Origin: an uncultured Rhodospirillales bacterium
Lineage (GTDB): Bacteria; Pseudomonadota; Alphaproteobacteria; Azospirillales; Azospirillaceae
Assembly: GCA_903927615.1 (NCBI GenBank)
Contig: CAIYNU010000080.1
Span: forward strand, 1-33,733
Direction of reading: 5' to 3'
Length of the DNA stretch: 33,733 nt
Shown: positions 1-33,733 of the stretch, piece by piece
Numbering within the stretch: position 1 is the stretch's first letter
Layout of the letters: each line of letters starts with the position of its first letter
Made by a program: the position numbers and the translations under genes
The notes under the pieces: generated by a model
The model's database searches: none
What the model saw: only the letters and a program-made list of their open reading frames with translations
Told to the model about the DNA's origin: nothing

Positions 1-66
1 CACCGGCCGATTGATGGTGTCTACATCCGCCGGCTTGTCGCCATGATCGACGCCGTGACGAAATAG
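1..66 (+). CDS. 3' end of an unidentified gene (partial)
   Basis: An open frame enters from the left edge and ends at a TAG at 64-66. The last 21 residues include YIRRLVAMIDAVTK. It stops 9 nt before the hicB-like gene, so the two probably share a transcript. A HicA toxin would be expected here, but the visible tail does not resemble the usual HicA C-terminus, so the gene cannot be named. Its 5' end lies outside the window. Confidence 0.4.
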   Translation, partial: HRPIDGVYIRRLVAMIDAVTK

Positions 67-75
67 GGACCCACC

Positions 76-435
76 ATGCCCGAGATTGATCCGACCCTCT
101 ACCCCGTCCAGGTGCGGCGCTTGCCGGCCGATGAAGGGGGCGCCTGGATTGCCGAAGTCCCGGACCTGCCCGGCTGCCTGTCGGACGGCGCGACGCAGGA
201 GGAAGCCTTTGCCAATGTTCGGGGCGCCATCGTGTCGTGGATCGAAGCCGCCGAAGACCTCGGGCGCGAGGTACCGCCGCCTTCGGGCAGCGAGAGCTAC
301 AGCGGTCAATGGCGGGTCCGCACGCCGAAGTCGCTGCACCGTCGCCTTGCCGAACGCGCCAAGGCCGAAGGCGTCTCCCTGAATACCCTGGCAGTCACGT
401 TGATGGCGGAGGGGTTGGGGCGGCGGGAGGCGTAG
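76..435 (+). CDS. hicB: HicB family type II antitoxin
   Basis: 119 aa. Residues 8-60 match the HicB N-terminal fold: a strand pair, then GGAWIAEVPDLPGCLSDG, in which the P-D-L-P-G-C motif is the family hallmark, then a helix with ATQEEAFANV and AIVSWIEAAE. The C-terminal half (RTPKSLHRRLAERAKAEGVS followed by LNTLAVTLM) looks like the small DNA-binding or dimerisation helix pair found in longer HicB proteins. The family normally neutralises a HicA mRNA interferase and represses its own operon. The upstream partner is only visible as a 21-residue tail that does not look like HicA, so whether a working toxin exists cannot be judged here. The neighbours are accessory-type genes beside a tRNA. 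Function is inferred from the fold signature. Confidence 0.8.
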   Translation: MPEIDPTLYPVQVRRLPADEGGAWIAEVPDLPGCLSDGATQEEAFANVRGAIVSWIEAAEDLGREVPPPSGSESYSGQWRVRTPKSLHRRLAERAKAEGVSLNTLAVTLMAEGLGRREA

Positions 436-469
436 GGTCATACCGCGCTTGGCAATCGGGAGCGTCATC

Positions 470-592
470 GTGAAAAGCATTGAGTTCCCCTTCCAGTTCG
501 GTGAGGACGAGCGCCAAGAACTTGCCAACATTGGCATTACCGATGCCCAAATCGCTGAACTCATGCTTTGGAACGTCTTGCCCACACAATAA
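470..592 (+). CDS. Small ORF, probable N-terminal half of a frameshifted gene
   Basis: A 40-residue frame opens at a GTG at 470 with a GGGAG Shine-Dalgarno-like sequence at 458-462. It contains EDERQELANIGITDAQIAEL and ends at 592. It overlaps the next frame (568-936). A -1 shift around 566-570 would join them as ...AELMLLERLAHTIKLALDQL, a continuous amphipathic helix, which suggests one gene broken by a single-base indel. No canonical X-XXY-YYZ slippery heptamer is visible, so a mutation or sequencing error is more likely than programmed frameshifting. No family was recognised. Confidence 0.4.
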   Translation: MKSIEFPFQFGEDERQELANIGITDAQIAELMLWNVLPTQ

Positions 593-936
593 AACTGGCA
601 CTTGATCAGTTGCCTTCGAAGCAACGGAGAGACAATTCCGCATCGATGGAGCCAATCAGGCTAATAGATGAAGCTCTCATGAAAGGTTTTTCCAAGGGTA
701 CTCTCGATACGCGCTTGGATGAAAACGGGCGCTCTCGGATTAATATTAAAGCATCGTATTCAACAACATCGAAATTCTTCGATGTCTGCCGCGTTTGCTA
801 TCGCGTTATGACGGGAAGGGGTGATTTCGTTTCAGAGAGGGCCATAAAGAAATATCTGGATTGGAAAAAGCAAGAGCGCGTCCGTTTGACCAAGCTCCGC
901 GCCGAGATAACGCCCACCCCCGACCCTCCCGCGTGA
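568..936 (+). CDS. Hypothetical protein, probably C-terminal part of a frameshifted gene
   Basis: 122 residues if the TTG at 568 is used; there is no convincing ribosome site for it, and the first in-frame ATG is at 646. The protein is basic, with KASYSTTSKFFDVCRVCYRV near the middle and a charged C-terminal helix (AIKKYLDWKKQERVRLTKLR). The DNA at about 600-880 is visibly more AT-rich than the core genes further right, consistent with recent acquisition. The upstream overlapping frame (470-592) probably supplies its true N-terminus after a -1 shift. No known domain was recognised. Confidence 0.45.
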   Translation: MERLAHTIKLALDQLPSKQRRDNSASMEPIRLIDEALMKGFSKGTLDTRLDENGRSRINIKASYSTTSKFFDVCRVCYRVMTGRGDFVSERAIKKYLDWKKQERVRLTKLRAEITPTPDPPA

Positions 937-1051
937 AGCTCGGACGCGAGGTGGGACGGAAATCTGACCTCGTGTCCCAACGGCGCGGGCCGTTGCCTGC
1001 CACTCTTTGCGAACACGCTCAAAACTGGCGTCAACGCAAAGGAACGGCAGG

Positions 1052-1258
1052 ATGCATCCCCACGAATATCTCTCCCGGAAGGAAGCCGCTGAAGAATTGT
1101 CGGCCATTGGCCTGAAAATATCGCCCGCGACGCTGGCGAAGTGGTTCTGCACGTCGTCAGATGGACCGCCCGTCGTTCATTTTAGGCGGTTTCCGAAGTA
1201 TCCACGCGCCGATCTACTGACATGGGCGCAGAATAAGCTCACCGCACCCCAATACTGA
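1052..1258 (+). CDS. Small AlpA/excisionase-like helix-turn-helix protein
   Basis: 68 aa from the ATG at 1052, preceded by AAAGGAACGGCAGG. The open frame extends upstream to 1007, but that part lacks a good start. HEYLSRKEAAEELSAIGLKI followed by SPATLAKWFCTSSDGPPVVHF has the shape of a MerR/AlpA-type DNA-binding domain: a first helix starting at SRKEAAEEL, a recognition helix at SPATLAKW, and a wing ending in YPRADLLTWAQ. Such proteins act as excisionases or element-specific regulators. Its place between accessory genes and a RepA-like ATPase fragment, near a tRNA gene, fits an integrated element. The fold call is an inference from the pattern. Confidence 0.6.
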   Translation: MHPHEYLSRKEAAEELSAIGLKISPATLAKWFCTSSDGPPVVHFRRFPKYPRADLLTWAQNKLTAPQY

Positions 1259-1298
1259 CGCCCTGCCGATCGTATCACTCGGGCAGGCGGTTGCGGCG

Positions 1299-1793
1299 GT
1301 GGTCACCGATCTCGACATCCGTCGGCGCTGCCAGTGCCCCGGCGCCCGGTACGGGTTGTGGTCCGATACGACGGAACCCGGCGAGCGGCTCGCCCGCCTC
1401 AGGGCGCTGCGGGCGCTGGTCAGGGTTTTTGCCGGTCCCGCGGAGGCCGGAGTCGATGCGGCGCTTTCGGTTGCCGAGATCGATCCGGACCTGCGGGTTT
1501 TGACCAAGAAGAAAAGCAATTATTCAGCCATCGGCGATGAAATCACGTTGAGGTGGGAGAACGGCGCTTTCCGAGCACTTAACGCACCCGGCCCGGATGC
1601 GGTTGATCGGATGGACCAAGCCAGCAAGGCGACAGGATGTCAGGAAGCTTTCCTTGCCGCCCTTGCCAAGCTCGAAACCGAGGACCGGAAGGTGACTTCG
1701 AAAAGCCGGGCCGGGAACTACGCGCCGAACGAAATGACCCGAATACCGATGATGCAGGCGTGGCGGAAGCGCCAGATCTCCAGAAACCCTTGA
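1299..1793 (+). CDS. C-terminal portion of a RepA-like AAA ATPase, probably a remnant
   Basis: 164 residues from a GTG at 1299; the frame is open from 1221 with no ATG in between. The middle section, LTKKKSNYSAIGDEITLRW followed by ENGAFRAL, resembles the C-terminal strand region of RepA/RecA-like replicative ATPases of mobile elements, where a K-x-N-Y...I-x-L-R-W...G-x-F pattern is common. No Walker A or Walker B motif is present in this frame or just upstream, so the ATPase core seems to be missing. The gene ends at 1793, 5 nt from the tRNA CCA end. It is most simply a deletion product inside a decaying integrated element, but it could also be a short unrelated protein. No ribosome site was found. 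Confidence 0.4.
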   Translation: MVTDLDIRRRCQCPGARYGLWSDTTEPGERLARLRALRALVRVFAGPAEAGVDAALSVAEIDPDLRVLTKKKSNYSAIGDEITLRWENGAFRALNAPGPDAVDRMDQASKATGCQEAFLAALAKLETEDRKVTSKSRAGNYAPNEMTRIPMMQAWRKRQISRNP

Positions 1794-1798
1794 AAAAA

Positions 1799-1874
1799 TG
1801 GTGGAGCCGATGAGGATCGAACTCACGACCTACGCATTGCGAACGCGTCGCTCTCCCAGCTGAGCTACGGCCCC
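1799..1874 (-). tRNA. tRNA-Ala, anticodon CGC
   Basis: The reverse strand folds into a complete 76-nt cloverleaf with encoded CCA. The acceptor GGGGCCG pairs with CGGCTCC and includes the G3:U70 pair that marks alanine tRNAs. The D stem is GCTC/GAGC; the anticodon stem is ACGCG/TGCGT around loop TTCGCAA (anticodon CGC, reading GCG); the T arm is GTGAG-TTCGATC-CTCAT. Six Ts follow the CCA directly. The 3' end faces the accessory strip at 1-1793, the usual orientation for an integrated element using a tRNA 3' end as its attachment site. Confidence 0.97.
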
Positions 1875-1916
1875 ACCCGGCCCACCGCAAGAAACATCGC
1901 GGCGGGAACGGTCGGC

Positions 1917-1945
1917 ATACTGTCTATTGGGAGCGGTGCTGTCAA
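1917..1945 (-). promoter_or_regulatory. Promoter of the tRNA-Ala gene
   Basis: On the minus strand, TTGACA (1945-1940) is followed after 17 bp by CAGTAT (1922-1917). The -35 is a perfect consensus. Transcription would start near 1910, leaving a leader of about 36 nt before the mature tRNA 5' end at 1874. Confidence 0.7.
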
Positions 1946-1971
1946 GCGCCATGTTGCGACGGCGCCCTATT

Positions 1972-2367
1972 TCACGCTGACCCGCCCGCGCTCCCGGCGG
2001 CGGTCCGGCCTGATGGGAAGGCGCCCTGGCGCCGTCCCCGATCGGAACCGGCCCTCGGGTCGGGTTTAGCGAACAAGGACACCGGTCCAAGCGCCAAACT
2101 TTCATCCTCATCCACTTTCGCGTTACCGGTCGCGGTCATCACCGCCGAAAGTGCCGTGATTTCTGGATCGCGCCCCAGGGCCCGGACCCTGGCAGCCAGG
2201 TCCCGATAGGTGAGCATCCCCACCACGCACCCCCGTCTCTTCAGCAAAACCACATCCGCCCGGTACTCCGACATGATTTGCTCGGCGAAATGCACCGAGT
2301 TGTCGGGGGACAGCGACACCAGCGTCATTTCACGCATGGTCTCGTAAAGCTGTTGAGTGAGGGCCAT
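1972..2367 (-). CDS. CBS-domain protein with only one recognisable CBS motif
   Basis: 131 aa from the ATG at 2367, preceded by GGAGATGATCCT; the frame also runs upstream to 2409. Residues 1-90 form one CBS motif, with MTLVSLSPDNSVHFAEQIMS and ADVVLLKRRGCVVGMLTYRD. CBS motifs normally pair to bind adenosine nucleotides and sense energy state. The start of a second motif is visible (AVMTATGNAKVDEDESLA), but the sequence then turns into a low-complexity tail rich in Arg, Gly and Ala that does not look like a CBS strand. The second motif is therefore truncated or frameshifted. The gene lies upstream of the tRNA on the same strand and next to the probable island boundary. Ligand and partner are unknown. 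Confidence 0.6.
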   Translation of the reverse strand: MALTQQLYETMREMTLVSLSPDNSVHFAEQIMSEYRADVVLLKRRGCVVGMLTYRDLAARVRALGRDPEITALSAVMTATGNAKVDEDESLALGPVSLFAKPDPRAGSDRGRRQGAFPSGRTAAGSAGGSA

Positions 2368-2735
2368 AGGATCATCTCCGTCGAGGCCCGGCCGGGGTGC
2401 GTCGATCAACCGACCGGTGACAGGACGAATCCTGACAGGCCATGACGGTCGGGACTGTGACCAGCATCACAAGGTCCCGAAAAAATCTCATAAATAAGGT
2501 TCACATCACTCGGACTTCAGCAACGCCGGATCAACACCGCGAAACATCTCCCGGACCGCGCCCGCTTGGCGCTGCCGGCGGGAGCGCTGGAACGGGGGGC
2601 GGGATTGCACAGCCTGCCCCCCAATTTACTGACCGTCGGATTCCAGATGATGTATACACTCAGTCTAGGACTGCCCAAACCGCCGGTGTCTACCAATGAA
2701 TCCACCCGGTCGGGCCCGCCGCTTGTGGAGACTCG
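2368..2735. other. Intergenic region between divergent genes
   Basis: No convincing gene is seen. An 85-residue plus-strand frame at 2442-2699 has no known motif and unremarkable composition. A small perfect hairpin lies at 2421-2434 (CAGGA, loop CGAA, TCCTG). The stretch around 2478-2520 is AT-rich and could hold promoter elements for the divergent flanking genes, but no clear -35/-10 pair can be named. Confidence 0.4.
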
Positions 2736-3149
2736 ATGAAAAAAGCTGATAACCGAACCGAATCAAAGGCTGTGGCCGGCTTCGGCGACCGGTTGAAAAC
2801 CGCCGCCACCGCCAGAAAGGCGCAACTGGAAAAGTGGCGGCTTAATCTGGTGGACGTGAACGACCCGGCATTCCAGGAGCGACAGGCTGCGCTTCGGGCC
2901 GCCGCCGACGCCGAAGCCGCGGCCCAGGCCAAGCGCGACGAGCAGCGTCTGGCCGAGAAAATTGCGGCCAGGGAAAAAGCCATCGCCGACCGCAAAGCGG
3001 CCCAGCAGGCCATCGAAGATCAATCCATCGCCGAACAGGCTGCGCGCGAAGCCGCCAAGGCTGAAGAGGCCGCCGCTTTGATCGCCCTGTCCGAGCAACG
3101 CAAAGCGGCTCGTGACGCCCGCTATGCGGCACGCAAGGCGAGGAAGTAA
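2736..3149 (+). CDS. DUF6481-type coiled-coil protein
   Basis: 137 aa, Ala/Lys/Glu/Arg-rich and almost entirely helical. It begins with GFGDRLKTAATARKAQLEKW and NDPAFQERQAALRAAADAEA, continues as a long alternating A-E-K-R coiled coil, and ends in RDARYAARKARK. This start and end pattern matches small alphaproteobacterial DUF6481 proteins as I recall them; their function is unknown. No signal peptide or membrane segment is present, so it is probably cytosolic. The ATG at 2736 has a weak purine-rich site upstream. It is a single-gene unit followed by a strong hairpin (3186-3213). Confidence 0.65.
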   Translation: MKKADNRTESKAVAGFGDRLKTAATARKAQLEKWRLNLVDVNDPAFQERQAALRAAADAEAAAQAKRDEQRLAEKIAAREKAIADRKAAQQAIEDQSIAEQAAREAAKAEEAAALIALSEQRKAARDARYAARKARK

Positions 3150-3185
3150 GACACCCGAAAACACGACGCCCCTCAGCGAACCCAT

Positions 3186-3213
3186 GAGCTTTGATGATGA
3201 TCCATCAAAGCTC
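3186..3213 (+). terminator. Perfect 11-bp hairpin after the DUF6481 gene
   Basis: GAGCTTTGATG at 3186-3196 and CATCAAAGCTC at 3203-3213 are exact reverse complements around a 6-nt loop. No T-run follows, so it is either a non-canonical terminator or an RNA-stability element between the coiled-coil gene and the membrane protein gene. Confidence 0.5.
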
Positions 3214-3292
3214 CCATAAGGTTCCCAGACGCCGGACGGGCGCTTCCGCGCCCCCGGGGTTCCGGCAATGAGCGCCAATCAGGAGCGAGGTC

Positions 3293-5203
3293 ATGTCTCG
3301 TTTGGTTAACAAGGACGCTGCGTCACTTTTTTTATTGACGATACTTTCATTATTATATTTTGGATGTCTATACAATTATGGCTATGATTGGGCCGATATC
3401 GGCTCTTATGCTCAGATTTGTTATGAGATTGATCTGGGCAATTCGCCGACCAGTTATCCCGGATATGGGATCGGTTGGTATCTGTTAGGGGCGACGCTGT
3501 TTCATCTGGTCGGTGTCAACTACACCGCACTGATGGTGATGATTTATGGGCTGATTTTTATTTCGGTCGGTTTGCTGTTCCTGACCGTCCGGGCCCTCAC
3601 CGGCCGGCTCTGGCTGGCCCTGGCGGCGGCGCTGGTCATGATGCTTGTGCCGCCGTTTGCCGCGTCCACCGTCCGGTCGATTGGTCTGGCCCTGTTCAGT
3701 CTGCCGATCGTCCTCCTGGCGCGCGCACCCGTCGACCGGGGCTGGTTCGCGCTGGTCGTGGCAACCCTTTCGGTGGGCCTGGTCGCCATCTTGCGCCCGG
3801 ATATGGCCTACCTGTTTTTCGCCATCCTGCTGTCGGTGGTTGCGGTGCGGTCCTGGTCGGCGGATCCGACCCTGAGAGCCGGCGGCCGACGGTTCGCGCT
3901 CTCGGTTGCGGTGATTCTGCTGGTGGTTGCCATCGGCTCGGCGCCGTTGGTCTGGATCGCCATGAAGCATGGCCTCCTTTCGGCCCTCGCCGCCAGTTAC
4001 ATGCGCTACTATGGGGTTTTCTATACTCTGATCACCGCCTCGGCCAATGTCAGCGCGTCCAGCCAATCCAGTAATTTCATAATGATTCCGGCCTTGTCGG
4101 CGCTCTGGCACGGCGATTGGAGCAGCCGGGTCTTTGCCTTCCTGGTTTATACGACCACCGCCGGGCTGGTCGCCTTTGGCCTGGTGGCGGCCCGCCAATG
4201 GCGCCGGCCCGGGGCAGACCGTTCGATCACCATCCCTCATGTCGCCGTCCTTCTTGTGGTCAGCAGCCAATGGCCGATCTTTGCCCTGTTCCGGGCGGAC
4301 TGGACTCACTTCGTCACCTTCATGCACGCGTACCTGTTGTTCGCCGCCATGGTGGTTGCGGCCCTGATCCAAGCCGGCCGCCTGTCCTGGCTGGTCAAAG
4401 CGCCGGTGATCGGGGTCATCGGCCTGCAAGTCGCCCTGTTCGTGGTTCAGGGCGTCCAGGCGCCGGGCATGGGCTGGCTGGCCCAACGTTCCGGACGGGA
4501 CGCCGTTTTCGATGGACCGGCGGGCATCCATGTCAAAGTCTCGAGCGGAGAGAAGCTGGAATACCAGGCGATCACCCAATTAATCCAAAATAACTCGAAA
4601 CCGGATGACAGTATCATCTGTGTTCCTTACTGCCCCGGCATCGCCTTTATGGCCGAACGGCGGATGCTGTTTCGCCAGCACTATGCCGATAACGGCGTCA
4701 GTGAGTCCTGGATCAACAGTGCCATCGCCGAAACCCGGCAGGCGCAGCCGCCGGTGATCATCGTTCGGGATTGGGCGATCAACGGCACCGACTCGTCACG
4801 GTTCGTCAATTGGGCCGCCCGTTACCTCGATTTCGTCCGTCAGACCTATCCGGTCGCCATCCATTTGCCGGACACCACCATCTGGTTGAGTCGGGCGCCA
4901 TCGACGCCCCCGTCGACCGCACCGGTCGAAGGCTACGGACCGACCTCCACCGTGATCGGGGCCTCGGTCGGTCTTCAGCCCGACGGCAGTTCGGCGCTAT
5001 GGATGCGGGTGCCGGGCGCCCACGCCACCGCCGCCATCCAGTTCGACGGCCAGCCACTGGCCACCACCGTCGGAGAAGACGCCGTCACCGCCATCATTCC
5101 GCCTGCCTTGCTGGCTAAAGTCGGGCGACACTGGCTTCAACTGGTGGATCCGGCCTTCAACCTGACGACGACGCCGGTGCCGTTCGATGTCATCGCGCCA
5201 TAG
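3293..5203 (+). CDS. GT-C-like multispanning membrane protein (putative glycosyltransferase family 39-type)
   Basis: 636 aa, start ATG 3293 with AGGAG at 3281-3285. Residues 10-28 form the first membrane helix. A short extracytoplasmic loop follows with YGYDWADIGSYAQ, where paired Asp residues (32 and 35) sit where GT-C enzymes carry their catalytic acid. About ten further hydrophobic segments run to about residue 390, and then comes a soluble C-terminal domain of about 240 residues. This layout is typical of lipid-phosphate-sugar-dependent glycosyltransferases that modify lipids or proteins on the outer face of the membrane. No partner genes are adjacent. The first 100 bases are AT-rich compared with the rest. 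A 6-bp hairpin overlaps the stop codon (5203-5220). The fold is likely; the substrate is unknown. Confidence 0.55.
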   Translation: MSRLVNKDAASLFLLTILSLLYFGCLYNYGYDWADIGSYAQICYEIDLGNSPTSYPGYGIGWYLLGATLFHLVGVNYTALMVMIYGLIFISVGLLFLTVRALTGRLWLALAAALVMMLVPPFAASTVRSIGLALFSLPIVLLARAPVDRGWFALVVATLSVGLVAILRPDMAYLFFAILLSVVAVRSWSADPTLRAGGRRFALSVAVILLVVAIGSAPLVWIAMKHGLLSALAASYMRYYGVFYTLITASANVSASSQSSNFIMIPALSALWHGDWSSRVFAFLVYTTTAGLVAFGLVAARQWRRPGADRSITIPHVAVLLVVSSQWPIFALFRADWTHFVTFMHAYLLFAAMVVAALIQAGRLSWLVKAPVIGVIGLQVALFVVQGVQAPGMGWLAQRSGRDAVFDGPAGIHVKVSSGEKLEYQAITQLIQNNSKPDDSIICVPYCPGIAFMAERRMLFRQHYADNGVSESWINSAIAETRQAQPPVIIVRDWAINGTDSSRFVNWAARYLDFVRQTYPVAIHLPDTTIWLSRAPSTPPSTAPVEGYGPTSTVIGASVGLQPDGSSALWMRVPGAHATAAIQFDGQPLATTVGEDAVTAIIPPALLAKVGRHWLQLVDPAFNLTTTPVPFDVIAP

Positions 5204-5241
5204 CGGGCACAACCGCCCGCCGTTCAACCATCACCGTCGAT

Positions 5242-5284
5242 CGACCCGCCCCGAGAAGCTTGTGGCTCCCGGGCGGGCGGGTCG
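5242..5284 (+). other. GC-rich inverted repeat upstream of the ABC transporter operon
   Basis: CGACCCGCCC (5242-5251) and GGGCGGGTCG (5275-5284) form a perfect 10-bp stem around a 23-nt spacer. It lies between the membrane protein gene and the -10 element of the next gene. It may terminate upstream transcription or act as an operator. Confidence 0.4.
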
Positions 5285-5285
5285 C

Positions 5286-5299
5286 TATAGTCCGCCGCC
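5286..5299 (+). promoter_or_regulatory. -10 element placed for a leaderless mRNA
   Basis: TATAGT at 5286-5291 ends only 8 nt before the ATG at 5300. No Shine-Dalgarno sequence lies between, so transcription would begin at or next to the A of the start codon. A -35-like TTGTGG lies at 5260-5265, with a long 20-bp spacer. Confidence 0.5.
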
Positions 5300-6049
5300 A
5301 TGATCGAGATCACCAGTCTTTCCAAAGCGTTCGGCAAGGTTCAGGCCGTCGGCGGCTTGACCCTGACCGCCGGCGACGGCCAGATCACCGGCCTGATCGG
5401 ACCCAACGGCGCGGGCAAATCCACCACCTTCCGGGTGGCGTTCGGGCTGATCCGGCCGGATGGCGGCCGGGTGGCGGTGGACGGCCATGACGTGGTCCAG
5501 GACCGCATCCAGGCCCAACGGCGGATCGGGGCGCTGCCCGATGTCCGCGGCCTTTATCCACGACTGACCGCCCGCGAGCACATCCGCTATTTCGGCAATC
5601 TCCACGGCCTGTCGGGGCGGGCGCTGGAAACCCGGATCGACCGGTTGGTGGAGCTGCTGGAGATGGACGGGTTCGCCGACCGCCGCGCCCGGGGCTTTTC
5701 CCGAGGCCAGGAATTGAAGGTGGCGCTGGGGCGCGCCCTGGTCCACGAGCCCGCGAACCTGATCCTGGACGAGCCCACCAACGGCCTGGACGTGGTCAGC
5801 ACCCGGGCGGTCCGCAAGCTGCTGCGCACCATGCGCGACGCCGGTCACTGCATCCTGTTGTCCAGCCACCTGATGGCGGAGGTCGGGGCGCTGTGCGACC
5901 AGCTGGCCATCATCGAGCGCGGCCGGGTGATCGCAGCGGGAACCCCCGAGCGGTTACGCGCCTGGATCGGCACCGACGACCTGGAAGAAGTGTTTGTACA
6001 GGCGCTGGCCGCGGCCGGCGCCGGGGGGAGAAACCCGTGTCCACTCTGA
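5300..6049 (+). CDS. ABC transporter ATP-binding protein, NatA-like
   Basis: 249 aa. The Walker A GPNGAGKS is at residues 34-41, the signature FSRGQ at 133-137 (usually LSGGQ), Walker B LILDEPTNGLD begins at 154, and the switch histidine of SSH is at 190. The segment ALPDVRGLYPRLTARE replaces a normal Q-loop and is characteristic of the NatA/CcmA-type exporter branch. The protein should energise export together with the permease encoded next, which overlaps its 3' end by 13 nt. NatA/NatB in Bacillus exports sodium, but the branch is broad and the substrate here cannot be told. No ribosome site precedes the ATG, and a -10 hexamer sits 8 nt upstream, so it may be translated from a leaderless transcript. 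Confidence 0.85.
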   Translation: MIEITSLSKAFGKVQAVGGLTLTAGDGQITGLIGPNGAGKSTTFRVAFGLIRPDGGRVAVDGHDVVQDRIQAQRRIGALPDVRGLYPRLTAREHIRYFGNLHGLSGRALETRIDRLVELLEMDGFADRRARGFSRGQELKVALGRALVHEPANLILDEPTNGLDVVSTRAVRKLLRTMRDAGHCILLSSHLMAEVGALCDQLAIIERGRVIAAGTPERLRAWIGTDDLEEVFVQALAAAGAGGRNPCPL

Positions 6050-7236
6050 CGCCCAAGGGGATGGTGTGGCCCTGGTGGCGACGCTGCGCGGTGGTCCTGT
6101 GCAAGGAAATGCGCGATCATCTGCGCGACCGCCGGAGCTTGGCCCTGGCCCTGATTTACCCGCTGTTGGGGCCGCTGGTGGTCGGCTTCCTGCTCCAGAT
6201 TTCCACCGATGCCCAGCGCGGCAATCCCGGCGTGCATACGGTGACGGTGGCTGCCCGCGGCCTTGATCGCGCCCCGGATCTGGCCGCGTTCCTCACCCGC
6301 AACAAGGTCACGTTGACCACACCGCTCACGGCCGAAGCCCTGGCGCGGGGCGAACACGATCCGGTGGTGCTGGAAATTCCCGCCGAAGCCGCTCTCGCCC
6401 CCCCCTACACCGTGCGCCTGCTGTTCGACGCCAACGCCGCAGCGGGAACCGCCATCGCGGGGCGGGTTGCCGACCTGATCAACGGCTATAGCCGACAACT
6501 CGGCCAGCGCCTGCTGACCGCCCGCGGGATCGACCCGGCCCTGATCCAACCGGTAACGGTAGAGCGCGTCCACATCGGGCGACGGATCAACATGACATCG
6601 GTACTCTACAACCTGATTCCGCCGTTATTAATCTTCATGATCTTTCTCGGCGCCGTCTACCTGGCCCTGGACTCCACCGTCGGCGAGCGCGAGCGCGGCA
6701 CCCTGGAGCCCCTGCTCACCGCCCCCGTCCGCCGCTGGGAGCTGCTGTTGGGCAAGGCCGGCGCCGCGTTCCTGTTTACCCTGGCCACGGTGGTCTTCAA
6801 CCTGTCGGCCTACCGGCTGGTGCTGGGTGTCCTGGCGGTGGACCTGCCGGGCGGTGAACCACCCCCGGATTCCGCCACTTTTTTGCTGATCTTCGTCATG
6901 GCCATTCCGGTGATGGCCCTGGCCGTGACGTTACAACTTGTCATTGCCGCCATCGCCCGGACCATGAAAGAGGCCCAGATCTATCTCGGCCTGCTGCCGC
7001 TGGTGCCGGCGCTGCCCGGAATCGCCTCGGCCGTCACGCCGGCGATGCCGCAGCTTTGGATGTCCTGTGTGCCGGTCTACGGCCAGATGACCGCGTTCAG
7101 CCGCCTGATCGCCGGGACACCGGTGAGCCCGATCGAGATCACCCTTGCCGCCATCACCACCCTGCTGGCGGCGGCCGCGATTTTCTGGTGGGCGACCCGA
7201 CTGTATGAACAGGACCGGACGCTGATCGCCGATTGA
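6037..7236 (+). CDS. ABC transporter permease, NatB-like (ABC-2 family)
   Basis: 399 aa from the GTG at 6037, which has GGGGGAG at 6024-6030 and overlaps the ATPase gene by 13 nt; the open frame extends further upstream but runs inside the ATPase gene. A first helix, LALALIYPLLGPLVVGFLLQ, is followed by a large extracytoplasmic domain of about 170 residues and then five or six helices from about residue 190 on. Between the second and third helices is the motif GERERGTLEPLLTAPVRRWE, the diagnostic coupling segment of ABC-2/NatB permeases. It forms the membrane half of the exporter with the preceding ATPase. The substrate is unknown. There is no downstream gene on this strand, and the next gene is convergent. 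Confidence 0.82.
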   Translation: MSTLTPKGMVWPWWRRCAVVLCKEMRDHLRDRRSLALALIYPLLGPLVVGFLLQISTDAQRGNPGVHTVTVAARGLDRAPDLAAFLTRNKVTLTTPLTAEALARGEHDPVVLEIPAEAALAPPYTVRLLFDANAAAGTAIAGRVADLINGYSRQLGQRLLTARGIDPALIQPVTVERVHIGRRINMTSVLYNLIPPLLIFMIFLGAVYLALDSTVGERERGTLEPLLTAPVRRWELLLGKAGAAFLFTLATVVFNLSAYRLVLGVLAVDLPGGEPPPDSATFLLIFVMAIPVMALAVTLQLVIAAIARTMKEAQIYLGLLPLVPALPGIASAVTPAMPQLWMSCVPVYGQMTAFSRLIAGTPVSPIEITLAAITTLLAAAAIFWWATRLYEQDRTLIAD

Positions 7237-7281
7237 CCCGCTCGTGTACGGCTGACAGGTGCTTCCGATGGATCGGGGATA

Positions 7282-9411
7282 TCACGCGGCCGGTTCCAGG
7301 TCATTCATCAACTTTGAAAGGCGTTGACCGGTTGCGGGGTCCAGACGGAACTGAATATGAAGTTGGCCGTCGGCGTACCGGGCGATGCGCCCCGGCAGCG
7401 CCCCTTCCAGGTCCGCGATGGACAGATCGATCGGACTGCCCACGGGCGCATCGAACGGAATATCCAGCGACGCTCCGCCCAGCGAAATATCATGGGTATA
7501 GCCCTCGGCTTCTTTCGCCCGACACCGAACACGGGCCGGCAACCGCATCGGAATCCGAACATAATGGCGCCGATCGCCCGCCGTCTCGATGGCCAGCAGA
7601 AATTGCTCCACTTCGGAACGCAGTTCATCGGCTTGAGAAAACAGCTCCTCTGAAGAATACAGGACACGAACCGAGGCTGCACTGGTCTGGAGGATGGTAT
7701 CGGTGATCTCTTTGGTGGCGGAAGCCGCCTTTTCGGCACTATCGAAGGCCTCATCCGCCGCCCCGGTGATGTCCCGCGCCACCCGGTCCTGGCGCCGGGC
7801 CGCATGGGCGATGACTCCGGTCGCCTGATTGACCAGGGTCATGGTCTGGGAAAACCCTTGGATCACGGCGACGGCATCCTGGCTGGCCGCTTGGATCGCC
7901 TTGATCTGAATCGCAATGTCGTTGGTGGCGCGGGCCGTCTGGGCCGACAGGTTCTTGACCTCGCCGGCAACCACGGCAAAGCCCTTGCCCGCGTCACCGG
8001 CCCGGGCGGCTTCGATGGTGGCATTGAGCGCCAGAAGGTTAGTTTGTGCGGCGATGGAATGAATCAGGCCAACGATCTCGCCGATCCGTTGGGCTTTTTC
8101 CGTCAGCCCGCCAACCACCGCGTTGCTGCGCTCGGCGTCCTGGACCGCGCTCTGGACCACTGCACCGGCATGATCAACCTGTCGGTTTATTTCGGCCGCG
8201 GTTTCGACCAATTGGGCGGCCGCATCGGCGACTGCCCGGATGGCGGTTGCAGCGGTGTCGGTGGAATCCATCACCGTGCCGGTGTGCAAGGAGGCGGCAT
8301 CGGTCGCCCCCGACATGAACTCTGCGGTCTGATGCACCGAAGTGGCCGCATCGGCCAGCATCGTCAGAACCCCACGGACGCCGCCGCTAAAGTCCTGGAT
8401 CAACTGGGTCGCAGCCGCCTGCCGGCGGCTCTTGGCGCTATCCTCTTCCTGGCGCCGCTCGTGGTTCTGGCGCCTCTGCTCTTCCTCGGCCAACCGGGTG
8501 TCTTCCAATTGCCGCTCAACCCTGGCCTCCCGCACGCGAATCATGCGCAAGAAAACCGCCAAGCCGCCGACCGTCAGAAAACCCAACCCGCCCACCACCA
8601 CCAGCATACCGATCAACGCGTTGGACTGGGCGTGCGCCAGCGCGTCGGTCAGAGCCGTGACATCCATCACCCCGTTCACGGTCCCAAACCGAACCCCGTC
8701 CGGGCCCTTGAGGCCAAACCGCGAAGACCGGGTTACCGCACCATCCACCAGATGAAAATTGCCGAGTTCGGCTAAGCTCTCGCTGCCATCCGGGCTGGAA
8801 ATGGACACGCCCATGCCGATCCGGTTGTCGAGGCTCACCAACGACCGGATCGGGTCGTCATACATCACCAGATAGCCGAGCAACCGCAATCCGCCGATGG
8901 GGGCGACCACGGTCAACACCGGGCGCTGACCATCCAGCCAGACATAATGTACCAGTTTCAGCCGGTCGGCGCCCGTGCGCCCCGCCAGTTGTCGCTTGAA
9001 CTCGGGCGGGAGTCGCAGACCCGGAATCATCAAATTTTCCGCCATCACCTCAAGATCGGGGGCGAGCACCGCAATGCCCTGAAGGACCAGATCGCCCGAC
9101 GTAATGGCACCAGTTTTATATGAATTGGTTAAGTACTCAAGCAACTGTTCCTGGTTATTCTGCGATACCGCCTGCCGCATACTGCTCTGACCGGCGATAT
9201 CGCCGGCCACGCGCCCCGATAATTCAAAGTAATCGTGCCACAGCAGATCACTGACTGCGAAATCGATCAGGTGTTGGGTTCGCTGATCTTGCAGCGAAAA
9301 AGTTAATCGTTCGTAATAAGTTGTGATATACCGCGTTAAATAAATACTCGAGCAGAATATAAGAATATTTGCAATTGCTAGAAGCGATAATATGAGACAA
9401 TGCTTGGTCAT
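7282..9411 (-). CDS. Methyl-accepting chemotaxis protein with C-terminal PilZ domain
   Basis: 709 aa from the ATG at 9411; a GTG four codons upstream is also possible. The first membrane helix is about residues 6-27. A periplasmic sensor of about 235 residues (dCache/CHASE4-like size) follows, and the second helix is about 265-290. A charged coiled coil comes next, with no clear HAMP domain. The signalling hairpin has [20 protein letters not shown] at about 445-464 and the conserved [19 protein letters not shown], which contacts CheA and CheW. The end (about 612-709) is a PilZ domain with RRHYVR and DISLGG, the two motifs that bind cyclic di-GMP. The receptor can thus take input both from the periplasm and from the second messenger. 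A secreted rhodanese gene lies just upstream on the same strand. Confidence 0.93.
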
Positions 9412-9452
9412 ACCATTCACCACGTCTACCTGTCATCCAAGGCAGCTTTGAC

Positions 9453-9473
9453 GGGAGGGCTTTCTGCCCTCCC
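9453..9473 (-). other. 8-bp stem-loop between the rhodanese and chemoreceptor genes
   Basis: GGGAGGGC (9453-9460) and GCCCTCCC (9466-9473) are exact complements around a 5-nt loop, 20 nt after the rhodanese stop codon. No T-run follows on the minus strand. It may attenuate read-through into the chemoreceptor gene or protect the upstream mRNA. Confidence 0.5.
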
Positions 9474-9492
9474 ACATAATCGCTACTTAGTA

Positions 9493-9915
9493 CTATTTGG
9501 ACAGTGGCAACCCTTGTTCCTTCCACTCGGTCATGCCGAGTGCGTAATAATAGACCGTCTTATAGCCCCAACCGACGGCTTTCGTCGCGGCGTTCGCGGC
9601 ACGACCACATTTCAAACCGTTACAGTAAAATAGAACCGGGGTTGTCTTGGTTGGGATAACCTTAGCCAGAACCGATTCATCGGCGATATCGGTATCAAGC
9701 AGCCTGACCGCACCTTCGATGTGTCCGGCAGCATAGTCAGGCTCATGACGATTATCCAGAACAACCAAATCCTTAACGGTTTCGACCAAGTTAATCACAC
9801 CTTTAGCGTCAACCGTGGTCGCACCATCTATCGAACCTGGGGCATCAGCCAGCGCCGCCGCAGAACACGTCATGACAAATAGGGCTACAGCAAAGAAGTG
9901 AATGATCGACAACAT
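9493..9915 (-). CDS. Exported rhodanese-like protein
   Basis: 140 aa from the ATG at 9915, preceded by GGAGATGTAAG; the frame runs further up to 9966. Residues 1-24 are a signal peptide (MLSIIHFFAVALFVM, cleavage after ADA or nearby). The single rhodanese domain has VVLDNRHEPDYAAGHIEGAV at 51-70 and an active-site loop FYCNGLKCGRA with the catalytic Cys98 and a second cysteine at 103. Such proteins carry persulfide sulfur or sense sulfur species in the periplasm; the second cysteine could form a disulfide with the first. It precedes the chemoreceptor gene on the same strand. Sulfur chemistry is known for the family; a link to taxis is inference. Confidence 0.9.
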   Translation of the reverse strand: MLSIIHFFAVALFVMTCSAAALADAPGSIDGATTVDAKGVINLVETVKDLVVLDNRHEPDYAAGHIEGAVRLLDTDIADESVLAKVIPTKTTPVLFYCNGLKCGRAANAATKAVGWGYKTVYYYALGMTEWKEQGLPLSK

Positions 9916-9969
9916 CTTACATCTCCAACGGTTATTGGGTCCGAAGTGATCGGGGCAGGACGCCACACA

Positions 9970-10000
9970 ATCATAAAGTATGTTATGCAGTGTAAGTCAA
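9970..10000 (-). promoter_or_regulatory. Promoter of the rhodanese gene
   Basis: On the minus strand TTGACT (10000-9995) precedes a TATGAT at 9975-9970 (19-bp spacer) and an overlapping TTTATG at 9977-9972 (17-bp spacer). Either gives a start near 9963 and a leader of about 48 nt. The region is strikingly AT-rich compared with its surroundings. Confidence 0.55.
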
Positions 10001-10365
10001 GGGTTTGAAGATGTTGCATCGCAACATATTTTTAGATCAACTTCACATCAATAGCCATTAGCTAGTTAACGACACATTATGTATTCCATGGATATCCCTA
10101 ACAGGCCGTCACCGAGCGATTTATAGCAAAGGTCTCGGCGTTCGCCCGGCTATAGTATTTCCTTATCCGTCGACTGGGCTGATACCGCCGCGACGGTCGC
10201 CACGCGCCCCGCGGCGCAAACGCCCCGACCTGGCACCGCGCCAGAAAAAGTATTGGTGATATCAATCTACTAGAAGACGACCTCCTAGAAGACGAGAGGT
10301 CCTTCGCGACCCCGCTCGCACACAGCTAAACGGCTCGCCAAGACTTCAATCTATCAAGGAACTTC
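10001..10365. other. Intergenic region with one terminator-like hairpin
   Basis: No gene is seen. ATGTTGC (10011-10017) and GCAACAT (10021-10027) form a 7-bp stem with a 3-nt loop, followed by ATTTTTAG, which resembles a plus-strand terminator although no plus-strand gene ends nearby. An 11-bp direct repeat CTAGAAGACGA occurs at 10270-10280 and 10285-10295. The rest is unremarkable. Confidence 0.4.
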
Positions 10366-10740
10366 TTATGGAATGAATCGGACCCCGGCAGCAGTCAGCG
10401 CGATCAGCACCGTCACACCGGCAAGCACGCCCAAAGGAATACTATTTCGGGTTAGACGGAGCGTCACAATGGCCGCTATCGTGGCAATCAGCCGGCAGCC
10501 GAGGTCGGTGGCCTGAAGCGGCCCGATGGGTAAGACGATCATCCGTACCGTCAGACCAGCCAAAAGGGCATAAGCAACGCACCCGACCCACTCGAAAATC
10601 GGGCCATTCGGATCGAGACGGCCCGAGACCAAGGCCCCCAGCGCCCGCCAAAAATAGGTCACCAGCGCCGCCGCCACCAGCGCCGGCCAGATTGACGACC
10701 ATCCCATCGACCACCACCACAGGGGGGACGGCTCAACCAT
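10366..10740 (-). CDS. azlD: AzlD family branched-chain amino acid exporter small subunit
   Basis: 124 aa from the ATG at 10740, which overlaps the end of the azlC-like gene by 8 nt, suggesting translational coupling. Four hydrophobic helices are visible, among them WPALVAAALVTYFWRALGAL, YALLAGLTVRMIVLPIG and a C-terminal IPLGVLAGVTVLIALTAAG. The size and position after AzlC match AzlD/BrnE, the small subunit of the two-component exporter for branched-chain amino acids and related compounds. The open frame extends 48 codons upstream inside azlC but without a plausible start. Confidence 0.82.
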   Translation of the reverse strand: MVEPSPLWWWSMGWSSIWPALVAAALVTYFWRALGALVSGRLDPNGPIFEWVGCVAYALLAGLTVRMIVLPIGPLQATDLGCRLIATIAAIVTLRLTRNSIPLGVLAGVTVLIALTAAGVRFIP

Positions 10741-11467
10741 GACCGGCCTCCCACCGACGCCAGCCGCGATCGGCCAGGAACGCGGCGGTCCCCCCGACCA
10801 CACCCGTGACCAGCAACCCCCAATCGGGATCAACCAAATGCAGCAAAGGCCCCAGTATGCCGCCCGCCACCAGCGCCAGCACACGTGCCCGCGACCCTAA
10901 ATCGGACGCAAAGAGCAGCATAAAATAACAAGGATTCAGAAACACCAGCCCCAACGTCACCGCCACGGGCAAGCGGCCGGCCAGCGCAAAGCCGACCATC
11001 GTCGCGACACAACTGATCCCCCACAGAGTTATGGCCAGCCCCATGAAATACGGGAAACGCTCGGCCTCGTCCAGCACCGGACAACGACGCATGGCGACCG
11101 CCCAACTGGTGATGGCCACGAAATAGGCTGCCACATAGTGACGCCAGCCGATGCCGCCGCCAATGCGCAGTTGCGGTAACAGGATGATGGTCATCGGCAT
11201 CAGCCGGGTGTTGGTCAACCACACCGCCAGGGCATTGACCAGCAGCGACGCGCCGATCCCGTACAACTCGACCATGGCAATCTGCCCCGGCAGCGCCCAA
11301 CAGGTCAGAGTCGACGCCAACCCCGCCACCAGCCCGATGCCGCTGCCGTGAACCAGCGAGCCGAAACCCATGAAGCTGCCGAAAATCACCAATCCCGGCG
11401 TACTCAGGCCCTCGCGGACACCGCGCCGCCAACCCGCGCCGGCCTGTCCGCCCCGCCCTCTGATCAT
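10733..11467 (-). CDS. azlC: AzlC family branched-chain amino acid exporter large subunit
   Basis: 244 aa from the ATG at 11467, with GGGGGA about 10 nt upstream; the frame is open to 11713, but that N-terminal part is Arg/Pro-rich and unlike the family. Typical AzlC features are GLVIFGSFMGFGSLVHGSGI, then CWALPGQIAMVEL and a long conserved loop with LTNTRLMPMTIILLPQLR, followed by further helices. AzlC and AzlD (BrnFE) together export branched-chain amino acids. The substrate in this organism is not shown by the sequence. It is the first gene of a two-gene minus-strand operon, divergent from hprK. Confidence 0.9.
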   Translation of the reverse strand: MIRGRGGQAGAGWRRGVREGLSTPGLVIFGSFMGFGSLVHGSGIGLVAGLASTLTCWALPGQIAMVELYGIGASLLVNALAVWLTNTRLMPMTIILLPQLRIGGGIGWRHYVAAYFVAITSWAVAMRRCPVLDEAERFPYFMGLAITLWGISCVATMVGFALAGRLPVAVTLGLVFLNPCYFMLLFASDLGSRARVLALVAGGILGPLLHLVDPDWGLLVTGVVGGTAAFLADRGWRRWEAGHG

Positions 11468-11689
11468 CGAGAAAGTCCCCCGGTGGTGGCCGCCCCCGTC
11501 GCTATACGCGCTACCGCTCCCCCGGGCCACGACGTTACCGCAAGGGGCCCATGCGCGAAGGCGAATTCGGCGGCACAGCGTCTTGATCATAGCCACTTTA
11601 TGGGGAGAGGGGGCGGCTGCGCGCAAAGGCGGGTGTGGCAGCACCGCCCATGGGCACGGCCTAAAGCACAGGCGTTGCACTGCAAACTC

Positions 11690-11718
11690 TTGACGCCAAG
11701 GTCCTTGGGCCACATTGT
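11690..11718 (+). promoter_or_regulatory. Putative hprK operon promoter with a palindrome in the spacer
   Basis: TTGACG at 11690-11695 is followed after 17 bp by a weak CATTGT at 11713-11718. Transcription would start just ahead of the ATG at 11728, giving a very short leader or none. The spacer contains a perfect dyad, CCAAGG-T-CCTTGG (11696-11708), placed to act as an operator. Confidence 0.4.
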
Positions 11719-11727
11719 CGCGCTGTT

Positions 11728-12174
11728 ATGATGACGATGCATGGAACCAGTGTCCTTATCTCGGGGGCCGGGGTGTTGCTGCGGGGCGCATCAGGCACAG
11801 GCAAGTCGGACTTGGCCCTGCGCCTGATTGACCGCGGAGCCGTCCTGATTGCCGATGACCGGGTGGAGGTGCGCATGGACCAGGGAAAGGTAGTGGTGAG
11901 CGCACCGGCAATTCTGGCTGGCCTGTTGGAGGTCCGCGGTGTCGGTATCGTGCGCCTGCCCTTCGCCCCCATGGCCGAGCTGCATCTGGTGGTCGATTTG
12001 GTCGAGCGGGAGGTGGTGGACCGATTGCCCGAACCCGAATGGACCACTGTCCTCGAGGGACGCCTGCCTCGGCTCGCCCTGGCGCCGTTTGAGGCTTCGG
12101 CCCCGGCCAAGCTCGGCTTGGCCGCGTCCGCCGCTCGCGAAGGCCGGCTTGGACTGGTACCGGAACACGCATGA
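11728..12174 (+). CDS. hprK: HPr kinase/phosphorylase, short alphaproteobacterial form
   Basis: 148 aa, roughly half the length of the Firmicutes enzyme because the N-terminal domain is absent, as is normal in alphaproteobacteria. The P-loop GASGTGKS spans residues 20-27, an Asp pair follows at 43-44 (ADDRV), and the family signature LEVRGVGIVRLPF is at 67-79. The enzyme phosphorylates and dephosphorylates HPr on its regulatory serine, tuning phosphorelay flow. Its HPr substrate is encoded three genes downstream. The stop overlaps the rapZ start (ATGA). Several ATGs cluster at the start (11728, 11731, 11737), so the exact N-terminus is uncertain. Confidence 0.93.
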   Translation: MMTMHGTSVLISGAGVLLRGASGTGKSDLALRLIDRGAVLIADDRVEVRMDQGKVVVSAPAILAGLLEVRGVGIVRLPFAPMAELHLVVDLVEREVVDRLPEPEWTTVLEGRLPRLALAPFEASAPAKLGLAASAAREGRLGLVPEHA

Positions 12175-13100
12175 CCGACACCTCCGGCCCCCTCACCCCC
12201 AACCCGCCCCTGCCCGCCCCGGCCAGCCCCCGCCGGCGCGTGCTGCTGGTCACCGGCATGTCCGGAGCCGGACTTTCGGTGGCCCTGAAGGCCCTGGAAG
12301 ACCTGGGCTACGAGGCCGTGGACAATCTGCGCCTGTCGCTGGTCCCGGCCCTGATCCGCGAGGACGAGGAACGGCGCCGGCCCATTGCCATTGTGATCGA
12401 CAGCCGCACCCGCGACTTCAGCGCCGAAGCCTTCCTCGGTCAATTGGCGACTCTGACAGCGCGACCCGACCTTGAGGTCCGCTTGCTGTTCATGGAGTGT
12501 GACGACGAGGTGCTGCAACGCCGGTTCACCGAGACCCGACGCCGGCACCCGCTGGCGGTTGATCGCCAGGTTCCGGATGGCATCCGTCGCGAGCGTACCC
12601 TGTTGGCGCCGCTAGCCGATTGCGCCAACGTCACCTTGGATACCACCGACCTTTCGATCCATGATCTGCGCCGCCTGCTGGCCGGGCATTTCCCGCTGGA
12701 GGGCGAAGCGCCGCTTCAGGTGTTCGTGACCTCGTTCTCGTTCCGCCGCGGGTTGCCGCGCGAAGCGGATCTGGTGTTTGACGTACGCTTTCTTGTCAAT
12801 CCACACTACGAACCGGCGTTGCGTGCGCTCAGCGGACGTGACCGGCCGGTCGCCGACATGGTGGCCGCTGACCCGGATTTTCCGGCGTTTTATAGCCACC
12901 TGACCGACCTTTTGGATATCTTGTTGCCGCGTTACAAGTTTGAAGGAAAGAGCTACCTGACCATCGCCGTGGGCTGCACCGGCGGACGTCATCGCTCCGT
13001 ATTCGTTGCCGAACGAATGGCGGACTGGTTGGCGGGCCGCGGTCTGCGGGTCGGCCTGCAACACCGGGACCTGGAGTGCGCCACCCCGCGTCCGGGCTGA
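12171..13100 (+). CDS. rapZ: RNase adapter protein RapZ/YvcJ family
   Basis: 309 aa, start ATG overlapping the hprK stop. The family backbone is clear: a Walker A-like GMSGAGLS at residues 29-36, ALEDLGYEAVDNLRLSLVPA, a Walker B-like AIVIDSRTRDF, LLFMECDDEVLQRRFTETRR, and the C-terminal ligand domain FVTSFSFRRGLPREADLVFD through AVGCTGGRHRSVFVAERMA. In enterobacteria RapZ guides RNase E to small RNAs that control glucosamine-6-phosphate synthesis; in Bacillus YvcJ is a GTPase. The P-loop lysine is replaced by leucine (codon CTT at position 35), which may weaken nucleotide binding. A Pro-rich tail of about 20 residues precedes the domain. Confidence 0.93.
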   Translation: MTDTSGPLTPNPPLPAPASPRRRVLLVTGMSGAGLSVALKALEDLGYEAVDNLRLSLVPALIREDEERRRPIAIVIDSRTRDFSAEAFLGQLATLTARPDLEVRLLFMECDDEVLQRRFTETRRRHPLAVDRQVPDGIRRERTLLAPLADCANVTLDTTDLSIHDLRRLLAGHFPLEGEAPLQVFVTSFSFRRGLPREADLVFDVRFLVNPHYEPALRALSGRDRPVADMVAADPDFPAFYSHLTDLLDILLPRYKFEGKSYLTIAVGCTGGRHRSVFVAERMADWLAGRGLRVGLQHRDLECATPRPG

Positions 13101-13153
13101 TCCCATTCGGGAGCCGGAGCGGTTGGGGCCGCCCTGGAGTAAAGGGAACGTTG

Positions 13154-13555
13154 ATGATCGGAATGGTTTTGGTCACGCACGGTCGCCTGGCCGAAGAGTT
13201 CATCGCCGCACTGGAGCACGTCGTCGGGCACCAGGAGCAAGTGCGCGCCGTCTGCATCGGTCCCGACGATGATATGGAACAGCGCCGCCGCGACATCCTG
13301 ACCTGTGTCGGCGAGGTCGACGACGGCAGCGGCGTGGTGGTCCTGACCGACATGTTCGGCGGAACCCCCAGTAACCTTGCGATTTCGATCATGGATAAGG
13401 CCAAGGTCGAGGTGATCGCCGGCGTCAATTTGCCGATGCTGATCAAGCTGTCGACCGTGCGTCGCCACGATCCGCTGGCCATGTCGGTCGCCGCCGCCCG
13501 CGACGCCGGCCGAAAGTACATCAATATCGCCTCTTCCCTGCTTGCCGATGGATAA
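13154..13555 (+). CDS. PTS EIIA component, mannose family
   Basis: 133 aa from the ATG at 13154, with AAAGGGAA upstream. MIGMVLVTHGRLAEEFIAAL carries the phosphorylated His9, and VVVLTDMFGGTPSNLA is the other signature of mannose-type EIIA. It takes phosphate from HPr, but no EIIB, EIIC or EIID gene is present, so its likely task is regulatory phosphorylation-dependent binding rather than sugar import. The stop overlaps the HPr start region by 8 nt. The open frame extends 26 codons further upstream, but that part overlaps the rapZ end and is unlike the family. Confidence 0.92.
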   Translation: MIGMVLVTHGRLAEEFIAALEHVVGHQEQVRAVCIGPDDDMEQRRRDILTCVGEVDDGSGVVVLTDMFGGTPSNLAISIMDKAKVEVIAGVNLPMLIKLSTVRRHDPLAMSVAAARDAGRKYINIASSLLADG

Positions 13556-13892
13556 AACGATGGAAAACCTATCACACGTCCTCAATGATTCCGTTCGGCC
13601 CAAAGGCTCGATGGCGCCAAACCCCGAGGTTTGTGGAACCGTTACCATCTGTAATATGCGCGGTCTGCATGCCCGGGCCGCAGCCAAGTTCGCCAAGCTG
13701 GCTGCCGCTTACGATTGCGACATTGAGGTTCGCCGCCACGACCAGGCCGTCGCCGCCCAGTCGATCATGGGCCTGATGATGCTGGCGGCCGGTCCCGGTA
13801 CGACCATTGAGATTTGTGCCTATGGCTGCGAAGCCGAAAGTGCGCTCATGGCGCTTTCCGATCTGGTCAAAAGAAAGTTCGATGAAGACTGA
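13548..13892 (+). CDS. ptsH: Phosphocarrier protein HPr
   Basis: 114 aa from the ATG at 13548, overlapping the EIIA stop; an in-frame ATG at 13560 is also possible. The HPr core starts at about residue 27 and carries MRGLHARAAAKFAKLA with the catalytic His41, and AAQSIMGLMMLAAG with the HprK target Ser72. The first 26 residues are an extension not needed for the fold. It receives phosphate from EI and passes it to EIIA; seryl-phosphorylation by HprK would block that. It lies inside a tightly overlapping run of genes. Confidence 0.93.
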   Translation: MDKTMENLSHVLNDSVRPKGSMAPNPEVCGTVTICNMRGLHARAAAKFAKLAAAYDCDIEVRRHDQAVAAQSIMGLMMLAAGPGTTIEICAYGCEAESALMALSDLVKRKFDED

Positions 13893-15654
13893 TTCCTCTG
13901 CAACGACCGAATTGATTCTTTCCGGCCTCGGGGTTTCCGGCGGCATCGCCATCGGTCCAACTTACGTGGTCGAAACCGGGGCTGCCCAGGTTCCGGAATA
14001 CCGTATTGCGCCCGAAGCCATCGACGCCGAGCGCAGGCGCTTTTCCGACTCGGTGGCCAAAGCCCGACGCCAGATCAAGTCCCTGAAGACCAAGGCGCTG
14101 GTGCTGCCCGAAGCGGCGTCGGAGGAAATCGGCTTTCTGCTGGATGCCCACCTGGCGATGCTGACCAATTCGCGCCTGACCCGGGGCGTTGAACGCCGCA
14201 TCCGCGACGAGCGACAGAATGCCGAGGCCGCGATCCAGGCCGAGATCGCGGTCATTGCTCACAGTTTCCAGGAAATGGACGACGCCTACCTGGCGGCGCG
14301 CATCGCGGATGTCCGCGAGGTCGGCGCACGACTGATCCGCAATTTGATGGATCGGGAGTACCAGGCGTTCTCGATGCTGCGCCCCGGTGTGGTGGTCATC
14401 GCCGAAGAATTGACCCCAGCCGAAACCGCACTGCTGGACCCCAGCATCGTTGCCGGCATCGCCACGGTGATGGGCGGAGCCGAAGGCCACACCGCCATCA
14501 TGGCGCGGGCGCTGGGCATCCCGGCGGTGCTGGGCGTCCACGGCCTGATGCCGGGAACGCGCAGCGGTGACGGCGTGATCGTCGACGGCCGCAACGGCAA
14601 GGTCATCGTCAATCCCACCGAGATCACCCTGGCCTACTATCGGACAGCCCAACTGACATTGGTCCAGGAGCGCGAGCAACTGAAGGGCTTGCGCTCGCTT
14701 CCGGCGATTACGCTGGACGGCACGCCCATTGCGCTGATGGCTAATCTGGAGTTGCCGCGCGAGATTGAGACTGCCCGAGAAGCGGGCGCCCATGGTGTCG
14801 GCCTATTCCGAACCGAGTTCATGTTCATGAACCGCGAGGACCTGCCGGGCGAAGACGAGCAGTACGCCCTGTTGCGCACGGTCATCGAAGGTATGCCCGA
14901 CAAGGTGGTAACCGCGCGCACGCTTGACCTGGGTGGCGACAAACTCGCCGGAGCCCTTGACGAGCGTTTTCTGTCCACCGCCAACCCAGCACTCGGGCTG
15001 CGGGCGGTACGTCTCAGTCAACGCGAGCCAAAATTGCTTGAAGTGCAACTGGCGGCAATGTTGCGGGCGAGCGCCCACGGCCCTATTCGTATTCTGCTGC
15101 CGTTAATCACCACCGTTGCCGAGGTCTGGTGGGTGCGCGACATGCTGACCGACGTGGCGCGACGGCTCAAGCGGAACGGCGTCGCCATCGCCGATCCTTT
15201 GCCGCCGCTGGGGATCATGATCGAGGTCCCCGGCGCGGCTCTGACCGCCGATGCCCTGGCCGCCTGCGCGGATTTTCTGGCCATCGGAACCAACGATCTG
15301 ACCCAATACACCCTGGCCATCGACCGGAGCGATGAACAAGTTGCTCATCTGTACGACCCGTTACATCCGGCCGTGCTCCGCCTGATCCAATTCAGCACAC
15401 AGGCGGCCTTACGCGCCCGCATACCGATTAGCGTCTGCGGAGAGATCGCCGGAGACCCGCGTTTTACCGCGCTTCTGCTTGGGCTGGGAGTCCGTGAGCT
15501 GTCCATGACTCCCAACAAACTGGCCCTGGTCAAACGCCGCATCCGCGGCCTGGACCTGCGCAGCGCCACCCGCCGCGCCCAATCCATCATGGACCAGTCC
15601 GACAGCGCCCGAATCGCCGAGTTGCTGGACGAGTTCAACGAGTCGGAACTCTAG
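13882..15654 (+). CDS. ptsI: PTS enzyme I (phosphoenolpyruvate-protein phosphotransferase)
   Basis: 590 aa from the ATG at 13882, overlapping ptsH by 11 nt; 575-590 residues is normal. LILSGLGVSGGIAIGPTYVV opens the N-terminal domain. The phosphohistidine is His203 in MGGAEGHTAIMARALGIPAV. The PEP-binding barrel shows GVGLFRTEFMFMNRE, ARTLDLGGDKL, the MIEVPGAAL segment, AIGTNDLTQYTLAIDR, and the late Cys motif ISVCGEIAGDP. There is no GAF domain, so it is classical PtsI rather than PtsP. It starts the phosphorelay from phosphoenolpyruvate to HPr. Confidence 0.96.
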   Translation: MKTDSSATTELILSGLGVSGGIAIGPTYVVETGAAQVPEYRIAPEAIDAERRRFSDSVAKARRQIKSLKTKALVLPEAASEEIGFLLDAHLAMLTNSRLTRGVERRIRDERQNAEAAIQAEIAVIAHSFQEMDDAYLAARIADVREVGARLIRNLMDREYQAFSMLRPGVVVIAEELTPAETALLDPSIVAGIATVMGGAEGHTAIMARALGIPAVLGVHGLMPGTRSGDGVIVDGRNGKVIVNPTEITLAYYRTAQLTLVQEREQLKGLRSLPAITLDGTPIALMANLELPREIETAREAGAHGVGLFRTEFMFMNREDLPGEDEQYALLRTVIEGMPDKVVTARTLDLGGDKLAGALDERFLSTANPALGLRAVRLSQREPKLLEVQLAAMLRASAHGPIRILLPLITTVAEVWWVRDMLTDVARRLKRNGVAIADPLPPLGIMIEVPGAALTADALAACADFLAIGTNDLTQYTLAIDRSDEQVAHLYDPLHPAVLRLIQFSTQAALRARIPISVCGEIAGDPRFTALLLGLGVRELSMTPNKLALVKRRIRGLDLRSATRRAQSIMDQSDSARIAELLDEFNESEL

Positions 15655-15709
15655 AAAAGGGTACGGCCGGCCGGGACGACTGGGGACCGAACTCAAGGAC
15701 CATTGCCCC

Positions 15710-16573
15710 ATGCAAACCTACGATCTGACCCTCAAGGACCTGCTGATGGACGGGGCCCCCGTTCTGCTGGGACAAGCCACCGGAATGGCCGCGGTTCGGC
15801 TGGCGCCGTGGGAGGTCCCGGTGGTGGGCGGAGGTCGTCTGGACCTGTTCGGCGCGATCGACCCCGACACCGCACTCCATCTTGAACTCCAGGCCGATAA
15901 CGACGCCACCATGCCGGTGCGGATGCTGGGCTACCGCTGGCTGATCTTGCGCCGACGGCCGACGGTTCAGGTCCGCCAGATCGTGCTGTATGTCGGCCGC
16001 GAGCGGATGAGCATGGGGAACCGCCTCGACGGCCCCGGCCTGTCCTTCCACTTCGAGATCATCGACGCCCGAGACCTGCAAGCGGATCTTTTGTTGGCGA
16101 GCGACCATCCCTGCGACATCATCATGGCCCTGTTTGCGGCCACCGACGATCTCAAGGCCCGGGTCCGGGCGGTAATCGCCCGGCTCGCCGCCCGCTTCGC
16201 CGACGACCCGCCCCGGTTGCGGGATGCCCTGGTCCGCCTGACCCTGCTCGCCCCCCTTCGCCAAGCCGAACCCCTGGTTCACGAGGAGATCACCGCCATG
16301 CCCATCACCATCGACCTCGAAACCCACCCCTTCGCCAGCACATTCTTCCTCAAGGGCCGTGCCGAAGGGAAAGCGGAAGGGAAAGCGGAAGGGAAAGCGG
16401 AAGGGAAAGCGGAAATGCTCCTGCAAATGCTTCACTGGCGTTTCGAAACCGTGCCCGCCGAACTCGAGGACCGCATCCGCGCCGCCGACAGCAGCCTGCT
16501 CGACGACTGGAGCCGACGCCTCATCCACGGCCAGCCGCTGACCGAAATTTTTGACTCCGCACCGGTTCATTGA
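15710..16573 (+). CDS. Rpn/PD-(D/E)XK nuclease-like protein with DUF4351-type C-terminus
   Basis: 287 aa. The N-terminal part has the transposase-like nuclease pattern: LTLKDLLMDGAP near the start, RLDLFGAID with Asp45, then HLELQAD with Glu59 and Gln61 (a D...ExQ arrangement), and MPVRMLGYRWLI. The C-terminal portion (LLQMLHWRFETVPAELEDRI and DDWSRRLI) resembles DUF4351, which often ends such proteins. In between, residues 220-235 are four GKAE units coded by an exact DNA repeat. Rpn relatives in E. coli cut DNA and promote RecA-independent recombination; many family members have unknown roles. It sits alone between the pts and trp genes and looks like a mobile or expanding paralogue-family insertion. 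Catalytic Lys placement is not certain. Confidence 0.7.
   Translation: MQTYDLTLKDLLMDGAPVLLGQATGMAAVRLAPWEVPVVGGGRLDLFGAIDPDTALHLELQADNDATMPVRMLGYRWLILRRRPTVQVRQIVLYVGRERMSMGNRLDGPGLSFHFEIIDARDLQADLLLASDHPCDIIMALFAATDDLKARVRAVIARLAARFADDPPRLRDALVRLTLLAPLRQAEPLVHEEITAMPITIDLETHPFASTFFLKGRAEGKAEGKAEGKAEGKAEMLLQMLHWRFETVPAELEDRIRAADSSLLDDWSRRLIHGQPLTEIFDSAPVH
16367..16414 (+). repeat. Four exact copies of a 12-bp in-frame repeat
   Basis: GGGAAAGCGGAA is repeated without change at 16367, 16379, 16391 and 16403, coding four Gly-Lys-Ala-Glu units (with Ala-Glu-Gly-Lys spacing at the edges). Identity across copies suggests recent slippage. Copy number changes would keep the frame and alter the linker length. 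Confidence 0.95.
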
Positions 16574-16722
16574 CGGACACCACCGTCCGAAAACCGCGGG
16601 GTAAACGGTGATCCGAAGTCTCCTGTCGCTTTCTGTCGGGGTATTTCTCTGTGACGGGTGACGGCTGACGATTTCCGGGTGTATACCCGAGGCTCAATCG
16701 CTCCTGGTCCCGGGAAACCGCC

Positions 16723-17553
16723 ATGGCCGACGCCGTACCCGACGTGCTCGCCCGCATCTGCGCCGACAAACGCATCCATATTGCCGAGCGCAAAAGCGTA
16801 ATCTCCTTTTCGGAATTGGATCGCCAGGCCCGTCTTGCCGGCCCGGTGCGGCGGTTTGCCGCGGCACTTCGACAAGCCATCACCCATGAGGGCTACGGCC
16901 TGATCGCCGAGATCAAGCGCGCCAGCCCCAGTAAAGGCGTGATCCGTGCTGACTTCGATCCGCCGATGCTCGCCCGCGCCTATCAGACCGGCGGCGCCGC
17001 CTGTCTCTCGGTGCTCACCGACCGGCCCTATTTTCACGGTGACGATCCCTTCGTGCATGCCGCCCGCGATGCCTGCGGCTTGCCGGTGCTGCGCAAAGAT
17101 TTCATGCTGGACCCTTATCAGATTGCCGAGTCCCGGGCACTGGGAGCCGACTGCGTGTTGCTGATCATGGCCGCACTCGGAGACGCTCACGCCGCCGAAC
17201 TGGCGGCGGCAGCCCACGATTACGGCATGACCGTACTGGTGGAAGTTCATAACCGTCGGGAACTTGACCGGGCCCATGCCGTGCCTTCTGAAATCATCGG
17301 AATCAATAACCGCAATCTCAAGACCATGGCCGTCGATCTTCAGACATCGATCGCGCTCGCGCCCCACATTCCCGAGGGCCGCCTGGCCATCGCCGAGAGC
17401 GGCATCACCGACGCCGGCGACCTGTCCCGGCTGGCCGCCGTGGGCATTCGGGGCTTTCTGGTCGGCGAATCGTTGATGCGCCATGCCGACGTGGCCGCGG
17501 CAACTCGGGCACTGCTGGCCCGTCCCGCGCCTCCCGTCGGCCCAGAACACTAA
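16723..17553 (+). CDS. trpC: Indole-3-glycerol phosphate synthase
   Basis: 276 aa, start ATG 16723 with GGGAAA upstream. All signature parts of the TIM barrel are visible: LIAEIKRASPSKG with catalytic Lys65, PVLRKDFMLDPYQI with Lys125, LVEVHNRREL with Glu174, GINNRNLKT around Asn195-196, and AESGI at 224-228. It closes the indole ring from carboxyphenylaminodeoxyribulose phosphate in tryptophan biosynthesis. It is a monofunctional form without a fused TrpF. In many alphaproteobacteria trpG and trpD lie directly upstream and moaC directly downstream; here neither is present. A short GC-rich leader at 16574-16722 shows small hairpins (16676-16689) but no Trp-codon leader peptide. Confidence 0.97.
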   Translation: MADAVPDVLARICADKRIHIAERKSVISFSELDRQARLAGPVRRFAAALRQAITHEGYGLIAEIKRASPSKGVIRADFDPPMLARAYQTGGAACLSVLTDRPYFHGDDPFVHAARDACGLPVLRKDFMLDPYQIAESRALGADCVLLIMAALGDAHAAELAAAAHDYGMTVLVEVHNRRELDRAHAVPSEIIGINNRNLKTMAVDLQTSIALAPHIPEGRLAIAESGITDAGDLSRLAAVGIRGFLVGESLMRHADVAAATRALLARPAPPVGPEH

Positions 17554-17668
17554 CCGCCTTCATGCCGCCTGTTTCACAGACCAGCGGCACGTTCATTCCG
17601 TTGAACCACCTCCCCGGATGCTGGTTCCCTCATCGATGCTTTGACCGACCCGACTTACGAGGTTCCGC

Positions 17669-18889
17669 ATGATTTCCGTAACCGATGCCCTCGCCCGCAT
17701 CACCGCCGCTTTCGCTCCGCTGCCGGCCGAAACCGTGGGCGTCGCCGACTGCCTGGGCCGGGTGCTTGCCGAACCGCTGGTCGCCCGGACCACCCAGCCG
17801 CCCAATAACGTTGCGGCGATGGATGGTTACGCCGTGCGCGCCGACGACTTCCAGCGTCGCCTGCCGGTCCGTCTGCACGTCATCGGCGAAGTCTCCGCCG
17901 GCCAAGGCTTTCGGGGCTCCGTCCACCCGGGAGAAGCGGTGCGCATTTCCGCCGGCGCCACCATGCCCGGCGGCACCAACGCGGTTGCGGTCCAGGACAT
18001 CGCCCAACTGGATGCCGACGGCTACATCACCGTGGGCGAAGCGGTGCCGGCGGCCCGTCATGTCCGCCCCGCCGGTCTCGATTTCACCGCCGGTCAGATT
18101 TGCCTGCCGGCCGGCAAGACGCTCACGGCCCGGGATGTCGGCCTGATCGCGGCAATGAATGTGCCCTGGCTGCGGGTTCGGCGGCGGCCGCGGGTGGCGA
18201 TTCTCGCGACCGGCGACGAAGTCGTGCTGCCTGGCGAGCCGTTGGGCGCCCACCAGATCGTCAGCTCCAACACCTTGGCCCTGATGGCCTTGGTCACCGC
18301 CTCGGGCGGCATCCCGATTCACCTGGGGGTGGCCCTGGACAATGCCGAGTCGCTGCTCGCTTGCGCCGCGGCTGCCGAAGGCACCGATCTGCTGGTCACC
18401 ACCGGCGGCGCTTCCATCGGCGATCACGATCTGGTGCATCGGGTTCTTGGCCGTCAGGGCTCCACCGTCGATTTCTGGCGGGTGGCCATGCGCCCCGGCC
18501 GGCCGTTGTTGTTTGGCCGGGTCGGGTCGGTGCCACTGATCGGTCTGCCCGGCAATCCGGTATCGAGTCTGATCACAGCCCTGTTGTTCGTCCGGCCGGC
18601 ATTGCGTGTGTTGCTTGCGCAACCTCCCGAAGCCCCGATGACCCCCACGGCCCGACTCGGCCTGCCGCTGCCCGCCAATGATGACCGGCAAGCCTATTTG
18701 CGCGCCAGTCTGAGCTGGGACGCCGGAGGCGAACTGACCGCCACCCCATTCGCCCAACAGGACAGCGCCATCCTCAGCACCCTTGCCGCCGCCGATTGCC
18801 TGATCATTCGCCCGCCGGGGGCTGGACCGGCCACAACCGGCGACCGGGTTGAAATTCTCCGACTGGATGGCGGCTACCTCAGCACCTGA
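17669..18889 (+). CDS. moeA: Molybdopterin molybdotransferase MoeA
   Basis: 406 aa, start ATG 17669 with GAGG about 8 nt upstream. The signatures in order are PPNNVAAMDGYAVRADD at about 44-60, ISAGATMPGGTNAVAVQD, LATGDEVVLPGEP from 179, TTGGASIGDHD at 244-254 and GLPGNPVSS at 292-300. MoeA inserts molybdate into adenylylated molybdopterin, the last general step of molybdenum cofactor synthesis. It follows trpC by 115 nt and precedes lexA, an alphaproteobacterial gene order, except that moaC is not next to it. It is cytosolic. Confidence 0.97.
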   Translation: MISVTDALARITAAFAPLPAETVGVADCLGRVLAEPLVARTTQPPNNVAAMDGYAVRADDFQRRLPVRLHVIGEVSAGQGFRGSVHPGEAVRISAGATMPGGTNAVAVQDIAQLDADGYITVGEAVPAARHVRPAGLDFTAGQICLPAGKTLTARDVGLIAAMNVPWLRVRRRPRVAILATGDEVVLPGEPLGAHQIVSSNTLALMALVTASGGIPIHLGVALDNAESLLACAAAAEGTDLLVTTGGASIGDHDLVHRVLGRQGSTVDFWRVAMRPGRPLLFGRVGSVPLIGLPGNPVSSLITALLFVRPALRVLLAQPPEAPMTPTARLGLPLPANDDRQAYLRASLSWDAGGELTATPFAQQDSAILSTLAAADCLIIRPPGAGPATTGDRVEILRLDGGYLST

Positions 18890-18923
18890 CCGTTTCTTCG
18901 ATACCGGGCGTTACGATAGGGAC

Positions 18924-18952
18924 TTGACGCCGATAACGAACCAAACTAGAAC
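18924..18952 (+). promoter_or_regulatory. lexA promoter with a perfect SOS box over the -10
   Basis: TTGACG (18924-18929) and TAGAAC (18947-18952) are separated by 17 bp. The sequence 18938-18952 is GAAC-CAAACTA-GAAC, an exact match to the alphaproteobacterial LexA box GAAC-N7-GAAC. Bound LexA would cover the -10, so the gene is very likely autoregulated. Confidence 0.85.
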
Positions 18953-18962
18953 AAGGGCGGTG

Positions 18963-18977
18963 GTTTTGGTTTTGTTC
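18963..18977 (+). promoter_or_regulatory. Second, imperfect LexA box
   Basis: GTTT-TGGTTTT-GTTC at 18963-18977 differs by one base from GTTC-N7-GTTC, the reverse-orientation form of the same box. It lies 10 bp after the first box, downstream of the likely transcription start, and could allow cooperative or graded repression. Confidence 0.55.
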
Positions 18978-19020
18978 ATCGTCGTGCGCCGGGAACTCGA
19001 GCGAAAGAAGGGGATCGGAA

Positions 19021-19809
19021 ATGCTGACACGGAAGCAGCAAGAGCTATTGGTCTTTATTCACGACCGGCTGCAACAGGGCGGCATCTCACCGTCTTTTGA
19101 CGAAATGAAAGAGGCCCTGGGCCTGAAATCCAAGTCCGGCATCCACCGCTTGATTACCGGTTTGGAGGAACGCGGATTTATCCGGCGCCTGCCTCACCGG
19201 GCCCGCGCCCTGGATGTCATGCGGATGCCCGACGGCATTGCCGGTGTTGTCGGCGGCCTTAGCGCCGTCGGGCTCGCCGGGCTTCCCCCCCTCCCCCCGG
19301 CCGGAAGCGTCGAAGAAGCCAAGACCGCCGTCCCGCCCTCATTACCGCCCCCCCGGTTTCAGCCCAGCGTCATCAAGGGTGGCTTCGCCACCGCCCTGCC
19401 GGGACGGGTCGTTGCCGCCGAGGTTGAAGCGGTCGCACTGCCGCTCTACGGCCGCATCGCCGCCGGCACCCCCATCGAAGCCTTGCGCGACCACACCGCG
19501 ACCATCGCCGTCCCGGCCAATCTGCTGGCCGAAGGCGATCACTATGCTCTGGAAATTGCGGGTGATTCGATGATTGACGCCGGTATTCTCGACGGCGACA
19601 CGGTCATCATCCGACGCTGCGACAATGCTGAAAGTGGGAACATCGTCGTGGCGCTGGTTGACGAAAACGAAGTGACGCTGAAACGATTACGCCGCAAGGG
19701 GCAAGCCATCGCCCTGGAACCCGCCAATCCTGCGTTTGAAACCCGAATCTTCGGCGCCGACCGGGTGCGCGTTCAAGGCAAGCTGGTCGGACTGCTGCGC
19801 CATTATTGA
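19021..19809 (+). CDS. lexA: SOS repressor LexA
   Basis: 262 aa, start ATG 19021 with AAAGAAGGGGATCGG upstream. Residues 1-65 are the winged-helix DNA-binding domain ([20 protein letters not shown], then [20 protein letters not shown]). The C-terminal protease has the Ala148-Gly149 cleavage bond in [12 protein letters not shown], nucleophile Ser183 in [10 protein letters not shown] and base Lys221 in EVTLKRL. The linker between the domains (about 66-135) is unusually long and rich in Pro, Ala and Gly; most LexA proteins are about 200-240 residues. Activated RecA would trigger self-cleavage and induce DNA-repair genes. Two LexA boxes precede it. The gene stands alone; no comEC follows. Confidence 0.96.
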
Positions 19810-20329
19810 GGCTGACACCGGGCGGCCCTGGTCCCAACCCGTCCCTGAGTGTGCCACGCCGTCCCGCTGGCGGACATGGAGTGAGGCGTTGTCGCCAACG
19901 ACCATCTCCCCCTCCTGCCGTCTTCGTCGCTTTACCGGTCGACCGGTGCGCCTGGCCACCAAGGCAAAAACGTCGCCGCGGGGTTGACCCGTTGGATCGT
20001 GATTTTTGGTCCAAAAGTTTCCGGGACTCGCCGCCGGCCAATTGAGGAGGACATAAGGCTACCCACCCGTTGACTCGGCAACGTCTTTCTTGATACTCTT
20101 CTTTGATATCCGATGGTGGTTTTATCAATAATCAGGGATAAAAGACAATACTTCCTAAAATTAATGAAATAAGTGGATCAACCGAAGTGCCCAAGCGTCC
20201 AGAGTCGGACCGGCCAGATCCGCAGGGTGGCGGCAAGCCGTGTGTTCGCGCTGGTAAGCGACGGCTTCGAGCCTTCAGGTGATCCCGTTCGACCTGAAAG
20301 TGCATCGACCGGCGACTCATGGTGCCGCC
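19810..20329. other. Intergenic region with one promoter candidate
   Basis: No gene is recognised in about 520 nt. The first 250 nt are GC-rich with no supported frame. From 20060 on the sequence turns AT-rich, with TTGACT (20070-20075) and GATACT (20092-20097) spaced 16 bp apart on the plus strand, a reasonable promoter for the PilZ gene about 230 nt downstream. The leader would be long, so further signals could lie in it. Confidence 0.45.
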
Positions 20330-21130
20330 ATGAATGCGGAACAACGACAGAAGATCCAGGATACCCTGCTCCGCTCCGCTGAAACGGTGGTCCGGCAGAT
20401 GCGACTCCAGGCTGACGACGGGCAATTGGAGGGTCTTGGCCGATGCGCCGACAAAATCCAGGAACTGACCAGGATCAAAGAATTTCCCAATCAGCGGGCC
20501 TTGGAGGTTCAACGTTCGGTCCGGTTCATTTTGCGTGATGCCTACTCCCGGCGGGTTGGCGATCTGCTGACCGAGTTGATCCATCGGTTGCGCCGCGGCG
20601 ACCCCGAGGCCAAGAATGCCCTGCTGGGCCAGGTCAAGGACAACATTTCCCTGGCGGTCCAGTTTGGCGCCGACGAAGAGTTCAGGCACAGCGTCGATCG
20701 CCATTTGCAGGTCATCGAGCTAACGTCCACCGAGGGCATCGACAAGCAAGCCAAGGCCGAAGCCTTGCGGCGAACCGAGTTGCACGAAACCGTCAGTCGG
20801 GCACCGGGCGGCCACGAACGGCGCCGGTCGATTCGTTATATCGACCCGGTGTTGACCGTAGAATTCGAAGGCGAGGTTTATACGACTCTCAACTGGTCAA
20901 CCCGTGGCCTGTTGGTGGGGGATTTCATCACCCCCCTGCGCTTGGGAACGGACGTTCGGATCACCTTGTCCTGCGACGACAGTCCCGGTGGTGGCCGAAC
21001 CTGGGCCAGAGTCGTCCGGCGGGTTCGCGAACGCTGCGAGCTGGCCCTGGAATTTCCCGATATTTCAACCGTCATACTGGGGCTGATGCACGAGATGAAA
21101 CTGGCGGGCATCCGTCCCGAACCCGGCTAG
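20330..21130 (+). CDS. PilZ-domain protein with a helical N-terminal region
   Basis: 266 aa from the ATG at 20330; a GTG at 20279 in the same frame is an alternative, and neither has a strong ribosome site. The first 155 residues are charged and helical with no known domain. The C-terminal part from about residue 162 is a PilZ domain: HERRRSIRY supplies the RxxxR cluster, and NWSTRGLLVGD supplies the N-x-S-x-x-G motif that contacts cyclic di-GMP. The rest includes RITLSCDDSPGGGRTWARVV. It is a probable cytosolic cyclic di-GMP effector. The neighbour downstream is a GGDEF-EAL enzyme on the same strand, so the two may work together. Confidence 0.82.
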   Translation: MNAEQRQKIQDTLLRSAETVVRQMRLQADDGQLEGLGRCADKIQELTRIKEFPNQRALEVQRSVRFILRDAYSRRVGDLLTELIHRLRRGDPEAKNALLGQVKDNISLAVQFGADEEFRHSVDRHLQVIELTSTEGIDKQAKAEALRRTELHETVSRAPGGHERRRSIRYIDPVLTVEFEGEVYTTLNWSTRGLLVGDFITPLRLGTDVRITLSCDDSPGGGRTWARVVRRVRERCELALEFPDISTVILGLMHEMKLAGIRPEPG

Positions 21131-21288
21131 CTGTTCTGGCCGAAGGCCTGTGCCGACGCCTGTAGGGCCAAAAATATGCTCATGCCTCCTAAATCACCGC
21201 AGTCCCAGCCAAGCCCCCCGACCGCCAGCCATTGCCCTCATGATGGCGCATTTATTGCCTACAGTTAGACCAACGCCTGGAGTATTGA

Positions 21289-21333
21289 ATGTCCGGTCCC
21301 CTTGATCCGTGGCAGCGCCCATGGCGGGGGTAG
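21289..21333 (+). CDS. Short upstream ORF or true N-terminus of the GGDEF-EAL gene
   Basis: ATG at 21289 with a well-placed GGAG (21279-21282) opens a 14-residue frame, MSGPLDPWQRPWRG, ending in a TAG at 21331-21333. It is in a different frame from the following GGDEF-EAL gene. Adding one G to the GGGGG run before the TAG would fuse the two frames, giving ...PWRGVEDGNQPWF..., so this may be the real start separated by an indel. Confidence 0.4.
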   Translation: MSGPLDPWQRPWRG

Positions 21334-23516
21334 AAGACGGTAACCAGCCATGGTTTGTACCGATGAGGGTTGACGACGTGCCGGATGCCCTGCCCGACAC
21401 TGACTGGAGCGAGTCCGCAACCGCTTCGGAGGATGACGGTCGCTACCGCAGTATTTTCGAAAACGCCGTCGAAGGCATTTACCAGACCACGGTGACCGGC
21501 AGCTACCTGCGGGTCAACCCGGCGCTGGCGCGCATGTACGGCTACCAGGGGCCGGCGCAACTGATTGCCGGCCTCACCGATATCGCGAAACAACTTTACG
21601 TCGATTCCCAACGGCGCGAGGACTTTGCCCGGGCCATGGCGCGGGACGGTGTGATCAAGGACTTTGAGGCCCAGATTTACCGGCACGATGGCAGCGTGAT
21701 CTGGATCGAGGAGAATGCTCGATGCGTCCGCGATCACGCCGGACACATTTTGTATTACGAAGGCATGGTCACCGACATCTCGGCGCGCAAGGCCGCCGAG
21801 GAGCAGATTCGCTTGCTGGCCACGGTCTTCGACAGCGTCTCCGACGGCATCCTGGTCATCGACCGGGCGCTGACCATCTGCGCCGTCAACCCCGCCTTCA
21901 CCCGCATCACCGGCCTGCGTCGCCAGGACCTGATTGGCCAAGCCCCCCGGCTCTCGGCGCCGGGCTTCGAGGAGCGCGGCCTGATCGAGCGCATCTGCGC
22001 GCTTGCCGACGATACCGGCCATTGGCGGGGCGAACTGGGGTACGTCCGCCCGGAATACCAGCCCTTCGCCGCCTGGGTTTCCGTCACCACCGTGCGAAAT
22101 CCCGACGGCCGCACCGAATATTTTGTACTGGCCTGCTCCGACATCACCGACCGCAAGCAACAGGAAGATCGCATCCGCTATCAGGCGAATTTCGACGCCC
22201 TGACCAATCTCCCGAACCGTCGTTTCCTGCACGAACAGTTGGACCAGGCCATCCGCCTCGCGGCGCCCGGGCAAAAGCGGCTCGCGGTGGCCTTTCTCGA
22301 CCTTGATCGGTTCAAGCAAATCAATGATTCCCTGGGTCACCGCGCCGGCGACACCCTGCTCAAGCGGGTGGCGCGCCGTCTGCGCAACGCCAGTCGTGCC
22401 ACCGATATTGTCGGGCGTTATGGCGGTGACGAATTTGTAATGATCTTTCCCAATATCGACGACCGCTTTTCGGGATCCTTTCTGGCGGAAAAGCTCCTTT
22501 ATTCCTTCAGCGACCCCTTCCAACTGCCCGAGCGTGAGCTGTTTTGCACCCCCAGTATCGGCATTGCCTTTTACCCCGATCACGCCGACACGGCTGACGG
22601 CCTGATTCGCTGTGCCGACCTGGCCATGTATCACTCGAAGCGCGCCAGCCCGCGCCACTACACCCTATTTTCCCAGGAAATGCTGCAACAGTCGTCGCGA
22701 CGCCTGGACCTGGAGCATGACCTGCGCCACGCCATCCAGCGTGACGAATTCGTGATGCACTACCAGCCGAAATACGACCTCGAGACCGAGCGAATCGTGG
22801 GCGCCGAAGGGCTGGTCCGGTGGATGCATCCGTCAGGCGTGCTGATTTCGCCCGCCGAATTTATCCCCATCGCCGAGGAGACCGGCCTGATCGCGCAGCT
22901 TGGACAACTGACGTTGCGCAAGGTCTGCCAACAAGCCCAGGCGTGGCGCCAGGCCGGCCTGTTGTTGGATGGCATCGCGGTCAATCTGTCCCCCCGCGAG
23001 TTCCACGATGCCAACATTGTCCAATTGGTTCGGACCGTCCTGGACAATACCGGGCTGCCACCTGACTTCCTGGAATTGGAACTGACCGAAGGAGCCATGG
23101 TCGTCGACGTCGACCATGCCGTAGACACCTTGCGCCGGCTCAAGGGGCTAGGGGTCCGCCTCGCCATTGATGATTTCGGCACCGGTTATTCGTCGCTGGC
23201 CTATCTCAAGCGGTTTCCCATCGATACCCTCAAGATCGACCGCTCGTTTGTCCGCGACGTGGCGACCAATGCCACCGACACCGCGATTATCGACACCATC
23301 ATCGGCCTGGCCTCCTCCCTCGGCTTTTCGGTGGTGGCCGAAGGCGTCGAAACCATCGCCCAGGCACTGGTGCTGCGGGAGCGTAACTGCCGTTACGCCC
23401 AGGGCTACCTGATCTGTCGCCCACTGCCGACCGATGCCTTCGCCGAGCATGTTCGGGACGCCGAACATCACCCCAAACCCCTGCTGCCCGGTCGACCGGT
23501 CGCCGGGAAATCATGA
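21309..23516 (+). CDS. PAS-PAS-GGDEF-EAL cyclic di-GMP enzyme
   Basis: 735 aa from a GTG at 21309; ATGs at 21321 and 21363 are in frame, and the only good ribosome site belongs to an out-of-frame ATG at 21289. Two PAS domains occupy about 44-160 and 168-282. The GGDEF domain (about 290-455) keeps GGDEF at 372-376 and an inhibitory RxxD site at 363-366, five residues before it. The EAL domain (about 465-710) reads EGL rather than EAL at 500-502, with Arg504 kept, and has DDFGTGYSSLAYLKRFPIDT and the late AEGVET, which suggests retained metal ligands. It could both make and break cyclic di-GMP. No membrane segment is present, so it is cytosolic and PAS-sensed. Confidence 0.93.
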   Translation: MAAPMAGVEDGNQPWFVPMRVDDVPDALPDTDWSESATASEDDGRYRSIFENAVEGIYQTTVTGSYLRVNPALARMYGYQGPAQLIAGLTDIAKQLYVDSQRREDFARAMARDGVIKDFEAQIYRHDGSVIWIEENARCVRDHAGHILYYEGMVTDISARKAAEEQIRLLATVFDSVSDGILVIDRALTICAVNPAFTRITGLRRQDLIGQAPRLSAPGFEERGLIERICALADDTGHWRGELGYVRPEYQPFAAWVSVTTVRNPDGRTEYFVLACSDITDRKQQEDRIRYQANFDALTNLPNRRFLHEQLDQAIRLAAPGQKRLAVAFLDLDRFKQINDSLGHRAGDTLLKRVARRLRNASRATDIVGRYGGDEFVMIFPNIDDRFSGSFLAEKLLYSFSDPFQLPERELFCTPSIGIAFYPDHADTADGLIRCADLAMYHSKRASPRHYTLFSQEMLQQSSRRLDLEHDLRHAIQRDEFVMHYQPKYDLETERIVGAEGLVRWMHPSGVLISPAEFIPIAEETGLIAQLGQLTLRKVCQQAQAWRQAGLLLDGIAVNLSPREFHDANIVQLVRTVLDNTGLPPDFLELELTEGAMVVDVDHAVDTLRRLKGLGVRLAIDDFGTGYSSLAYLKRFPIDTLKIDRSFVRDVATNATDTAIIDTIIGLASSLGFSVVAEGVETIAQALVLRERNCRYAQGYLICRPLPTDAFAEHVRDAEHHPKPLLPGRPVAGKS

Positions 23517-23679
23517 CTTCGCCAAGAAAAAGGGCGCGACGGGCCGGTCTTCTTTCACGGTTCAGGCGTTGTACGGCGTGGTCCAGGATCGATAAATTGA
23601 TCTTCATAGACATTCATGGTTTTTCTGTAGGTTGACGCGCATGAGGTGGGATTGCGGTTGTCATACTGGCGAATGTCTG

Positions 23680-23713
23680 GATTTCCTTCGATTATCGAAA
23701 ATCGAAGGAAATC
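23680..23713 (-). terminator. 13-bp perfect stem-loop spanning the tonB stop codon
   Basis: GATTTCCTTCGAT (23680-23692) and ATCGAAGGAAATC (23701-23713) are exact complements around an 8-nt loop. The tonB stop codon (23692-23694, minus strand) lies at the loop edge, so the last codons of tonB form one arm. No T-run follows. It could terminate transcription between convergent genes or protect the mRNA 3' end. Confidence 0.6.
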
Positions 23714-24534
23714 GTAAAAACCAGTTCACCGGGATCGGCATCGGCTGGAGGTTGAGGGAAAGGTGACACGGCACGGACGGCTGCAACAGCCGATTGATCG
23801 AGGCTAGCGTTGCCACTGGTCCGTTCGACCGAGACAGAGATCAGGCTGCCATCGGGCGCGAGGGCAAAACTGACAAGCGTGGAGCCGCGAAAAGTCACAT
23901 TTCTTGGCTTATGGTGACTGATCCGCGCCCAAACCACCCGTCCATAGTCCTGAACGGTTTCACTCCGTGCTCGCGGCGATTGGCGAACAACGGGAGGGGA
24001 AGGCGACGGTGGAGCGGTTGTCACTGTCGGGGTCCGTGGTACGGGTGGAAGGCCGAGCACCTGCTCCGCCCTCGGCGGCGCAGGAGGCCCGTGTCGCTTG
24101 AGCGGTTTCGGCTCTGTCCGAGGCTTCGGCGGTGATGGTTTCGGTGGCTCTGGTTGCTGCACCACGGTTGGAGGCGGTGGCTCACGCGGAGGCGCCGGCG
24201 ACGATAGCGGTGACTCCATGGGAGGTGGCGGTTCGGGCGCGGGAGGCGGGGGTGACGGAGGGGGCTCTGTCGCAGGTTGAACGGGCTCCGGGGCAGCGGG
24301 ATTTGGGGGACTTTCTGGCCGGTCCGGAGGTGATGGGTCATCGATCATGCCAACACCATCGATCGTGATGAGATCTGGCGCCGTCACGGTATCGGAACCG
24401 AGCCAGACCTCCACCAGCGCAAAACTCATTAAGACGTGCAGTGCCAGAGAAAGGGTCAATCCCACGTAATATCGCCGTCTCACGAGACCCGGAGGCGATC
24501 CTCGACGCCAAGCCGATAGGGTTTCGACCGGCAT
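23692..24534 (-). CDS. tonB: Energy transducer TonB
   Basis: 280 aa from the ATG at 24534. A single membrane anchor lies near residues 22-45 (YYVGLTLSLALHVLMSFALV). A long periplasmic Pro-rich region with PEPPKPSPPKP repeats spans roughly 65-190. The C-terminal TonB domain includes YGRVVWARISHHKPRNVTF, VSFALAPDGSLISVSVER and SLDQSAVAAVRAVSPFPQPP. TonB transmits proton-motive energy to outer-membrane receptors. It follows the receptor gene on the same strand, separated by 94 nt that hold a strong palindrome. ExbB and ExbD are not in the window, so they must come from elsewhere. Confidence 0.9.
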   Translation of the reverse strand: MPVETLSAWRRGSPPGLVRRRYYVGLTLSLALHVLMSFALVEVWLGSDTVTAPDLITIDGVGMIDDPSPPDRPESPPNPAAPEPVQPATEPPPSPPPPAPEPPPPMESPLSSPAPPREPPPPTVVQQPEPPKPSPPKPRTEPKPLKRHGPPAPPRAEQVLGLPPVPRTPTVTTAPPSPSPPVVRQSPRARSETVQDYGRVVWARISHHKPRNVTFRGSTLVSFALAPDGSLISVSVERTSGNASLDQSAVAAVRAVSPFPQPPADADPGELVFTISFDFR

Positions 24535-24567
24535 GGTCAATGCGGCATCTTTCAGGTCACATCGCGC

Positions 24568-24599
24568 CTGCCCCAGGATGAAGCTTCATCCTGGGGCAG
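24568..24599 (-). repeat. 32-bp perfect palindrome between receptor and tonB genes
   Basis: CTGCCCCAGGATGAAG (24568-24583) is followed directly by its exact reverse complement (24584-24599). In RNA this gives a very stable stem with a 4-nt loop. No T-run is present on either side. It probably tunes expression of tonB relative to the receptor, or acts as a terminator or a processing site. Confidence 0.75.
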
Positions 24600-24628
24600 T
24601 GGAATGAGAGGGGTTTCAGTGACGTTGA

Positions 24629-26899
24629 TTAGAACTTCACGGTCATGCCGACGTTGAACGATCGCCCCGGCGCAGGCACTGGACCCGGAGATGCCATTCT
24701 ATCGTTGTCATAACGCAAATCCTTGATGTCGACGCCACCCAACGGGTCATAATACTGCTTGTTGAGCAGGTTATCGATCCCGGCGCTGACCGTTATGTTC
24801 TGCCAGGTATAGGCGGTGCGAAGGTTGAGCAGGGCGAAACCAGGCGTGGTCGGTTCCGAGCGCGTGCTGTCAACCAGATCCTTGGAGCCAACCCACCGCA
24901 CTTCGAATGCACTGCTCCAACCGTCGAGGTGATGCACTAGACTTACTTTGCCGTTGATCGGCATCATGTGATAGAGATTCTGGTTGTCGTCGAGGCGTAT
25001 GCCCCGCACCCAGCCGATATTGCCATTGACGTCGAAGTCGCCATAGCCGGTGTCGTGGGCAATCGCCTTGCTGGCAGAGATATCGAAGCCGAACATCTCG
25101 GCATCGTGGTTGTTAAACTGGAGTACCGTATAGGGCATTCCCATACTCAGACGATGGCCGTTGAGAGACGAAATGGGGTCGGCATCGATATAGTTCTGCA
25201 CATAGGTGTAGTATGGCGTCACTTTTACGCCCCAGTCCTTATGTGCTGCATCGTGCCAATCTGCGGACGCGCTGAACGTATTTGCAACCTCGGGCTTCAG
25301 CGCGTTGTTTCCGACATACATATTGTCGTCGCCAAACCAACCAATCATGCCCGAAGACATCATTCCGGACGACCAGGAATAGCGTTCATACAGGTTGGGT
25401 GAGCGGGTCTTGCGCGCATAGCCGGCCTCGTACGTTGATTCGTCAGAGGGGGTATAGCGAGTGAGCGCAGTGACATCGAAATTCGCATCCACATGGCTAT
25501 GGTTCATGGCATTGAATGCGGCAGCGTCAGTACCGTAGTATTGTCCCATGCCACTGCCCGTGTTGTAACCCTGGACATTACCGGTATCCATGATCACGGT
25601 GTCGTTACGCACACCCAACAGCGACGTCCATTGTGAAGACCATTGACGTTCCCATTCCGCGTAGGTTCCCAGTCGGTTTCGCTCGCCGCCGTTAATGTTC
25701 CAGAAGGTATTCGGCCCCATCATCGATTTTGTTGTAAACGTCGCCGGCCACCAATCGTCCAAAGTTTGACGATTGAATTCGTTGCCGATGCGTAGGGTAT
25801 TGCCATTCGACAGCGGAATTTCCGCTTTGACTGAGTAGCCCAAGTCGTGTCCGTGTGTCAGCATCGGCATCCCGGGCAGAAACTGGCCCGTGGCGGGGTT
25901 GATGGTCAGCGGCCCACCACCCCACTGATAGAGAAAGTTCATCTCGTGATGAACTTGACGCCAGTAGATTTCGCTTTGCAGATTGCCCCAATCAAAATCA
26001 TGATTGTAGCGGGCGTTGATGTGTTGGCTCATATTGAAGGTCATGTCCATGGGCTGGTTGACGAATCCTTCATATGGCGAATAGTCAACACCGCCACGAA
26101 CCGTAAGCTGGTCGTCGGCGCCACGCACCGAGAACACCCCTTCTCCACTGTAGTTCTCATAACGCGTGGCATGGACGACATCGCCTTTGCCATCACTGTA
26201 GTCCCGGGCATGGGCCGCAGTACCGTTGACGCCAAAGCTGTACGTGTCGGTTGCCATCGTGACGTCGGCGGCGCCGGTGACCGAGCTATTGATACTGCGA
26301 AAAAAGCTCGAAATTTCGCCTTGAGTGAGCAGGCCCTGGCCGGGCTGGGCGAACACCGGGGCTTTGGGATCGATCCTGATTGTGCCGCCGATGCTGTCGC
26401 CGCCCTGACTGACCGGGGAGAGGCCCGCCCACACCTCGGCCTCGCCCACACGGGCCGGTGTGACGTAGGACAGTACCGGGTTCATGTGATTGGGGCAGGC
26501 TGCGGAGACCGGCACGCCGTCGAGCAGGGTTTTTAGACGGTCGTCCGCCATGCCATGGATCACCGGCAGCGATGAGATACCGCCGCCCGTGGCGACGCTG
26601 ACGCCGGGCAGACCGAGCAGCATCTTGGCGGTGTCATCGGTGGACAGCCGACTGGCGGACAGACCGTTGCCGCTGACCGTCGAACTCGACAGCGGTGCCG
26701 TCAGACCGGAACCGGTGTCGACTGAAATCGGAGGTAGCGGGGTGGCGCCGTTGGCTGACGGCGTTGCCTGTTGTGCCGATGCGGCTTCAGGCAGCGCCAG
26801 CGCCAAAGCAATCACGGTCCCCGATAGGAGTGCGGTCGAGCCAAGCAAGCTCCGCATGAGGCGGGGCCTGTAGGAGTTGGCAGAATTCAAATCCGACAT
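24629..26899 (-). CDS. TonB-dependent receptor, probable copper receptor (OprC-like)
   Basis: 756 aa from the ATG at 26899, with GGAG 8-9 nt upstream; the frame runs on to 26977. A signal peptide ends near LPEAASAQQ. The plug domain follows, with LPPISVDTGSGL and SSLPVIHGMADDRLKTLLDG. The barrel ends in FNVGMTVKF, the usual aromatic C-terminus. CPNHM at 135-139 matches the CxxxM motif, and HEM at 318-320 the HxM motif, that together bind copper in Pseudomonas OprC at similar positions. Several Met-rich and His-rich loops (MPMLTHGH, MMSSGMIGW) support metal handling. It lies between a DUF2946 gene and tonB on the same strand. Copper specificity is a motif-based inference. Confidence 0.88.
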   Translation of the reverse strand: MSDLNSANSYRPRLMRSLLGSTALLSGTVIALALALPEAASAQQATPSANGATPLPPISVDTGSGLTAPLSSSTVSGNGLSASRLSTDDTAKMLLGLPGVSVATGGGISSLPVIHGMADDRLKTLLDGVPVSAACPNHMNPVLSYVTPARVGEAEVWAGLSPVSQGGDSIGGTIRIDPKAPVFAQPGQGLLTQGEISSFFRSINSSVTGAADVTMATDTYSFGVNGTAAHARDYSDGKGDVVHATRYENYSGEGVFSVRGADDQLTVRGGVDYSPYEGFVNQPMDMTFNMSQHINARYNHDFDWGNLQSEIYWRQVHHEMNFLYQWGGGPLTINPATGQFLPGMPMLTHGHDLGYSVKAEIPLSNGNTLRIGNEFNRQTLDDWWPATFTTKSMMGPNTFWNINGGERNRLGTYAEWERQWSSQWTSLLGVRNDTVIMDTGNVQGYNTGSGMGQYYGTDAAAFNAMNHSHVDANFDVTALTRYTPSDESTYEAGYARKTRSPNLYERYSWSSGMMSSGMIGWFGDDNMYVGNNALKPEVANTFSASADWHDAAHKDWGVKVTPYYTYVQNYIDADPISSLNGHRLSMGMPYTVLQFNNHDAEMFGFDISASKAIAHDTGYGDFDVNGNIGWVRGIRLDDNQNLYHMMPINGKVSLVHHLDGWSSAFEVRWVGSKDLVDSTRSEPTTPGFALLNLRTAYTWQNITVSAGIDNLLNKQYYDPLGGVDIKDLRYDNDRMASPGPVPAPGRSFNVGMTVKF

Positions 26900-26943
26900 G
26901 AAAATCTCCAGAAATTGGGATCGGCAAGCACGCGCGTCTGCTG

Positions 26944-26970
26944 TGCTCTTAGGCGTCAAAAGCCTGAGCA
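26944..26970 (-). other. Bulged stem-loop between DUF2946 and receptor genes
   Basis: TGCTC-TT-AGGC (26944-26954) pairs with GCCTGAGCA (26962-26970) through nine base pairs with a two-base bulge and a 7-nt loop. It lies in the 123-nt gap ahead of the receptor gene and may modulate read-through. Confidence 0.35.
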
Positions 26971-27022
26971 GCGACAACGCGAGGCCGTTCCGTTTAGACC
27001 GTTAGAGTTGTTGTTGAGTTTG

Positions 27023-27442
27023 TCAGGCCGCCAGCAATGGTGGCGCCCGAGATTGACAGCCGACCCGGAAATGCGTTTTGGGTATGACACCGGCAGGAAG
27101 CGTCAGCCGATGCATCGCCTCCCCAGTCACCGGTAACGGCACCACCTGCGATTGGGGAATCGCCGCATACCCTGCGTGGGCCAAGCAGAATGGGCAGGCC
27201 GTTCTGTGGGGGTGTTGAGGAAGGGGAATAGACCGGCCGTCACGGTCAGGGGCTATCTGGAGGGAGCCATCCGGCGTACAGATCGAACCCATGGTGTCGT
27301 CATCAGCTAAATCGCCACTGATCACCATGGGCATGAACAGTAAGGTGAGCAACGCTGCAATCGCAACCCAAGCCACCGCACCCCGACACTTCCATCGGAG
27401 CCGCTTGATCCCAGTCGCTTTTGGTTTGGCGCCGTCGCTCAT
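27023..27442 (-). CDS. DUF2946 family membrane-anchored protein
   Basis: 139 aa from the ATG at 27442, with GGGG upstream. One membrane segment, AVAWVAIAALLTLLFMPMVI (about 24-43), is followed by an extracytoplasmic part with HRTACPFCLAHAGYAAIP, in which the CPFC pair with nearby His is the mark of DUF2946, and the end carries CQSRAPPLL, also common in the family. DUF2946 genes are often found with copper receptors and other copper-response genes; their function is unknown, and metal binding through Cys and His is plausible. It would be the first gene of the copper operon with the receptor and tonB. Confidence 0.75.
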   Translation of the reverse strand: MSDGAKPKATGIKRLRWKCRGAVAWVAIAALLTLLFMPMVISGDLADDDTMGSICTPDGSLQIAPDRDGRSIPLPQHPHRTACPFCLAHAGYAAIPQSQVVPLPVTGEAMHRLTLPAGVIPKTHFRVGCQSRAPPLLAA

Positions 27443-28011
27443 GGTACCCCGGCCTTGGTCCGCTGCGTCGTCATTCGGTAAGGATGCTCACCCCGGATAT
27501 TCACCTTTCCTAGATCCTGAAAGGCCATGCTCGGAATGAATCTGTCAACAACGGTGGAACAGTTGCAGGCAACCCAAATGCCCTTTGATCCCCCCTGTTG
27601 CCGTACGGCCATCGTTGTCAAGGTGACAGGGGCGGCGGGACCGGCGGGTCGGTGCGGTCCGCTCAACGCCATGTGTTCGCACGAAGGATGGCAGACCCAT
27701 TGCCAGCGCCACTCTGACGCTGCCAGCGCCAACCACCCCTGGCACAAACGGGAAAGCATTGTGTGCCGCGCGGGCCGGCAGGTACACTTGACCATCGCAG
27801 CGGGCCGCTCCCGACGACCGGTGGTCGCCAGACAAGAGACCGACCGGACAACGGTCGGCCACCCTGGTGAACCGGTTGATGCAGGGGACCATGATCCTGG
27901 AAGGGGCAACCTCTCAACCGCCGCAACACTCTCGACACTAGAGCATCCAATTGAAACAACACCCATGCTCCGACAGGGAACCCATTTTCACCCCACAGGT
28001 TGAGGAACAAT
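27443..28011. other. Intergenic region between divergent genes, no clear gene
   Basis: About 570 nt between the DUF2946 gene and the AhpD-like gene. Overlapping frames exist on both strands (27527-28003 plus, 27439-27966 minus), but none shows a known motif or a supported start. TTGACA occurs on the minus strand at 27548-27543 without a good -10. The region probably holds the promoters of both divergent units and perhaps a decayed gene. Confidence 0.4.
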
Positions 28012-28467
28012 ATGAATCAGCGTCTTGATCTTACAAAAGTATCCCCTGAAGGGTACAAGGCAATGCTGGGTGTGCATTCGTACGTACAAAATAGTGGCTT
28101 GGGACTCGGGCTGCTGGAACTCGTAAAGATGCGCGTCTCACAAATCAACGGCTGTGCATTTTGCATTGCTATGCACGTTCCACTAGCCCGCAATAATGGA
28201 ATTAGCGACGATCAATTGCATCTTCTTGCGGCATGGCGCGAGGCGCCGATTTATAGCCAAAAGGAGCGAGCCGCGTTGGCCTGGGCGGAAGCTCTGACGC
28301 GCCTGACCGAAGGCGACGTGTCCGATGAGGTTTACGCCGAGATGCGTAAAAATTTCTCGGAAAAGGAGACGGCTGATCTTTCCTTCGCCGTTGCTGAAAT
28401 CAATGCATGGAACCGGCTGATGATGTGTACGCGCACCCCGCCTCAGCTTGGCAGCGTCTCGGCCTAA
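28012..28467 (+). CDS. Carboxymuconolactone decarboxylase/AhpD-like protein
   Basis: 151 aa from the ATG at 28012, with TGAGGAAC upstream. The helical core includes GLLELVKMRVSQINGCAFCI with the redox pair Cys48 and Cys51 and the following His55, the AhpD-type active site, then SQKERAALAWAEALTRLTEG and FSEKETADLSFAVAEINAWN. Such proteins reduce peroxides through the cysteine pair; others in the family decarboxylate lactones, but those lack the CxxC. It is a single-gene unit divergent from the copper operon. Codon use is somewhat more AT-rich at the 5' end. Its physiological substrate is unknown. Confidence 0.92.
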   Translation: MNQRLDLTKVSPEGYKAMLGVHSYVQNSGLGLGLLELVKMRVSQINGCAFCIAMHVPLARNNGISDDQLHLLAAWREAPIYSQKERAALAWAEALTRLTEGDVSDEVYAEMRKNFSEKETADLSFAVAEINAWNRLMMCTRTPPQLGSVSA

Positions 28468-28489
28468 CATCGATCCCCCGACACCCGCA

Positions 28490-28512
28490 ACCGGCCGCCT
28501 CAGGCGGCCGGT
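28490..28512. terminator. 10-bp GC-rich hairpin between convergent genes
   Basis: ACCGGCCGCC (28490-28499) and GGCGGCCGGT (28503-28512) are exact complements with a 3-nt loop. It lies 22 nt after the AhpD-like gene stop. The loop TCA is the TGA stop of the minus-strand CZB fragment, so the element serves both strands. There is no T-run. Confidence 0.65.
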
Positions 28513-28763
28513 CGGATACCGGCGATCTCGATGGCCGCAAAGGCCGCGCAACGACGAACCGTCGGTTCCTGCATCCCGTCGCGCCATTTGCCAAGGCGAC
28601 AGTGGTGATGATCGGGCAGCGTGTCCGCGTTGGCGTCGCCCCGACCGGCACGCGCGTCATCGACCCGCTTGCGGAAAGCTCTGTGGTCCAATTTGGTGCC
28701 CTTGACCAACTGGATATGGTGCGCCGAACCGCCGGCATTGACATCGGTCGCGAAGAACGCCAT
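28500..28763 (-). CDS. Truncated CZB (zinc-binding) domain protein
   Basis: 87 aa from the ATG at 28763, with AAGGGGG just upstream. GTKLDHRAFRKRVDDARAG and LPDHHHCRLGKWRDG match the core of the chemoreceptor zinc-binding (CZB) domain, whose Zn ligands are His and Cys residues including the H-x-x-C-x-x-G-x-W region. The last helix with the final His expected of the domain is missing; the C-terminus is instead a short Arg/Ala tail ending in a hairpin. It may be a small stand-alone CZB protein or the remnant of a lost chemoreceptor or diguanylate cyclase. It begins 8 nt after the hybrid kinase gene on the same strand, so it could be co-transcribed with it. Confidence 0.6.
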   Translation of the reverse strand: MAFFATDVNAGGSAHHIQLVKGTKLDHRAFRKRVDDARAGRGDANADTLPDHHHCRLGKWRDGMQEPTVRRCAAFAAIEIAGIRPAA

Positions 28764-28771
28764 CACCCCCT

Positions 28772-31700
28772 TCAGGTCGGCTTCCTTCCATCAGCAATCC
28801 GTCTCGCCTCCGAAATGACCATAGGAAGGAGTGAACGGACATCATCACAGGCCTGTTTGGTCTGATCAAGGTTGCCGCTCTCTGCTGATGCCTGAAGAGT
28901 CTTGGCGGCCTGTGCAAGCTGCCTGGCGCCGAGGTTCGCTGAGACCCCGTTAAGATCGTGCGCTTGTATTGCTATTTGGCGTAAATTGCCTTCGATTAGA
29001 AGATGGTCAAAACCATTTATAGCACTTTCATTTGCTTGTGCAAATTCACGCATAAGCTCTTTTAGCAGTTCGCTATCGCCCATAACCCGATCAAGCACAG
29101 TTTTAGTATCGATAGGTGACAAATGATCAGAACAATGCTCAGACTTATCTACGCAATATTTCGCCAGAACGCTGGTAAGAACCTGCCAATCGATGGGCTT
29201 AGCAACCAAATCGCTGATCCCCGATTCTAGATAACTTTCGCGGTGCTCAACCATTACGTCGGCGGTCAGCGCGATAATGGGTATCTGTCCCCGTGGCGGC
29301 GGCATTTCGCGAATGACTCTGGTCGCCTCTTCACCGTCCATCTCAGGCATCTGCATATCCATCAATACAGCATCGAACTCTTCGTTTTTCATCGCCTTCA
29401 CAGCTTCAAGACCATTCTTGGTTATGACGACGGCGTGTCCTAATTTCTGGAGCATCGCCTTCACCAGGCGCTGGTTGATCACGTTATCTTCAGCCAGGAG
29501 GATGCGCAGATGTCGAGCAGGAACGCTTACCGACGCCTTCGGAGGCTCGGCCGCAGTGTTCGGCGCACCGGCAGTCGCAATCTTGAAGGGAAGCACCACA
29601 CGGAAGCATGAGCCTTGGCCGACGGCGCTCTCAACGGCAACCTCTCCACCCATGAGGCCGACCAATCGCTTGACGATCGCGAGCCCAAGCCCGGTGCCTC
29701 CGAACCGGCGGGTATTCGACATGTCGGCCTGGGAGAAGGTTTGGAACAGTCGCGCCACTTCATCCGGGTTCATGCCAATGCCGGTGTCCTTAATGTCGAT
29801 TGTCACCATGGCATCGGCGATCCCCTCGATGTTCATTGAAAGACTAACGGATACGCTTCCTGATTCAGTGAATTTTATCGCATTGCTGACTAAATTATGA
29901 AGAATCTGCCTGAATCGAACTGGATCACCGACAAGTTTGGCGGGAACCAAATCTGACTTATTCAAATCAATTGATAACCCTTTTGCCGTTGCGGTGCCGC
30001 GCCAGACATTGACAACATTTGCGGCTATTTCTATCCAGTCGAATTCGATCGAGTCAATCGTAAGCTTGTTGGCTTCAATCTTTGAAATATCCAGAATATC
30101 ATTAAGAATCACAAGCAAGGATACGGCTGCCGTGCTTAACGTTTCTAAATACGTTCTCTGTTCTTCATTTGTATTTGTCTTTTTTAGCAAATCCACCATT
30201 CCCAGCACCCCCGTGATGGGGGTTCGAATCTCATGGCTCATGTTGGCAAGGAAGGCGCTTTTGGCTCGGCTAGCCGCCTCCGCCCGTTCACGAGCCGCCT
30301 TAAGTTCAAGCTCGGTGTTATATTGCTCGGTGGTGTCGTGGATGTTCACCAGCAGATGGGCCTCATGCTTCAGAAAGAAACGCGAGAAGGTCACATCCAT
30401 GTGGAAGGTCTTGCCGAAGGTGGTGGTGATCGGGTCGCGGATGCTCTGGGGAACACCGGTGGCGAGACTGATCTCGGCCGCTTCGATCATTCCGCTCTCG
30501 CGCCAGGACGCGAGGGTCCGGAAATTCTGGACCAGCAGTTGATCGGCACTGCCGCCGCTGAAGCGGCAGGCGGCTGGATTAACCAGGATGCAGGCACCAT
30601 CGCTCTGATAGACGAGAATGCCCTCATGGGAGGCGCCGATGATCGCGGCGTTGAAGTGGGAAAAGTATTCGAGTTCGGCATTAGAGTTGTTCAAGTCCAT
30701 CTGGGCCGCATCGCGCTGTTTCAGCACCAGAGCGGACGCCCGGTTGACCACAACAAGGTATGCCGCGGCACCGGCGGCAAGCACCAGAAGCAAGGTTAGA
30801 GCACCCAACAGGATCGTGGCGTATTTGTCGATCACGTCGTGCAGATCGAATTCGTCCATCCGCCCAGGATGAACCCGTAGGCGCAACATCACAGCTTCGA
30901 CCTGAGAATAATCGCCAGGGGGAGAAAAACCATAAAATCCTGCTGCCGTGGCGATCGGATCCCCGGGCTCCAGGGATAGCATTGCCAGACTGACGGCTTT
31001 CACCAGGGTTTCAGGGGTCTTGCTGTCGCTGCAAATGGGCCACTCTGGATAGAGAGAGGTGGACAGTATCTGGGGATAGTCGCCCCGTGGCTGTTGGTTG
31101 ATGATTTTTATATCGGACAGCTTGAGTTTACCTTCGGCGGCCATGGCTTCCAACACCCCGGTACGCACAAAGGCCGCATCGACGGTGTGGTCCATGAGGG
31201 CCTGAACCGAGCGGTCGTGGGGCATGCCTAAATAGCTGACCTTGGGAAAGGGGATGCCCCGACGGCGCATCTCCCAAAGCTGCATCAGGTTGCCACCAAG
31301 GGATTGTTCCGATGGCGAGGCGACCGAACGCCCGGTCAGATCGTCCAGCCGATTGATGTCGGAACGGTCGGCGCGGGTGACGATGACGCCGCCGAAACTG
31401 GTCACCGGATGCCCGTTTATCTGCGGCATCACCGTCAGAATCGGCGCCAAGCTGACCTGATTGCGTAACAGGACAAAATGTTCCGGATTGGTAAAGACGA
31501 AATCAAGCCGCCCTTCTTTTACCGCCTGATCCAGATCCGGATAGTTCATGGGGACCACGCGGAACTCGTGTCCGGGTATGCTGCGGGACAGATGCTCCGT
31601 CAAGGGAGTCCATTGCCGAAGCGTCTGGTCGATGGGGCGGAACGAGAGCACACCGATCAGAACCGTCTGCGCCGCCGCCGCAGGGGCCAGGGTGGCCAGC

Positions 31701-31780
31701 AGGATCAAGCATACCCTTAAGATCAAACCCAGATGCGCCCCCCGGCAGGCCGCAACGAAAAGAGTACGATAATCCGACAT
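28772..31780 (-). CDS. Hybrid histidine kinase with PhnD/TtrS-like sensor, REC and HPt domains
   Basis: 1002 aa, start ATG 31780 with GGATGG upstream. A signal or anchor helix (17-37) leads to a periplasmic binding domain (about 40-310) whose opening, LIGVLSFRPIDQTLRQW and LDQAVKEGRLDFVFTNPEHF, resembles the PhnD-type sensor of TtrS. The second membrane helix is 319-345 and a PAS-like domain is about 370-485. The kinase core has His516 in MSHEIRTP, an N-box near NLVSNAIKF, DTGIGM and GGTGLGLAI. The receiver has AEDN and phospho-acceptor Asp808. The HPt domain has His941 in AHDLNGVSANLGA. It is a complete phosphorelay in one chain. The ligand is unknown; TtrS itself senses tetrathionate, but that cannot be assumed here. 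Confidence 0.93.
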   Translation of the reverse strand: MSDYRTLFVAACRGAHLGLILRVCLILLATLAPAAAAQTVLIGVLSFRPIDQTLRQWTPLTEHLSRSIPGHEFRVVPMNYPDLDQAVKEGRLDFVFTNPEHFVLLRNQVSLAPILTVMPQINGHPVTSFGGVIVTRADRSDINRLDDLTGRSVASPSEQSLGGNLMQLWEMRRRGIPFPKVSYLGMPHDRSVQALMDHTVDAAFVRTGVLEAMAAEGKLKLSDIKIINQQPRGDYPQILSTSLYPEWPICSDSKTPETLVKAVSLAMLSLEPGDPIATAAGFYGFSPPGDYSQVEAVMLRLRVHPGRMDEFDLHDVIDKYATILLGALTLLLVLAAGAAAYLVVVNRASALVLKQRDAAQMDLNNSNAELEYFSHFNAAIIGASHEGILVYQSDGACILVNPAACRFSGGSADQLLVQNFRTLASWRESGMIEAAEISLATGVPQSIRDPITTTFGKTFHMDVTFSRFFLKHEAHLLVNIHDTTEQYNTELELKAARERAEAASRAKSAFLANMSHEIRTPITGVLGMVDLLKKTNTNEEQRTYLETLSTAAVSLLVILNDILDISKIEANKLTIDSIEFDWIEIAANVVNVWRGTATAKGLSIDLNKSDLVPAKLVGDPVRFRQILHNLVSNAIKFTESGSVSVSLSMNIEGIADAMVTIDIKDTGIGMNPDEVARLFQTFSQADMSNTRRFGGTGLGLAIVKRLVGLMGGEVAVESAVGQGSCFRVVLPFKIATAGAPNTAAEPPKASVSVPARHLRILLAEDNVINQRLVKAMLQKLGHAVVITKNGLEAVKAMKNEEFDAVLMDMQMPEMDGEEATRVIREMPPPRGQIPIIALTADVMVEHRESYLESGISDLVAKPIDWQVLTSVLAKYCVDKSEHCSDHLSPIDTKTVLDRVMGDSELLKELMREFAQANESAINGFDHLLIEGNLRQIAIQAHDLNGVSANLGARQLAQAAKTLQASAESGNLDQTKQACDDVRSLLPMVISEARRIADGRKPT

Positions 31781-31935
31781 TGCCCATCCGCCACAGATTA
31801 ACAGCAGGGTAGTCTAATTTCAGTGACCCCAGAAGGAGACCGTCGGCGTCGCTGCGCCGCCATCTTGCTACGCCGGATCAGATTCAGGAGCGTGGTGCCG
31901 ACTCATAGGGGACACGAGCGTTTGAAGACCATCAG

Positions 31936-32856
31936 TCATGCCTCATCCACAATGTAGCGGTTTCGGCCAGTTTCCTTTGCCCGATACAGGCAGGTATCAG
32001 CGGCAGCAATCAGCGTTGCCGGCGTCTGGCCTCTCGAGGGGATGGCTGCGGCGACGCCCACACTGACCGTGACGACGGGAGCACAGCTTGACCGGTGGTG
32101 GGGAATAGCCAGCGCCCTTACGCTGTCAAGGATTCTTTGGGCCACGGTCTTCGCACCCTCAGCGGAATCGTGAGGCAAAGCGATGACAAATTCTTCGCCA
32201 CCATACCGGGCAACAATATCGGGAGGGCGGCGGATACTATCGCTCAGCGATCGAGCAACAGCCACCAGGCAGGCATCGCCAGCCTGATGGCCATAGTGAT
32301 CATTGAAGTTTTTGAAGTGATCAATATCAGCAAGAATAACGGCAATGGGTTGTTTGATCCGCTCGCATCGTCGCCATTCTTTATCCAACTCCTCATCGAA
32401 GCAACGACGGTTGCTGATCCCCGTCAGGCCATCCGTCCGGGCCACCACCCACAACATATCGCTCTGCCGCTTTAAGGTCAGGTGTGTTTTGACCCGCGCC
32501 TTCACCACCGATCGGTTGACCGGCTTGGTGATAAAGTCAACGGCCCCGGCTTCCAAGGCACGGGTTTCGTCCTCTGGACTGTTCAGCGAGGTAATAAAAA
32601 TGATCGGAATGCCCTCGGTGCGTGGCGATTTCTTCAACTCCCTGCAAACCGCATATCCGTCCATCCCAGGCATAATGGCGTCAAGAAGAATAATATCCGG
32701 AAGTTGTTCTTTAATGATATCCAAAGCTTCCTCGCCATCGAGTGCAAAAATAACTTCATTCTCGTCCTTGAGGATATGACCGATGATATTAATATTTTCA
32801 ATGGCATCGTCAACTACTAATATCATGCTTTTTCTGGGCACCTGATCCCGGGTCAT
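31936..32856 (-). CDS. Response regulator with GGDEF diguanylate cyclase domain
   Basis: 306 aa, start ATG 32856 with GGAG about 10 nt upstream, overlapping the preceding gene by ATGA. The receiver domain (about 10-125) has the acidic pair 16-17, the phospho-acceptor Asp59 in ILLDAIMPGMDG, Thr89 and Lys111. The GGDEF domain follows from about 140, with ARTDGLTGISNRR, LADIDHFKNFNDHYGHQAGD, the active GGEEF at 219-223 and an inhibitory RxxD (RPPD) at 210-213. It should make cyclic di-GMP when phosphorylated. The upstream gene ends in an HPt domain, a likely phosphate donor. The hybrid kinase gene lies 155 nt downstream on the same strand. Confidence 0.95.
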   Translation of the reverse strand: MTRDQVPRKSMILVVDDAIENINIIGHILKDENEVIFALDGEEALDIIKEQLPDIILLDAIMPGMDGYAVCRELKKSPRTEGIPIIFITSLNSPEDETRALEAGAVDFITKPVNRSVVKARVKTHLTLKRQSDMLWVVARTDGLTGISNRRCFDEELDKEWRRCERIKQPIAVILADIDHFKNFNDHYGHQAGDACLVAVARSLSDSIRRPPDIVARYGGEEFVIALPHDSAEGAKTVAQRILDSVRALAIPHHRSSCAPVVTVSVGVAAAIPSRGQTPATLIAAADTCLYRAKETGRNRYIVDEA

Positions 32857-33733
32857 GACCTACTCCGCGCATCGAGCATCACTACGATCCTTGTTACACA
32901 ACTCGTGGCGATGCCAAATCGCAGTTTTTCGATGGCATCGCTGAGTTCTTTTGCGATCTCTGTTCCAACCGCTATGACAAGGTCAGAGCGCAGTTTCGCG
33001 AACTTTTCTACCGCGCTAAAGTCTCTGGCCTTGAGAAGGGACTGTAAGGCCACAAGGCCATCACGCAATACACCATAATCCACCTTATGCACCGGGGCAT
33101 TACCCTCCCCTTCGTGCCAATCTCTGACGAGCGTGCGGACGGTTCCGACAACAGTCTCCATCGCCCCTTCCAGGCGGGCGAGTAAGGCTGAAGCCGCTTC
33201 GCATTCCCGGTCGTTCATTGCAGTCTCGGCATCGGCCGCTAAACGGGCCACATCCGTGGCGCCCAGATTTGCCGCGACGCCGCGCAAGCGATGGAGAACG
33301 TGCGCAGCCTCTTTAACGTCACCGCTCGTCAGAAAACGGCGGACATCTGTAACCGCACGACCTTGAGAGTCTTCAAACCTGCCCAAGAGGGAAACGAGCA
33401 ATCCGCGATCTCCGCCAACGCGAACCAATGCCGCCCCAAGATCAAGCCCTGGAAACTCGGCATCAAGGTCTCGCTGCTGCCTCGGTTCGCCAGTCACGAC
33501 CTCCGATGCAACAGGTTGTTGAGCAATCCTTGGAACCTGCGTCCTCAGCGTCGAGATCATATTTTCGACATCAATTGGCTTCGCAATATGCCCATTCATC
33601 CCGGCTCGAATGGATTTCTGGCGATCGCTTTCCATGGCATTCGCGGTCATCGCAATGACCGGCAGTTCGGTTAGGCCTAGCCGGGACCGGATGATGGCTG
33701 TCGCCTCATACCCGTCCAACCCCGGCATCTGAA
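32853..33733 (-). CDS. Receiver-HPt protein, probably the C-terminal end of a hybrid kinase (partial)
   Basis: Only the C-terminal 293 residues are inside the window. The first part is the second half of a receiver domain: QMPGLDGYEATAIIR, then PVIAMTANAM and HIAKPID with its conserved Lys. An HPt domain follows, with AAHVLHRLRGVAANLGA carrying the phospho-histidine. The last 110 residues are helical with no recognised domain. The phospho-acceptor Asp of the receiver lies just off the window edge. It is most likely the tail of a hybrid histidine kinase translationally coupled (ATGA) to the GGDEF regulator. Confidence 0.85.
   Translation of the reverse strand, partial: QMPGLDGYEATAIIRSRLGLTELPVIAMTANAMESDRQKSIRAGMNGHIAKPIDVENMISTLRTQVPRIAQQPVASEVVTGEPRQQRDLDAEFPGLDLGAALVRVGGDRGLLVSLLGRFEDSQGRAVTDVRRFLTSGDVKEAAHVLHRLRGVAANLGATDVARLAADAETAMNDRECEAASALLARLEGAMETVVGTVRTLVRDWHEGEGNAPVHKVDYGVLRDGLVALQSLLKARDFSAVEKFAKLRSDLVIAVGTEIAKELSDAIEKLRFGIATSCVTRIVVMLDARSRS

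Follow-up and report, generated by a model that had tools for sequence, protein, structure and literature searches.

A putative copper-shortage operon with a CruR-type leader, an OprC-like receptor and TonB in an uncultured Rhodospirillales bacterium

Organisation of the locus

The window analysed here is the whole 33,733-nt stretch of DNA, which comes from an uncultured Rhodospirillales bacterium. ORFs and domain matches place three genes head-to-tail on its minus strand, encoding a DUF2946 protein, a TonB-dependent receptor and TonB (Table 1), as the initial annotation had described. The DUF2946 ORF scored 48.1 bits against PF11162 (cut-off 23.7), the Plug and TonB_dep_Rec_b-barrel domains of the receptor scored above cut-off, and the TonB reached 51.6 bits against TIGR01352 (cut-off 27.1). 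The latter is built from an N-terminal membrane segment with SxxxH (recognised by eye), a proline-rich linker and the TonB C-terminal domain. Receptor residues are numbered with the ATG at 26899 as the start, upstream of which the mechanical ORF extends to a TTG at 26977.

The 123-nt gap between the first two genes is C/A-rich and unstructured in its 5′ part and holds no intrinsic-terminator-like site. The inverted repeat between the receptor and TonB has a fold energy of about −30 kcal/mol over the surrounding 51 nt and is absent from the list of terminator-like sites; it might give the receptor and TonB differing levels. Four sigma-70-like sites were found in 23500–28100 (shuffled mean 1.6), none of them upstream of the leader on the leader strand, and an Rfam scan of 23400–28200 gave no match at gathering scores.

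Table 1. Features of the three-gene set and of its surroundings, in window coordinates.
Feature	Position	Strand	Remarks
GGDEF-EAL protein	21309-23516	+	adjoins the set
TonB	23692..24534	-	ATG at 24534; mechanical ORF from TTG at 24540
Perfect 16-bp inverted repeat, receptor-TonB interval	24568..24599	-	without T tract
TonB-dependent outer-membrane receptor, OprC-like, separate branch	24629..26899	-	756 aa from ATG at 26899
HEM codons, receptor His318 and Met320	25940..25948	-	OprC His323 and Met325
CPNHM codons, receptor Cys135 and Met139	26483..26497	-	OprC Cys143 and Met147
Leader-receptor intergenic region	26900..27022	-	123 nt; putative Rho termination zone
DUF2946/CruR-type upstream ORF, gene 1 of the set	27023..27442	-	139 aa; PF11162
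RAPP codons, DUF2946 residues 132-135	27038..27049	-	putative ribosome-arrest motif
CPFC (CXXC) codons, DUF2946 residues 83-86	27185..27196	-	putative copper-sensing motif
Small carboxymuconolactone decarboxylase/AhpD-like protein	28000-28467	+	adjoins the set
Hybrid sensor kinase	28772-31780	-	farther from the set

The receptor and its predicted copper site

As reported for OprC, the copper ligands are Cys143, Met147, His323 and Met325 (PMC8610252). The initial annotation had likened CPNHM at residues 135–139 and HEM at residues 318–320 of the receptor to the two halves of this site, at nearly the same spacing. Both motifs lie at these positions, and the Cys-to-His distance is 183 residues, compared with 180 in OprC. 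In a profile alignment with 6fok, Cys135, Met139, His318 and Met320 fell on the four OprC ligands. Moreover, Met284, Met344 and Met346 aligned with OprC Met286, Met341 and Met343 (OprC numbers counted from the alignment), which are described as belonging to the silver-binding track methionines (PMC8610252). The CxxxM-HxM site and part of the methionine track are thus common to the receptor and OprC/NosA (PMC8610252; TIGR01778).

OprC was the only match of the receptor in a single-sequence PDB search (E up to 0.001). With a profile of 37 relatives, it was the best PDB match over the full length (5.4e-46), and the next family, PhuR, matched over the C-terminal part (1.1e-20). The predicted receptor model (mean pLDDT 83.2, pTM 0.83) returned OprC in the first 28 rows of Foldseek and at ranks 1–13 of VIA, where the margin was narrow (Z 39.2–42.2 for OprC, 38.6 for FecA). 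OprC is therefore the closest match in sequence and fold, but the structure alignment shows only ~20% identity, and the receptor scored 103 bits against the TIGR01778 equivalog, below the cut-off of 472.45. That model was matched by all 37 scanned members of the branch, the best at 6.1e-49 (~168 bits by conversion), far under the cut-off of 472. The receptor probably works like OprC, yet stands outside the OprC equivalog and is not OprC proper.

At E up to 1e-30, the receptor was found in 30 of the 82 genomes of the order, the window genome included, with many of the rows coming from one genus. Cys135 and Met139 were kept in 28/28 covering rows, and His318 and Met320 in 30/30. We also scanned named genomes with patterns that excluded the copper site; at least 583 of at least 591 matched stretches encode a relative, of which the best 80 were kept. 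These overlap in part with the genomes of the order-level survey and are mostly metagenome-assembled; their median pairwise identity is 45%, and 53 remain below 70% identity. All four ligands were unchanged in 80/80 of these best relatives, the residues between them varying except for Asn137, which is invariant. Met284, Met344 and Met346 were likewise invariant in this set, and in total one Cys and seven Met did not change. Within the best 80, 48 of the 756 positions are invariant, the four ligands among them; the chance of four preset positions all being invariant is ~1.4e-5, or ~0.003 when matched for residue type. Profile alignment, fold match and residue invariance together back the prediction, made from the sequence, of an OprC-type copper receptor.

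We must also consider whether the cargo is a copper chelate, as for CrtA, or a different compound, for instance heme, with the receptor making only partial use of its OprC-like site. Heme-receptor models gave 125 and 118 bits, slightly above the 103 bits of the copper model, although far under their own cut-offs; PhuR came second in the PDB profile search, with a match covering the C-terminal part; and CrtA, as described in PMC12914433, is a case of a CruR operon importing chelates. We nevertheless regard such a cargo as unlikely. In the same source, the CrtA family is described as having no conserved Cys or Met and a PepSY_TM gene downstream in more than 75% of loci, whereas the best 80 of at least 583 relatives of our receptor share one invariant Cys and seven invariant Met, and the third gene here is TonB. 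The published description thus sets the receptor apart from the CrtA family. A heme receptor was likewise rejected, since OprC is the nearest solved structure in sequence and fold and all of the heme scores are far below cut-off. The branch to which our OprC-like receptor belongs looks undescribed and unnamed: a literature search found no description of it, and it may be included in the supplementary tables of Roy et al. and Ozturk et al.

The DUF2946 leader and a candidate copper switch

The initial annotation had seen a testable role in copper handling for DUF2946, a proposal that has been overtaken. Work on DUF2946 (CruR) in 2022 showed that this upstream ORF responds to copper and regulates a downstream TonB-dependent transporter (PMC9426467). 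Mutations in B. pertussis showed that leader translation, RAPP and CXXC each control the downstream transporter via Rho-dependent termination, the CXXC being required for the copper response (PMC9426467). As described for a purified system in vitro, arrest on CruR depends on RAPP and is abolished when its arginine is changed (PMC12992588). In the window, the CPFC motif noticed initially is present, and a RAPP end, overlooked at that stage, sits four residues ahead of the stop, at a distance of exactly 45 residues from the CXXC. The window has 131 ORFs that reach 80 aa; DUF2946 is the sole carrier of a C-terminal R[AG]PP among them, and 11 contain CXXC. Since both motifs, and their spacing of 45 residues, match Bordetella CruR, gene 1 is most likely a copper switch rather than a copper-handling protein.

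The CruR-CrtA-CrpH operon of Bordetella pertussis offers the closest comparison (PMC9426467, PMC12914433, PMC13038864). As described there, it opens with a DUF2946 leader of the same CXXC-RAPP spacing; a long gap follows the leader in both cases (162 bp in B. pertussis, 123 here), and a TonB-dependent receptor comes second. The receptor is CrtA there and the other branch, with an OprC-like site, here; the third gene encodes a PepSY_TM protein there and TonB here; and the regulation is demonstrated in B. pertussis, whereas in our locus it is predicted. We also note that oprC of P. aeruginosa likewise follows a cruR homolog (PMC9426467).

The same gene order recurs among the relatives. All 28 order-level relatives with upstream DNA have a same-strand ORF with CXXC and R[AG]PP ahead of the receptor; 26 of these leaders were found by script and two (L100, L101) by inspection of the frame, L102 being at a contig edge. 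The L101 leader lies 626 nt ahead of an alignment that begins at receptor residue 143. Six leaders have RGPP in place of RAPP (L078, L089, L094, L096, L097, L100), and the spacing is 44–46 residues, with L098 ambiguous (42, 45, 48). Among the best 80 of at least 583 relatives, a CruR-type leader was found in 24 loci by pattern (spacing 42–48) and in 31 by profile. The profile was built partly from the 24 pattern loci, which leaves only 7 additional loci as pattern-independent finds. Each of the 31 has a same-strand leader no more than 433 nt ahead of the receptor; further profile matches were a second leader 1503 nt upstream in L118 and a weak one on the other strand in L143. As a control in the 80 loci, the pattern occurred in 24/396 same-strand ORFs within 2.5 kb upstream and in 1/2935 other ORFs. 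The profile saw no CruR-type ORF in the other 49/80, a few of which have little upstream DNA. In Azospirillum brasilense, loci L117, L119 and L124 contain both leader and receptor, and L119 and L124 contain TonB as well.

Other leader types were observed in the wider set. In four Acidovorax-like loci (L166, L167, L168, L171), the leader ends in QAPP, not RAPP, with CPVC ahead. In five others (L104, L108, L120, L131, L169), a RAPP or RGPP tail is kept but CC...C, CC...H or C...H replaces CXXC, which suggests other metal-binding patterns on a common arrest design. Thirteen Chlorobiaceae members (L112-L115, L121, L122, L125-L127, L133, L141, L154, L175) have another conserved leader upstream of the receptor, probably membrane-anchored, with CE[KR]...C-x-GHC and a tail of IDHPP plus two residues. 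It was found by pattern in 10/13, once 1421 nt away, and the other three have ID-x-PP tail variants; one such leader gave no match against Pfam.

DUF2946 might instead be a periplasmic copper chaperone that acts as a mature protein together with the receptor. The hydrophobic N-terminal segment, seen by eye in its translation, and the CXXC would suit an exported copper binder, and CutF was at first taken for a chaperone (PMC9426467). However, the conserved R[AG]PP end, its fixed spacing and the fixed first position of the gene are hard to account for in a chaperone, and B. pertussis CruR was undetected by proteomics and gave no complementation from another locus (PMC9426467). We therefore set the chaperone aside as very improbable.

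We consider it likely that the set is a copper-shortage operon, in which a CruR-type leader switch precedes an OprC-like receptor and TonB. By analogy with the studied relatives, the three genes would share a single transcript. When copper is scarce, the ribosome would stall on the nascent RAPP end and shield the message from Rho, so that RNA polymerase could continue into the receptor and TonB genes. Ample copper would bind the nascent CXXC and relieve the stall, and Rho would then terminate transcription within the 123-nt gap. The receptor may move copper along the invariant methionines to the Cys135-Met139/His318-Met320 site, from where it would be passed inward with TonB. As the leader probably senses copper ahead of the receptor and TonB, uptake would occur only under copper shortage. 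In terms of the Rho step, the Rho site of B. pertussis CruR begins between CXXC and RAPP (PMC9426467), whereas the strongest C>G stretch here (~27313–27132) lies over the CXXC codons and not in the CXXC-RAPP interval. Cytosine is also in excess, though less markedly, from ~27118 on into the gap, and a stronger C-rich window lies within the receptor-TonB transcript; base composition thus argues only weakly for Rho.

CutF of Rhodobacter capsulatus is described as another copper-sensing nascent leader with a proline-rich end (PMC9973294), which the Chlorobiaceae leaders of the receptor branch resemble by eye. It differs from our leader in the opposite sign reported, in an mRNA stem-loop over the next ribosome-binding site and in the control of a multicopper oxidase (PMC9973294). 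An operon of that sign, with copper strengthening the stall and turning the downstream genes on as described for this CruR-like leader in Rhodobacter (PMC9973294), is the least probable reading of our locus, given that a copper uptake receptor should be off under excess copper, that the long gap and the CXXC-RAPP layout fit CruR, and that P. aeruginosa oprC, behind its cruR homolog, is down-regulated by copper (PMC9426467).

TonB and its energising partners

According to the initial annotation, the set includes an energiser of its own. In the order-level survey, TonB lies downstream of the receptor in 20 of the 28 relatives with sufficient downstream DNA. It is missing in L075, L077, L079, L080, L084, L089, L095 and L098; L086, at a contig edge, is outside the count. 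TonB-like ORFs, some of them non-adjacent, occur in 20/80 of the wider loci (best 80 of at least 583). The claim of a dedicated energiser stands for TonB, no protein of the genome other than the window copy matching either of two TonB models, but is not borne out for ExbB/ExbD. Neither gene is in the set, and the genome (assembly 98.4% complete) has a single ExbD-family match. The region holding it is presumably the tol-pal cluster, recognised by eye, and there is no ExbD-family match besides it. Perhaps TolQR drives the window TonB.

Among the five genomes of the genus, the receptor and a TonB match occur in the same three; in G047, which is one of these, there are also two more TonBs and four ExbD-family matches. 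From this co-occurrence, and from its being the genome's only TonB match, the window TonB plausibly serves the copper receptor. It may be shared by the two other TonB-dependent receptors of the genome, on G000:C94 (L012) and G000:C11 (L013). Each of these is preceded by a small secreted-looking protein, one of which is weakly YfiR-like (DUF4154), just under cut-off, and they have a histidine kinase or a chemotaxis-type signalling protein as neighbour, which would suit sensors better than importers.

Other CruR-type leaders and the wider reading

The genome of the window has three DUF2946 genes, and CXXC and RAPP are present in all three. On G000:C27 (L010), a CruR-type leader precedes cydA by 860 nt, an interval that contains a cydP-like gene, and cydB follows cydA. 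The third leader (G000:C6:195739-196059, L011) is followed by a 296-aa protein of no assigned function, CopC and CopD; it has 21 residues beyond RAPP, compared with short tails in the others.

CruR-type leaders also stand before cydA, on the same strand, in eight relatives that were picked for a DUF2946 match near cydA (L185-L192). Six of the eight have at least two leaders, the nearest at 324–600 nt and often of the CLFC...WPRGPP type; G012 has a lone leader 813 nt from cydA, and in G049 a long ORF separates cydA from a single leader at 1844 nt. Among 26 close cydA copies (at least 57% identity, 24 genomes), 9 have a leader within ~1.9 kb among the matches listed, and the other 17 have none among those matches. 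A literature search found no report of cruR with cyd; such cases may be among those tabulated in the supplements of Roy et al. and Ozturk et al.

CruR-type ORFs before both the receptor and cyd suggest a single copper-shortage programme. Cytochrome bd is copper-independent, as is well established (also described in PMC13038864), which would make a shared switch attractive, with the reservation that the gap in the window genome is long. In its widest form, the proposal is that the several CruR leaders of a genome form one such programme, which, without a dedicated transcription factor, switches on import together with cydP-cydA-cydB. Its import branch would be the unnamed OprC-like receptors, whose leader, in other phyla, would have been exchanged for copper-sensing arrest leaders of different kinds. 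We offer this broader proposal tentatively, as somewhat less than an even prospect.

Leaders of this type have been described before; what appears new is the combination and the receptor branch. Our analysis places the DUF2946 gene in its now-known role of a predicted copper-reading leader and ties it to a broad receptor branch, in which the OprC-type ligands are unchanged in all of the best 80 of at least 583 relatives. To our knowledge, few outer-membrane copper importers are known, and the OprC-like branch, which spans Rhodospirillales, Chlorobiaceae, Magnetococcales and beta- and gammaproteobacteria, would thus considerably widen their list. Of most interest as a lead is the link to cyd, which opens the question of one nascent-peptide switch that rewires respiration under copper shortage. 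If true, respiration would leave copper while the cell gathers it.
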